IMG/VR virus record: IMGVR_UViG_3300046727_000323
Location: 1-49,562 of that record
Length of the DNA stretch: 49,562 nt
Strand: one strand, 5' to 3'
DNA from: a virus
Under the pieces are notes generated by a model. That model was not told the origin of the DNA, ran no database searches, and saw nothing but the letters and a program-made list of their open reading frames with translations. A program made the translations under genes and the position numbers. How positions within the stretch are numbered: position 1 is the first letter of the stretch; each line of letters opens with the position of its first letter. Of this stretch, positions 1 through 49,562 are shown piece by piece.

Positions 1-2087
1 TCATCGTCACGCCGCCGCCGCCGAACCTTCAGGTGCCGAGCATCCTGATCGTCGGCGACTACATGGTCAACGGCGGGCAGAGCAAGGGCGTCAACTGCCT
101 CGACGCGAAGGTGACGGCGGCCGGCGTCTCGGAACTGCGCTCGATCTACCCCGACAAGATCATGCGCGTCTGCCCGGACAACCCGAGCACCGGCGCGCCG
201 ACCGCCGCGGCGCTGGCGTGGTTCCCGTGGTTCGACGGGTTGAACGGCACGGTGTTGTTCACCGTGAACCCGGCCGGCACCGACTCGACGCATGTCCAGG
301 TCACGGGTTCGCCCGGCTGGTCCGCCGGCCAGTGGATCGGCTACACGGTCACGATCGGCAACAGCTTCGTGCCCGGCTACAGCCTCGGCTTCCAGGACCG
401 CAAGGTGGTCATCGGCAACACTGCCGACACGCTGCAAGTCGGCAGCGCGTGGTCGTCGAACCCGACGGCCAACAACCCGGTCTTCATCGGCGGCAACACC
501 GGCACCGCGGCGAAGGGCGCCTGGACCGACTACCACGCGATCGCCGGCTGGCTCACGGTGACGGAACTGGCCGCGGTCACGCTCAGCAAGCGCGGCGGCT
601 CGTCGTGGGGCAACTTCGGCGCCGGCATCGGCCTCGACGCGGGGCTCGTGCGCGAGCTGCTGGAGAACACATACACGCAGGCGCCCTACTTCCAGTTGTC
701 GAAGTTCTTCCAGGTCGCGCCGACCTACTCGGCGTTCGACGTGGCGACCGGCAGCTCGAAGGTCGCGTTCGCCGCACACCTCGCCGCGATGAACACCGCG
801 TGGTCCGCGCTCGCGAACGGCAACGCACTCGCCTGGGACCTGCTCGTGCTCGACAACAGCCAGCGCGACGTCAACGACTGGATTGCCAACCCTGCGCACC
901 AAGCGAGCTACCAGCAGAAGCTCACCGAGACGATTGCCTACTTCCGCACGGCGCTCGGCAATCCGAACCTGAAGGTCGTCATCGTCAACCACGCCGCCGA
1001 GATCAACAACGTGGCGGTGCCGAGCGGCACGTCCTACGCGAACTCGATCCACCGGAACGTTGCCGCGGCCGACGCAGTCGGTCTATCGCGCTGCGTGTCG
1101 ATGGAGGGGCAGCCGCTCTGCCTCGACAGCACCGCCGGCTTCGCGCCGAGCGAGAACAAGAACTTCTACCAAGCCGACGTCTATTGGGGGCCGATGGCGA
1201 AGGCGGTTCGGCAGGCATACGACCTGCTGATCGCCGGCACGGCGCCGCCGACGATCAACGGCGCCGTGCCGACCTACCTGATGCTTGGCGACTCGATCTT
1301 CCGCGGGCCGATCACGCCGGCCTACCTGACCGAGCTGGAGTCGCCGACGCTCACCGGCACGGCGCGCGACGGCCGGCAAGGCATCTGGGACGCGCGCAGC
1401 GGCGAGGGCGTCCCCTACGACGTCAGCGCGGCCGACGCGAACACCAGCGGCACCTTCAGCAACACTGCCGGCCCCGAGTGCGCCGCGCTGCCGCTGCTGA
1501 TGAACCTGCACCCGGCGACCGGGTGCTACCTCGTCAAGCGGGCCGTCGACAACAGCGGCCTCGCCTCGTCGGTCGTCGCCTACACGGCGGACGCCTACCC
1601 GACGACGCCGGCCGCCGGCGGGCGCTGGTCGAAGGCATACGCCGAGAACTACCCGGCGCTGCAGGCGCAGTGGCGCGCGTTCTGCCGCTGGGCGAACCTG
1701 ACGCTCGGCAAGCAGGTCGACCTGAAGGGGATCCTCGTCGACCTCGGCACGACGGACCAAGCCGTCACCGGCGGCGGCGCCGTGTTCGCGGCGCAGCTCG
1801 CGCAGTTCGTCGCCGACCTGCGCGCCGACTTCTCGACGCGCACGAGCGGGACGCCGGTGCCGGTCATCTTCCGGCAGCCGCAACTCGCGACCGTCTCCGC
1901 GCTGTTCGCCGAGGCGGCGGCTGTTCGCACGGCCTTGCAGAAGCTGCGCGCGGCCGACGCTCAGTTCTTCCTGATGGATGCCGACGACTTCGAGCGCAAC
2001 ACCGTGGACGGCCTCAACGAGACGCCGGACGCCAGCGTCGAAGACGGGCAGCGGCTCGTCGCGTCGCTGACAAAGATCGCAATCTGA
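1..2087 (+). CDS. SGNH-hydrolase-like tail spike/fibre, C-terminal part (5' cut by window edge)
   Basis: The reading frame is open from base 3, so the protein starts outside the window; the GTG at 33 is probably internal because a proline-rich linker (four prolines then NLQ) lies upstream in frame. Counting from base 33, two similar halves each begin with a hydrolase-like block: LIVGDYMVNGGQSKG near residue 5 and YLMLGDSIFRG near residue 415. Each has a later LxxLD or LVDLGTTD-like strand, as in SGNH/GDSL esterases. This suggests a tandem pair of esterase-like domains, typical of phage tail proteins that deacetylate host surface glycans. It stops 15 bases before the portal gene. Catalytic His/Asp assignments are uncertain, so enzyme activity is inferred. 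Confidence 0.55.
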   Translation, partial: IVTPPPPNLQVPSILIVGDYMVNGGQSKGVNCLDAKVTAAGVSELRSIYPDKIMRVCPDNPSTGAPTAAALAWFPWFDGLNGTVLFTVNPAGTDSTHVQVTGSPGWSAGQWIGYTVTIGNSFVPGYSLGFQDRKVVIGNTADTLQVGSAWSSNPTANNPVFIGGNTGTAAKGAWTDYHAIAGWLTVTELAAVTLSKRGGSSWGNFGAGIGLDAGLVRELLENTYTQAPYFQLSKFFQVAPTYSAFDVATGSSKVAFAAHLAAMNTAWSALANGNALAWDLLVLDNSQRDVNDWIANPAHQASYQQKLTETIAYFRTALGNPNLKVVIVNHAAEINNVAVPSGTSYANSIHRNVAAADAVGLSRCVSMEGQPLCLDSTAGFAPSENKNFYQADVYWGPMAKAVRQAYDLLIAGTAPPTINGAVPTYLMLGDSIFRGPITPAYLTELESPTLTGTARDGRQGIWDARSGEGVPYDVSAADANTSGTFSNTAGPECAALPLLMNLHPATGCYLVKRAVDNSGLASSVVAYTADAYPTTPAAGGRWSKAYAENYPALQAQWRAFCRWANLTLGKQVDLKGILVDLGTTDQAVTGGGAVFAAQLAQFVADLRADFSTRTSGTPVPVIFRQPQLATVSALFAEAAAVRTALQKLRAADAQFFLMDADDFERNTVDGLNETPDASVEDGQRLVASLTKIAI

Positions 2088-2102
2088 GGTAGCTTTCCCG
2101 CC

Positions 2103-3443
2103 ATGACGACCGAGCTACGGGCACGCAACCAGTCGCAGCAGCTCTACGTCAGGGCGCTTTCGACCGCGTGGCGCAACGGCGTGCAGATCTACGACCCGTC
2201 GATCTGGCTGCTGCGCGACCCGGAACTCGAAGAGAAGATGCTGCGCGATGCCGATATCGCCGCGGCCGTGTCGAAGCGGCGCATGATGATCGCGGGGCAG
2301 CAGTGGTCCGTACTGCCGAAGGTCGAGAAGTCGCCGCGGGCGCCGGTCGCGGTCGCGGTGGCGCACGAGCTGCTGGAGAACATCGAGCGCTTCTTCGATG
2401 CGCGCGTCAACCTCGCGCGAGCATTCTTCAGCGGATCGCGCTTCGCGCGCATCCACCTAGAGCCGAAGGTGCTGAAGCTCGGCGACGGCAAGCCGCGCAC
2501 TTGGCTCGTGCCTGTCCGCTTGGAGGACATGGACAAGCGATACTTCCGCATCGTGCCGAAGTTCGACCAGCGCCTGAACAAGATCGAAGCGCACTGGGAA
2601 CGCTGGGACCTTGGCAAGCAGGTATTCGAGGTCGAGTCGGCGCAGGATGCGCTGCGCACGATCCGGCACGTCTACCAGGACGACCAGGGCTCGCTCGGCC
2701 ACGGCCGTGGTCTCCGCGAGGCGCTGGGCTGGTGGTGGTACGCAAAGGAGCACGTCTTCCAGGAGTCGTTGCAGGCCGTCGAGCGCTTCGCGCAGGGCAT
2801 CCTGACGGCGAAGGTCGACGGCATCCGCGACGGCGATGGCAAGCCGAATACGGAACTCATCACCGCGTGGCGCGACGTGCTGACCGACCTTCGCGCGCGG
2901 AACGTGCTCGTCTACGACAGCAGCGACCAAGTCGAAGTCATCAACATGAATGGCGAGGGCTGGCAGCTCCTGAAGACGATGCGCGACGAGCTGCGGGCCA
3001 CCATCGCGACGTTGATCCTGGCCGCGAACTTGCCGACGCAGGCGTCCGAAGGCGGCAGCTACGCGCTCAGTGAGACGCAGGCCGATAGCACGGAATCGCT
3101 CATCAAGAGCGACCGCGAAGCGCTCGAAGAGACGCTGACGCGATCGCTGATCGGGTGCTTGTGGTACTACAACTGGATCAACATCGGCGAACTGAACATC
3201 GCCGACGAGCAGCCGAAGTTCTCGCTGCAGCAGGAGTCGGTGCAGGACCCGAAGGTGCGCGCCGACGTCGCGGCCGTGCTGCACGGCATGGGTGTCGACT
3301 TGTCGAAGGACGACGTGCTCGACCAGACCGGCTTCCGCAAGCCTGAAGAGGGCGAGGACGTCATCGCCGGCACGGTCGCTCCGGCGCCCGGGCTCGAAGG
3401 CGCCGGCGCAGGCGGCGGTAGCCTGTTCCCCTTCCGTCGATGA
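2103..3443 (+). CDS. Portal protein, DUF935 / Mu gp29-like
   Basis: A 446-residue protein with the layout of DUF935 portals: an N-terminal segment IYDPSIWLLRDPELEEKML, then DIAAAVSKRRMMIAGQQW near residue 50, and a central helical stem with LREALGWWWYAKEHVFQES around residue 206. The glycine-rich C-terminus is typical. The portal forms the dodecameric ring at one capsid vertex through which the terminase loads DNA and to which the tail attaches. Its stop overlaps the start of the gpF-like gene by ATGA, so the two are translationally coupled. The family is clear from sequence pattern; the ring function is established for the family. Confidence 0.88.
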   Translation: MTTELRARNQSQQLYVRALSTAWRNGVQIYDPSIWLLRDPELEEKMLRDADIAAAVSKRRMMIAGQQWSVLPKVEKSPRAPVAVAVAHELLENIERFFDARVNLARAFFSGSRFARIHLEPKVLKLGDGKPRTWLVPVRLEDMDKRYFRIVPKFDQRLNKIEAHWERWDLGKQVFEVESAQDALRTIRHVYQDDQGSLGHGRGLREALGWWWYAKEHVFQESLQAVERFAQGILTAKVDGIRDGDGKPNTELITAWRDVLTDLRARNVLVYDSSDQVEVINMNGEGWQLLKTMRDELRATIATLILAANLPTQASEGGSYALSETQADSTESLIKSDREALEETLTRSLIGCLWYYNWINIGELNIADEQPKFSLQQESVQDPKVRADVAAVLHGMGVDLSKDDVLDQTGFRKPEEGEDVIAGTVAPAPGLEGAGAGGGSLFPFRR

Positions 3444-4360
3444 ACCTCGACGTCGCGAAGTTCCTCGAAGACGTCACCGGCCGTTACGCGAAGCCCTACT
3501 TCTACGCGGTGCACGACCTGTACGTTGCGCTCGTCACCGGCAACCGTCCTGCGGCCGCGGACGCTCGCGACGCGCTCGCGCGAACGATGGCCGAGACGAT
3601 GGGGCTGTCTACGATGATGGGCGCCGCGATGACCTTGCGCGTCGCAGCCGCGGCGCTCGCCGAGCCGGTGCATGGCAACTTCTCGCAGCAGACCGGCGAG
3701 CTGCTGGCCTTCGCCGCGGCGCCGGTGCAGACCATCGTGCCGCGCGTCACCTTCGCCGAAGCGCTCGAAGACATCGTGACGCGCGTGCCGATCGTCGTGC
3801 GCCCGGCCGCCGAGCGCACCGCCCAGGCGATCGCGAAAGCCTACGCCGAGGGGCACGTCATGGCCTTCGTGCGCGCTGCCGAGCAGACGGTGGCGAAGGA
3901 AGCCCAGGACTACATCGCGCGCGCCTTCCGCGAAGGGCTCGGCGAGAACGAGGCGGCGCGACAGCTCGCCATGAGCGTGAACGTCGTCGCCGCGCGCACG
4001 TCGGCGTGGTCCGAGTCCTACGCGCGGATGTCGTTCCGAACCAACGTCAACACCGCGGTCACTTCCGGGCGCTTCAAGCAGGCGCAAGACCAGGACATCC
4101 GGACCGCTGTGCCGGCCTTCCGGTTCGACGCCGTGGGCGACTCCGACACCCGGCACAACCACGGCGCCGCAGACGGCATGATCCTGGCCGTCGAGCACCC
4201 GGCGTGGTCAAGGCTGGCGCCGCCCCTGGGTTACAACTGCCGGTGCCAAGTCTCGCACGTCACGGCCTACGAGCTGGAGCAGGCCGGCCGGCTGCGAAAC
4301 GGCGCCGTGGTCAACAGCCCGGTGCCGGCTGGCGCCTACCCCGACCCAGGCTTCAGGTAG
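3440..4360 (+). CDS. Head morphogenesis protein, Mu gpF / SPP1 gp7 family
   Basis: A 306-residue minor capsid protein. Its C-terminal third carries the family signature: a DSDTRHNH block near residue 235, an EHPAW segment, then PPLGYNCRC near residue 265. The N-terminal two thirds is helical. Such proteins sit at the portal inside the head and help assembly or DNA ejection. It starts in an ATGA overlap with the portal gene, the same order as Mu gp29-gp30. The cysteine pair NCRC and the histidines may bind a metal; this is inferred from family resemblance. Confidence 0.88.
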   Translation: MNLDVAKFLEDVTGRYAKPYFYAVHDLYVALVTGNRPAAADARDALARTMAETMGLSTMMGAAMTLRVAAAALAEPVHGNFSQQTGELLAFAAAPVQTIVPRVTFAEALEDIVTRVPIVVRPAAERTAQAIAKAYAEGHVMAFVRAAEQTVAKEAQDYIARAFREGLGENEAARQLAMSVNVVAARTSAWSESYARMSFRTNVNTAVTSGRFKQAQDQDIRTAVPAFRFDAVGDSDTRHNHGAADGMILAVEHPAWSRLAPPLGYNCRCQVSHVTAYELEQAGRLRNGAVVNSPVPAGAYPDPGFR

Positions 4361-4363
4361 CCG

Positions 4364-4480
4364 ATGCCTGTTGCAACGAACATCGCACTTGCGACCTTTG
4401 TTGGCGCAGCCTTCGTTGCCACGATTGTTGTGCAGGGGATTGTTGTTGCGACAGGCTTCTGTAGCATCCCGCGCACCTGA
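4364..4480 (+). CDS. Small single-span membrane peptide (38 aa)
   Basis: A 38-codon frame starting ATG at 4364, three bases after the gpF-like stop and ending three bases before the next ATG at 4484. It fills the gap exactly. The peptide begins MPVATNIALATFVGAAF and continues with an uninterrupted run of Ala, Val, Ile and Gly, so residues 6-31 form one predicted membrane helix; it ends CSIPRT. Its codons (GTT, GTG, ATT, GCA) are less GC-biased than its neighbours. No strong Shine-Dalgarno is visible, so translation may depend on coupling. Function is unknown; a membrane peptide inside a head operon is odd. Confidence 0.5.
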   Translation: MPVATNIALATFVGAAFVATIVVQGIVVATGFCSIPRT

Positions 4481-4483
4481 CCA

Positions 4484-5014
4484 ATGCCTGCCACCGTCAA
4501 CACCAACACGCTGAAGACGAATTGGCCGAACGGCTACAGCTCGGCGATGGTGCAGTTCCTGCGGCCGGCGGATGCGGTTGCCTACTCGATCGGCGATCAG
4601 ATCAGCGACACGACGGGTGCGAGCAACTGGTTGCAGTTCACCGAAGGGCAGACGTGCGGCGGTCAGGTCATGGATGCGATCCTGATGACCGGCGCCTCGG
4701 TTGCCGCGGACTACGACCTGCTGCTGTTCGACGCGGCGCCAACGGCGGTCGCCGACAACGTCGCGGCGGGACTCGTTGCCGCCGACATGCAGAAGCTGAT
4801 CGGCATGTTCAACTTCAAGACCGCGAACAAGTCGACCGTCAACGTCATCGACATCTACCGCGGCATGGATAGCTCGCTCGCCGCCTACTCGCCGATGGTC
4901 TACTACGGCTCGCTCTACGGCCTGCTGATCGCTCGCACCGCGATCGCGCTCGGTAGCGGTTTGCAGATTACCATTCGTCTCGGCATCGACCGGAGCGCCT
5001 TTGCGGCGACCTGA
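4484..5014 (+). CDS. Predicted virion protein, unknown family
   Basis: A 176-residue protein between the gpF-like and protease genes. The sequence looks beta-rich: FTEGQTCGGQVMDAILMTG, then DYDLLLFDAAPTAVADN, then a C-terminal LQITIRLGIDRSAFAAT. No cysteine clusters, signal peptide or coiled coils are seen. The stop at 5012-5014 lies four bases before the protease ATG, so it belongs to the head operon. By position it could be a head fibre, decoration or connector protein. I do not recognise the family. Confidence 0.65.
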   Translation: MPATVNTNTLKTNWPNGYSSAMVQFLRPADAVAYSIGDQISDTTGASNWLQFTEGQTCGGQVMDAILMTGASVAADYDLLLFDAAPTAVADNVAAGLVAADMQKLIGMFNFKTANKSTVNVIDIYRGMDSSLAAYSPMVYYGSLYGLLIARTAIALGSGLQITIRLGIDRSAFAAT

Positions 5015-5018
5015 TCCT

Positions 5019-6476
5019 ATGGACCCAATCGTAGGCTACCGAGCAGTGCGCGCGGCCGACGGGACGCTGACGATCCGCGACGTGCCGATCTTCGTCGAGT
5101 GCCAGCGCGGCGACCACGATTTCGACGTGACGTGGATCAAGTCCGCGGTGTCGCAGGCGATGCAGGCTGAGCTGGAAGGCTACTACCCGCCGCTGCACGT
5201 CAAGCACCACGGCGGCGGCGCGTTGACGGACCCGGTGCGAGCGGCCGGCTACTTCCGCATCACCGGCACGCGGCGCATCACCTTCAAGGGCGAGCCGAAG
5301 GTCGCCGTGATGGCCGACCTCGTCATCACTGACCCGAGCGTCGGTGTCGACGTGCTGCAGAAGCGCCTACCCTACCGCTCGGTGGAGATCTTCGACGCCG
5401 AGAAGCCGCAGCTCAACTCGCTCGCGCTGCTCGACCACGAGGCGCCGTACCTGGAGCTGCCCATGCTGGTCATCGGCAGCGTGCTCGACAACTCGCAGGT
5501 GGCGACGTTCAAGAGCGAGCAGCACGACTGGCCGTCGAACCCGCTGCTCGCCGAACCCGTGTTCTTCCAGCGCGGCAAGGGCGGGACCGTCCTGTTCGCC
5601 GACGAGGAGAAGGCCGACAAGAAGGACGAGAAGGCCGCCGATGCGCCGCCGAAGAAGACCGCCCCGCCGGAGAAGGAAGGCGGCGACACCGGCTCAGGCG
5701 CCGGCGTGCCTGCGCCCGGCGAGGGCAAGGACGAGCAACCGATGGACGCGACCAGCGGCCCCGCCGCGACGGTCGTGCAGATGATCGAAGACGGCACGCT
5801 GACGATCGCCGACCTCGCGGCGATCACGGCGGCCATTGACGCGATCCGCCGCAAGGCCGCCACTTCCGCAAACCCCGATTCCCTGTCCGGACCGGCGAAG
5901 GCCGCCGTTCCCGGCGGAGAGAGCATGAGTGCCATGGATCCCAACAAGAAGACCGAAGTCACCCCTCCCACCGACAAGAAGGACGACGCCGGCGTCGTGG
6001 TGCAGATGGCCGCGCTGCAAGGCGAGGTCACGGCACTCAAGGCCCAGGCGACCGAGCGCGACAAGCTGCAGCAGCGCAAGGACGACGTCGCCGACGCGCT
6101 GAAGCGCCTCGAAGGCCGGCCGCTCGGTGCCGAGCCCGAGAAGATGCTGACCAAGTTCCACGCCGACCACGGTGCCGCCGCCTTCAAGGCGTACGTCGAC
6201 GGCATGGTGACGACCTTCGCCGCGGTGCCCCGTGACATGACCGGCGACGCCGCGCGGTTCTCCGGCAGCTCGCCGGCGAACGCCAGCCCGGCCGCGCTGG
6301 AGTACACCGAGTTCGGCACCGAGGCCGTCGAGAAGGCCGCGAACTTCGCGCGCGAGTGGCAGATCCAGAACGAGCGCGGCTACACGCGCACGAGCGAGGA
6401 ACGCTACGTCGCGATCAACATGGCGACCCTCGACAAGCGCTTCATCATCAAGAAGAAGCAAGCCGTCGCCGGCTGA
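5019..6476 (+). CDS. Capsid maturation protease fused to scaffold domain
   Basis: 485 residues from ATG 5019; a TTG at 5001 overlaps the previous gene and is less likely. The N-terminal 200 residues resemble phage prohead proteases: LHVKHHGGG (His near residue 59) and later LPYRSVEIFD (Ser near residue 120) fit the His/Ser catalytic pair of Mu I-like and herpes-type assembly proteases. Residues about 195-230 are a Lys/Asp/Glu-rich linker. The last 180 residues form a scaffold-like region with a coiled coil (MAALQGEVTALKAQATERD). The protease would trim scaffold and capsid proteins during maturation. A nested start for the scaffold part is listed separately. Confidence 0.75.
   Translation: MDPIVGYRAVRAADGTLTIRDVPIFVECQRGDHDFDVTWIKSAVSQAMQAELEGYYPPLHVKHHGGGALTDPVRAAGYFRITGTRRITFKGEPKVAVMADLVITDPSVGVDVLQKRLPYRSVEIFDAEKPQLNSLALLDHEAPYLELPMLVIGSVLDNSQVATFKSEQHDWPSNPLLAEPVFFQRGKGGTVLFADEEKADKKDEKAADAPPKKTAPPEKEGGDTGSGAGVPAPGEGKDEQPMDATSGPAATVVQMIEDGTLTIADLAAITAAIDAIRRKAATSANPDSLSGPAKAAVPGGESMSAMDPNKKTEVTPPTDKKDDAGVVVQMAALQGEVTALKAQATERDKLQQRKDDVADALKRLEGRPLGAEPEKMLTKFHADHGAAAFKAYVDGMVTTFAAVPRDMTGDAARFSGSSPANASPAALEYTEFGTEAVEKAANFAREWQIQNERGYTRTSEERYVAINMATLDKRFIIKKKQAVAG
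5925..6476 (+). CDS. Nested in-frame scaffold protein (183 aa)
   Basis: Within the protease gene, and in the same frame, ATG 5925 is preceded at 5913-5924 by GGCGGAGAGAGC, one of the better ribosome binding sites in the head module. The product would be the free scaffold: MSAMDPNKK, a charged spacer, a coiled coil, and a C-terminal helix ending in KKKQAVAG that could touch the capsid protein. Lambda C/Nu3 and Mu I/Z use the same protease-plus-nested-scaffold layout. The start is inferred from the site and precedent. Confidence 0.6.
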   Translation: MSAMDPNKKTEVTPPTDKKDDAGVVVQMAALQGEVTALKAQATERDKLQQRKDDVADALKRLEGRPLGAEPEKMLTKFHADHGAAAFKAYVDGMVTTFAAVPRDMTGDAARFSGSSPANASPAALEYTEFGTEAVEKAANFAREWQIQNERGYTRTSEERYVAINMATLDKRFIIKKKQAVAG

Positions 6477-6497
6477 TCCCGCTCCCGAAGACATCGT

Positions 6498-6514
6498 GCC
6501 GCCCGACGGGCGGC
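6498..6514 (+). terminator. Hairpin between scaffold and decoration genes
   Basis: A perfect 7-bp inverted repeat (GCCGCCC, loop GAC, GGGCGGC) lies 21 bases after the protease stop. No T-run follows, so it may attenuate transcription or protect the 3' end of the message rather than act as a full terminator. It sits just before the two most abundant head proteins. Confidence 0.35.
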
Positions 6515-6553
6515 GAACCGAATCCAGACTGACCGGAACCCGAGAATAGACAC

Positions 6554-7006
6554 ATGGCCACGCAGACTGCGAACATCATCCTGCAGACCTCCCCGCGCGG
6601 AGTCTACAACACCTACGTCGTCACGAACGCGCTGCAGCTCTACGCCGGCATGCTCGTCGGCACGCTCGCGGCCGGCACCTTGGATCTGTGGCCGTGCGGC
6701 GACGTCGCCACCAGCAAGTTCGTCGGCGTCGTCGAGGCCGACGTCCTCGGCAACACCGGCGCTTCTCCGCAGGTGCGGGCGCGCGTGGACGTGTCGGGGC
6801 GGACCCTCCTGGGCGTGCCCGTCGCCAGTGCCTCGACCATCGCCAACGTGAACGACCTCGTCTACAGCACGACGAGCAACGCTTCGGCCGACCTGACCAC
6901 GGTGGCCAACACCAACGTCAAGGCCATCGGCTGGATCAAGAGCTTCAACAGCGCGACGTCGTTCGACGTGGAACTCTTCACCCCGAGCGAGTACCTGGGC
7001 CAGTAG
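6554..7006 (+). CDS. Head decoration / capsid cement protein candidate
   Basis: A 150-residue protein immediately before the major capsid gene, the usual place for decoration proteins. The pattern QLYAGMLVGTLAAGTLDLW, then KFVGVVEADVLGN and later RARVDVSGRTLLGVP is the compact beta-barrel style of DUF2190-like and lambda gpD-like cement proteins. It ends in ELFTPSEYLGQ. It would sit on the capsid surface and stabilise it after expansion. Assignment rests on position and fold-like pattern rather than on a signature motif. Confidence 0.6.
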   Translation: MATQTANIILQTSPRGVYNTYVVTNALQLYAGMLVGTLAAGTLDLWPCGDVATSKFVGVVEADVLGNTGASPQVRARVDVSGRTLLGVPVASASTIANVNDLVYSTTSNASADLTTVANTNVKAIGWIKSFNSATSFDVELFTPSEYLGQ

Positions 7007-7060
7007 TCCTGGCCTGACACCTTCGCCGACCGCCTTTCCTGAACAGAACGAGAAACGACC

Positions 7061-8071
7061 ATGGACGTTGTTGCCAGTGCAGTCCTCGCGAACGGTCTGC
7101 GGACCGAATTCGCCGACACCTACCTTGCCGTCCAGAATCGGCAGGCAGACAGTCGACTCCCCCTCATCATGGACGGGTTGACGGCCTGGAACCGCCAGCA
7201 CGAGTTCGCCTACTTCGAGGCCGCGCCGCACGTCGCCTTCTGGCGCCGCGGTGACCCGATCCCCGAGGACGCGAACCGCTCGGTGACGTTCACGGTCCCG
7301 ATCTACAACTTCGGCCGCCGCATCTCGTGGCACCGCGACGACCGGGCGGACGACCAGACGTCGTCGCTCTACGACTCGGCGCGGCAGACCGGCATGTCGG
7401 CCGCGCTGCTGCCGGAGCGGTTCGCCTTCGACCTGCTGCTTGCGACGACCGCGACGCTGCCGGCGCCGCAGAACGCCCCGGACGGCGCCGCGATGTTCGC
7501 GACGACCGCCGGCGGCGCCGCGCGCTTCGGCGTCACCAACGGCAACCTGCTCGCCACGTCGGGCACGTCCTCGGTGTCGGCGATCCTGACCGACTTCTAC
7601 GCCGCCGTGGCGCAGTTCCGGCTGATGCAGGATGGCAAGGGCCAGCCCCTGTGGTCGGACGAGGTCATCCAGCAGGGCTTCGTCGTCATCTACCCGGCCG
7701 CCGCGACCCTGCAGTTCGAGCAGGCGTTCTTGCAGCGTCGCCAGGGCCTCGGCCTCACCACCGGTGGCGCGATGACCGGTACGCTCGCCCTCGGCGTCAC
7801 GCCGACGAACATCGTGCAGGACGCGAGCCGCGACTGCACCTTGTGGGGCACGCAGCGCATCGCTACCGCGACGACTTGGTTCGTCATCCTCAAGGGCGCG
7901 CCGAAGAAGCCGCTGTTCATGCTCGACCGCCAGCCGCTCATGGAGTTCAGCTCGCTGATCGGCGACAACAACAGCGACACCACGCGCAACACCGGACAGG
8001 AATACGTCCAGTGGGACAAGCGCGCCGGCGCCGGCATCGCCCTGCCGTTCTCCGCCATCAAGATCGCCTGA
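7061..8071 (+). CDS. Major capsid protein, Mu gpT-like
   Basis: A 336-residue protein of typical HK97-fold length. It has an N-terminal helical arm (SAVLANGLRTEFADTYL), a segment TFTVPIYNFGRRISWHRDD near residue 90, and a C-terminal ATTWFVILKGAPKKPLFM block, all in the style of Mu gpT-type head subunits. A GAGAAACG site precedes ATG 7061. It would be the most abundant virion protein. A stable hairpin follows the gene, suggesting the transcript end is protected or terminated here. Confidence 0.78.
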   Translation: MDVVASAVLANGLRTEFADTYLAVQNRQADSRLPLIMDGLTAWNRQHEFAYFEAAPHVAFWRRGDPIPEDANRSVTFTVPIYNFGRRISWHRDDRADDQTSSLYDSARQTGMSAALLPERFAFDLLLATTATLPAPQNAPDGAAMFATTAGGAARFGVTNGNLLATSGTSSVSAILTDFYAAVAQFRLMQDGKGQPLWSDEVIQQGFVVIYPAAATLQFEQAFLQRRQGLGLTTGGAMTGTLALGVTPTNIVQDASRDCTLWGTQRIATATTWFVILKGAPKKPLFMLDRQPLMEFSSLIGDNNSDTTRNTGQEYVQWDKRAGAGIALPFSAIKIA

Positions 8072-8078
8072 CTCGGCC

Positions 8079-8109
8079 GTGGCGTCCTCCCGCGCGGTGA
8101 GGGCGCCAC
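8079..8109 (+). terminator. Stable hairpin after the major capsid gene
   Basis: Arms 8079-8089 and 8099-8109 pair over 11 bp (one G-U wobble at 8085:8103) around a 9-base loop. It starts 8 bases after the capsid stop. No T-tract follows, so partial termination or mRNA stabilisation is more likely than strict intrinsic termination. Confidence 0.5.
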
Positions 8110-8154
8110 ACTTCCGCGAGCCGCGCGTAGCCCGCAACCTGGAGACTGGACCCC

Positions 8155-8754
8155 TTGACTGCCATCGAAAACGTCACCCACATTCCCGGCTCGACCCTCG
8201 TCGGCGACCTGCGCAGGAACACCGTCGGTTCGGCGAAGGCGTACCGCTATTGGGTCGGCTTGACGAAGGAATGCCCGCTCGGCGACATCAGTTGCGGCGT
8301 GTCGTTCCCGAAGACGAACGAAGACCTGATCCAGAAGGAGGGCGAGTCGCGCACGCAGCGCGTCTCCCGCGTCGGCGCCATCACACAGATCGACGCGGCG
8401 CGCCTGCACTTGATCCAGGAGAAGATGCCGCGCCTCGTCATCCGTTTCCGCAAGCCCCTCGGTAGCGGCGCGTTCGCGCCCGGGAAGCCGGGCACGGAGG
8501 CGGTGGAGACCCGCTACGGTGAGCTGATCGAGATCCCCACGGCCGCCGAGGTCGCGATGGCCCGCGCGTCGAACGGCCCGACGAACGAGTACGTCTACCG
8601 CGAGGGCGACCGGCCCGCCGCGGAGTTCATGTTCATGCAGCTCTGCGCGGACCAGGAGAGCGGCGAGCAGGGCTACCGGGTCCCGGAGACGGTGGACAAG
8701 ACTGGCATCGTGTGGCCGGAGCCCGCGAGCATCGAAGAACTGCTCGGCAACTGA
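8155..8754 (+). CDS. Unknown protein following the capsid gene
   Basis: 199 residues from a TTG start at 8155 preceded by ACCTGGAGACTGG, whose GGAG core is a good ribosome binding site. No internal ATG near the N-terminus offers a better start. The sequence is mixed alpha/beta with KAYRYWVGLTKECPLGDISC near residue 27 and a C-terminal acidic region DKTGIVWPEPASIEELLGN. No catalytic or binding motif is recognised. By position it could be a head-tail connector or an accessory virion protein. Confidence 0.7.
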   Translation: MTAIENVTHIPGSTLVGDLRRNTVGSAKAYRYWVGLTKECPLGDISCGVSFPKTNEDLIQKEGESRTQRVSRVGAITQIDAARLHLIQEKMPRLVIRFRKPLGSGAFAPGKPGTEAVETRYGELIEIPTAAEVAMARASNGPTNEYVYREGDRPAAEFMFMQLCADQESGEQGYRVPETVDKTGIVWPEPASIEELLGN

Positions 8755-8788
8755 GCGACCGGCCTCGCGCCGGCAGGACACCTGACCG

Positions 8789-10180
8789 ATGGCCGGAACC
8801 CCGACCGAAGCCGAGATCGTCAACCAGTGGAAGGCTGCGGTCGACGTGCTGGAGACCACCCGCAACTTCGCCGACGGCACCATGGCCGCGGCGGCCGGCA
8901 AGTTCAACGCCGTCGAGACGATCCTGAAGGGCGACTTCCTGCCGGTGGCGCTGTCTGGCTTCACCGACGGCATGCGCGCGTCGCTGTCGGCTATGCTGAC
9001 GCAGCAGCAGGCCGCGGGGGTCATCACCCCAGTCGTGTTCGAGTACATGCGCATCCTGGCCGCCGACGCCACGGCCGGCATGGGCACGGGGTCCGGCTAC
9101 CGCTCCGCGGCGCAGGCGTTCCGCGCGCTCTACGAGTGGTACGTGCAGAAGGGCTTCACGGTCAAGTCGCGCAACATCACGTTCGACACGACGGGCACCT
9201 TCGGCAACTCGAACACCGTCGGCGGCGCAGGCACGATCGTCGGCACCGGCACCATGAGCCGGCTGACCGTCGATCAGAACAACTTCGCGCTCGAAGCCTG
9301 CAATACGGAGAAGAAGACCTTCCGGTGCCGGCAGGACCAGAACACCGGCGCGCAGAAGGAGGCCGAGGTCTTCGAGATGGTCGGCGCCGCGGCGTCGTTC
9401 GACTCGCTGCTGCGCTTCAGCAACGGGCACGGCAGCGGCCAGGGCGCGAACGTGCAACTCATCAGCTCGCACGCGGGGACCGGCCTCGGCGGCTCGCTGT
9501 TGCGCAACAGCTCTTTCAGCGACTACAACGGCTCGGCGTCGCCGAAGTTCAACGGCTGGGCGGAGACCACGCCGGCGCAGATCAGCCAGGACACCGTCAA
9601 CTTCTACCGCGACTACCCTGGCTCGCAGGTCAGCGGCTCGCTCAAGCTCAGCTCCGGCGGCTCGACCGTCAAGGTATCGCAGCCGCTGACGTCGATGCAG
9701 ATCCAGCAGTTTGACCCGAGCACGCCGTACTTCTTGCGTGTGATGGTCAACAAGACGATCGGCTCCGCCCTCGGCGGCAACGTCGTCGTGCGCTTCGGAT
9801 CGCAGACGGTGACGACGTCGATCGCGTCGCTGGGCGCGAACTGGGCCGAGATCATCGTCCCGATCGGGCAGAACCACTGGCCGAAGAACTTCGACACCAA
9901 CGCGCTGACGATCGAGATCGAGTGGAACACCACCACGAGCGGCTACCTGCTGGTGGACGACTGCATCCTCACGCCGTGGCAGCAGATCGACGGCACCTTC
10001 TGGGTCCTGCGGCAGAAGGCCGCGACGTCGCCGGTCGCCTGGAAGCTCGACGACACGCTCATTTTCACCGACACCGCGGCCGGACCGCAGACGGCCGGCA
10101 AGCTGCAGTACTGGCTGTTCGTCGCCGGCTTCGGCTACCTGCCGAGCACCACGGGGTCCCCAACCTACGCCGACCCGTAG
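8789..10180 (+). CDS. Virion protein with carbohydrate-binding-like jelly-roll C-terminal half
   Basis: 463 residues. The N-terminal 130 are helical (EAEIVNQWKAAVDVLETTR, AQAFRALYEWYVQKGF) and probably attach to the virion. Residues about 235-395 read like a galactose-binding-type module: SLLRNSSFSDYNG, then FNGWAETTP, a central SLKLSSGGSTVKVSQPL, and a closing SGYLLVDDCIL, the usual first and last strands of CBM jelly rolls. Two Cys pairs lie near residues 170-185. It is followed at once by a beta-helix enzyme, so the two may act together on host or environmental glycans. The binding function is inferred from pattern. Confidence 0.5.
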   Translation: MAGTPTEAEIVNQWKAAVDVLETTRNFADGTMAAAAGKFNAVETILKGDFLPVALSGFTDGMRASLSAMLTQQQAAGVITPVVFEYMRILAADATAGMGTGSGYRSAAQAFRALYEWYVQKGFTVKSRNITFDTTGTFGNSNTVGGAGTIVGTGTMSRLTVDQNNFALEACNTEKKTFRCRQDQNTGAQKEAEVFEMVGAAASFDSLLRFSNGHGSGQGANVQLISSHAGTGLGGSLLRNSSFSDYNGSASPKFNGWAETTPAQISQDTVNFYRDYPGSQVSGSLKLSSGGSTVKVSQPLTSMQIQQFDPSTPYFLRVMVNKTIGSALGGNVVVRFGSQTVTTSIASLGANWAEIIVPIGQNHWPKNFDTNALTIEIEWNTTTSGYLLVDDCILTPWQQIDGTFWVLRQKAATSPVAWKLDDTLIFTDTAAGPQTAGKLQYWLFVAGFGYLPSTTGSPTYADP

Positions 10181-10183
10181 CCT

Positions 10184-12433
10184 ATGGCCGTCCTCGAAGC
10201 ATGGAACGGACAGGCCGGCACGATCGGGGCCGGGGCCAACACGCAGACGAACCTCGTCACCACGGCCGGCACGTCGCCGAACTGCTGGGCCGGAGCGACG
10301 GTCACGTTCGACGCGGGCACGGCCACGGTATCGCTGCGCAACCAGTCGGCCGTCGTCGCGTCGAACACGACGGCAGCGCTGACGATGACCGGCGCGGGTT
10401 TCACCGTCGCGCCGACCGCCGGCGACACGTTCGTCGTGAAGCCGACTAGCAAGTCGAGCTCGCTCTACACGACTACCGTCGACATCGGTGGCGGCCCGAA
10501 CGGCGCCGTCGTCTTCGGCCACGGCGCGCCGTCGCAGACCAAGACGCAGAAGTGGAACCCCGGCGATACGGTGACGGAGCACTGGTGCAAGGTCGGCGCC
10601 GACTCGACTGTCATCTGGAACGTCCACCTGTCCAGCGGGCCGGTGACCAGCTTCCAGTTGTTCCCGGCGACGCTCAACCTCGTCGCCGCGATCAACGGCG
10701 GCAACCTGACGCTCCTGATGCCGGTCTACGGGCAGATCGTCGCCGTCATCAACGGCGACTGGAAGAACCGCGTCAACCTCGCGGTCGGCCCTTCCGGGCT
10801 CGCCCCGGCCGGCGGCTCGATCACCTACAACGGCTCGCAGACGTCCATCGCCGACGGCACTACGCTCGTCTTCGAGCCCGGCGTGCACACGCTGCCCGGC
10901 GCGACCAACCGCGTCGCGATCGGGGCAGGCTCGACGGCATACATGAAGCCGGGGGCCTACGTCGTCGGCACGTTCGACGCGCGCAGCAAGTCGAACGTCG
11001 CGATCGGTGTCGGCTATGGGAGCTGGTCCGGTGAGGGAGTCGGCGGCGGCGGCTCGGTGACGCAGGGCCTGCCGTTCACGCAGGGCGCCATGTTCTCCAT
11101 GTTCCTCGGCGCCACGCCCGGCGGCGGGCCTGCGTCAGAGACGACGGTGCACGGCAACAGCATCACCGGCGTCACGATCGTCGACCCGTGCTACTACTTC
11201 AACCTGGGCGGCCTGAGCACGTTGACGGACGCGATGCTGCTGTCTGATTGGTACGGCGGCATGGGCGGCGTCGCCCTAGTGCCGGACAACCTGACCGGCG
11301 CCGCGACCTGGACGCGGTGCATCTCGGTCAACGCCGACGACCATTGGCAGGCGGCCGCCAACGGCGGCAACATGACGGTGTCGAACATCGCGTTCGTGCA
11401 CCTCACGCAGTCCTGCCTCCGCTTCGGCTACCGGCCGAGCCAGACGCCGCCGTTCCCGGCCAACTCCTTCCACGTCGCCGACGGATGCTGGGTGACGACG
11501 ATCGCACTCGTCGACCAGTCTTGGTACAACCCGGTCGCGACGAACCCGATCGTCGGCATCCTGCTCGCCGGCGACATTGGCCAGGACACCTGGACGATCG
11601 CTAACCGCACCGTCTCGAACCTCATCATCGAGGGCAACACGCTCTGCGAGGTCTTCGAGATCAAGAACGGCCCGTACCCGTGGCCGAACTCGCCTCCGGG
11701 TGGCCCCGGCGTCGGCGCGAGCCGCGGGCAGGCGCTGAACATCAACCTGCTGTCGATCACCGTCACCGGCTCGCAGGGCAAGCGGTCCAGCATCCTCGGA
11801 CTCGACGCGGTCAACACGCCGCACGACGTCAACGTCAACTCCTGGACGGTCGGCGGCATCGCCGTCGTCCCCGGCAACTGGTCGACCTACGTCAACCAGA
11901 ACACGTTCGCCTACAACGTCCGGGTCAACGGCGCGCTAGTCGGCGGCTCGCTGTCGGACGCCCAGTTGCTGTGGCAGGCGACGACCAACGGCTACGACGA
12001 GCAGGGCCTCGTCGAGCTGACGAACGTGCGCACGTCGTCGGCGTCTACGACCAACGACGCGGTCGGTGTCTCCGCGGCGCAGCACGTCATCGACCTGTGG
12101 CTGATGCACGCGCAGGTCGCCTTCGACATCCTCAGCTCGGCGCACGTCGCCGCCGGCATGCAGGCTGTCATCGCCGTGCTGTGGCGCCGCGGCGGGTCAT
12201 CGACGCAGATCGAGCAGGTGAAGTGGGACACCGTCTTCGGTGACGACGGCCTGCTCGGCAAGATCCGGAAGACCGGCCCGCGGGCGCACGCCGTGCCGGC
12301 GATCAGCGGCAACACCAAGAGCAAGCGCGAGGGCACGCTGTCCGGCCAGCCGATCCAGCCGTGGGCCGACCCCGGTAGCCTGCCAGTCAACTTCCCGCCG
12401 ATGGCGGTGCCCTTCGACGATGTGGAGGGCTGA
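10184..12433 (+). CDS. Parallel beta-helix glycan depolymerase, GH49/GH28-like
   Basis: 749 residues starting three bases after the previous stop. The central part follows the polygalacturonase/dextranase plan: LVFEPGVHTLPG near residue 228, STAYMKPGAYVVGTFDARSK, then VGYGSWSGEG near residue 275. A block CISVNADDHWQAAANGGNM with a paired Asp and then NIAFVHLTQSCLRFGY corresponds to the catalytic turn of GH49/GH28 enzymes. The N-terminal 190 residues are beta-rich and resemble the inserted N-domain of dextranases. It would cleave a polysaccharide. Its place between head and tail genes rather than with the spikes is unusual. Confidence 0.6.
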   Translation: MAVLEAWNGQAGTIGAGANTQTNLVTTAGTSPNCWAGATVTFDAGTATVSLRNQSAVVASNTTAALTMTGAGFTVAPTAGDTFVVKPTSKSSSLYTTTVDIGGGPNGAVVFGHGAPSQTKTQKWNPGDTVTEHWCKVGADSTVIWNVHLSSGPVTSFQLFPATLNLVAAINGGNLTLLMPVYGQIVAVINGDWKNRVNLAVGPSGLAPAGGSITYNGSQTSIADGTTLVFEPGVHTLPGATNRVAIGAGSTAYMKPGAYVVGTFDARSKSNVAIGVGYGSWSGEGVGGGGSVTQGLPFTQGAMFSMFLGATPGGGPASETTVHGNSITGVTIVDPCYYFNLGGLSTLTDAMLLSDWYGGMGGVALVPDNLTGAATWTRCISVNADDHWQAAANGGNMTVSNIAFVHLTQSCLRFGYRPSQTPPFPANSFHVADGCWVTTIALVDQSWYNPVATNPIVGILLAGDIGQDTWTIANRTVSNLIIEGNTLCEVFEIKNGPYPWPNSPPGGPGVGASRGQALNINLLSITVTGSQGKRSSILGLDAVNTPHDVNVNSWTVGGIAVVPGNWSTYVNQNTFAYNVRVNGALVGGSLSDAQLLWQATTNGYDEQGLVELTNVRTSSASTTNDAVGVSAAQHVIDLWLMHAQVAFDILSSAHVAAGMQAVIAVLWRRGGSSTQIEQVKWDTVFGDDGLLGKIRKTGPRAHAVPAISGNTKSKREGTLSGQPIQPWADPGSLPVNFPPMAVPFDDVEG

Positions 12434-12436
12434 CCC

Positions 12437-13027
12437 GTGGTCCGACTCGTCTTCGACCGCGGTGCGAAGCTGGACCGCATCGCCAAGGTGCTCGCGGCTC
12501 CCGAGCGCGCGCTGAAGCAGATCGGCGTCCTTCTCGTCGCCGATAGTCAGAAGGCGTTCAAGTCGCAGAGCTTCGACGGCAAGCCCTGGCCTGCTCGCTC
12601 GGTGCCGAACGTCTTCGGCATCCTTGCGGACTTCGCCGCCGGCAAGGCCGCGCCGCCGGCTCGACGCTTCGAGGCCCGTCCGGCGTTGCGCGACACCGGG
12701 CGCCTCGCGCAGTCGATCGCCTTCCGCGTCATCGGCAAGAACGCCGTCGAGGTCGGCACCAACGTCGAGTACGCGGCGGTGCATCAGAAGGGCGGCAAGG
12801 TGGAGAGTGCCAAGATCACGCCGCAGGTGCGCACGGCGCTATGGGACTGGCTGTCGCGGCAGTCGGCGCTGCTGAAGCGCCAGCTCGGCTGGCTGCTGAA
12901 CCGGCGATACCTGAACAAGACGCTGTCGCACGACGTGCCGGCGCGGCCGTTCCTCGGCATCACCGAGGACTCGCGCAAGGCGATCCGCTACACTGTCGGG
13001 ATCGAAGTCCGGGAGCCGAAGCCGTGA
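12437..13027 (+). CDS. Virion morphogenesis protein, Mu gpG-like (tail completion)
   Basis: 196 residues from GTG 12437. It carries the phage virion morphogenesis family pattern: LKQIGVLLVADSQKAF near residue 26, GKPWPARS, LRDTGRLAQSIAFRV near residue 83, GTNVEYAAVHQKGG and, near the C-terminus, PARPFLGITEDSRKAI. Members sit at the head-tail joint and are needed for tail joining or completion. The next gene starts at GTG 13024 inside its stop. Confidence 0.8.
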   Translation: MVRLVFDRGAKLDRIAKVLAAPERALKQIGVLLVADSQKAFKSQSFDGKPWPARSVPNVFGILADFAAGKAAPPARRFEARPALRDTGRLAQSIAFRVIGKNAVEVGTNVEYAAVHQKGGKVESAKITPQVRTALWDWLSRQSALLKRQLGWLLNRRYLNKTLSHDVPARPFLGITEDSRKAIRYTVGIEVREPKP

Positions 13028-13578
13028 GCGCAGGCAATGTCAACCGCGTGATCCGCGCGCCCGGGCGGCTCGTCGTCTCGCCGACGAACCTGACGCTCGA
13101 CTTCCCCTTCGGGGGCAAGGCGCTCGGCAAGTCGAAGCAGGCCGTGCTGCGGTCGCTGGGCACGCGCTTTCGCGTCGAAGCCGAAGGGCTCGGCGAGGCG
13201 ACGGACATCCTCGAAGACAACCAGCACCACGTCTTCTCGCTGTTCCTGCGCGGTGTCGACGACGACGCCGTCGCCGAGCTGTTCCCCTACAACTTCGCGC
13301 TCGGCGCGGTGTCGGGGCACAGCACGCTTGACATTCCCGCCGGCCAGGGTCCAGGTTTCTCCGGCTATGCTCGCCGCCGCGTGCTGCTCTACGTGCCCGA
13401 CAACCCGGTCGACCATCCGTCGCTGCTGATCTACGCCGGCATCCCGGACTGGTCGGAGAACGTCGAGCTGGCGTTTCAGCGCAAGGAAGAACTCGGCCTG
13501 CCAGTCGCCGTCGAGTGCCTGCGCGACAGCTACGGCCGCATCCTGAAACTAGGTCGGTTCGCCGACCTCGTGCTCTGA
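13024..13578 (+). CDS. Unknown neck/tail protein
   Basis: 184 residues from GTG 13024 (GTGA overlap with the gpG-like gene, GGGAGCCGAAGCC upstream). The frame is open further upstream, but that part is the shadow of the previous gene. The protein is beta-rich with no recognised motif; VFSLFLRGVDDDAVAELF and GFSGYARRRVLLYVPDN are its most regular parts. By position it is a head-tail connector or tail tube-associated protein. Confidence 0.7.
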   Translation: MSAGNVNRVIRAPGRLVVSPTNLTLDFPFGGKALGKSKQAVLRSLGTRFRVEAEGLGEATDILEDNQHHVFSLFLRGVDDDAVAELFPYNFALGAVSGHSTLDIPAGQGPGFSGYARRRVLLYVPDNPVDHPSLLIYAGIPDWSENVELAFQRKEELGLPVAVECLRDSYGRILKLGRFADLVL

Positions 13579-13958
13579 TGTGGCCATTCCGCAAGGCCGC
13601 CGTGCCGGTGACTGAGGTCACTGCCTCGACCTACACGCAGTGGCTCCGCGCGCACCGGCCGCCGTGGAAGGCGTTCTTCGAGCTGCCGCACGCGGCGCGC
13701 GAACACCTTGCCGAGATCGGCGACGCCTACACGATGGAAATAGCCTTGGCCTTCGGGCACGCGCTCGCGAACCCGGCACTGGCTCAGGCCGGTGCCGAAG
13801 CGGCGCGCGGCGACGTTGTCGCCGAAGAGATGCTGTCGAAGCAGATCGCCGACGACCTGCTGGCGAAGATCGCGGCGCGGCGCCAGCCGACCCCGCGCCC
13901 GTCGATGTCCGGCGCGTTGCGCGACAAGCCGCAGGCCCCTTTCCCGAGGACAACGTGA
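13578..13958 (+). CDS. Small helical protein in tail operon
   Basis: 126 residues from ATG 13578, a one-base TGATG overlap with the previous stop. The middle is alpha-helical (LAEIGDAYTMEIALAFGHAL; AEEMLSKQIADDLLAKIAAR) and the C-terminus is Pro/Arg-rich. The N-terminus MWPFRKAAVP is short and basic. No family recognised; the location before the tail terminator-like gene resembles small tail assembly chaperones, but this is only positional. Confidence 0.65.
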   Translation: MWPFRKAAVPVTEVTASTYTQWLRAHRPPWKAFFELPHAAREHLAEIGDAYTMEIALAFGHALANPALAQAGAEAARGDVVAEEMLSKQIADDLLAKIAARRQPTPRPSMSGALRDKPQAPFPRTT

Positions 13959-14737
13959 ACCCCTGGCAGATGGCTCAGCAGCTCAAGAGCCTGCTGCAGA
14001 AGGTCACTTGGCCAGGGGGCTCCGTCGTCTTCGGCACGTCGGTCTTCGTCTACGCCCGCACGCAGCCCGACGAGAAGGCCCTGCCCGGACGCTTCCCCTT
14101 CGCCTTCGTCACGATCAACGACGGGGCCGACGACGACGACGACCCGGACCTGATCCTGCAGGACTTCTCCGTGGTGACGGTGGTGAACGTCACCGGCGAC
14201 CCGCTCGGCGAGCAGGCGATCCTCGGCGCATCGCGCGTCGACGCCGCGGCTAGCGGCGGCGCCGGCTCGGCGGAGATCGCCGAGCGCGTGCGCAGCGCCG
14301 TGCAGCGCCTGACCGGCGCCGACGGCGCGCCGCTGATCGTCTCCGGCGCCGCGACGGCCGCGCCCTACGCGCTCGCGAATGGCCGGCACGTCGTCGCCGA
14401 GCAGTTCACCGTCACCGCGTGGTGCACGTCGCAACCGAACAACCAGCCGCCGCAACTCTTCAGGCTGGTCGGCGACACCTTCTCTTGGTTCGGCGAGCAG
14501 TGCTCGTCGCGCTTCGACTTCCTGCAGTTCCGCGTCGGCTACGTCACCGGCACGGTGCCCGCCGCGGCCGCTGCGGACTTCGAGGGCGTCGCCTACACCG
14601 GCACGGTGCCTTTCAGCGCCGTCGCGCCGCTGCCGGGGCGCACCTACTCGGTCGTCGCCGACTACCACCCGCGCGGCCTGACGACCCCGGAGGCGAGCAG
14701 CGACCCGAGCACGGTCGGCTGCTTCTTCACGACATGA
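13955..14737 (+). CDS. Tail terminator/completion-type protein candidate
   Basis: 260 residues from GTG 13955 (GTGA overlap). The N-terminal half resembles minor tail/terminator proteins: LKSLLQKVTWPG, then LPGRFPFAFVTINDGADDD and a strand DLILQDFSVVTVVNVTGDP, followed by AEIAERVRSAVQRL. The second half is beta-rich. Such proteins cap the tail tube at the head-proximal end. The family call is tentative. Confidence 0.5.
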   Translation: MNPWQMAQQLKSLLQKVTWPGGSVVFGTSVFVYARTQPDEKALPGRFPFAFVTINDGADDDDDPDLILQDFSVVTVVNVTGDPLGEQAILGASRVDAAASGGAGSAEIAERVRSAVQRLTGADGAPLIVSGAATAAPYALANGRHVVAEQFTVTAWCTSQPNNQPPQLFRLVGDTFSWFGEQCSSRFDFLQFRVGYVTGTVPAAAAADFEGVAYTGTVPFSAVAPLPGRTYSVVADYHPRGLTTPEASSDPSTVGCFFTT

Positions 14738-15405
14738 GCCGCGACGATGCAACTATCAAAGTCGTGCTCGACGGAAGCGAGAAGGTGAGGCCGCCGGCTG
14801 CACCACTGACCCTCGCCGCCGAGGCGACGAAGAAGCTGATGTTGCTGCAGCGGCGGGCGCGACTCCGCGCGACGCACGTCCTAGAAGGCGCGGGTCGCGC
14901 GGCGGCCGGCGACCTGCTCGGTAGCTCCGGCGACCTGCTGCGCAGCGCCTTCTCGTCGCCGAAGGCGATGATTCTGTTCGGCCTGACGGCCGGTGCCGTG
15001 GCAACAGAGCGGTTGCTGTCCGGTCGTCCGCTCGCCGGCACGGGTGAAGAATTGAACCGCATCCTGCTCGGCGACCGCGACGACAAGGCCCGCGCCCTGC
15101 GGCACACCCGCGAGTACATGGAGTCGAACGAGGAAGCGATGATCGCCGTCGGCCGCGCCGGCGGCGACGCGGTGCCGGAGGACATCAAGAACATTGGGCT
15201 TGACTACTACAAGCGCGAGCTGCGGAAGGAGAAGGGCCTGTCGAAACTGCGCGAGGCGTTCCCGGCCGACAACGTCGTCGATATGCTCATCCTGCGCATG
15301 ACCGACGGCCTTCGTTCGGCCTGGACCTCCGTCATCGAACCCGCGGTCAAGCGCTTCGTAGGCGCGATGGAACAAGCACCGACGGCGTTCACCAATGGCC
15401 GATGA
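14734..15405 (+). CDS. Short tape-measure-like protein A (223 aa)
   Basis: 223 residues from ATG 14734 (ATGA overlap). The N-terminus TIKVVLDGSEKV matches the strand-turn-helix opening of tape measure proteins. It is followed by a positively charged helix (KKLMLLQRRARLRATH), a hydrophobic helix near residue 80 (SPKAMILFGLTAGAVATERL), and long charged helices to the C-terminus. The next gene starts with a similar VKIRVVLDTKDA. No long tape measure is present in the tail cluster, so this may be a short tape measure or half of one. Confidence 0.5.
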   Translation: MSRDDATIKVVLDGSEKVRPPAAPLTLAAEATKKLMLLQRRARLRATHVLEGAGRAAAGDLLGSSGDLLRSAFSSPKAMILFGLTAGAVATERLLSGRPLAGTGEELNRILLGDRDDKARALRHTREYMESNEEAMIAVGRAGGDAVPEDIKNIGLDYYKRELRKEKGLSKLREAFPADNVVDMLILRMTDGLRSAWTSVIEPAVKRFVGAMEQAPTAFTNGR

Positions 15406-15997
15406 AGTCAAGATCCGGGTCGTGCTCGACACCAAGGATGCGCAGAGCGCGCTCAATTCGCTCGGCATCAGCGGCGGTGGCGGCGCGGGCGGAGGGGGCG
15501 GCGGCTCGACGACCGCCGCGGCGCCACCAGCTGGCGGCCTGAACGTCGGCAAGCTGCTCGGCATCGGTGCCGGACTGCTCGGCGCCCGCGCGCTGCTGTC
15601 GCCGCTCTACTCACCGACGACGAGCGGCCTGCACGACATCATTAGCGAGCAATTCGGCGGCCTCGGCGCGCAGTTCGAGCGGTTCGCCTTCGGCAACCTG
15701 CCGGCCGAGGCGCGCGCGTCGCTCGCGGCACGCAAGTCGGTCGAAGACACCTTCGCCTATCAGGCCGCGCAGCACGGCATCGCGCCGCAAGCCCAGGCAA
15801 GCTACGACGCGCAGTTCGCCCGCAACACTCTCAAGGAGAAAGGCGTCGCGATGTTCGAGCGCGACATAAACTTCAGGCTCGGCGGCCAGAAGCAGGCGCA
15901 ACAGGACGGTGGCATTCACCTCGTCATTGGCGCGATCGCGGACGGCTTCGACCACCTCGGCGACAAGATCCTGTCCATCTTCCGGAACCATCGGTGA
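15395..15997 (+). CDS. Short tape-measure-like protein B (200 aa)
   Basis: 200 residues starting 11 bases before the end of the previous gene. It opens VKIRVVLDTKDAQSALNSLG, the classic tape measure start, then a Gly/Ser/Ala-rich linker (residues 26-50), a hydrophobic segment GKLLGIGAGLLGARALLSPL, and amphipathic helices ending LGDKILSIFRNHR. At this length it would set only a short tail. Its partner in tail length control is probably the preceding gene. Confidence 0.5.
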   Translation: MADEVKIRVVLDTKDAQSALNSLGISGGGGAGGGGGGSTTAAAPPAGGLNVGKLLGIGAGLLGARALLSPLYSPTTSGLHDIISEQFGGLGAQFERFAFGNLPAEARASLAARKSVEDTFAYQAAQHGIAPQAQASYDAQFARNTLKEKGVAMFERDINFRLGGQKQAQQDGGIHLVIGAIADGFDHLGDKILSIFRNHR

Positions 15998-16000
15998 CGC

Positions 16001-17485
16001 ATGTCTGCCGCCAACATCTTTTCGATCAGCTTCGGCGGCTTCGACCTGGGGGGCTCGACCTTCTACCAGCTCCACAACCCGTACGCGCTCAGCAAGACCT
16101 ACGACGGCTTCCGCATGGTCTTCGCCGTCGTCATCACCGCGCCGACGCACCAAGAACTGCAGATCCGCAGCGACTCGCTGGAGACCACCTTCCGCCGCCG
16201 CCTGACGTTCGGCGACCAGCTCCTCATCAACCTCAACGGCAGCGCCTGGACCTACACCGTCGGGCAGAACTTGCTGAAGGTGACGACGCAGTGCGAGAAG
16301 AGCGGCGACCCGGCGAGCGACAAGTCGTTCTCGCGCCTCTACACGGTCACGATCCAGGCCGAGCTGCCGGCTGACAACACCTTCGACAGCGGGCTGCGCA
16401 ACGTCGAAGTCCTGGCCGACAACTCGCCGAGCAACCAGACCACGGTGACGGTTCGAGGCACCTATACCGCGCTGAACGGCGTCGACGCGGTGACGAACTT
16501 CACCAACAAGGCCGACGCCGACATTGCGCATTACCTGACGTTCATCGACTCGACGGCCGTGTTCGAGCTGGTGAAAGAAGACTTCTCGGCGGATCGCGAG
16601 CGCACCGGCGGCACGACGCCGTTCCCGCACGTCTGCAACTTCACGCGGCAGTACGTGCAGTTGCTGGTGACGCAGAACGTCGGCCTCGGCGGCACGAACA
16701 TCGACGAGCCTGAGATCAAGGACCACCGCATTACCTTCACCGAGGTCGGCGCCTTCCCGGGCGACGGCATCCCGCGTCTAGACCGCATGCGCCGCGTCAC
16801 CGGCTCCTATGACTGCGCGGTCAACACCGTCGTGCAGACCGACCTGCAGGCGGTCTTCGAGTCGAAGATCCGCGCCACGGTGCTGCAACTGTTCCGCGAC
16901 GAGTTCGCGCCGAAAGTCTTCTGCACCGAGGAGTTCCGGACCGGCTACGACGAGTCCACGAAACGCATCTCGGCGACGTTCACCTTCCTCTACCAAGCCT
17001 TCGGTGGGCAGTCGATCCTCGAAGTGGCCTACTCCGTCGCCTACCGCGAGACGCGCAGCATCGACTACACGCCGACGCATCAGGCCGACGAACTCTCGGC
17101 CTACGCCGACGTCGGTTGGGGCACCCTTGAGCGCATCTTCACCCGCCGCGTCATGGTGCTCGGACTGGAGACGCCGAAGATCCGCATTGCCGATACCCCC
17201 GAGGTCAACGCCGCCGGGCTGTTCACAGACGTCGTCACCGACGAGCCCGGTCCTGACAATCGCCCAGGCTCGCAGCTCCACCAGTCCGGCTGGAACATGA
17301 CGAGTCAGACCAGCGAGGCGGTGCCGTCGTGGATCGGCGACCCGACGGTTCCAGGTGGGCAGCTCCAGGTTTGCACGCTCACCGAGCAGACCGTCGAGCG
17401 CTTCTTCCGCGCGCCGCAGCGCACGGTCACGCGCAGCGGCGGGCCGACCACCCCTAGCGGCGGCACGGTCACGCCCAACGGCTAA
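16001..17485 (+). CDS. Tail tip / minor tail protein
   Basis: 494 residues, starting three bases after the previous stop. Beta-rich, with an opening FSISFGGFDLGGSTFYQLHN, a repeated-looking pattern of EVRGTYTALNGV and RRVTGSYDCAVN (two similar barrel-like domains near residues 150 and 265), and a flexible C-terminal tail ending SGGTVTPNG. The same VTPNG linker appears in the big fibre encoded at 19737. It probably forms part of the distal tail, between tape measure and hub. The exact family is not recognised. Confidence 0.6.
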   Translation: MSAANIFSISFGGFDLGGSTFYQLHNPYALSKTYDGFRMVFAVVITAPTHQELQIRSDSLETTFRRRLTFGDQLLINLNGSAWTYTVGQNLLKVTTQCEKSGDPASDKSFSRLYTVTIQAELPADNTFDSGLRNVEVLADNSPSNQTTVTVRGTYTALNGVDAVTNFTNKADADIAHYLTFIDSTAVFELVKEDFSADRERTGGTTPFPHVCNFTRQYVQLLVTQNVGLGGTNIDEPEIKDHRITFTEVGAFPGDGIPRLDRMRRVTGSYDCAVNTVVQTDLQAVFESKIRATVLQLFRDEFAPKVFCTEEFRTGYDESTKRISATFTFLYQAFGGQSILEVAYSVAYRETRSIDYTPTHQADELSAYADVGWGTLERIFTRRVMVLGLETPKIRIADTPEVNAAGLFTDVVTDEPGPDNRPGSQLHQSGWNMTSQTSEAVPSWIGDPTVPGGQLQVCTLTEQTVERFFRAPQRTVTRSGGPTTPSGGTVTPNG

Positions 17486-17488
17486 CCG

Positions 17489-19732
17489 ATGCAGAAAGCC
17501 GAAGTCACGCTCGACGGTATCGCGCTCGCCGGCGCGCAGGCGATCACCTGGAAGCTGATTACCGGCGTGCAGCCGTACTCGACCGTGATGTCGGTGCACG
17601 AAAGCGACTGGCCGAAGCTCAAGCAGAAGAAGGGCCAGCCGCTGACGCTGTCGATCACCGACAGCCGCGGCCGGGAGACGACCATCGAGAAGGTCTACAT
17701 TCTGCACGAAGCTCCGAGCGACAGCCCGCACCGCGTCTCGTTTGTCGTCGCCGACCGGCGCTGGCAGTGGGCCTACTCGCTAGTCGCGCGCGACTTCAAC
17801 ATGACGCGGAAGACCGGCACGAAGACGGTCTCCCAGGGCCAGCTCCCGGAAAACCAAGTCAACGCCGACACCTACGACTACCTCGCGTACAGCCTGAACG
17901 ACGACGGCACGAAGTGGACCGCGCAGCAGGCCGTCATCGAAGTGCTGCGGATCCTGGAAGACGTCGGCGATTACCGCATCGACAGCTTTCCGACGGAAGG
18001 CTTCGCGGGCTCTACTCGCGCGCAGCTCACGCTGCAGAACGTTTCGCTGCGCGATCAGGGTGACATCGCGCTTGCCCGCGTCCTCGCCTTCGTGCCCGGT
18101 GCCGAAGTCTACGTCAACGTCGCCGGCGAGGCGGTCGTGTTCAACGGCACCGACCTTGCCGCAGCGCAGACCTACCTCGACTCGATCCAACAGACCTGGA
18201 ACGGCGACCGCGCTGCGCAGATCGACCGTCGCAAGATCCGCCCGAAAAAGATCATCGTCAATTACGTGCGCGAGATCGAATGCCTCTTCAGCTACAGCGA
18301 CGACTACGGCCCGACGCAGGCGTCGCCGAACCGGAACGAGCCGTTCCTTGAGAACGTGCTGCCGACGGTCGACCTGAAGACGACGATCAGTGAGTACGAC
18401 CCGCAAGCTGACCGGGTCATCTCGAAGGACCTCGCGCCCGGCAACTGGATCCGCGTCGACAAGTGGCTCGACTACGTCAACACGACGATTGACCCGGCGG
18501 ACTCCGGGCCGTGGACCTTCGAGAACATCCGCCACTTCTGGACGGTCGGCGGCCTCGAAGCCGTGCTCGGTGCGCAGGGCAACGGCGTCGTCGACCAGAC
18601 GAAGAACGCGAACGGCGTGCAGCGCGTACAGGCCCTACGTGAAAACCTGCGCCAGACGATGCGCATCAATCGGCGCTACATGGAACGCATCCGCGATATC
18701 CGCCCGGTACGCGCGGCGCTGCTTGATCCCGTCACGGGTGCTCGCGCACCTGCCGCGGTGTGGGGTCAAATCTGCGTCGTGCCGTCAGCGAAGGGCCAGC
18801 AGATGGCCGCGCCGGTGGGCGCCAACGCGGCCGGCTACACCGTCACGCGCAACGTCGATTACCTGCTGGAGTCACAGCAGGGCACCAAGAAGCTCGTCGA
18901 GACGACGCCCGGGCCGCAGCGCGTCGACATCGTCGACGAGGAACTGGGCATCTTCCGGCTGGAGACCATCGCGTCGCCCTACGGCATCACGGGCGCGATG
19001 TACCCGTGCTTCCTCGTCGACGCTAACAATGTGCAGGCCGGTATTTCGCGCGACCTGTCGCTGCAGGACCGGCAACCGACCGGCGCAGGCTTTCGCGTCG
19101 AGAGCACCGCTACCGGCATCAGTTTGTCGAACACGCTGAAGTGCAAGGTGATGTTGACGATCGTGCCGGCCGCTCCGAACGGCACGCTGCAGTTCCACCG
19201 CATCGAGGTCACAGCCGCGGACGTCCGGCCGCTGTTCAAGACCGCCTTTCCGATCCAGGACGGCGAGGGTCCGGAGCTGGAAGTCTTCGTGCCGCCCTCC
19301 GAGATCACGGCCCGGTTCGCTTGGCAGGACGACGCTACCGCGGCCAATACCTTGCAGAAGCTGCTCGGCCTGACGGACAACGTCGACGACGCGCTGATCG
19401 GCGCGCAGGCGACGCTGCCCGGCTTCCTGCTCGTCAACCATGATCCCGGAATCCCGTCGCGGCATCTCGCCGCGCATGCGCAGGCACTCGCCGCCGAACT
19501 CTACGCGCACTTTGCTGACAGCGTGCAGGGCGACGTCGTGTCCGCCGTGCCGTCGACCGGCATGAAGCTCGTCGGCAACATGGATTCGGTTGCGATCCGC
19601 GTCGGGCAGTTCCCGTCGGCGAAGGTCGACGCTGCCTTCAGCTTCCCCGGCCGCCAGCGGCCCATCTCGCGCTTCGCGCTGATGCCGGATTCGGTTCGGC
19701 AGCTCGTGCTGAAGATCGTAGATTCCCAGTGA
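17489..19732 (+). CDS. Tail hub/baseplate-like protein
   Basis: 747 residues, starting three bases after the previous stop. The N-terminus (EVTLDGIALAGAQAITWKL, later KQKKGQPLTLSITDSRGRE) resembles the gp27-type hub barrel fold. Residues about 100-300 continue with ADRRWQWAYSLVARDFN and AAQTYLDSIQQTW, and the C-terminal 300 residues are beta-rich (VTRNVDYLLES; EVFVPPSEITARFAW). It would sit at the tail tip and carry the large fibre encoded next. Hub identity is inferred from order and fold-like pattern. Confidence 0.55.
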   Translation: MQKAEVTLDGIALAGAQAITWKLITGVQPYSTVMSVHESDWPKLKQKKGQPLTLSITDSRGRETTIEKVYILHEAPSDSPHRVSFVVADRRWQWAYSLVARDFNMTRKTGTKTVSQGQLPENQVNADTYDYLAYSLNDDGTKWTAQQAVIEVLRILEDVGDYRIDSFPTEGFAGSTRAQLTLQNVSLRDQGDIALARVLAFVPGAEVYVNVAGEAVVFNGTDLAAAQTYLDSIQQTWNGDRAAQIDRRKIRPKKIIVNYVREIECLFSYSDDYGPTQASPNRNEPFLENVLPTVDLKTTISEYDPQADRVISKDLAPGNWIRVDKWLDYVNTTIDPADSGPWTFENIRHFWTVGGLEAVLGAQGNGVVDQTKNANGVQRVQALRENLRQTMRINRRYMERIRDIRPVRAALLDPVTGARAPAAVWGQICVVPSAKGQQMAAPVGANAAGYTVTRNVDYLLESQQGTKKLVETTPGPQRVDIVDEELGIFRLETIASPYGITGAMYPCFLVDANNVQAGISRDLSLQDRQPTGAGFRVESTATGISLSNTLKCKVMLTIVPAAPNGTLQFHRIEVTAADVRPLFKTAFPIQDGEGPELEVFVPPSEITARFAWQDDATAANTLQKLLGLTDNVDDALIGAQATLPGFLLVNHDPGIPSRHLAAHAQALAAELYAHFADSVQGDVVSAVPSTGMKLVGNMDSVAIRVGQFPSAKVDAAFSFPGRQRPISRFALMPDSVRQLVLKIVDSQ

Positions 19733-19736
19733 CCCT

Positions 19737-22700
19737 ATGAGCCGCATCGCCGATCGCGCAGACCTCGGTTACTTCCCGCTGCAGGACTTCGCAGCGGCGC
19801 AGAACGGGGTGCCTGTGTCAGTGCGGCAGTCGATTGCGGGCGCGCGCATCGTCACGCTCACGAACCCGACGCGCACGCAGAGCAGCGACTCGCTGTGGGT
19901 TGAGGTCGGCCAGGAGAACGGCATGGGGACCATCGGGGATATCCACCCGTGGTTCTTCTGGCAGACGCGCGACCGCTCGGTGCGCGGCATGGGCGCCTGG
20001 GCGCAAGTCTTCGGCACGGTGCAGTTGTCGACCGCCGACCGCTACGCCGGCGTCTCGCAGCCGATCCGCGACCGGTTGTTCAACAACGACTCGCGCTTCG
20101 TGCGGAAGGCGCTGTCGTGGCCCGTCGGCTTCCAGTCGCGCCCGCGCGGCGCGCTGCTGCTCGGCATCGGCGGCACCGAGGAGAGCGCGCAGCATTCGCT
20201 GGCGATGTGGGCCGACCCGCGGCTGATCGCGCCGAGCGCCAACGGCCCGGGCGAGTGCGGCACGCTGGTCGTCGACCTGCAGCCCACCGGCGAGATCTGC
20301 ATGGGCGGCAGCACCACTCCCGGAGTGGGCGGACGGCACGCGCGGTTGCAGTCGCTCGTGCGCGTCATCACCGGCGGCAACTCGGCCGTCTTCGACCGCA
20401 ACGTCCTGGCCCTCAACTACTCGCTGTCGGTGCAGGACTCGATCGCCGGCCTTGGCGCCATCTTCGCGCAGGTCGTCGGCGGCGTCGCCACCGGCGGAGG
20501 GGGCAGCGGCCCGGTGACGCCCAACGGCCCGCCGCCGCCGAGCACGCCGGGTACGCCGAATGGCCCCGTCACGCCGAACGGCGGGTCACTGAACGCAGTC
20601 AGCACTGGTGGCGGCAGCAACGCCGGCACGTACGGCGCCGGCCTGACGACCGACGGCAGCGGCAGCGGCGAGCAGACGCCCAACAGCTTCGGCACGTTCT
20701 CGCCGACGCGCACCGGCGGGCACGCCGTCGCCCTCATGGCCGCGATGCGCGGCTACGGGCCGATCCACGCCGGCCACCAAGCCGACAAGCACAACCACGG
20801 CGTCGACGGCGATGGGCACCCGGTCAACTCCGCGCACGTCAGCACCGGCGCCTACTTCTTCCGCGACCGGAACTACGACGGGCCGCTGTTCTTCGAGGGG
20901 GACTACCCGTTCCCGCCGTCCTACCCGCTGACGTCGAAGGTCCACCTGACGTGGAACAAGATCGCGCAGCACGCCTTCGCCAAGGGGCCGCGCGATGGCC
21001 TGTGGATGTGGTTCGCGGAGGTTCCGTACTACTCGCCGACGACCACTCCGGGCACCCCGTCGACCCCTGGCACGCCTTCCACGCCCGGCACTCCGCCCCC
21101 TCCGGGTCCAGGCACCCCCACCACGCCCGGCCCAGGCGGCCCTGTCACGCCACCACCGCCCCCGCCGGGCGGCCCGGGTGGTCCCGCTACCGGCGGTCCT
21201 CCCGTTCCTGGCGGGCCTACGACCCCTGGAGCGGGCACGCCGCCCCCCGGCGGGCCACCGCCTCCGGGATTGCCTGCCCCGACGACGCCGTGGGCAGGCC
21301 CCCCGACGTGGGGCGGCCCGCCGCCCCCGGGCGGCGGCAGGATCCCCGGCGGCCCCACGACCCCGAACGGCGGCCCTCCGCCCGACCCCGGTGGCGGCGA
21401 CGACCCGGTGCCCGGCCAGCGGACCGGCGGCGGCAGCGACCCGGCGCAGCGCCCCGCCGGCGGCGGCCGCGCACGTCCCCCAGACCCGAACAACCCCGAC
21501 GACCCGGCCAACCGCGGCGGCAGCCCCACTGGTTCCATGCGCCTCGGCAGCGGCGCCGTCAGCGGCAACACACGCCGCAGCACGACACAGGTCGTGCTCA
21601 ACCAGCAGCCCGGCACCGACCCGTGGTCGGGCGAGTCGAACCGCATCCCCGGACTCGTCGAGCGCGTCGGCGGCATTGAGTCCACGGCCGTCGGTCTCTA
21701 CTCGATCCTGCACCCGTTCCACGAGGCGTTCGCCGCGATCGCGTTCCGGCCGCAACTCTGGCTGAACAACTCGACGCGCTTCGAGACGAACCCGCAGGTC
21801 CCCGCCGTGCTGGTGCAGCGCGACGAGCTGGTGCGCCCGCAGGTGCTCGCCATGCGCGCGTGGGGCGGTCAGAGCCTCGCGTCCGGTGACTACACCTACG
21901 TCCAGCCCCCGTCGACCAGTCGCGCGCGCGGCGGCACCGCCAACGGCGGTGTCATGTTCATGCCGCCGCGGTTCGAGATGGAGGACTACTACGGCGTCAA
22001 CTCCGCGCTGTCGGTCACGGCGACGACGGGCGCGAACGCCACGTCGTCCTACGTACTGGCGGCGCCGGGCGTCGCCTTCGCGCTCGGCCTGCCGCGGGCC
22101 GACGGCACGCTGCTGGCGAACGCCGTCACGATCGCGCAGGACTACACGGTGGGCGCGCAGCCGCTGGTGGTGCGGCACAACTCGACCGAGATCGTCCGCG
22201 GCTACGACAACGGCACCGACGTCGTCGTCGAGCTGGGTCAGGGCGGGCATGGTGCCGTCCGCATCCCGACCGGCACGACGGCGCAGCGTCCCGCGGCCGC
22301 ATCCGGGCTGGTCCGCATCAACACCAGCGGCGCGAACCACGTCGTCGAGTTCTACGACACCGTGTCCGCGGCCTGGGTGACGCTCAGCTCAGGCGGCGGT
22401 GGCGGCACGACGATCCAGGTCAACGGCGGCGCGGTAAGCCCGACGGCGAACTGGAACGGCACGACGCCGGCCGCTCCTGCGGGCGCGCTGAACGCCGTCT
22501 ACGCGAACAGCGGCGCGAACATCTCGTGCTCCATCTCCGCGACGGGCCTGCTCGACGTGCTCGGCTCGACGCGCGGCTCCGTGCTCTACCGTGGGGCGTC
22601 TGGGTGGGCGGCGCTGACTCCCGGCACGTCGGGGCAGTTCCTGACGGCGAACGGCGCCGGCACCGACCCGACGTGGACCACCGCGGCCGGCGGCGGCACG

Positions 22701-23498
22701 ACGATCCAGGTCAACGGCTCGACGATCAGCCCGACGGCGAACTGGCGCGACGGCACGCCGGCCGCCCCGGCCGGGGCGCTCAACGCCTTGTGGCAGGTCA
22801 GCGGCAGCAGCATCTCGTGCAACATAGGCGCATCGGCGCTGCTCGCCGTCCTCAGCACGACGCGCGGCGAGATCCTCTACTACAACGGCTCGGCATGGAC
22901 GGCGCTCGGCGTCGGGTCGAGCGGCCAGTACCTGCAGACCCGCGGCGCCGGCAACGACCCGCGCTGGTTCAGCGCGCAACCGCTCTACGCCAGCCAGACG
23001 TCCGTCGCCGGCGGCGACACGGTCACCAACAGCGCGGCGGCGACGACGTTCGCGACGACGAAGACGATCGCCGCGGCGCTCGCGAACACCGTCGGCACGA
23101 TGATCCGCGTCACTGCATCGGGCACGATGGTCACGCAGGCCGGTAGCAGCACGCAGAAGTTCGAGCTGATGCTGGCCGGCGCCTCGGTGGCGTCGACCGG
23201 AGCGATGACCGTCGGCAAGTCGCTGACGCTCGCGTGGCGACTCGTCTGCGAGATCGTCGTCGACACGACCGGCGCCACAGGCACGGTGGACGTGCAGGGT
23301 ACCTGCTGGATGGGCAACGCGACGGCTGCGGCCGGCACCGCGGGCGTCATCGGCACGCTCGGCAACACCGCGACGTCGACCGTCGACCTGACGGGCAGCT
23401 TGTCGATCGGCATCCGCGAGACGATGGGCAACGCTACGGCCTCGTGGTCGGTGACGCAGCGGCAACTGAACGTCGAACTCCTCACGGTGGCGCCATGA
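19737..23498 (+). CDS. Large tail fibre with Pro/Gly-rich stalk and tandem repeats
   Basis: 1253 residues, four bases after the hub gene. Order: N-terminal attachment domain (1-240); VTPNG-type linkers (about 255-285); a His-rich stretch with HAGHQADKHNHGVDGDGH near residue 345; a Pro/Gly/Thr-rich stalk (about 434-590) with runs such as TPGTPSTPGTPSTPGT; a globular region (590-880); two tandem 97-residue repeats starting GTTIQVNG near 888 and 985, each containing a GW/WTAL-GxxGQ(F/Y)L-GAG-DP pattern common in phage fibres; and a beta-rich C-terminal domain. It is a receptor-binding or tail-tip fibre. The next gene starts inside its stop (ATGA). Confidence 0.72.
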   Translation: MSRIADRADLGYFPLQDFAAAQNGVPVSVRQSIAGARIVTLTNPTRTQSSDSLWVEVGQENGMGTIGDIHPWFFWQTRDRSVRGMGAWAQVFGTVQLSTADRYAGVSQPIRDRLFNNDSRFVRKALSWPVGFQSRPRGALLLGIGGTEESAQHSLAMWADPRLIAPSANGPGECGTLVVDLQPTGEICMGGSTTPGVGGRHARLQSLVRVITGGNSAVFDRNVLALNYSLSVQDSIAGLGAIFAQVVGGVATGGGGSGPVTPNGPPPPSTPGTPNGPVTPNGGSLNAVSTGGGSNAGTYGAGLTTDGSGSGEQTPNSFGTFSPTRTGGHAVALMAAMRGYGPIHAGHQADKHNHGVDGDGHPVNSAHVSTGAYFFRDRNYDGPLFFEGDYPFPPSYPLTSKVHLTWNKIAQHAFAKGPRDGLWMWFAEVPYYSPTTTPGTPSTPGTPSTPGTPPPPGPGTPTTPGPGGPVTPPPPPPGGPGGPATGGPPVPGGPTTPGAGTPPPGGPPPPGLPAPTTPWAGPPTWGGPPPPGGGRIPGGPTTPNGGPPPDPGGGDDPVPGQRTGGGSDPAQRPAGGGRARPPDPNNPDDPANRGGSPTGSMRLGSGAVSGNTRRSTTQVVLNQQPGTDPWSGESNRIPGLVERVGGIESTAVGLYSILHPFHEAFAAIAFRPQLWLNNSTRFETNPQVPAVLVQRDELVRPQVLAMRAWGGQSLASGDYTYVQPPSTSRARGGTANGGVMFMPPRFEMEDYYGVNSALSVTATTGANATSSYVLAAPGVAFALGLPRADGTLLANAVTIAQDYTVGAQPLVVRHNSTEIVRGYDNGTDVVVELGQGGHGAVRIPTGTTAQRPAAASGLVRINTSGANHVVEFYDTVSAAWVTLSSGGGGGTTIQVNGGAVSPTANWNGTTPAAPAGALNAVYANSGANISCSISATGLLDVLGSTRGSVLYRGASGWAALTPGTSGQFLTANGAGTDPTWTTAAGGGTTIQVNGSTISPTANWRDGTPAAPAGALNALWQVSGSSISCNIGASALLAVLSTTRGEILYYNGSAWTALGVGSSGQYLQTRGAGNDPRWFSAQPLYASQTSVAGGDTVTNSAAATTFATTKTIAAALANTVGTMIRVTASGTMVTQAGSSTQKFELMLAGASVASTGAMTVGKSLTLAWRLVCEIVVDTTGATGTVDVQGTCWMGNATAAAGTAGVIGTLGNTATSTVDLTGSLSIGIRETMGNATASWSVTQRQLNVELLTVAP
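22401..22982 (+). repeat. Two tandem 291-bp coding repeats in the fibre gene
   Basis: The segments beginning at 22401 and 22692 both open GGCGGCACGACGATCCAGGT and run for 291 bp (97 codons). They encode the same order: TTIQVNG, SPTANW, TPAAPAGALNA, ISC, LYxxxSxWxAL and GQ(F/Y)L...GAGxDP. Divergence between copies shows the duplication is not recent. Confidence 0.75.
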
Positions 23499-23872
23499 TC
23501 CAGGAACCCAACGTCGATCTTGCAAGCAAGGCTGCTGAAGGCATCCTCAGCGGCAACCCGCTCATTATCCTCGGCACCGTCGCGGCGATGGTGCTCGCGC
23601 TCGCCGCGCTGCTGGTGTCCATGGTCAAGAAGCGCGACGAGGGCCTGTTGAAGTTGCAGCAGGAACGCGAGGAGGCGTGGCAGGAGAACATGCGCCGCAC
23701 CGCCGACTCGACGGCCGAGATCGCCAAGTGCGCGGCGGTGCAGACGTCTCTGCTCGGACAGATCCACTCGACGTCGCAGCAGACCGCCGCTCAAATGGCG
23801 GCGTGGTCCGACCCGCAGTGGTTGCGCGACAAGATGGACGCTCTCCATGTCGACATCAGGAAGCTGCTGTGA
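23495..23872 (+). CDS. Single-span membrane protein, holin or inner spanin candidate
   Basis: 125 residues from ATG 23495 (ATGA overlap with the fibre). A short N-terminal part is followed by a hydrophobic span (NPLIILGTVAAMVLALAALL, residues 21-40), a basic KKR stop, and a long coiled coil rich in Gln/Glu (GLLKLQQEREEAWQENMRRT). One N-terminal span plus a soluble coiled coil fits BhlA-type holins or inner-membrane spanins. It opens a run of small membrane genes typical of a lysis cassette. It has one Cys near residue 81. Confidence 0.5.
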   Translation: MIQEPNVDLASKAAEGILSGNPLIILGTVAAMVLALAALLVSMVKKRDEGLLKLQQEREEAWQENMRRTADSTAEIAKCAAVQTSLLGQIHSTSQQTAAQMAAWSDPQWLRDKMDALHVDIRKLL

Positions 23873-24156
23873 AGCTGAGACTCGCCTGCGTCGAAGCCTG
23901 GACCGTTGTCGGCCTGTTCGCTACCTGCTGCGGCTTTCTCGGCGCGGTGGCCTGGAACGGCGCGCAGCCGATGCGCTTCTCGGCGATGCGCGATGAGATC
24001 GAGCGCCCGGTGAACCCTGAATACGCCATTTCCTACGTGCTCAATGAAGTGCTCCAGGCCGAGACGGTCCTGCGGCACGTAGCGGAGCAGGACTCCCCCG
24101 CCGGGCGCACCGCGAGGCGCGCCCTCTACCTCATCGAGAACGGAGCCAGACGCTGA
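23869..24156 (+). CDS. Small membrane-anchored protein
   Basis: 95 residues from GTG 23869 (GTGA overlap). An N-terminal signal-anchor spans about residues 10-30 (VVGLFATCCGFLGAVAW), followed by a soluble helical part (YVLNEVLQAETVLRHVAEQD). Two adjacent cysteines lie inside the span. Together with the neighbours it suggests a membrane-acting lysis group; its own role is unknown. Confidence 0.55.
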   Translation: MKLRLACVEAWTVVGLFATCCGFLGAVAWNGAQPMRFSAMRDEIERPVNPEYAISYVLNEVLQAETVLRHVAEQDSPAGRTARRALYLIENGARR

Positions 24157-24422
24157 TGCCCCAACGCTTCACCATCTTTCCCGACCCGCCGGTCGCAGGC
24201 CAGACGGCGACGGTCACCCTCAGCAACGCGGCCGGCGCGACGTTCCCGGTCACCGCCACCGTCACCTACTTCGACTCGAACGGCAACGAGATCGGTGGGA
24301 ACGGGCTGCCGCTGTTCACGGAAGCCGGGCAGTCGCATACGATCAACGTCCCGGCCAACTGCGTGAACATGCAGATCACGTCGAGCCAGTCCGCAACCCT
24401 CGCAAGGACACCGATCAAATGA
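24156..24422 (+). CDS. Small beta-sandwich-like protein
   Basis: 88 residues from ATG 24156 (one-base TGATG overlap). The pattern of alternating strands (QTATVTLSNAAGATFPVTATV; EAGQSHTINVPANCVNMQIT) is that of a single Ig-like or jelly-roll domain with no signal peptide. It could be a small virion protein rather than a lysis protein. Family not recognised. Confidence 0.6.
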   Translation: MPQRFTIFPDPPVAGQTATVTLSNAAGATFPVTATVTYFDSNGNEIGGNGLPLFTEAGQSHTINVPANCVNMQITSSQSATLARTPIK

Positions 24423-24952
24423 ACAGCATCGCAAAATGGATGGCGCTCGGCGCCATGCTCGCTCTGACAGCCGTCACCTTCTTCGCCTGCGCGACGCCGT
24501 CGCTCCAGAAGATCGACGACGCCACGACCAAGGCCAACAACACGCTGGCGACCGTCGGCACGTCGGTCGCCGAACTGCACCAAGTCGTCGTCGATCTGAA
24601 GACGGCGATGACCGCCGGCGGCGCGACGCCACCGGCCGCGTTGCAGAAGGTCGCCGACGCGCTCGACAAGGTCGTGGCCGTGACAGGTCAGGTGCAGACC
24701 GCCGTCACCGGCGCGCAGGCCGTCGCGCACGCGGCGACGCCGGCCGGCGGCGACTCGCCGAGCACACCGGCGCTCATCACCGGGTTGATCGGCCAGCTCG
24801 TGACGCTCGGCCTCGGCATCTACGCGACGGTGCGCAGCAACACCAACGCGGCGAACGGCGCGGCGCTGGCGGCCAAGGTAGATACGCACGCGGCGAACAT
24901 CGACCAGCTCTACGACGCGACGCACTCGCCCAATGCGCCGGCCAAGGCGTAG
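24419..24952 (+). CDS. Predicted lipoprotein/membrane protein with helical repeats
   Basis: 177 residues from ATG 24419 (ATGA overlap). The N-terminus has a basic residue, a hydrophobic core and then VTFFACATP, a loose lipobox with Ala at -1 and Cys near residue 24. Residues 30-110 form amphipathic helices (IDDATTKANNTLATVGTSVA; LQKVADALDKVVAVTGQVQ). A second hydrophobic segment lies near residue 120 (PALITGLIGQLVTLGLGIYA). It may be an envelope-spanning lysis component. A small lipoprotein gene begins inside its 3' end in another frame. Confidence 0.55.
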   Translation: MNSIAKWMALGAMLALTAVTFFACATPSLQKIDDATTKANNTLATVGTSVAELHQVVVDLKTAMTAGGATPPAALQKVADALDKVVAVTGQVQTAVTGAQAVAHAATPAGGDSPSTPALITGLIGQLVTLGLGIYATVRSNTNAANGAALAAKVDTHAANIDQLYDATHSPNAPAKA

Positions 24953-25106
24953 CAACGCTGGTGTCGCGGTGCTGCTCCTGGCACTGGCCGGCTGCAATAC
25001 CTTCGCCGCGGCGAACGCCCTTCCCACCGACTGGTGGGAGGGGCTCGACTCGCTGATCTACGCCGTTCTCCAGGACGTCCTACAACTGCTGCCGCTCTTC
25101 GCATGA
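24933..25106 (+). CDS. 57-aa lipoprotein, Rz1-like outer spanin candidate
   Basis: A 57-codon gene starting ATG 24933, 20 bases inside the end of the previous gene in a different frame. The N-terminus is a textbook lipoprotein signal: MRRPRRSNAG, then VAVLLLALAGC with lipobox LAGC and Cys at residue 21. The mature part is 37 residues with DWW and a C-terminal amphipathic helix. Short lipoproteins overlapping an upstream lysis gene are the hallmark of outer-membrane spanins, although this one lacks the usual proline richness. Its stop overlaps the next ATG (ATGA at 25103). Confidence 0.65.
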   Translation: MRRPRRSNAGVAVLLLALAGCNTFAAANALPTDWWEGLDSLIYAVLQDVLQLLPLFA

Positions 25107-25513
25107 CCCACGACGCGATACTGCACCTGCTACGCGAACGCGACGCGCTCGTCGTCTGGCGCATCGACCGCGTTGCGGACCGACTCCGCAGGCTGCACCT
25201 GCGCCACCCTTCCCACCACCCCGACCGAGGAACTGCCATGACCCTTTCCGAAGACATCGCCACCGCCCTCACCAACCTCGACGCCGCGGCCGACCACGTC
25301 GAGTCGCTCATCACCGCCGCGAACGCGCTTGCCGCTCAGTTGCAGGCGACGATCGACCAACTGAACGCCACCGCGGGTGAGGGCCTCACCGGCGCGCAGA
25401 CCGAGGCCGCGCTGATGCACCTGAGCGCCGCCGTCACCCGGCTCAACCAGATGGGCAGCGGCACGCCCATCCCGCCGCCGGCGCCGACGCCCGCGCCGAT
25501 TCCGACGCCCTGA
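25103..25513 (+). CDS. Small helical protein with Pro-rich tail; two possible starts
   Basis: From ATG 25103 (ATGA overlap with the lipoprotein gene) it is 136 residues; from ATG 25238, which has a GAGGAACTGCC ribosome site, it is 91. The longer form adds a basic helical segment (RIDRVADRLRRLHLRH). The common part is a coiled coil (SEDIATALTNLDAAADHVES; AAQLQATIDQLNA) ending in a PIPPPAPTPAPIPTP tail. Both starts may be used. No membrane segment is seen. Function unknown; it closes the small-gene run before a terminator region. Confidence 0.55.
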   Translation: MTHDAILHLLRERDALVVWRIDRVADRLRRLHLRHPSHHPDRGTAMTLSEDIATALTNLDAAADHVESLITAANALAAQLQATIDQLNATAGEGLTGAQTEAALMHLSAAVTRLNQMGSGTPIPPPAPTPAPIPTP

Positions 25514-25561
25514 TCGTTGCGCGCCAGCAGCGCAGCGGTAGGCTCCTGATTGCGCATGGTT

Positions 25562-25581
25562 GGCCCCTTTGGCTGGGGGCC
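25562..25581 (+). terminator. GC hairpin downstream of the lysis-region genes
   Basis: GGCCCC (25562-25567) pairs with GGGGCC (25576-25581) around an 8-base loop. It lies about 50 bases after the last stop codon and about 30 bases before a second hairpin. There is no clear T-run after it, so it may be one half of a tandem termination region. Confidence 0.4.
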
Positions 25582-25608
25582 TGACTTGACTCCGATGGAT
25601 GCAGAGGA

Positions 25609-25640
25609 GCCGGCCGGCCCTGACGAGAGAGCCGGCCGGC
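25609..25640 (+). terminator. Strong hairpin with short T-tract
   Basis: GCCGGCCGGC occurs at 25609-25618 and again at 25631-25640. The decamer is its own reverse complement, so the two copies form a 10-bp stem with a 12-base loop. ATTTCCC follows directly. This is the best intrinsic-terminator candidate in the window and separates the late structural/lysis genes from the accessory pair at 25665-26113. The gap 25514-25664 holds nothing else that I can see. Confidence 0.6.
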
Positions 25641-25664
25641 ATTTCCCTCGAAGGAACCCGCCCG

Positions 25665-25907
25665 ATGACCGACTCCGAACCCCTCCCCGTGGCCGACGAC
25701 GGCGTCAGCCACCCGATCCTCGTCGGCCCGGCGCCGACCCCCGAGGCGGACGCCATGGCCCGCGCGCGGGCGTGCGGCTTGGAGATCGACGCCGCGCTGC
25801 TGAAGCACCGCTGCGCGCTCGTCAGCGCGCTCAGCTCCGAGCAGGTCGGCACCGACGGCTCGAAGGTGCTGATCACCGCGCGCCCGAACGTCGTGCCGCT
25901 CCGATGA
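25665..25907 (+). CDS. Small unknown protein upstream of the Acb2-like gene
   Basis: 80 residues from ATG 25665, with AAGGAACCCGCCCG upstream. The N-terminal 35 residues are acidic and Pro-rich (EPLPVADDGVSHPILVGPAP). The C-terminal half is helical, with ADAMARARACGLEID and ALLKHRCALVSALSS and two cysteines, ending in a beta strand SKVLITARPNVVPL. The stop overlaps the next gene's ATG, so the pair is co-translated. Family not recognised. Confidence 0.65.
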   Translation: MTDSEPLPVADDGVSHPILVGPAPTPEADAMARARACGLEIDAALLKHRCALVSALSSEQVGTDGSKVLITARPNVVPLR

Positions 25908-26113
25908 ACACCTTCCCCGTCCTGAAGTTCTTCGAGTTCGCGCACCTGCCGGCACACCTGCAGGACGTCAGCCGCGACTTCCACGCGCTGGCGCAGAAGA
26001 CTGCGAACCGCGCCAGCAACCACCCGTCCTCGATCTCGCAGACGGAGCATGCGCTGCACAAGCTGCTCGAAGCGAAGGACTGCGCGGTGCGCGCGATGCT
26101 GCCGACGTCCTAG
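25904..26113 (+). CDS. Acb2/Tad1-type hairpin-domain protein (anti-CBASS/anti-Thoeris candidate)
   Basis: 69 residues from ATG 25904 (ATGA overlap). The pattern KFFEFAHLPAHLQDVSRDFH near residue 8 and LHKLLEAKDCAVRAML at the C-terminus matches the phage helical-hairpin family in which Acb2 and Tad1 sponge proteins are placed. Family members oligomerise and trap cyclic nucleotide signals made by CBASS or Thoeris defence. The ligand of this copy cannot be read from sequence, and many homologues are untested. It sits at the end of a rightward unit, convergent with the leftward genes starting 16 bases away. Confidence 0.65.
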   Translation: MNTFPVLKFFEFAHLPAHLQDVSRDFHALAQKTANRASNHPSSISQTEHALHKLLEAKDCAVRAMLPTS

Positions 26114-26129
26114 CGCGTCTTCGTCACGG

Positions 26130-26519
26130 TTACTCCGGGAGGATCAGGCGGCTTGCTTTGTCGACGGGAAGGGCCGCAGCGTCCGCCGCGGCCTTCTGCT
26201 GCGCCGCGCGCTCCTCGTCGGTCAGCGGGTAGACCGTCACGCGCGCGTCCACCTTGCCGTCCTCGCGCTCGCCGCGGTCCACCATGAACCGGAAGGCGTT
26301 GTGCTCCTGCGCGGCCTGCACCTGCTCGTAGGTGATGACCATCGAGCCGCCGGCGGCGGTGGCCAGCGCGGCGACGAAGTGGGTCAGCACGACGTGCTGC
26401 GCGGCGACCTGCTGCATTTCCTGGATGCGGCCCTGACTGGCGTGCAGCAGGGCGCGCAGCTCGCGGTTCTCAAGGCGCAGCAGCTCCAAGGGGTCGAGGC
26501 GGTTGATAGCTTCACTCAC
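26130..26519 (-). CDS. Unknown leftward protein
   Basis: 129 residues from GTG 26519; a GGAGG site about 10 bases upstream (26533-26529) supports this start over the longer frame. An N-terminal helical coiled coil (LELLRLENRELRALLHASQG) is followed by a middle part MVITYEQVQAAQEHNAFRFM and a helical C-terminus with DEERAAQQKAAADAAALP. Last gene of the leftward unit that begins at 27429. It overlaps the preceding gene by 8 bases. Function unknown. Confidence 0.6.
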   Translation of the reverse strand: MSEAINRLDPLELLRLENRELRALLHASQGRIQEMQQVAAQHVVLTHFVAALATAAGGSMVITYEQVQAAQEHNAFRFMVDRGEREDGKVDARVTVYPLTDEERAAQQKAAADAAALPVDKASRLILPE

Positions 26520-26742
26520 CGTAGGCGTCCTCCACTCGTTGGGCAGCGTACTTCGCGTCGGCCAGCGTGGGGTAGCGGGTCGCCGGTCGGTCGTCACAGC
26601 GCAGCTTCAGCAGGAAACCGCGGCGTCCGCGCGTTCTGTGGCGGATCGTCCACGTCGGGTATCCGGGCGCGTCGACGCTGTAGCCACAGTATTTGCGGTT
26701 CGCGCCGCGGCCGATCGCAGCCCAAAGGAGCTGTCGGTTCAC
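26512..26742 (-). CDS. Small basic protein
   Basis: 76 residues from GTG 26742, which overlaps the HTH gene stop by GTGA. Rich in Arg and aromatic residues: NRKYCGYSVDAPGYPTWTIR and ARYPTLADAKYAAQRVEDAY-like C-terminus. This resembles small AP2/integrase-N-like DNA-binding domains (strand-strand-strand-helix), but the match is loose. Position next to an HTH gene suggests a regulatory or nucleic-acid-binding role. Confidence 0.55.
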   Translation of the reverse strand: MNRQLLWAAIGRGANRKYCGYSVDAPGYPTWTIRHRTRGRRGFLLKLRCDDRPATRYPTLADAKYAAQRVEDAYGE

Positions 26743-27032
26743 TTGGCTGCCGCCAGCACGGTGCCGCCGTGCTTCCACGACCGGCCGAAGGTCCCCTCGA
26801 TCGCGCGCCACACTTCCGCTTCGCGCACGCCGAACGCCTGCGCGATCCCGGCCACGAGGTACTCCGTGCGGTCGAACTTGGCGGTGCCGTTGCACGCCTT
26901 GTAGAGCGTGAACACCGGCACGCCGGCGCGCTTGGCGAGCTGCACCATGGACAGCGGCCGGTCGGTGCGCTTGCGACCGCGGCGGCGCGCCGCCTCGCAG
27001 AGCTGGCGGAACGGACTCTTGGAGGTTCTCAT
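26739..27032 (-). CDS. HTH (Cro/CI-type) regulator
   Basis: 97 residues from ATG 27032 (ATGA overlap with the upstream gene). The basic N-terminus (EAARRRGRKRTDRPLS) is followed by MVQLAKRAGVPVFTLYKACN, a helix-turn-helix of the Cro/CI type, then GIAQAFGVREAEVWRAIEG, a second HTH-like helix pair. It likely binds phage operators, perhaps in the short divergent region at 27430-27467. No integrase accompanies it, so it is not evidence for lysogeny. Confidence 0.65.
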   Translation of the reverse strand: MRTSKSPFRQLCEAARRRGRKRTDRPLSMVQLAKRAGVPVFTLYKACNGTAKFDRTEYLVAGIAQAFGVREAEVWRAIEGTFGRSWKHGGTVLAAAK

Positions 27033-27304
27033 GTTTTGAAAGCTGTCAGTACGTCGGTCAGTTGTACTCGGATCAGCGCGACGTGCGCCCTCATCCGCTC
27101 AGCGCAGCCCGGGCAGAGATCCCACGCGCGGAGCAGGGAGTAGTTGTCTTCTACACCAGCTAGCCCTTGGCACTGCGCGGTCACCGTCGCGTGGCACCAG
27201 CCTTTCGGCAGCAGCTCCGGGAACTGCCTCACGTTGTCGAGCGACGGCATCGTCTCGCACTTGAGGCAGCGGTCGCAGTAGACGGCGCGCGTTTCGCGGA
27301 TCAT
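27029..27304 (-). CDS. Small cysteine-rich (zinc-ribbon-like) protein
   Basis: 91 residues from ATG 27304. CDRCLKC near residue 10 and CPGCAERMRAH near residue 65 make two CxxC knuckles that could bind one zinc. ATGA overlaps occur at both ends. The upstream-extended frame is antisense/shadow sequence. Probably a nucleic-acid or protein adaptor; function unknown. Confidence 0.6.
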   Translation of the reverse strand: MIRETRAVYCDRCLKCETMPSLDNVRQFPELLPKGWCHATVTAQCQGLAGVEDNYSLLRAWDLCPGCAERMRAHVALIRVQLTDVLTAFKT

Positions 27305-27429
27305 CGGATGTACCCGCAGGTGGCGAGGTCGTCGGCGCAGCCGAGCGCCAAGCCGACCGCCGCCGCCGCGATCAGCAGGAACAGCGCAGCGTCGCGGAGT
27401 GCCGACGTGCGGAAAAACTTGGTCTGCAT
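27301..27429 (-). CDS. 42-aa membrane peptide/lipoprotein candidate
   Basis: A 42-codon leftward gene from ATG 27429, the first of the leftward unit. It begins MQTKFFRTSALRDA, then a hydrophobic core ALFLLIAAAAVGLALGC (Cys at residue 31 with Gly at -1), and ends ATCGYIR. It is either a single-span peptide or a short lipoprotein. Its stop overlaps the next ATG (27304) by ATGA, which supports expression. Confidence 0.55.
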   Translation of the reverse strand: MQTKFFRTSALRDAALFLLIAAAAVGLALGCADDLATCGYIR

Positions 27430-27467
27430 GGTGGCGCATTCTCAAACATTTGCCTATATTATCAAGC
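27430..27467. promoter_or_regulatory. 38-bp AT-rich divergent promoter region
   Basis: The only space between the leftward gene starting at 27429 and the rightward gene starting at 27468. It contains TCAAACAT (27442-27449), TATATT (27455-27460) and TATTAT (27457-27462). TATTAT would put a rightward transcription start at or next to ATG 27468, giving a leaderless message. On the other strand GATAAT (27464-27459) could serve leftward transcription. No consensus -35 is seen on either strand. Confidence 0.45.
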
Positions 27468-27887
27468 ATGGAACAACAGAAAAAGTCGATTCTCGAAGAA
27501 GCCGCAGAACTGACCCGCGGACCGCGCGCCGCGGCCTACGGCACGCCGGCGGAGAACCACGGCCGCACGGCGGCGCTGTGGTCGGCCTACCTAGGCGTCA
27601 GCATCAGCGCCCGCGACGTCTGCATGCTGAACGTGCTGCAGAAGCTCAGCCGCGACCGGCACTCCCCGGGGCGCGACAACCTCGTCGACGTCGCCGGCTA
27701 CGCCGAGAACGCGGACCGCTGCGGAGCCCTGCGTTTTCTACCGCTGAAGGCGACCGTGCCTGTCGTATGCCACATCTGCGGGGCCGCGGCCCGCGAAGGT
27801 TCCGGCGTCGGCGACGGCCCTATGTGCCTCGCGTGCGCGCGGAACTTCGTGTCGAAGCTGGAACCGCTGGACGACGGCGACCGCTAA
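27468..27887 (+). CDS. DUF6378-like protein with C-terminal zinc ribbon
   Basis: 139 residues from ATG 27468. Residues 8-85 follow the DUF6378 pattern: RAAAYGTPAENHGRTAALW, then ARDVCMLNVLQKLSRDRH and DNLVDVAGYAENADR. A C-terminal zinc ribbon is added: CHICGAAA near residue 101 and CLACARNF near residue 122. The gene stands alone on this strand, and its last four bases overlap the end of the leftward polymerase gene. The role of DUF6378 is unknown to me; in phages it is often near replication genes. Confidence 0.65.
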   Translation: MEQQKKSILEEAAELTRGPRAAAYGTPAENHGRTAALWSAYLGVSISARDVCMLNVLQKLSRDRHSPGRDNLVDVAGYAENADRCGALRFLPLKATVPVVCHICGAAAREGSGVGDGPMCLACARNFVSKLEPLDDGDR

Positions 27888-29953
27888 CCCCTGAACCGTC
27901 GGTCGCGCCAGCCTTCCGCCGCCACCGGGCACCCCGCAGCCCAGGGCGGTGCCGCCGCTAGCCGGTCCGCGAAATCGCGCGGGTCGCCCGCCCCCTCCGG
28001 CACCTCCGCCGCCGCGGAGTCGTGGACGTGGATCACCAGCTCGTAGGGTGCCACGCCGTCGAGCTGCACGAGGCCCGCGGCCAGCAGCTCGCGCGCCACC
28101 GCCTGGGTCGCGTTCTCCGCCAGTTTGCCGCCGTAGGTCGTCTCCGCGACCATGGCGCCGCGCGCCGGCTTCCAGAACTGCAGCTCCTCGCGCGTCACCG
28201 ACTTCTGCACCTGCTTGCCCTCGTCGTCGACGAGCTGGAAAACGCGCGTCTTCAGCACGATGGACGGCTGCCAGTATCGTATGCATCTGCCGCTCGGCAG
28301 GCGCATCAGCAGGATCTTGCCGGTGGACCTGAACGACACGCGCCCGGCTCGGTGCTTGCTGCCGGGCTCCAGCACGGCCGCGAAGGCGGCGTCCTCAAGG
28401 TCGCGCCACCACTGCGCGATGCAGCGGTTCACGAGACGCCAGGACAGCTTCACCTGCCGCGCGCGCAGCAGCGTCAGCGGCACGCCCCACTTCGCAGCGG
28501 TGCCGGCGAACGTCACGTCGCCCATGCCGTACTGCAGCGCCAGCGCCGCGACCTTGCCGAGCTGCCGCTCGTCGCTGTCGATGGACTCGGCCGTGAAGAC
28601 GTAGAAGTCCTTCGGCTTGCCGCCGGCGCGCCGCTGCGCGTCGAACTCTTGGAAGAACTGCACGACGTCATCCTGGCCGGCGAGCCACGCGCACACCCGG
28701 GCCTCGATCGCCGAGAAGTCGGCGCCGATCAGCTCGCGCCCCGGTGGCGCCACGACCACGGAGCGCAGCATCTGCGACAGCGCTTCCAGCGGCCGCGCCT
28801 CAGCCATCTCCAGCGCCTGCGAGTCCTCCGCCTCGACGAGATCGCGCACCAGCGCCGAGGCGGCGGCGGTGAGCTGGTTCTTTGGCAGATTGTGGAGCTG
28901 CAACCCCTCGCTGGTCCACCGGCCGGTGTGCGCGCCGCAGTAGCTCAGCGCGAAGCGCAGGCGCCCGTCGGTGCCGACCATCGGCTCGACGCGGTTCAAC
29001 TTCGCCAGCGACGCGGCCTTGCTGGCCTCGGCGCGGTTGCGCAGCATCTGCCGCACGTCGTCCGGCAGCTCGCCGCGCAGCAGCTCGACGACGGCCAACT
29101 TGTCGATCGTCTCGGTCTTGTGGTAGCTGCCGTTCTTCTTTTTGCGCGTGCGCTTCGGCAGCACGACGCCGCGGTACTTGAGCCAAGACATCAGCGCCGG
29201 CGCCGCGGTGGACCTGCTGACTTCTGACGTCGTAGCCTTCCGCACTTCACGCTCCAGCACCTGCTGCCGCGCCTCGGCCATGCGCCGCAGCTTGCCGGCG
29301 AACGCTTGGTCGAGCAGCGCGCCGCGCTCGTTGATGCGCTGGTCAGTGACCCACACCCGGTGCTCCTGCACCGACAGCTTCGGCAGCGCGTAGTAGGCGT
29401 CGAGTGTCGCGGCGACGTCGGCCTTGCAGTAGTCGGACAGCCGGCGGAGCTGGACCTGCGACACCGTGGGGTAGTCCCAACCGCGGATGCTCGGCGTCGC
29501 GACGGCGAGCTTCATCATCAGCGCCGCGCCCTCGGCGTCCTTCTGGTGCGGCACGCCGAGCGCCTTGCAGAGCCCCGCCAGCGACCGCGGCAGGTTCACG
29601 GCCTGCGCCATGGCCTGCGTGTCGCGCCACTGCTCAGTCGGGATGGCGGGCCAGCCGTGCCGCGGCGTAAGGATGTTCGCGCAAATCGACTTCTCGAAGG
29701 ATGCGTTGTGGGCGATCAGCACGCCGCCGGCGGCGAGGTAGTCCAGGATCGCCGCCGGCAACCTGCGCGCGGGGAACCACCGGACGTAGGTGCGCGGCGC
29801 GCGCGGGCCGGTGACGTAGCCGAAGACCGCGCAGTGCACGCGCGTCGACGGGTGCTGCGAGTAGGCCCAGGCGCCGTAGGTGATGTCGTGGGCGCTGCAC
29901 GTCTCGACGTCGAGCGACAGGACCCCGGCGTGCGCGTCGAAGGTCAGTTCCAC
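27884..29953 (-). CDS. DNA polymerase, family A, with 3'-5' exonuclease domain
   Basis: 689 residues from GTG 29953. The exonuclease domain has LSLDVET (Asp15/Glu17), LIAHNASFEKS near residue 80 and YCKADVAATLDAYY near 175. The polymerase domain has HTGRWTSEGLQLHNLPK near 340, motif A LIGADFSAIEARV (Asp near 412), the O-helix RQLGKVAALALQYGMG near 466, and motif C VIHVHDSAAAE (His-Asp near 644). All catalytic acidic residues I can place are present. It replicates the phage genome. It is translated after the DUF3820 gene (10-base overlap) and ends convergently with the DUF6378 gene. Confidence 0.92.
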   Translation of the reverse strand: MELTFDAHAGVLSLDVETCSAHDITYGAWAYSQHPSTRVHCAVFGYVTGPRAPRTYVRWFPARRLPAAILDYLAAGGVLIAHNASFEKSICANILTPRHGWPAIPTEQWRDTQAMAQAVNLPRSLAGLCKALGVPHQKDAEGAALMMKLAVATPSIRGWDYPTVSQVQLRRLSDYCKADVAATLDAYYALPKLSVQEHRVWVTDQRINERGALLDQAFAGKLRRMAEARQQVLEREVRKATTSEVSRSTAAPALMSWLKYRGVVLPKRTRKKKNGSYHKTETIDKLAVVELLRGELPDDVRQMLRNRAEASKAASLAKLNRVEPMVGTDGRLRFALSYCGAHTGRWTSEGLQLHNLPKNQLTAAASALVRDLVEAEDSQALEMAEARPLEALSQMLRSVVVAPPGRELIGADFSAIEARVCAWLAGQDDVVQFFQEFDAQRRAGGKPKDFYVFTAESIDSDERQLGKVAALALQYGMGDVTFAGTAAKWGVPLTLLRARQVKLSWRLVNRCIAQWWRDLEDAAFAAVLEPGSKHRAGRVSFRSTGKILLMRLPSGRCIRYWQPSIVLKTRVFQLVDDEGKQVQKSVTREELQFWKPARGAMVAETTYGGKLAENATQAVARELLAAGLVQLDGVAPYELVIHVHDSAAAEVPEGAGDPRDFADRLAAAPPWAAGCPVAAEGWRDRRFRG

Positions 29954-30183
29954 GGCCTGCTGCCGCCGCGACCGTGCGGGCGATGGGACTCCACATCTTC
30001 GCGCAGCTCCAGCTCGATCGCCGCGGCGTTCTCGGCGATGTAGGCGAGCAGGGCGGCGCGCACCGGGCTGTCGCCTTCCAGGTTCTCGCCGAGCCAGGAC
30101 AGGTAACTCGCCGGCACGCGGCCGAGCGGTTCGCCGCGGTGCTTGCCGAACGGCATCGGCGTCTCGTCGTCGAACTCCAGCAT
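29944..30183 (-). CDS. DUF3820-like small protein
   Basis: 79 residues from ATG 30183 with AGGGAGACGGTCC upstream. MPFGKHRGEPLGRVPASYLS is the DUF3820 signature (MPFGKxxGxxLxxVPxxYL), followed by WLGENL and a helix. These proteins accompany phage polymerases and nucleases, but no biochemical role is established to my knowledge. It overlaps the polymerase start by 10 bases. Confidence 0.78.
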   Translation of the reverse strand: MLEFDDETPMPFGKHRGEPLGRVPASYLSWLGENLEGDSPVRAALLAYIAENAAAIELELREDVESHRPHGRGGSRPWN

Positions 30184-30213
30184 GGACCGTCTCCCTGGGT
30201 TGAAGGAAGTCGG

Positions 30214-30265
30214 CGACGAGGTCCGCAGTCCCGCCGTCTCAAAAAGCGGCCGCGGAACCTCGTCG
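30214..30265. other. Long imperfect inverted repeat between SSB and DUF3820 genes
   Basis: CGACGAGGTCCGC (30214-30226) pairs with GCGGAACCTCGTCG (30252-30265) over 13 bp with one bulged base. The loop is 25 bases and holds CTCAAAAAGCGG. It occupies most of the 95-bp gap in the leftward operon. It could be an RNA processing or attenuation structure; there is no T-run on the transcribed strand. Confidence 0.45.
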
Positions 30266-30278
30266 TCGGCGGTGTAGC

Positions 30279-30917
30279 TCAGTCGTCGCCGAACAGGTCG
30301 TCGACCGACTTGCCGGCCTTGCCTTTCTTCGCCGGCACGGGCTCCGCGCCCTCCGGCTCGTCGTCGTCCACCGCGCCGGCCACGGGCTCGAACAGCTCGT
30401 CGGCGCCCTTCCGGCCGGTCAGGGACTCGCCGCGGCGCAGGAGCTGCACGGCGTTCACGTTGACACTGACGCCGCGGCCGCCCTTCTTGTTCGTCCAGGC
30501 GTAGGCGCTCAGGTTGGCGCGCACGTAGCAACCCGAGTAGATCACCTGCCCGTCTGGGTCCAGGATCGGCTGCACGTTCTGGTCGACCACCTGCGGCGGG
30601 TAGCCGTTGGTGACGCGCATCTTGTGCCAGCCCTCGTCGAAGCCGTCGTACTCTCCGTGGCACGGCTTGAGCGGCTGCTTGATCGGCGTGCCCCTCTTGT
30701 CCTTGCCATGATTCTCGGCGGCGCAGTCGGCGATCAACTTCTTGATCGGCTCCAGGTCGTAGTCGGGCGGGAACAGCAGCACGCACTCGTACTGCTCGCG
30801 GGCGTTCTCGTCGTACTTGCGCTTCTGGAACAGCCCCTGATGGAACGCGAGGCGTACTTCGTGGGTCGTCACCGAGCCGTTGTCGGGCGCGGCCTTCTCT
30901 TGCGGTTGCGGCTTCAT
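30279..30917 (-). CDS. ssDNA-binding protein, DUF2815 (T7 gp2.5-like)
   Basis: 212 residues from ATG 30917, with CGGAGTAGAAGC upstream and an ATGA overlap with the nuclease gene. The body matches DUF2815: YECVLLFPPDYDLEPIKKLI, later KPCHGEYDGFDEGWHKMRV, and VIYSGCYVRANLSAYAW with a following KKGGRGVSVNVNAVQLL. The C-terminus is a linker then acidic SVDDLFGDD, the tip that recruits polymerase and helicase in gp2.5-type SSBs. It would coat single strands during replication and recombination. Confidence 0.85.
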   Translation of the reverse strand: MKPQPQEKAAPDNGSVTTHEVRLAFHQGLFQKRKYDENAREQYECVLLFPPDYDLEPIKKLIADCAAENHGKDKRGTPIKQPLKPCHGEYDGFDEGWHKMRVTNGYPPQVVDQNVQPILDPDGQVIYSGCYVRANLSAYAWTNKKGGRGVSVNVNAVQLLRRGESLTGRKGADELFEPVAGAVDDDEPEGAEPVPAKKGKAGKSVDDLFGDD

Positions 30918-32092
30918 GCTTCTACTCCGTTGTTGGGGGATTCTACCTTGTCGAACACTGCGCCCGCGCTGATGGCGGGGCGCTTGTCACTCTCTTCGAC
31001 CAGCACCGTGCCGGTCGCGGGACGAACTGTGAGCGGGTCGACGATACCTGCCCTCTTCTTGCCAAGCCGGCGCTCGGCCTCGGCGGGGGAGATCGGTTCG
31101 CGCGGCTTCCACGGGTCGATGCCGGCCTCGCCGAGCTTCGTCACGACGACGGCCTCTTCGTCGATCCATTTCCGGTTGCCGACCTTCTGCACCAGCTTGT
31201 AGCCGGAGATCGGCTCGCCGCGGTTCGCCAGCTCATAGGCGTGCGCGCGCACGGCGCTGATCCACTCCTCGGCGCGCGTGAACAGCGGCAGCAGTCGCGC
31301 GACCTCGGCGGCGTCGAGCGTCTTCGGCTCCGGGGCGACCTTCGCCGGCACGGCGAAGGCGTGCTGCGCCGAGGCGAGCGCGTCCTTCCGGAGCTGCGGG
31401 CAGACGGCCTTCGCCTTGCAGAACTTGCAGTGCGAGCCGCTAGCCAACGTCGGCCGCGGCTGCTGCGTCGCCTTCACCGCGGCGACGACCTCGGCGCCGA
31501 ACTTCGTGCGCAGCTCGGTGGCGGACACGCTCCACGAACGCCACGGCGGCGAGTCGCCGAAGTAGCGCGGCTGCACGACGTGCAGCTCGACGGTCTCCAC
31601 CTTCTTGCAGAGCGTCGCGTGCGTCAGCAGCGCGCCGAGCCCGTAGAGCATCATCTGCTCGTTGCGCTCGGCGTCGACGAACACGCCGGCGCCGTACTTG
31701 AAGTCGAAGACGTGCAGCGTGCGGCCGTCAGCCGACAGCGTCATCTTGTCGGCGGTGCCGTGCACGTCCTTGCTGACGTGCACGCGCTGCTCGACGAACG
31801 ACGCGCTGGCGCCGTCGACCAGCTCCTGCTGACGCACGACGTCCAGGTAGACCTGGATCGCACGCGCCATCTCGTCGCCGCAGCGGAAACGGCCGTCGAC
31901 GCTGACGGTGCCGAGGACCGACTTCGCCTCGCGCTCGGTTGTCAGGCACCGGGCGGCGAGCGAGTGGGCGAAGGTGCCCTCGTCGGCGTACTCGCTGGAC
32001 TCGTCCGGCTGTCCGGCGCACAGCGCGACGGACCCCGGGCAGTGCATCCAGCGGTGCGCAGCGCTGGGCGCGAGCTTGGCGTGCGTGCTCAT
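30914..32092 (-). CDS. RecB/Cas4-like PD-(D/E)xK nuclease, DUF2800
   Basis: 392 residues from ATG 32092. GTADKMTL (112-119), HVFDFKYGAG (127-136) and ERNEQMMLYGLGAL (142-155) supply the D...DxK...Q motifs of the nuclease core. Cys pairs near residues 222-232 (CKFCKAKAVC) and the N-terminal MHCPGS fit an iron-sulfur cluster, as in Cas4/AddB-like enzymes. It likely resects DNA ends for phage recombination together with the SSB downstream. ATGA overlaps join it to both neighbours. Confidence 0.85.
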   Translation of the reverse strand: MSTHAKLAPSAAHRWMHCPGSVALCAGQPDESSEYADEGTFAHSLAARCLTTEREAKSVLGTVSVDGRFRCGDEMARAIQVYLDVVRQQELVDGASASFVEQRVHVSKDVHGTADKMTLSADGRTLHVFDFKYGAGVFVDAERNEQMMLYGLGALLTHATLCKKVETVELHVVQPRYFGDSPPWRSWSVSATELRTKFGAEVVAAVKATQQPRPTLASGSHCKFCKAKAVCPQLRKDALASAQHAFAVPAKVAPEPKTLDAAEVARLLPLFTRAEEWISAVRAHAYELANRGEPISGYKLVQKVGNRKWIDEEAVVVTKLGEAGIDPWKPREPISPAEAERRLGKKRAGIVDPLTVRPATGTVLVEESDKRPAISAGAVFDKVESPNNGVEA

Positions 32093-32334
32093 AGCCGCAC
32101 CGGTGGTTTTTCTGCGAGGGCCTCAACCGCCTTCACGATGCGCGTTAGCGCACCGAGAATGGCACTGAGTATCTCGCGGTCGCTGACGGCGGAACCGTTA
32201 GTAAGGTCCGACTTGTGCTCCCAGGCAGCGGCCATCCTGCTCAGGTTCTCGAACGTGGTCCACGTCAGGTTCGGGTTCGGCGCAACCTTTTGGGTCACTG
32301 CCTTCCGAGCCGCCGGCGTCTTCTTCGGCCTCAC
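32089..32334 (-). CDS. Small unknown protein
   Basis: 81 residues from GTG 32334, coupled by overlaps at both ends. Basic N-terminus (RPKKTPAARKAVTQKVAP), then a helical segment SDREILSAILGALTRIVKAV. No motif recognised. Co-expressed with the recombination genes. Confidence 0.6.
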   Translation of the reverse strand: MRPKKTPAARKAVTQKVAPNPNLTWTTFENLSRMAAAWEHKSDLTNGSAVSDREILSAILGALTRIVKAVEALAEKPPVRL

Positions 32335-32825
32335 GACTCGGCGCCTTCGTCCGCGTCGACGTCCGCGTCGACGTCCACGTCGTCGGCGTCGCTGGCGACC
32401 GCCGCGGCCTTCAGCGCGTCGAGCACGGCGGCGTAGTCGGCCGGTTTGAGGTCGTCGAGCGTGACGGCCTTGAAGGACTGCAGCACCTTGCGCGAGGCGT
32501 CGAAGCCGTCGGGCATCTGTCCGAGCACGCGGAGCTGCAGCTTCAGGTCGTCCTTGCTGACGGTCGGCGCGGGCTTCGGATCCTTGGCCTTGCGCTTGCT
32601 GACGACCTCGTCCTTGATGGCCTTGACTTCCTCGGCGCGCGACGGCGGCGCCGACTCGCTGAAGGTCGATCCCCGGGTGGTTGTCCCCGAGATGGTCATC
32701 TGCTTCGGGCTCGGCAGGTGGGTCGACAGCGGTGGCATGGCGCCGAGCATGCCGAGGACTCCGGCGAGCGCCTTGCGCTCCTCGGTGCTAGCGGGATCGT
32801 ACGAGAGAGTGACTGTGACGTTCAT
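32331..32825 (-). CDS. Unknown protein with acidic C-terminal tail
   Basis: 164 residues from ATG 32825. A short N-terminal domain (MNVTVTLSYDPASTEERKAL) leads to a Ser/Thr-rich linker, a helical second domain (SKDDLKLQLRVLGQMPDGFD; VLQSFKAVTLDDLKPADYAA), and a highly acidic tail DADDVDVDADVDADE encoded by repeated GTCGAC-like units at 32342-32387. Such tails often contact SSB or mimic DNA. Function unknown. Confidence 0.65.
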   Translation of the reverse strand: MNVTVTLSYDPASTEERKALAGVLGMLGAMPPLSTHLPSPKQMTISGTTTRGSTFSESAPPSRAEEVKAIKDEVVSKRKAKDPKPAPTVSKDDLKLQLRVLGQMPDGFDASRKVLQSFKAVTLDDLKPADYAAVLDALKAAAVASDADDVDVDADVDADEGAES

Positions 32826-33373
32826 GGTTCGGTGCGCTCCTTTGGCGCGGGAAGTTCGTCGAGATCAGGTGGGTGGTCGGTGAGCAGCGGCGGCGCGTGT
32901 TTGCGCATCTGCTGCAGGCGGAAGCTGGCGACGTGCAACCAGCGGTCGAGAGACTCGCGGCTAGCATCGCTCAGCTTCTGGCGGTCGATGAGGCGGCCCT
33001 TGGTGACCGCCCACTTGAAGTGCCGCTGCGCTTGCCCGCCGCGGGCCTGCACGTAATGGACTGCCTCCTCGTCGGTGAGAATCTGCAGACCTTGATCCTG
33101 GGTGGTGACGATCACGCCGACATCGCCGCGTTCCAAGAAAGCGTCGACGACCTTGTCGCGCAGGCGGAGCAGCGAGCGCCAGTAGTGGCAACCCTCGCAG
33201 TCCTCGTCGCACGTCGCGTTGTGCTTGCGCGACAGCAGCACGGCGACCTCGACCCGCGACGCAGCGATGCGGTCGCCGCGGCGCAGGTTGGCGAAGTCGA
33301 GAGGCCAGCGCTCCGCCGCAGAAGTTTGCGGCGGATCGCCAGCGGGTCCAGCGGGCACCGGGAGGTTGCTCAT
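32822..33373 (-). CDS. Unknown Cys-containing protein of the recombination operon
   Basis: 183 residues from ATG 33373 (ATGA overlap). The centre has LLSRKHNATCDEDCEGCHYW, a Cys-x3-Cys-x2-Cys-x-His group that could bind metal, near residues 60-72, then LLRLRDKVVDAFL and VGVIVTTQDQGLQILTDEEA. The C-terminal half is basic and helical. The conserved-looking C/H set suggests a nucleic-acid-binding role. Family not recognised. Confidence 0.65.
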   Translation of the reverse strand: MSNLPVPAGPAGDPPQTSAAERWPLDFANLRRGDRIAASRVEVAVLLSRKHNATCDEDCEGCHYWRSLLRLRDKVVDAFLERGDVGVIVTTQDQGLQILTDEEAVHYVQARGGQAQRHFKWAVTKGRLIDRQKLSDASRESLDRWLHVASFRLQQMRKHAPPLLTDHPPDLDELPAPKERTEP

Positions 33374-33942
33374 TGGACTTTTTCCACGATGAAGCGGCCA
33401 TGCTTCGGGCGCCAATCACACAGGCCGATCCGCGCGCCGGCCAACTCGACGAAGCCGTCGACCAGTTCAGGTTCGAGCACCAGCTCGTCGTAGTTGACGG
33501 TGAAGGTAAGCGACCACTCCGAGAACATCGGGCGGCTGCGGATCACGCGCATCTGCCCGACCTTGCAGCTCGCGCGCAGGAGGAACTTGCCAGATTCCCA
33601 CAGCGCCTCGGCGTTCTTTGGGCCTTCATAGACGAGCAGCGCGGGCTCGGTGACGATGCAGGCAGATTGCACGTCCTTGCCGCGCTTCGTCTTGCTGGCG
33701 GCGTCGCGCAGCATGCGCTCCAGGTTGCGCTCCGGCACGCCGGGCGCCTCCTTCGGGCCGAAGAGGTAGAGCCCGCCGAACCACTCGCGGCGCGACAGCT
33801 CCATCAGGTCGTCCTCGGTCTTCTTCTGCTTCTTGCTGATCTGCGCGACCAGCCGCGTCCACTTGTCCAGCGGGTCGGACAGACGCTCGTTGTGCATGAC
33901 GAGGGGCGCGACGCCCCGGAGCGTGTAAGTGCGTTCTTTCAT
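33370..33942 (-). CDS. Conserved phage protein of unknown function (replication/recombination region)
   Basis: 190 residues from ATG 33942, with AGGAG about 8 bases upstream. The order LRGVAPLVMHNERLSDPLDK, QKKTEDDLMELSRREWFGGLY, VPERNLERMLRDAASKTKRG, and RSRPMFSEWSLTFTVNYDEL then GRFIVEKV is a pattern I have seen in many phage genomes beside recombination genes; no function is established to my knowledge. It lies directly downstream (in transcription) of the pentamer array. Confidence 0.72.
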   Translation of the reverse strand: MKERTYTLRGVAPLVMHNERLSDPLDKWTRLVAQISKKQKKTEDDLMELSRREWFGGLYLFGPKEAPGVPERNLERMLRDAASKTKRGKDVQSACIVTEPALLVYEGPKNAEALWESGKFLLRASCKVGQMRVIRSRPMFSEWSLTFTVNYDELVLEPELVDGFVELAGARIGLCDWRPKHGRFIVEKVQ

Positions 33943-34016
33943 CGGTCTACTCCTAATCAGTCAGTGAAAAACAGGAGACTTTGCCGCGCCCCTGATTGCG
34001 GTTTCTGAGAATGTGA

Positions 34017-34480
34017 GTTACCAAGCCTCGCCCGGTCTTGCTACGCCTCGCGCCGACTGGCCCCGCCGCACCTTGCCACGCCAAACCTTGTCCGGCCCTG
34101 CCGCGCCAAGTTCCAAGCCTCGCCGAGCCATGCCGGGACTTGCGGAGCCTTGCCAAGCCGAGCCCAGCCGAGCCCAGCCGAGCCCCGCCGAGCCGAGTTC
34201 CGAGCCCTGTAATGCCCTGCCATGCCGAGCCGGGCCATACCACGTCCTGCCCGGCCAGGACACGCCGCGTTCCGAGCCTCGACCTGCCGTGACCGGCCAA
34301 ACCGAGCCGCGCCGCGCCCAAGTTCCGAGCCTCGCATCGCCGAGACAAGCCCCGCCCCGACAAGCATCGCCCGGCTTTCGCCATGTTCCGAGCCTCGCAC
34401 TGACTAGCCTGGCCGCGCCGGGCCGTGCCGAACCGCGCCAGAGCATGCCCCGACTCGTTCCGAGCCTCGACCAGACTTGA
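34017..34480. repeat. GCCNN pentanucleotide-periodic array with seven GTTCCRAGCCTCG headers
   Basis: A 464-bp low-complexity stretch between the SNF2 helicase gene and the next leftward gene. GCC recurs about every five bases on the + strand (GGCNN on the transcribed-sense minus strand). A header close to GTTCCGAGCCTCG recurs at 34017, 34110, 34197, 34269, 34322, 34385 and 34458, spaced 53-93 bp, and resets the five-base phase. The cleanest core is AGCCCAGCCG repeated at 34161-34190. Stops are rare in all six frames because of the repeat, so the long frames here are not evidence of coding. Function is unknown. The rest of the gap (33943-34016 and 34481-34503) holds only the ribosome site of the 33942 gene. 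Confidence 0.85.
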
Positions 34481-34503
34481 CCTGTGCTGCCCCGCGGTGA
34501 ATG

Positions 34504-35817
34504 TCACTGCAGCACCTCGCTAATCATCTTCGTCTTGGTCCGCAGCGTCGCCGTTATGGCCTCGTCGATCGTCCCGGCCAGGGCCAGGAACCTGACGCGC
34601 GTCTTCCGGCCCTGGCCGATGCGGTGAATCCGGTCGGCCGCCTGCGCGTTCTCGCCCGGCACCCACGACAGCTCGACGAACACCGCCTCCGAAGCGGCGG
34701 TGAGCGTGACGCCCGTGCCGCCGGCGACGATGTTGCACACGATCACGCGCGGGCCGCCTTCGGCCTGGAAGTCGGCCACGGCCTCGCTGCGGGCCTTCCC
34801 GGTCATGTCGCCGGCCAGCCTGCGCACGCCGTACGGCATCAGGCGCTGCACGATCGCGGCCATGACGTCGCGGTGGTGCACGAACACCACGACCTTGGCC
34901 AGCGCGCCGTCGGCCAGTTCGGCGGCCAGCATCTCCGCCGCGGCGGCGGCCTTGGCGGTGCCGCAGAGACGCCGCCACGTCGCGAACTCCATCGACTCGG
35001 CGGCCGCTGCCAACCCGTTGCCCTCCGCAACGGCGCCCTCCCAGGCGGCCCGGACGATGGCGTTGGCCCGCTGCAGGTCGGCCGGCAACCGCCCGGTGCC
35101 GACCACCACCTGCTCGAAGCGCCGCTCAGGCAGCGATAGGCATTCCGACTTCAACCGGCGCAGGAACTTGCCGGCCAGCTTGCCGCGCAGCTCGTGCAGG
35201 TTCTTGTTGCCGACCACCTTGACGCGGTCGGGCGTGTAGTCGCTGTGCGCGAGCTGGCAGTAGCGCTCGCGGAACATCGTGTAGCCGACGAACTCGTCGG
35301 GCCAAAGGCCCCACAGCGGCGCCCAAAGCTCGGCGGCGTTGTTGGGCATCGGCGTACCCGTCAGCAGCCAGACGCGCGGGAAGCCGTCCACGAGCCGCGG
35401 CACGTCCGGCTTGCCGCGCACACCCCACAAGCGCCTGCTGCGCTGGGCTTCGCGGTTCCTGAAGTTGTGCGCCTCGTCGACGATCAGCAGGTCGAACTTC
35501 GCCGCGCGCAGTTGTGCCCAGACGCGCGGCGACCGCAACAGGTCGTGGGTGACGAGCACGACCGCGCTACCGTCGAGCTGCACATCGCCGGCGTCGATGA
35601 GCTGGACCGTCCGATTTGGCGACCATACCGACCACTCGCGCGCCCAGTTCAACAGCACCACGCTCGGACAGCAGACCAGCACGCGGTTGCACTTCGCCGC
35701 GTCGGCGGCGACGATCGCGGTCACGGTCTTGCCGAGGCCCTGCTCGTCCCACAGCATCGCCTTCTCGCGACTCGCAAGGAACTCGGCGCCGGAAACTTGG
35801 TGCTCGTAGAGCTGCAT
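34504..35817 (-). CDS. SNF2-family DEAH helicase/translocase
   Basis: 437 residues from ATG 35817, the first gene of the leftward replication operon. Motif I is DEQGLGKT (24-31), motif II DEAH (114-117), motif III LTGTPMPNN near 152, motif V VIVCNIVAGGTGVTL near 362, and motif VI QAADRIHRIGQG near 395. All SF2/SNF2 motifs are intact. Phage enzymes of this type remodel or branch-migrate DNA during recombination-dependent replication. It is followed by the unusual pentamer array before the next gene. Confidence 0.9.
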   Translation of the reverse strand: MQLYEHQVSGAEFLASREKAMLWDEQGLGKTVTAIVAADAAKCNRVLVCCPSVVLLNWAREWSVWSPNRTVQLIDAGDVQLDGSAVVLVTHDLLRSPRVWAQLRAAKFDLLIVDEAHNFRNREAQRSRRLWGVRGKPDVPRLVDGFPRVWLLTGTPMPNNAAELWAPLWGLWPDEFVGYTMFRERYCQLAHSDYTPDRVKVVGNKNLHELRGKLAGKFLRRLKSECLSLPERRFEQVVVGTGRLPADLQRANAIVRAAWEGAVAEGNGLAAAAESMEFATWRRLCGTAKAAAAAEMLAAELADGALAKVVVFVHHRDVMAAIVQRLMPYGVRRLAGDMTGKARSEAVADFQAEGGPRVIVCNIVAGGTGVTLTAASEAVFVELSWVPGENAQAADRIHRIGQGRKTRVRFLALAGTIDEAITATLRTKTKMISEVLQ

Positions 35818-35924
35818 CGACGGCGTTGATTACTACCAGCAGCGCCGCGGACCTGTCAAAGACTTTCCCGCAATTTTCTTTTCTGTTGCGCAGCGCCGGT
35901 GTCGAGGTAGGTTCCGCGCCCATC
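35818..35924. promoter_or_regulatory. Divergent promoter region between SNF2 helicase and primase genes
   Basis: This 107-bp gap separates the leftward and rightward replication operons and is locally AT-rich at 35855-35887. On the minus strand a perfect TTGACA (35859-35854) is followed, 18 bases on, by the weak hexamer TAGTAA (35835-35830), which would give a very short leader before ATG 35817. A clear rightward promoter is not seen; GAGGTAGG lies about 15 bases before ATG 35925. Confidence 0.45.
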
Positions 35925-36491
35925 ATGTCTGACCCGCTGGCGCGGTTGCTGTCCCTCCCCCTCTTCGCCGACTGGGCCAAGCACCGCAGGTGGCTGCGCT
36001 GGGCGCTGCGCGAGAACGCCGGCGGCCGCAGGACCAAGGTCCCGGACTGCAGCACGCGCGACGCTTCCAGGTGGCGCGAACTCGCCGACGTGCTCGAAGA
36101 AGGGCCGATCAACGACGCCACCGGCATCGGGCTCGTGATGACCGGCGGCCTGCTGAAGCCGGAACGCTCGCCGGTACTCTGCGTCGACATGGACGCATGC
36201 CGCGACCCGAAGACGGGCGCCGTGTCGGACTGGGCCGAAGAGACGCTCAACGTCGCCGGCCGCAGCTACTGCGAGGTCAGCCCATCGGGCTATGGCCTGC
36301 ACCTTTGGATCGCCGCGGCCGACGGCCTCTTCAAGCTGGGCCAGCGCACGCGCACGACGCTGAAGGCGCCCCCGCCGCCCCACTGCGAGAAGCTTCCTGA
36401 GTGGCAGGTCTTCGGCACCGGCCCTGCCGGCTACGTGACGATGACCGGCGACCACTACCTCGGCAGCGGGCTCCAAGTCCGTGACGTCTAG
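35925..36491 (+). CDS. AEP-type primase (prim-pol) domain protein
   Basis: 188 residues from ATG 35925. VLCVDMDACRD (Asp-x-Asp near 88-90) and EVSPSGYGLHLWIAA (near 117-130) are the catalytic motifs of archaeo-eukaryotic primase/polymerase domains; the third motif is probably QVFGTGPAGYVTMTGDHY near 165. The gene covers only the primase domain; the helicase that is often fused to it is encoded separately from GTG 36481, overlapping by 11 bases. Together they would prime and unwind the phage DNA. Confidence 0.75.
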   Translation: MSDPLARLLSLPLFADWAKHRRWLRWALRENAGGRRTKVPDCSTRDASRWRELADVLEEGPINDATGIGLVMTGGLLKPERSPVLCVDMDACRDPKTGAVSDWAEETLNVAGRSYCEVSPSGYGLHLWIAAADGLFKLGQRTRTTLKAPPPPHCEKLPEWQVFGTGPAGYVTMTGDHYLGSGLQVRDV

Positions 36492-38052
36492 CTTCCTCGA
36501 CTGGGCGCGCGAACGCTTCGGCATCGGTGAAGACACCGGCGCCGCAGGCGGAGTAGTCGCGCTGCCGAAGGGCCAAGGCGCGCAGCCGAGCGCCGACGAG
36601 ATCGACGCTGCGCTCGGCCCGCTCGACCGCGCGGGGATCATCGACGCCGACTGGCACAAGCTGCGCGACAGGCTCGGCGAGCCGACGTGGACGGCTTCGG
36701 AGGCGTTCGGTGAAGTGGAGCGCTGCGTGCTTGCCGCCGCGCGCGGGCATGGCGAAGCGGCGCTCAGCTTCCTGCTGACGCGCACGCTATGGGGTCAAGG
36801 GCTCGTCGACGACAGCAAGGAACCTGCACGCTACGGCCGCCGCGCCTGGGTCTCCCGCGACCTCGCGCGCGTCGCTGCCAAGCGCCCAGGCGCCGCGCAA
36901 GCCTTCAGCCAGCCCGCCAAGCAGACGGCCGACAAGTGGTTCAAGCCCGACACGGGACAAGAAAAGGCGCCGGATTCCGTGTCCGATCTGTTGCAGGACG
37001 CCGACGAGTTCCTGGCCGAAGCCGGCGGCTACGAGTTCTTGGTGCACAACCTGATCCCGCGCACTGGCCTGGGACAGTTCTACGGCGACAGCGCCGCCGG
37101 CAAGACGCCGTTCGTGCTGTCGCTCGCGCTGCACGTCGCCTTCGAGAAGCTGACGCACTGGTTCGGACACGAGGTCGACGTGCACGGCCCCGTGGTCTAC
37201 ATGATCGGCGAGGGGCGCGACGGCCTGAAGAAGCGCCTGCGCGCCGAGCTGCAGCACCACGGCATCGAGCTGGGCAAACGCCCGCCGCTCGTCGTGACGC
37301 GGCAACCTGGGCAGCTCTGCGACGCCGAGGACGCGGCCCGGTGGCTACGCGCGATACGGAAGCGCTTCCCGACTGGCATCGCGCTACTCGTCGTGGACAC
37401 GCAGGCGCAGAACTTCGGGCCCGGCAATGAGAGCGCCACCGACGACATGAACCGCTTCGTGCAGCACCTGACGGCGCTGTCGCGGCAGCTCCGCTGCTGC
37501 TGCGTGCCGGTGCACCATATGGGGCACGGCGACAAGACGCGCATGCGCGGCAGCTCGGTGATGCTGCCGGCCTGCGACTTCGCGTTCCAGGTGATGAAGG
37601 TCGGCAAGCTCGGAGCGCACGCCTTCAGCGCCAAGGCGAAGGACTGGGCGGAGCCGGAGCCGCTGCGCGGCGAGATGCAGGTCGTCACCGTGGGGCAGGA
37701 CGAGAAGGGGCGCGACATGACGACGGTCGTGCTGCGCACCACGCCGGCGGACTTCGACGCCGCGGCGGACGATCTGACCGACCTGCTGGTCGACCCGGTG
37801 CTCGGCGCGTTGTGGAAGGCGGCGGCGAACCTTGGCAACGTGAAGACGCGCTTCTCGCGCCGGGAGACGATCGCGCTGGCCGGCCTGAAGCGCGGAAAGG
37901 TCGTCGACGAATGCCTGGATCGGCTGCACGTTTTGGGCTTGATAAAAAACACATACCTAGGCGCGAAAAAGAATACGGCCGGAACCAGCCTGAACCAGTG
38001 CGCATTTCTGGAGCTTACAGAGAAAGGACTTACGTGCGCTGAACCAGAATGA
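36481..38052 (+). CDS. RepA-like replicative helicase (RecA fold)
   Basis: 523 residues from GTG 36481. The N-terminal 170 residues are helical and may be a primase-C-terminal-type linker. Walker A is FYGDSAAGKTPF (near 200-210), Walker B IALLVVDTQAQNFG (near 300), then CCCVPVHHMGHGDKTRMRGS near 340, the motif expected in RepA/AAA_25 helicases. The C-terminus (KTRFSRRETIALAG; VDECLDRLHVLGLI) is a winged helix. Its last codons already contain the GAACCAG repeats that continue downstream. Confidence 0.8.
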   Translation: MTSSFLDWARERFGIGEDTGAAGGVVALPKGQGAQPSADEIDAALGPLDRAGIIDADWHKLRDRLGEPTWTASEAFGEVERCVLAAARGHGEAALSFLLTRTLWGQGLVDDSKEPARYGRRAWVSRDLARVAAKRPGAAQAFSQPAKQTADKWFKPDTGQEKAPDSVSDLLQDADEFLAEAGGYEFLVHNLIPRTGLGQFYGDSAAGKTPFVLSLALHVAFEKLTHWFGHEVDVHGPVVYMIGEGRDGLKKRLRAELQHHGIELGKRPPLVVTRQPGQLCDAEDAARWLRAIRKRFPTGIALLVVDTQAQNFGPGNESATDDMNRFVQHLTALSRQLRCCCVPVHHMGHGDKTRMRGSSVMLPACDFAFQVMKVGKLGAHAFSAKAKDWAEPEPLRGEMQVVTVGQDEKGRDMTTVVLRTTPADFDAAADDLTDLLVDPVLGALWKAAANLGNVKTRFSRRETIALAGLKRGKVVDECLDRLHVLGLIKNTYLGAKKNTAGTSLNQCAFLELTEKGLTCAEPE

Positions 38053-38263
38053 TTTGCTATTATCAAACATCCACTGGTTTACGTCCGCTGAACCAACAGA
38101 GAACCAGCAGAACCAGCTCGGCGGCGCGGCCCTTACAAGACAAGCAGTTATGGCGACTGGAACCACTCAGAACCAGCAGAACCACAACGGAAAAAGACAC
38201 GATCCGCGCGCGGGACTCTCTCTTAAGAGAGTCCGCGGCGCAGGATGTCCTAGGCAGAACCAC
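37982..38263 (+). repeat. Cluster of ten GAACCA direct repeats (iteron-like)
   Basis: GAACCAG at 37982, 37992, 38041, 38101, 38110 and 38170; GAACCAA at 38090; GAACCAC at 38160, 38179 and 38257, all in the same orientation. Two longer units repeat: GAACCAGCAGAACCA at 38101 and 38170, and TTACGTSCGCTGAACCA at 38030 and 38079. The first three copies are inside the helicase 3' end; the rest fill the 246-bp gap 38053-38298, which otherwise holds an AT-rich GATTTGCTATTATCAAACAT at 38051-38070. The layout fits an origin or regulator-binding array. Confidence 0.75.
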
Positions 38264-38298
38264 CACTTTGGCGTTTTATACCAAGGACCAGGAACCCG

Positions 38299-38814
38299 GT
38301 GAAGTCCAACAAGAAGGCCCCTCCGACCGTCGAGTTCTTCGTGCCCGGTCAGCCCGCCGCGTGGCCCCGGCCGGTGAAGTCGATGCGCGGGCACGTCTAC
38401 CCGAACCGCAGCGCCGACCCCTGGGGGCATCAAGTGCGCGCCAGCGCGATCGAGCGCCTCGCCCGAGAGTTTCCGACGGCGCTGACGACCGCGAACCCGG
38501 AGTCGATGTGGCCGCGCGACGGTGCGTTCCACGTCGCGATCGGCTTCGGCTTCCTGCGACCGCAGACGCACTACAAGAACAAGAAGTACCAAGTGCCCCG
38601 GCTGCTCAGGGATACGGCGCCGGTGTCGATGCTGAAGCGGCCCGACGTCGACAACCTCGCGAAGATGGTGCTCGACGCGCTCGGCTCGTGGAACGACTTG
38701 CCGCCGCTGCTGTGGTTCGACGACGCGCAGGTGGTGTGGGTGCAGTCGCACAAGTACTGGCTGCGCGAGCCGAACGTCGGCGCGCGCGTTCGGGTATGGT
38801 GGTATCCCCAATGA
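38299..38814 (+). CDS. rusA: RusA-like Holliday junction resolvase
   Basis: 171 residues from GTG 38299. VEFFVPGQPAAWPRP near residue 11 is the RusA opening, and KRPDVDNLAKMVLDALG near 114 followed by LWFDDAQVVWVQSHKYW carries the catalytic aspartates (Asp-x-Asp-Asn and Asp-Asp). It cuts branched DNA before packaging. The next gene starts at ATG 38811 inside its stop. Confidence 0.88.
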   Translation: MKSNKKAPPTVEFFVPGQPAAWPRPVKSMRGHVYPNRSADPWGHQVRASAIERLAREFPTALTTANPESMWPRDGAFHVAIGFGFLRPQTHYKNKKYQVPRLLRDTAPVSMLKRPDVDNLAKMVLDALGSWNDLPPLLWFDDAQVVWVQSHKYWLREPNVGARVRVWWYPQ

Positions 38815-39137
38815 AGACGCTCGAACTCACGCACGGCGAGCGCGCGAGGCTGAACCGACGCCGCGCGAAGCTGAAGGTCGCCGAGGCCGCGGCTATGTGC
38901 GGCATCAGCACGCAGACGCTGCGGCGCTGGGAGACCGACGGCGCCGATGTGATGACCCCGACGTCGCTGCAGACGCACGAGTGGTGCCTCGTGCGCCGCG
39001 AGCGCGCCGGCTTCACGCTCGGACAACTGAGCGAGATGACCGGCCTCGGCACGTCGTGGATCAACCGCGCCGAGCGCGGCATGCTCAAGCCTGAGCAGGT
39101 CGGCGCGCTGGTGCAGTTCTGGGAGCGGCAACGATGA
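38811..39137 (+). CDS. Protein with two HTH-like segments
   Basis: 108 residues from ATG 38811 (ATGA overlap). First HTH: LKVAEAAAMCGISTQTLRRW near residues 20-40, ending WETDG as in XRE/MerR types. Second HTH: FTLGQLSEMTGLGTSWINRA near 67-87. It could be the binding partner of the GAACCA cluster about 550 bp upstream, or a late-gene regulator; both ideas are positional. Confidence 0.65.
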   Translation: MKTLELTHGERARLNRRRAKLKVAEAAAMCGISTQTLRRWETDGADVMTPTSLQTHEWCLVRRERAGFTLGQLSEMTGLGTSWINRAERGMLKPEQVGALVQFWERQR

Positions 39138-40357
39138 CCAATCCGAAGTGGCCGGCGCTCGATGTCGAAGAACGCGCGACGAGCGCGCTGCGTGCGCGAG
39201 CGAGCAACCCGCGAACGCACGACGACAAGCAGGTGGCGCAGATCGCCGCGAGCATCGAGCAGTGGGGCTGGACGATTCCCGTGCTGATCGACGAAGACGG
39301 CGGCATCCTCGCAGGGCACGGCCGCGTGCTCGCCGCCGAGAAGCTGGGCATCCTGCGCGTGCCTTGCGTAGTCGCGCGCGGTTGGACCGAAGAACAGCGA
39401 CGCGCCTACGTCGTCGCGGACAACCAGCTCGCCGCGAACAGCGCGTGGAACCGCGAGCTGCTGAAGGTGGAGTTGCTGGAGCTGCGCGAGGCGGGCTTCG
39501 ACGTGGAATTGCTCGGCATCAAGGGCAGCGACCGCGCGAAGCTGGAAGGAACCGAGGGCCTCGACGTCGTGCCCGCCGTGCCGACTGAGCCGCGCACGAA
39601 ACGCGGCGACTTGATCGTGCTCGGCCGGCACCGGCTGTTCTGTGGCGACAGCACGGTGGAAGCGCAGGTCGACAAGCTGCGCGACGGCGCGGTTTTCGAC
39701 CTCGTGCTGACCGACCCGCCGTACTGCTCCGGCGGCTTCAACGAGATGGGGAGAAGCGTAGGCTCGGTAGGTCGAGACATCGCGCACAAGCCGATCGCGA
39801 ACGACAGGCTCAGCACGCGCGGCTACCAAGCACTGCTCAAGCAGGCATTCACCGAGGCGCGTGCGCGATTCCTCTACGCCTTCACTGACTGGCGCATGTG
39901 GGTGTGGATCTACGACGTCGTCGAGAGTTGCGGCTTCCGCGCCCGCTCAATGCTGGTGTGGGACAAAGGCCGCCCCGGGATGGGGCAAGTCTGGCGCACG
40001 CAGCACGAGCTGATCATATGGGCTTGCAAGGACGCGCCGCCGGTGCCTAACACGTACGCGGGGGCCGGCAATGTGCTGCAGGCGCCGCGCACTAGCAACG
40101 AGCACCACACCACCGAGAAGCCGGTCGGTCTGCTCGTCGAGCTGCTGGGCAACACGCCATTCGCGTCGACGGTCTACGATCCCTTTGCCGGCAGTGGTTC
40201 GACGCTACTCGCATGCGAGCAGGCCGAGCGCCAGTGCTTCGCGATGGAGATGGACCCGGCGTACTGCGACGTCGTCGTGCAGCGCTGGGAAGCGATGACC
40301 GGCGAGCGGGCCAAGCGCAGCGGACAACCAGCCAGCATCGAGGACCTGATCGGATGA
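39134..40357 (+). CDS. ParB-like domain fused to beta-class amino DNA methyltransferase
   Basis: 407 residues (ATGA overlap). Residues 15-110 are a ParB/Srx-type domain: RASNPRTHDDKQVAQIAASI, then DEDGGILAGHGRVLAAEKLG and CVVARGWTEEQRRAYVVADN. The methyltransferase has motif IV LTDPPY near 192-197 before motif I YDPFAGSGST near 346-355, the order of beta-class N6A/N4C enzymes. It would methylate phage DNA, probably against host restriction. Target sequence cannot be read from the protein. Confidence 0.87.
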   Translation: MTNPKWPALDVEERATSALRARASNPRTHDDKQVAQIAASIEQWGWTIPVLIDEDGGILAGHGRVLAAEKLGILRVPCVVARGWTEEQRRAYVVADNQLAANSAWNRELLKVELLELREAGFDVELLGIKGSDRAKLEGTEGLDVVPAVPTEPRTKRGDLIVLGRHRLFCGDSTVEAQVDKLRDGAVFDLVLTDPPYCSGGFNEMGRSVGSVGRDIAHKPIANDRLSTRGYQALLKQAFTEARARFLYAFTDWRMWVWIYDVVESCGFRARSMLVWDKGRPGMGQVWRTQHELIIWACKDAPPVPNTYAGAGNVLQAPRTSNEHHTTEKPVGLLVELLGNTPFASTVYDPFAGSGSTLLACEQAERQCFAMEMDPAYCDVVVQRWEAMTGERAKRSGQPASIEDLIG

Positions 40358-40785
40358 CCACCAACGAGCTGCCCGTCGATCCGAGCGCCGAGCGCGCAGT
40401 CGTGCACGTCATCCGCGGCCGTGGCCGGCGTATCGACCTGATCACCGTCTGCGACCGCTACGCGCGCGAAGAGAACACGTCGCTTGAGCGCATGATGTGG
40501 AACGTGGTCAAGGGTCTCAGCAACGCCGCGCTGCAGGGCGACGTGGGGGCCGCGCGGGAACTCATCAAGCTGTTCGCGCGCCTCGACACGCACAACGTCG
40601 TGTCGATGCCCGTGCCCGCTCCAACGACCGCGGCGAGTAGCAACGGCGTCCCGGTGCTGCCCGACGCTGGCGAACTCGCCGACGCGATCGAGGACTTGCA
40701 CGACTTCACTGACCAGCTACGGCGCGAGCGGCCGACGATCCGGCTCGTGCGACCTGAGCCGAAGACGATCGAGGACTTGATGTGA
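40354..40785 (+). CDS. Small terminase candidate
   Basis: 143 residues from ATG 40354 (ATGA overlap). The N-terminal part looks like a helical DNA-binding region (RIDLITVCDRYAREENTSLE), then LSNAALQGDVGAARELIKLF, a linker rich in Pro/Ala/Thr, and a helical C-terminus ending ELADAIEDLHDFTDQLRRER and TIEDLM. Its place two genes before the large terminase supports a packaging role; sequence alone does not prove it. Confidence 0.5.
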   Translation: MTTNELPVDPSAERAVVHVIRGRGRRIDLITVCDRYAREENTSLERMMWNVVKGLSNAALQGDVGAARELIKLFARLDTHNVVSMPVPAPTTAASSNGVPVLPDAGELADAIEDLHDFTDQLRRERPTIRLVRPEPKTIEDLM

Positions 40786-41057
40786 TGGCCGCCGAGTTCA
40801 TCGTCGCCGAGATCGCGAAGACCTGGGCTCAGGGACAGCAAGGCGGACAGATCATCTCGAAGCAGTTCGAGCAGATCATCGCGACCAACTTGGAACGTGG
40901 GTACGTTCTGTACTCGTTTGCGCACAGCCAAGTTCTAGGTGTCCGTGAACAGCAAGAGACCATCGTCGCGGTTTTTAGGAAGACGCAGGGCAAGGCGAAG
41001 CGTTCTACGAGCAAGCGCTGCTTGCGTTGCGATGCCGGACCGGAGTGGATCGAGTGA
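40782..41057 (+). CDS. Small protein, DUF4177-like
   Basis: 91 residues from GTG 40782 (GTGA overlap) or ATG 40785. The helix-strand pattern IIATNLERGYVLYSFAHSQ and QETIVAVFRKTQGKAKRS resembles DUF4177-type small proteins, and two cysteines CLRCDAG close the C-terminus. Its stop overlaps the large terminase start. Function unknown. Confidence 0.55.
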   Translation: MMAAEFIVAEIAKTWAQGQQGGQIISKQFEQIIATNLERGYVLYSFAHSQVLGVREQQETIVAVFRKTQGKAKRSTSKRCLRCDAGPEWIE

Positions 41058-42673
41058 CGACGATCGACCTGGGCGACAAGGCCGTGCTGCAGTTCGAGCG
41101 CCTGTGCCCGCAGACGCTCGGCAACCCCTACATGGGGCCGCTGTCGCTGCCGCACCCAAAGCAACGGAAGCTGCTGGGCGCGCACATCGGCTGCGAGAAG
41201 CCCGTGTTCGAGATCCTGTTCGGCGGCGCGGCCGGTGGCGGCAAAAGCTACGGACTGCTGATCGCCGCGGCGCAGTACGCGTGGCACTACCCGCAGTTCC
41301 GCGCCGTGCTGCTGCGCCGCTCGCGCACTGAGGCGAAGCTGCCCGGCAACCTGATCGACAAGGCGAAGCGTCTATGGCTCCCCGCCGGCGTGAAGTGGCT
41401 CGGCGACGACAGCGCCTTCGAGTTCCCGAGCGGCGCGCGCGTCGTGATGGGATACCACGACGGCACGACGCGCGACGACCTGCAGTTCTACGGCAGCGAC
41501 TGGCACCTGATCGGCTTCGACGAGCTGACGCACTGGCCGCTGGAGTCGACCTACGAGCTGCTGCGCAGCCGCTGCAGGAAGAACATCGACGACCCGATCC
41601 CGCTGCGCATGATCGCGACGAGCAACCCGGGTGGCCCGGGGCACGACTGGGTGAAGCGCCGCTTCATGGGCGGCGTCGACCCTGCGACGCAGCAGGTCGT
41701 CGCCGCGGTCGGCAGCTACATCCCGTCGCGCATCGACGACAACCCGTCGCTCGACCGCGAGCCCTACAAAGAGACGCTGCGCGACATGCATCCGACGCGC
41801 CGCCGGCAACTGCTCGACGGCGACTGGTCGGCGCGCGACCCGGGCGACTACTTCCGCGTCGAGTGGTTCGGGCCGATGCTCGACCCAGCCGAGGTCGTGC
41901 TGCCGACGTCGGAGACGGTCCGCGTGCGCTGGTGGGACCTCGCCGCCAGCGAGAAGCAGGACGCGGCGCGCACCGCCGGCGTGTTGATGGCCCGCGTGCG
42001 CGCGGGCTGTCGCTTCGTCGAGCACGCGACGGCGTTCAAGGCGACGCCCGGCAAGCGCGACGACAAGATCGTGCAGCAGGCGCACATCGACGGCCGGCAC
42101 GTCGTCGTCGGCATCGAGATCGAGGGCGGCTCAGGTGGCATCGCGCAGTTCGACGCGCTGCAGACGCGCCTGAAGGCCGAGGGCTTCCGCGTCGTCGGCG
42201 CCCGGCCGCAGGAAGCGCGGCAGCTCACCTGGAAAGAGAACAGCGCCATGGCGCGGAACTCGGTAGGGCTCGACGCCAAGCAGCGCCGCGCTGACCCGGT
42301 GGCGTCGTGCCTGGAGCGCGGCTACCAGCGGCGGGGCGAGTGCTCGAACACCGGCGGCAAGTGGTGGGGCGCCGACAAAGATCTGCCGCCGCTGACGCAG
42401 CGGGACGGCCTGCGCCTGTTCGCCGGGCCGTGGACGCAGGGTTACGTCGACGAGCTGGAAGGCTTCCCCGAGGCCGCGCTGTGCGATCAGGTCGACGCAA
42501 CCAGCGGGGCCTGGGCTTGGCTTGAGGCGCACGCTTTCGGGCGCAGGGAGCCCCCTGCGCCCGCCCAGGCGCGGCAGAAGCCGGACGGCCCGGACACGCA
42601 CCCGGATGACCGGCCGGCCGGGGGCGACGCCATGGCTGGGGACCGGGACGCGGCGGGCCGCTGGCGGCCGTAG
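41054..42673 (+). CDS. terL: Terminase large subunit
   Basis: 539 residues from GTG 41054 (GTGA overlap). ATPase: Walker A FGGAAGGGKS (56-65), Walker B LIGFDELTHW (Asp/Glu near 156), coupling motif MIATSNPGG near 193. Nuclease: RWWDLAAS with Asp near 295, then GIEIEGGSGG near 357, and a final Asp after AKQRRADPVAS near 415. It translocates DNA into the head through the portal and cuts it. The C-terminal 45 residues are Pro/Asp-rich. In this window its portal gene lies about 40 kb away unless the genome is circular. Confidence 0.92.
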   Translation: MTTIDLGDKAVLQFERLCPQTLGNPYMGPLSLPHPKQRKLLGAHIGCEKPVFEILFGGAAGGGKSYGLLIAAAQYAWHYPQFRAVLLRRSRTEAKLPGNLIDKAKRLWLPAGVKWLGDDSAFEFPSGARVVMGYHDGTTRDDLQFYGSDWHLIGFDELTHWPLESTYELLRSRCRKNIDDPIPLRMIATSNPGGPGHDWVKRRFMGGVDPATQQVVAAVGSYIPSRIDDNPSLDREPYKETLRDMHPTRRRQLLDGDWSARDPGDYFRVEWFGPMLDPAEVVLPTSETVRVRWWDLAASEKQDAARTAGVLMARVRAGCRFVEHATAFKATPGKRDDKIVQQAHIDGRHVVVGIEIEGGSGGIAQFDALQTRLKAEGFRVVGARPQEARQLTWKENSAMARNSVGLDAKQRRADPVASCLERGYQRRGECSNTGGKWWGADKDLPPLTQRDGLRLFAGPWTQGYVDELEGFPEAALCDQVDATSGAWAWLEAHAFGRREPPAPAQARQKPDGPDTHPDDRPAGGDAMAGDRDAAGRWRP

Positions 42674-42691
42674 GAAAATGTTTGAAAATGT

Positions 42692-42720
42692 TTGACAATC
42701 TGCGACCCGGATGGTCTACT
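42692..42720 (+). promoter_or_regulatory. Sigma70-type promoter with leaderless start
   Basis: A perfect -35 TTGACA (42692-42697), a 17-base spacer and TCTACT (42715-42720, four of six -10 bases). Transcription would start about seven bases on, at or next to ATG 42728. Two copies of ATGTTTGA (42678-42685 and 42688-42695) overlap or abut the -35; the same octamer occurs in two other intergenic regions. It separates the terminase from the next gene set. Confidence 0.55.
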
Positions 42721-42727
42721 TCACGGC

Positions 42728-43429
42728 ATGAGCATCTTCACTTACCTCGACGTGGCCACTTCCGACAACCCGACAACGGTCGTCACTCCCCACGCCGTCA
42801 ATCACCGCGAAGGCTGCACCGCGGGGAAGACTGGCTGGCCGGATACCTCAATGACGGAGTTGACGCCGTCCTGCGTTGCCGCCGGCTGCACGGTCGGCTA
42901 CATCCACGAATCGCACCGCGGACTTGTCGTCTCGCTGCGCGAGCGGAACGGCTACGACGACTCGGACTTCTTCGCCGTCGTCCTCGACCGCTCGACGGGC
43001 TTCACCACGGAAGTGTTCTACGCGACAACGCGCGGCTGGACCTACTTCAACAACGCCGTCGTCGACCTGCCGGACGACGAACGCAAGGCCCTCGACGCCC
43101 GCGTCTGGGCACGCAGCGTTGAACGCCAGGAAGACCGCGCGAAGCGCGAAGCCGAGTTCGAGCTGAAGGTCCCGAAGATCGGTCGCGTTGTCCGAGTTGT
43201 GAAGGGCCGCAAGGTTCCGATCGGCGTCGAAGGCAAGGTCGTCTGGTTCGGCCGCTCGTCCTACGCCCGGCAGCAGGAGGCGTTAGCCTTCGATCTCCGC
43301 GTCGAGTCCGAGCGGCTTCTCGACAATGCGGTCAACTACCGCGTCGGCCTTCGCCTCGCTGACGGATCCCGCGTCTTCACTGCAGCTTCCAACGTCGTCG
43401 TTCTGCCAGAGTCCCTGGCGTTCCGCTAG
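42728..43429 (+). CDS. Unknown protein with SH3/KOW-like C-terminal barrel
   Basis: 233 residues from ATG 42728. The N-terminal half has CVAAGCTVGYIHESHRGL and YDDSDFFAVVLDRSTGFTTE. The C-terminal part (IGRVVRVVKGRKVPIGVEGK, then VVWFGRS and GLRLADGSRVFTAASNVVVL) is the strand pattern of SH3/KOW-type barrels. A charged helical linker (ERQEDRAKREAEFELK) joins them. It is probably the first gene of a transcript from the promoter at 42692. Function unknown. Confidence 0.65.
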   Translation: MSIFTYLDVATSDNPTTVVTPHAVNHREGCTAGKTGWPDTSMTELTPSCVAAGCTVGYIHESHRGLVVSLRERNGYDDSDFFAVVLDRSTGFTTEVFYATTRGWTYFNNAVVDLPDDERKALDARVWARSVERQEDRAKREAEFELKVPKIGRVVRVVKGRKVPIGVEGKVVWFGRSSYARQQEALAFDLRVESERLLDNAVNYRVGLRLADGSRVFTAASNVVVLPESLAFR

Positions 43430-43436
43430 GGCGCCG

Positions 43437-43715
43437 ATGAGAAGCACTGCAGCAACGGTCCGCAGGAAGGCCGGGTGGCGGGCCGTGCGCGTCCTGGTGG
43501 ACGCCGAGCCCGACGACTCGAAGCAGTTCCTCGTCTGCCAGGGGCTCGACAAGCCGGTTATACGCAACCGGAAGCCGGTGCACTGGCGGCTCGTCGCCCG
43601 GGCGAAGTCTTGGAAAATCGCCATGCTGTGCCTGCACGTCCTGCGCCGGAAGGGCGGCGGGGCGATCGTTCTGCGGGACTCGCCGTTCCTGGAGTTCGTG
43701 AAGGAGTCAACGTGA
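43437..43715 (+). CDS. Small basic protein
   Basis: 92 residues from ATG 43437. Arg/Lys-rich N-terminus (STAATVRRKAGWRAVRVLVD), central HWRLVARAKSWKIAMLCLHV, C-terminus GGAIVLRDSPFLEFVKEST. It overlaps the next start by GTGA. No family recognised; the charge suggests nucleic-acid contact. Confidence 0.6.
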   Translation: MRSTAATVRRKAGWRAVRVLVDAEPDDSKQFLVCQGLDKPVIRNRKPVHWRLVARAKSWKIAMLCLHVLRRKGGGAIVLRDSPFLEFVKEST

Positions 43716-44050
43716 CTTCCGAAGAAACAGCGCGTGAGATGCATGCGCTCAGGGCTGCGCAGATCGCGTTCATCGAATGCCTGCAGGAACTCAGTCGCTG
43801 GCCAGATATCCCCGGCATCCAGCTTGGTGTCGTGCTGACGGATCCGAAAACGATGGCCACGCGACCGCTGGTGGTGCGCCCGGCACAGTTTATCGGCGTC
43901 ATGGAAGTGATTCTTGCCCACGCGAAGACGATGCTCCCGCACGGGCAGGCGATCATCGAGCAGCGCGACAGGTTGAAGCGGATACTCTGCGAAATCGACC
44001 AGTGCTGCCTGATGCACGACGCCGAGATCCAGAAGGAATTGGCCAAGTGA
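43712..44050 (+). CDS. Small helical protein
   Basis: 112 residues from GTG 43712 (GTGA overlap). Helices EMHALRAAQIAFIECLQELS and FIGVMEVILAHAKTMLPHG flank a short beta segment. Two adjacent cysteines (EIDQCCLMHD) lie near the C-terminus. Unknown function; coupled to both neighbours. Confidence 0.6.
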   Translation: MTSEETAREMHALRAAQIAFIECLQELSRWPDIPGIQLGVVLTDPKTMATRPLVVRPAQFIGVMEVILAHAKTMLPHGQAIIEQRDRLKRILCEIDQCCLMHDAEIQKELAK

Positions 44051-44445
44051 GATACTCCGATCCGCGCGCCGAGATTCGAGAACTGCGCGAGCACGTCGAG
44101 CGCCTGCAGCAGCGGCTCGCCGCGGCGCGCGAGCGCTACATCCTTGAGTCCGAGGACCTGCGACAGCGGTACGAGGCGCTCGTAGATCACTGCACCGCGA
44201 TCGCCGCGACTCAACCTCCGGCCGTGATTACCCTCGCGATCAACGACGAGTGGAACAACGGCCCCGCCAAGGGCGGCGACAGCCCCTACAGCATTCCCTG
44301 GGCGACGCCCTCAACCTTTCGACACGACTTCGGGTATCGTCCGCGAGGTACGCCGCTACCTGAGGAACGGCTCATCGACCAGCGACGGGAGGCGGTCCAG
44401 CTTGCCTATGCCGAGCGGTTGGCAAAGAGGAAGTTACAGAGCTAG
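44047..44445 (+). CDS. Small protein with N-terminal coiled coil
   Basis: 132 residues from GTG 44047 (GTGA overlap). Residues 8-50 form a coiled coil (IRELREHVERLQQRLAAARE). The middle has VITLAINDEWNNGPAKGGDS, and the C-terminus is a basic helix (REAVQLAYAERLAKRKL). Family not recognised. Confidence 0.6.
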   Translation: MRYSDPRAEIRELREHVERLQQRLAAARERYILESEDLRQRYEALVDHCTAIAATQPPAVITLAINDEWNNGPAKGGDSPYSIPWATPSTFRHDFGYRPRGTPLPEERLIDQRREAVQLAYAERLAKRKLQS

Positions 44446-44456
44446 CATGCTGCGCC

Positions 44457-46346
44457 ATGCGAAACCGTCGCGCCGCGTTCTTCCTGCTGCTCTACGACTG
44501 CTGGTTGCCGCTTGCCGTCGCGCTGCTCGGCATCGTCTGCACGGCGGTCGCTGCCTCAGCGCAGACGATCGCCGCCGCGAATTACTCTGGCGCGGCGTTC
44601 GACGGCTGGCGGCGGACGACGATTGACGTCGAGCCGCCCGCTCCGAAGGGCACGGCATCGGACGGCAGCACATGGGTCGTCGGGCACGCCTTCGGCGTCG
44701 GCCTGCACGTCCTCGACGTGCACCTGCACTTGGACCCGAACACCGCACGATCGGCGACGCTCGCGCCGCTGGCCTCGACGCCGTGGACGCTCGCGCCGCT
44801 GCCGGCCGACCCGCTCGCGTTCTTCGGCGGCGTGCCGGTCGTCAACGGCACGGTCTTGCAACTGCTCACCGTGGAAGCCGACGGCGCGGCCTACGCGGCG
44901 CACTTCCGCTCGCGCATCGGGCCGATGCTCGTCGCCGAGCTGTGGGCGCAGTGGTATCCGGATCAGCCCGGCTGGTGCAGCGGCGAGGTCATCGTCACCG
45001 CGAGCAACCCGTCGGTGCCCGATGTCGTCGCGACCGTGCCGGCCGGCGTCGCGCTGACGTGGGGCACCGCGTCGGTCGTGGTCGCAGGCACGTCGGGCAA
45101 CGTTCTTGTCGCCGCGGGCGAGCAGCTCGGCGACGGCCAGTCTCGCAGCATGCCCTTGACGATCGTCTGGCCAGCGCGTTTGCATGCCGCGACGGAGTGG
45201 ACGTCGGCGGGCGCGGCAGTCGCGCAGGCCATCGCCGTGCAAGGGTGCGCGAACGTCTGGCCGCTCGGCAACCCCACTTCGGGGACGCCTGCGCTCACCT
45301 GGACGCGCTCGAACTTCGGCTCGGCGTTCGGGCAGCTCCATGCCTGGACGTCGGGACCGCTCGGCGTGAACGCTTCGAGCAACGACACCGGCGCGCAGGA
45401 GGACGAAGTCTTCGTCGGCGCCGAGTGCGCCGCCGGCGTTCCCGGTGCCGCGACGGTCCGCTACCTGACCGCGCTGCGGCAGAGCGCGCGGCCGTGCCAT
45501 CACCTCGAAGCGAACGGCGGCCAGCTGATCCTCGCGAACCACCCGAACCTCGTCTTCTGGGACGGGCGCCCGCACTGGTCGCTGTCCGTCTCGCCGGACC
45601 AGCTCGGCAAGTCGCGCGGGCTCACGACGCTCGACACGCACGGCTGGTGGGGTCCGGACGTCGAACACGCCTTCAACGACACGCTGACCGTCTCCGCGCG
45701 GCTCACCGGCAGCGATGCGTTGCAGTTCGACCTTGAATGCATCGCGCGCGTCTACCTGTTGCAGTGGACCGTGAAGCCGGGCCTCTCGACGTCGCAAGTC
45801 TACGCTGGCCGCGCGATCGGTTGGGAAGCCTTGCTCGTCTGCGACTGCTGGTGGACACTGCGCGACCGTGTGCTTGCTGCGCAAGTTCGGGACAGGTGGC
45901 TCGCTCGGCTTGACGCCATCCTGCTGCCGCAGTTGTCGAGCAAGGCGAACGACATCTGGGACGTGCGACTCGACGACCCGCGACTCGGCACCGGCGCGTG
46001 GTGGATCCCGTGGCAGGCGTCTGTCGGCGCCTACGGCATGGACCTTGGCGGCCGGACTTTTGGTCGTGCTGATGCTCGCGCGCTTGCACTACGCGCTGCG
46101 CGCCGCGTCGTCTCGGATGCGTGGATCTTGAACGGCACGCGCTGGACTTCGCGCGCGCAGGAGTCGGTCGACGGGACGCGCGGCACAGCCGACGAGTCGT
46201 TCAACTTGTTCGGCATGCCAATGGCGCCGGCAACAGTGCTGCTGTCGGACCCGACGGATGCGAAGGCGTTGGCGATCTGGCGGCAGCTCCAGGTCGATGC
46301 ATCCGGTGGCTGCAAATGGTTCCCGCCGGAGCTGGTGCTGCGGTAA
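44457..46346 (+). CDS. Large protein with signal peptide and helical toroid-like C-terminal half
   Basis: 629 residues from ATG 44457. The N-terminus is a signal peptide or anchor: basic RNRR, a hydrophobic core AFFLLLYDCWLPLAVALLGI, and an Ala-rich end AASAQ near residue 36. Residues 40-350 are beta-rich (TWVVGHAFGVGLHVLDVHLH). Residues 390-629 are helix pairs with many Trp and His (LDTHGWWGPDVEHAFND; AIGWEALLVCDCWWTLRD; GAWWIPWQASVGAYGMDLG), which resembles the alpha/alpha toroids of glycan lyases and hydrolases. A secretion signal is unusual in a phage virion protein. Enzyme function is not proven. Confidence 0.6.
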   Translation: MRNRRAAFFLLLYDCWLPLAVALLGIVCTAVAASAQTIAAANYSGAAFDGWRRTTIDVEPPAPKGTASDGSTWVVGHAFGVGLHVLDVHLHLDPNTARSATLAPLASTPWTLAPLPADPLAFFGGVPVVNGTVLQLLTVEADGAAYAAHFRSRIGPMLVAELWAQWYPDQPGWCSGEVIVTASNPSVPDVVATVPAGVALTWGTASVVVAGTSGNVLVAAGEQLGDGQSRSMPLTIVWPARLHAATEWTSAGAAVAQAIAVQGCANVWPLGNPTSGTPALTWTRSNFGSAFGQLHAWTSGPLGVNASSNDTGAQEDEVFVGAECAAGVPGAATVRYLTALRQSARPCHHLEANGGQLILANHPNLVFWDGRPHWSLSVSPDQLGKSRGLTTLDTHGWWGPDVEHAFNDTLTVSARLTGSDALQFDLECIARVYLLQWTVKPGLSTSQVYAGRAIGWEALLVCDCWWTLRDRVLAAQVRDRWLARLDAILLPQLSSKANDIWDVRLDDPRLGTGAWWIPWQASVGAYGMDLGGRTFGRADARALALRAARRVVSDAWILNGTRWTSRAQESVDGTRGTADESFNLFGMPMAPATVLLSDPTDAKALAIWRQLQVDASGGCKWFPPELVLR

Positions 46347-46395
46347 CGCCGTAGATACTTGTGCCAACAAGCATCCGCCGGTAGCGTTCCCGGCC

Positions 46396-46836
46396 ATGCT
46401 CGGCGAAGATCTCATGCCGAAGTTGGGCGCGCACGGCGTCGCGAAGCTGCGCGCGCTGTTGTTCCTGCACCCGGCCTCGCCGACTCCGATGCCTGACCCG
46501 CCGCCGTCGATGGCGGCAGGACGTCCGGACACGCTGACCGCTGAAGAGCTGAAGGGGCTGCTGTGGATCTACAGCGCGGTGCTGCAAGACGCCGAGACGA
46601 CCGCGCGCCTGCGCCACGGCGTCGAGGTCGAGAAGTCGCTGCTCCGGAAGCGCAAGCAGTCGTTCGAGAAGGCGCAGCGGAAGCATCACGAGGAACTAGG
46701 CTGCGGCGAAGTCGTCTCGCGCAGCTACCACCAGGAACTGATCGCCGAGGAGCTGCGGGAGAAGGACGCGCTGCAGCGCGAGGTCCACAAGCTCACGGCG
46801 CAGTTGCATGAACTCACCGAGGGAGCGAAGAAGTAA
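46396..46836 (+). CDS. Coiled-coil protein upstream of the spike
   Basis: 146 residues from ATG 46396; ATG 46414 is an alternative. After a Pro-rich segment, residues 60-146 form a long charged coiled coil (KSLLRKRKQSFEKAQRKHHE; ELREKDALQREVHKLTAQLH). It ends one base before the spike ATG. It could be a spike chaperone or connector, judged only by position. The 49-bp gap before it has no clear promoter. Confidence 0.6.
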   Translation: MLGEDLMPKLGAHGVAKLRALLFLHPASPTPMPDPPPSMAAGRPDTLTAEELKGLLWIYSAVLQDAETTARLRHGVEVEKSLLRKRKQSFEKAQRKHHEELGCGEVVSRSYHQELIAEELREKDALQREVHKLTAQLHELTEGAKK

Positions 46837-49562
46837 ATGGCCGTCTCCGCACCGTTCGCTGTCTCCGGTAGTGGGTTCACCGAGATTCACCTGCTGCGCG
46901 GTGGCGCGACGGACTGGGATGCTAGATGCTCGGACGACGCGGCGGGCGCGACCGGCTTCACGTCGCTCGGCACGATCACCGGCAGCCAGGACTTCGCGCG
47001 CTTCAACTTCACCAACGACAGCACGCACGCGCGCTACTTCTGGGTGAAGGACCACAACGACTCGATCTGGGTGCCGGTCGTGCGGCCCGGCTACGCTGCG
47101 GCGGCTCGCTTCACCGACCTCAGCGGCTGGCGCGTGCCGGTCCTGCAGAGCACGTCGCACAAGTCGATCTGGGTCAGCTCGACCGCGACGAATGCCGGCA
47201 CCGGGTTGACGCTAGCGTCGCCGAAGCTCCAGTGGGACAGCAACGCGAACCCGGGGACGAACACGCTGTTCCAGTCGGGCGACGTCCTGCTGGGGAAGTG
47301 CGGCGACACCTTCAACACGCGGCAGTTCGACTGGCACCCGAACGGCGCCGGCGCGATCAATGCCGACGAGTCGAACCTCACCTGCTACGGCGACTTCACG
47401 CTCGGCCGCCCGAAGTGCACCGCGGCTTCCGACAGCAATATCCCGTTCAACCTGGGCAACACGGACAACCGTCCGCGGATCATGCTCCAGCACTGGGACG
47501 TGACGCAGAGCATCACCGCGCGCCGCAACTACTTCTTCAACAACAACACGACCGGGCAGATGCACTGCGTCGCTTTCCAGGCGGCCTACAGCTCTGGCAC
47601 CGGCGGCGGCATCGACTGGATCTTCGAGGGCCTGCACCTCCGCTATGGCTCGTTCGGCCTGATCTGCACGGGCAACAACGGCGCTAGCAACGAGCAGGCT
47701 CGCTTGACTGGCGTCACGCTGCATCGGTGCTGGATCGGCGACAGCTACGACTACGGGATCAGCGGTGCGAACGGTAACGCCGGCCCGCAGAACCCATCGG
47801 GCCTGCTGCTGCACGCCATCGACAACCTGTCGATCACCGAGTGCTGGTTCCCGCGCAACGGCTTCAGCAGCGCCGCCGACACGATCTCGACGAACAGCGG
47901 CGGCACCGTCACCTACGGCGCATCGCAGCTCACCGACACCGCCGCGGCGTTCGTCATCGGCCCGTCGATCACCGTCACCTCGGGCACTACCACGTCGGTC
48001 AACGTGGCCGCCAACACGCTGCCCGGCGTGAACACGATGTTGCAAGGGACGATCACCTTCACGAGCGGCGTGAACAACGGCCTGTCGAAGCGGATCACCG
48101 CGAACACCGCGAGCAGCATCACATGGTCCGGCGCGATCGGCACCGCGATCAACGGCGACACCTTCATCTGCAACCTCAGCCCGGCCGGCCGCATGGTCGA
48201 CGTCGGTGGGCTGCAGCGACTCGTGTCGAGCTGCGACCTGACGCACCTGAACCTCATCGAGGGCTGGGCCAACGGCGACTATGGCGCGCAGCCGTCGAAT
48301 GGGACGCTCTACCGCGTTTGCTGGTCCACGCCGTCGATCTTCCGGCACTGCCTCTACGGGCAGCGAAGCTGCACGAACGTCACCATTGACAACTGCTACT
48401 TCAGCGAAGCCGACTGCATGATGCGGTCGGGCGGGACGATCCAGAACTGCGTGTTCGCCATGATGTCGATCGGCATCTCGATGGAGGGCGTGCAGCGCGA
48501 CGCGGTCACGAACGCGGTGCTGTCGACGCAGGCGATGACCGTCCAGGACAACGCCTTCGACGGCTTCCGCGAGATCATTGACCGCTTCAGCGGCGGCCAG
48601 CTCGGCTATTTCAGTTGGGACAGCAACGACGGCCAGGGCGGCGGCCACAACAACGGCTTCTTCACCTACCAGCGCAACCTGATCTACAGCGACGCGATCA
48701 GCTCCGAGCCGATGTCGGGCTTCGCCGGCGGGCAGGTGCAGTTGCGGCTGACGAACACCTTCACGGCCGCCGGCGCGACGATCGTCGACAACTACGTCCA
48801 GCACACGAACGGCTTCATGGCCTTCGACCGGCCGGCGAGCTACACGGGCCTCATCACGTTCCGGCGCAACGTGCTCAACCTGTTCTCGACTGGGCACGGT
48901 GCCTACGCGATCCAGACGCGCAACGGCGAGGACTGGGTGCCGGGCGCGGGGCAGAGCGTCGGCGCGAACAACGTCTTCGGCGCGAACGGCGACGGGCACA
49001 ACTTCCGCTACAACAACGCGGATCAGACGAACGCCGCGTGGAACACGAAGTCGGGCGACAGCGGCTCGACCTACCCCGGTAGCCCGCTCGCGCCGACGGC
49101 TAAGCGCCGGCTGACCGACTACTGCACCTTCCGTGGCATCAGCGCGACGCGCGCGGCCTACGAGGCGCAGGCCGAGGCGCAGTGGGTCACGAACTGGAAC
49201 CCGATCTGGCAAGCCAAGTACGTGGCCGACTGGATGCGCAACGGCGCGATCAACGCGGTCGCCGCGTTCGCCACCGCGCTCGTGCCGCCGGACGTTCCGA
49301 CGATTGGAGCCACGGCGAACCCAACGAACGCCTCGCTCGACGTCTCCTGGACCGCGGCCACGTCCTACAACGAGACGGGCTTCGACGCGGGGATCAGCAC
49401 GAACGGCGTCACCTTCACGATCGTCAGCAACATCGCCGGCGTCGACGGCACGTCCGCGACGCTGACCGGGCTGAACGCCAACACCGTCTACTACGTCAAG
49501 GTCCGCGGCCACAACGCGGCAGGCAACAGCGACTGGTCTGGCGTCGTCACAGGCCAGACGTC
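46837..49562 (+). CDS. Beta-helix tail spike/depolymerase with fibronectin III domain (3' cut by window edge)
   Basis: At least 908 residues from ATG 46837, with GAGGGAGCGAAG upstream; no stop before the window end. After an N-terminal beta domain (FTEIHLLRGGATDWDARCSD), residues about 100-700 carry right-handed beta-helix rungs: SITARRNYFFNNNTTGQ, LSITECWFPRNGFSSA, CTNVTIDNCYFSEADCM and LITFRRNVLNLFSTG. The last 85 residues are a fibronectin III domain (PDVPTIGATANPTNASLDVS to VYYVKVRGHNAAGNSDWSG). It is a glycan-degrading or binding spike. The missing end may be the SGNH protein at the left window edge. Confidence 0.72.
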   Translation, partial: MAVSAPFAVSGSGFTEIHLLRGGATDWDARCSDDAAGATGFTSLGTITGSQDFARFNFTNDSTHARYFWVKDHNDSIWVPVVRPGYAAAARFTDLSGWRVPVLQSTSHKSIWVSSTATNAGTGLTLASPKLQWDSNANPGTNTLFQSGDVLLGKCGDTFNTRQFDWHPNGAGAINADESNLTCYGDFTLGRPKCTAASDSNIPFNLGNTDNRPRIMLQHWDVTQSITARRNYFFNNNTTGQMHCVAFQAAYSSGTGGGIDWIFEGLHLRYGSFGLICTGNNGASNEQARLTGVTLHRCWIGDSYDYGISGANGNAGPQNPSGLLLHAIDNLSITECWFPRNGFSSAADTISTNSGGTVTYGASQLTDTAAAFVIGPSITVTSGTTTSVNVAANTLPGVNTMLQGTITFTSGVNNGLSKRITANTASSITWSGAIGTAINGDTFICNLSPAGRMVDVGGLQRLVSSCDLTHLNLIEGWANGDYGAQPSNGTLYRVCWSTPSIFRHCLYGQRSCTNVTIDNCYFSEADCMMRSGGTIQNCVFAMMSIGISMEGVQRDAVTNAVLSTQAMTVQDNAFDGFREIIDRFSGGQLGYFSWDSNDGQGGGHNNGFFTYQRNLIYSDAISSEPMSGFAGGQVQLRLTNTFTAAGATIVDNYVQHTNGFMAFDRPASYTGLITFRRNVLNLFSTGHGAYAIQTRNGEDWVPGAGQSVGANNVFGANGDGHNFRYNNADQTNAAWNTKSGDSGSTYPGSPLAPTAKRRLTDYCTFRGISATRAAYEAQAEAQWVTNWNPIWQAKYVADWMRNGAINAVAAFATALVPPDVPTIGATANPTNASLDVSWTAATSYNETGFDAGISTNGVTFTIVSNIAGVDGTSATLTGLNANTVYYVKVRGHNAAGNSDWSGVVTGQT

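Follow-up and report, generated by a model that had tools for sequence, protein, structure and literature searches.

The 69-aa protein P0001 is encoded at positions 25904-26113 (+ strand) of the window, i.e. the whole 49,562-base virus record analysed here (IMG/VR IMGVR_UViG_3300046727_000323). It is probably a divergent sponge of the Acb2/Tad1 helical-hairpin superfamily, belonging to a large branch (phrog_1761/phrog_5120) that the databases do not recognise. The computed basis for this reading comprises a conserved gene, a predicted helical hairpin, the homology of its family to a bona fide branch of the superfamily and an association with Tad2-like and Acb2-type genes. The oligomer, the ligand, the sequestration and the anti-defence effect are those that we infer for P0001: several copies would assemble into a small oligomer, as Acb2 does in its homo-hexamer, with inter-subunit pockets that would take up a nucleotide by which a host defence system raises the alarm. 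This signal would be kept from its effector, so that infected cells might survive long enough for phage production.

A small conserved gene and its family

P0001 (MNTFPVLKFFEFAHLPAHLQDVSRDFHALAQKTANRASNHPSSISQTEHALHKLLEAKDCAVRAMLPTS) has a counterpart about 90% identical to it in a second phage contig, L001, with the two copies differing by seven synonymous and seven non-synonymous codons, and its relatives were found by tblastn to be encoded in 287 phage records, so the ORF is a genuine, conserved gene and not a chance reading frame. Among the PHROG profiles it matches phrog_1761 at 2.1e-20 and phrog_5120 at 1.4e-12 and is thus a member of this family, both entries being annotated as of unknown function. 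The phages harboring relatives include those of Vibrio, Erwinia, Acinetobacter, Brevibacterium, Gordonia and Mycobacterium, and a pattern scan confirmed the family in more than 570 viral contigs. According to the record titles, family loci are also located on bacterial genome contigs (many of them metagenome bins) from more than ten phyla, including Pseudomonadota, Actinomycetota, Planctomycetota, Bacteroidota, Cyanobacteriota, Bdellovibrionota, Gemmatimonadota, Verrucomicrobiota, Chloroflexota, Acidobacteriota, Myxococcota and others.

In the alignment of 129 family members, H14, L15, P16, L19, A30, E56 and K58 are conserved at 100% and F10, D59, V62 and R63 at 99%, while position 12 is aromatic (Y in 73% and F in 20%), the signature [YF]-x-H-L-P thus occupying residues 12-16 (25937-25951, + strand). 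The AlphaFold2 model of P0001, built with 70 family sequences (pLDDT 94, pTM 0.80), consists of a predicted short N-terminal helix at residues 5-10 (25916-25933), helix 2 at residues 17-39 (25952-26020) and helix 3 at residues 41-64 (26024-26095, all on the + strand), the last of which carries the near-invariant motif KLLEAKDxxVRA (K53-A64). P0001 departs from the family at R52, which is replaced with His, and differs from phrog_1761 and phrog_5120 in a 4-residue insertion (residues 41-44, 26024-26035, + strand) which, according to the family alignment, is almost confined to the window phage and L001. The insertion between the helices claimed earlier comes down to these four extra residues, which almost no other member has, the rest of the stretch then quoted being mostly ordinary helix. 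The long loop that the claim implied does not appear in the predicted model, where helix 17-39 is followed directly by helix 41-64. Some members of the family have an extra N-terminal region (L014:4788-5237; BFVD A0A6G6XYP8), and one such protein, from Ochrobactrum phage vB_OspP_OH, was named Anti-TRAP domain-containing protein.

Relationship to the Acb2/Tad1 hairpin superfamily

The original prediction, which took P0001 for an Acb2/Tad1-type sponge, had proposed a profile search against the hairpin family as its check and named a missing match as the outcome speaking against it. The PF24729 profile (Acb2_Tad1_hairpin, curated cut-off of 27 bits) does not match P0001, and of 18 relatives only the best reaches E=0.061, with T4 Vs.4 as the positive control matching at 71 bits. 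When the family profile was compared with classical Acb2 (PaMx33, T4 Vs.4) using HHalign, the probability was about 0.6-1%, and direct sequence searches of Pfam, NCBIfam and PDB revealed no sponge match. A comparably weak match to archaeal Dps (4e-4, HMMER) and those to occludin-like and designed-repeat proteins were dismissed as helical background. Family profile A7 also matches phage Gp22 (PDB 8jaj chain a, residues 426-471) with an E-value of 0.0014, which was not supported by the fold searches.

The connection with the superfamily runs through the phrog_1454 branch. The representative of this branch is gp101 of mycobacteriophage Xandras, which PMC11953737 describes as an Acb2-type protein. 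It matches phrog_1454 at 1.3e-29 and scores 59 bits against PF24729 (E 5e-16), and the branch alignment was composed of its relatives (L410-L489). In sequence searches the branch profile matches the PDB entry 9ptq ('Acb2 homolog 43 with 3'cADPR') at 5.6e-12 and Tad1 at 2e-4. Several members of the P0001 family match phrog_1454 with E-values from 2e-4 to 9e-3, similar to that of T4 Vs.4 (7e-4), and the alignment coordinates place both the Arg in helix 3 of Vs.4 and the equivalent position of the family in phrog_1454 column 71. The HHalign comparison of the family with the branch gave a probability of 91% and an E-value of 9.6e-7 (93.8% and 1.8e-7 with another selection of family members), above the match between classical Acb2 and the same branch (score 23, probability 31%, E 5e-4). 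P0001 by itself does not match the branch profile (E 1.6), so the remote homology is that of the family as a whole. Taken together, these profile comparisons support the phrog_1761/phrog_5120 family as a remote homologue of the Acb2/Tad1 hairpin superfamily.

Short helical proteins are prone to spurious matches, as the designed repeats, Dps and Gp22 illustrate, and no significant fold match to Acb2 was obtained, both of which would fit an unrelated helical hairpin resembling the sponges by convergence. The controls make this quite improbable, as the family scores 37.3 against the branch, whereas 150 column-shuffled profiles score at most 16.6, the reversed profile 8.4 and an unrelated phage helical hairpin 20.4. 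The matches are reciprocal as well: at E<=0.01 the branch HMM finds 97 of the 129 family members but not one of the 2,580 shuffled or 129 reversed sequences, and the family HMM matches 60 of the 68 branch members.

Foldseek detected no Acb2 in PDB at E<=10 with the P0001 model. Among BFVD models the top matches, 24-43% identical, look like members of its own family, and an Acb2/Tad1 hairpin protein occupies rank 12 with a non-significant E-value of 2.8. When the search was calibrated with a model of a bona fide branch member, 9ptq was found at E 0.03 and T4 Vs.4 only at E 3.6, so true superfamily members can be weak in Foldseek too and the negative result for P0001 in PDB is weak evidence either way. 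In the reported Acb2 protomer, a short N-helix is accompanied by two long helices that run antiparallel (PMC10419184), and the AlphaFold2 model predicts that P0001 shares this plan.

The family resembles classical Acb2 (PaMx33/PaP2 p26; T4 Vs.4) in its predicted short N-helix, two antiparallel helices and the position of the helix-3 Arg, and differs from it in the missing direct profile and PF24729 matches and in the apparent replacement of the Lys of the di-nucleotide pocket. With the phrog_1454/'Acb2 homolog 43' branch it shares a similar length, a profile-profile match spanning helices 2 and 3 and a helix 3 aligned without gaps (LPxGxEK...KLxEA). Unlike the branch, it has LEAKDCxVR in place of EEAMFWAN in helix 3, a replacement of the Arg of GREK and an extra predicted N-terminal helix with the HLP motif. 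Compared to the C-terminal hairpin of Tad1, the family lacks the N-terminal beta domain and gives no direct match, the tie being made through the phrog_1454 branch, whose profile matches Tad1 chains.

Pocket residues, candidate ligand and significance

The residues of the classical Acb2 di-nucleotide pocket are Y11 and K26. In the remote alignment on which the comparison rests, the aromatic residue at position 12 is retained (cf. Acb2 Y11), Acb2 K26 falls on S23 of P0001 in helix 2 and Acb2 R67 on a non-basic position in the family, and classical Acb2 has no set of residues matching the near-invariant K58, D59 and R63. In the alignments used, S23 thus stands in for K26 and another residue for the Arg of the branch GREK, whereas K58, D59 and R63 hardly vary, so the pocket would be a different one, and the ligand of P0001 is likely to differ from that of classical Acb2. 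The same substitutions, along with the missing profile match to classical Acb2, make it hard to regard P0001 as an ordinary Acb2, with 3'3'-cGAMP and cyclic trinucleotides as ligands of the pockets known from PaMx33 Acb2, and we consider this very unlikely despite the same predicted protomer plan and the remote homology.

For the bridging branch, the searches brought up a single solved structure, 9ptq, and as its ligand is 3'cADPR, we lean towards ADP-ribose signals. An ADP-ribose-type Thoeris signal, bound in a pocket that differs from the PaMx33 Acb2 one, has in our estimate a little under an even chance of being the ligand, and a cyclic oligonucleotide, again in a pocket unlike that one, is a reasonable second candidate which we hold more tentatively.

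According to PMC11722364, Acb2 is relatively uncommon and confined to particular groups of phages, in contrast to the phrog_1761/phrog_5120 branch, which appears in many unrelated phages. A more far-reaching suggestion, which we regard as possible and still rather doubtful, is that this is a widespread sponge family, unrecognised so far and spread over phages from more than ten phyla of bacteria, with an altered pocket (K58, D59, R63) for the capture of an immune nucleotide which the known Acb2, Tad1 and Tad2 bind poorly or not at all. A new ligand would be a pointer to a host signal or a defence system. Small phage families of unknown function are a main reservoir of undiscovered counter-defence, and this one, present in hundreds of phages as well as at prophage-like loci throughout the bacteria and linked with nucleotide sponges by its remote homology and its gene neighbours, provides a shortlist of purifiable proteins of 60-70 aa for direct ligand screening.

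Gene neighbourhood

About 150 records with a family member were searched whole for Tad2-like genes (PF11195), and such a gene was found above the cut-off in eight distinct records. In six of these eight it lies within 1 kb of the family member on the same strand (L040, L093, L102, L273, Alteromonas phage AD45-P1 and Vibrio phage 1.205). Assuming a crude uniform placement, the P value for this adjacency is 9e-7, or 3e-4 when the two records that prompted the test are left out, both values being optimistic because phage accessory genes cluster. The same adjacency to Tad2 was observed for Acb2 in 3/3 loci and for the bridging phrog_1454 branch in 4/4 loci seen, and other searches provided two more cases for the P0001 family, L389 and L537. 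The presence of a Tad2-like gene per record is no higher than in Acb2 phages (about 8/150 family records vs 3/50), so only the adjacency is informative. PF24729 genes also occur beside family members: in L002 such a gene (31.8 bits) is located directly upstream and is ATGA-coupled, and in L045 about 1.1 kb upstream. Most family members have no sponge gene nearby, and the window itself contains neither a Tad2-like nor a PF24729 gene. The membership of P0001 in the Acb2/Tad1 hairpin group, as originally predicted, is accordingly retained as a remote kinship through the phrog_1454 branch, in agreement with the protomer plan and the sponge-gene neighbours, and given up as a direct match to PF24729 or classical Acb2.

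In Vibrio phage 1.205 the family domain is fused to an N-terminal domain that usually precedes Tad2, which is weak evidence since the RGW...GYLVEY domain changes its partners readily. In most loci this mobile domain of phages (RGW..DENG..GYLVEY..GYISWSPK; noted at L318:2077-2292 (-) and L194:2258-2482) is joined to Tad2-like domains, elsewhere to another hairpin domain (LPPHQQ...), and in L372 to what appears, by eye, to be an N4 gp49/Sf6 gp66-type domain. A family member and Tad2 seemed to be fused in a single ORF of L557 (identical in sequence to L389), but this impression was produced by reading frames that overlap and the two are adjacent genes, and the 'Tad2' match in L552 is actually another hairpin domain.

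The other recurrent neighbours of family members, named by eye from sequence, look like terminase, portal, lysozyme and Rz/Rz1-like genes. Many phages place the gene between those for lysis and packaging, and in the window it is the last one in a rightward block downstream of a tail-fibre-like gene, which, together with invariant charged residues that could make a protein interface, would suit a protein of sponge ancestry with another job, e.g. a small regulator or adaptor of late phage genes. We consider such a role unlikely, as the adjoining Tad2-like and PF24729 genes point to counter-defence and the location varies widely in a manner typical of accessory genes: in Acinetobacter phage 133 the family member has rIIA and topoisomerase as neighbours, in Gordonia phage DelRio it sits between the genes for capsid and connector, and in Vibrio phage 1258 a methyltransferase is nearby. 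A sponge of the divergent branch remains our preferred assignment for P0001.

Immediately upstream of P0001 and overlapping it by ATGA, there is an ORF coding for an 80-aa protein, P0002 (25665-25907, + strand), and the two had been proposed to form a small anti-defence cassette. L001 keeps both ORFs along with the overlap. P0002 is an orphan: no relatives were detected at E<=1 in the 50,697 phage records searched, and among all the fetched loci a copy is present in L001 only, which belongs to a closely related phage. The coupling of P0001 and P0002 is consequently a local feature and the cassette is unsupported. It is extremely unlikely that the two proteins act jointly as one system, since in spite of the ATGA overlap and their joint conservation in L001 the partner lacks phage relatives and other family members have different neighbours.

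A terminator had also been placed before the gene pair. What is found there is a strong GC-rich stem-loop (25606-25655, entered as a feature at 25606-25640, + strand; -28.9 kcal/mol, z -3.6) without a U-tract, and the terminator scan upstream of the pair returned no U-tract site. Just upstream of it lies a second GC stem-loop (25556-25590, + strand) with -18 kcal/mol, z -2.1 and no clear U-tract.

Further from P0001, the window contains a 1,253-aa ORF (19737-23498, + strand) with long Pro/Gly/Thr-rich repeats, which probably codes for a tail fibre or tail-tip protein. A DUF6378 protein (27399-27887, + strand; Pfam 3e-20, with PHROG matches labelled phosphofructokinase) is encoded with leftward genes on either side, among them the long ORF 27884-29953.
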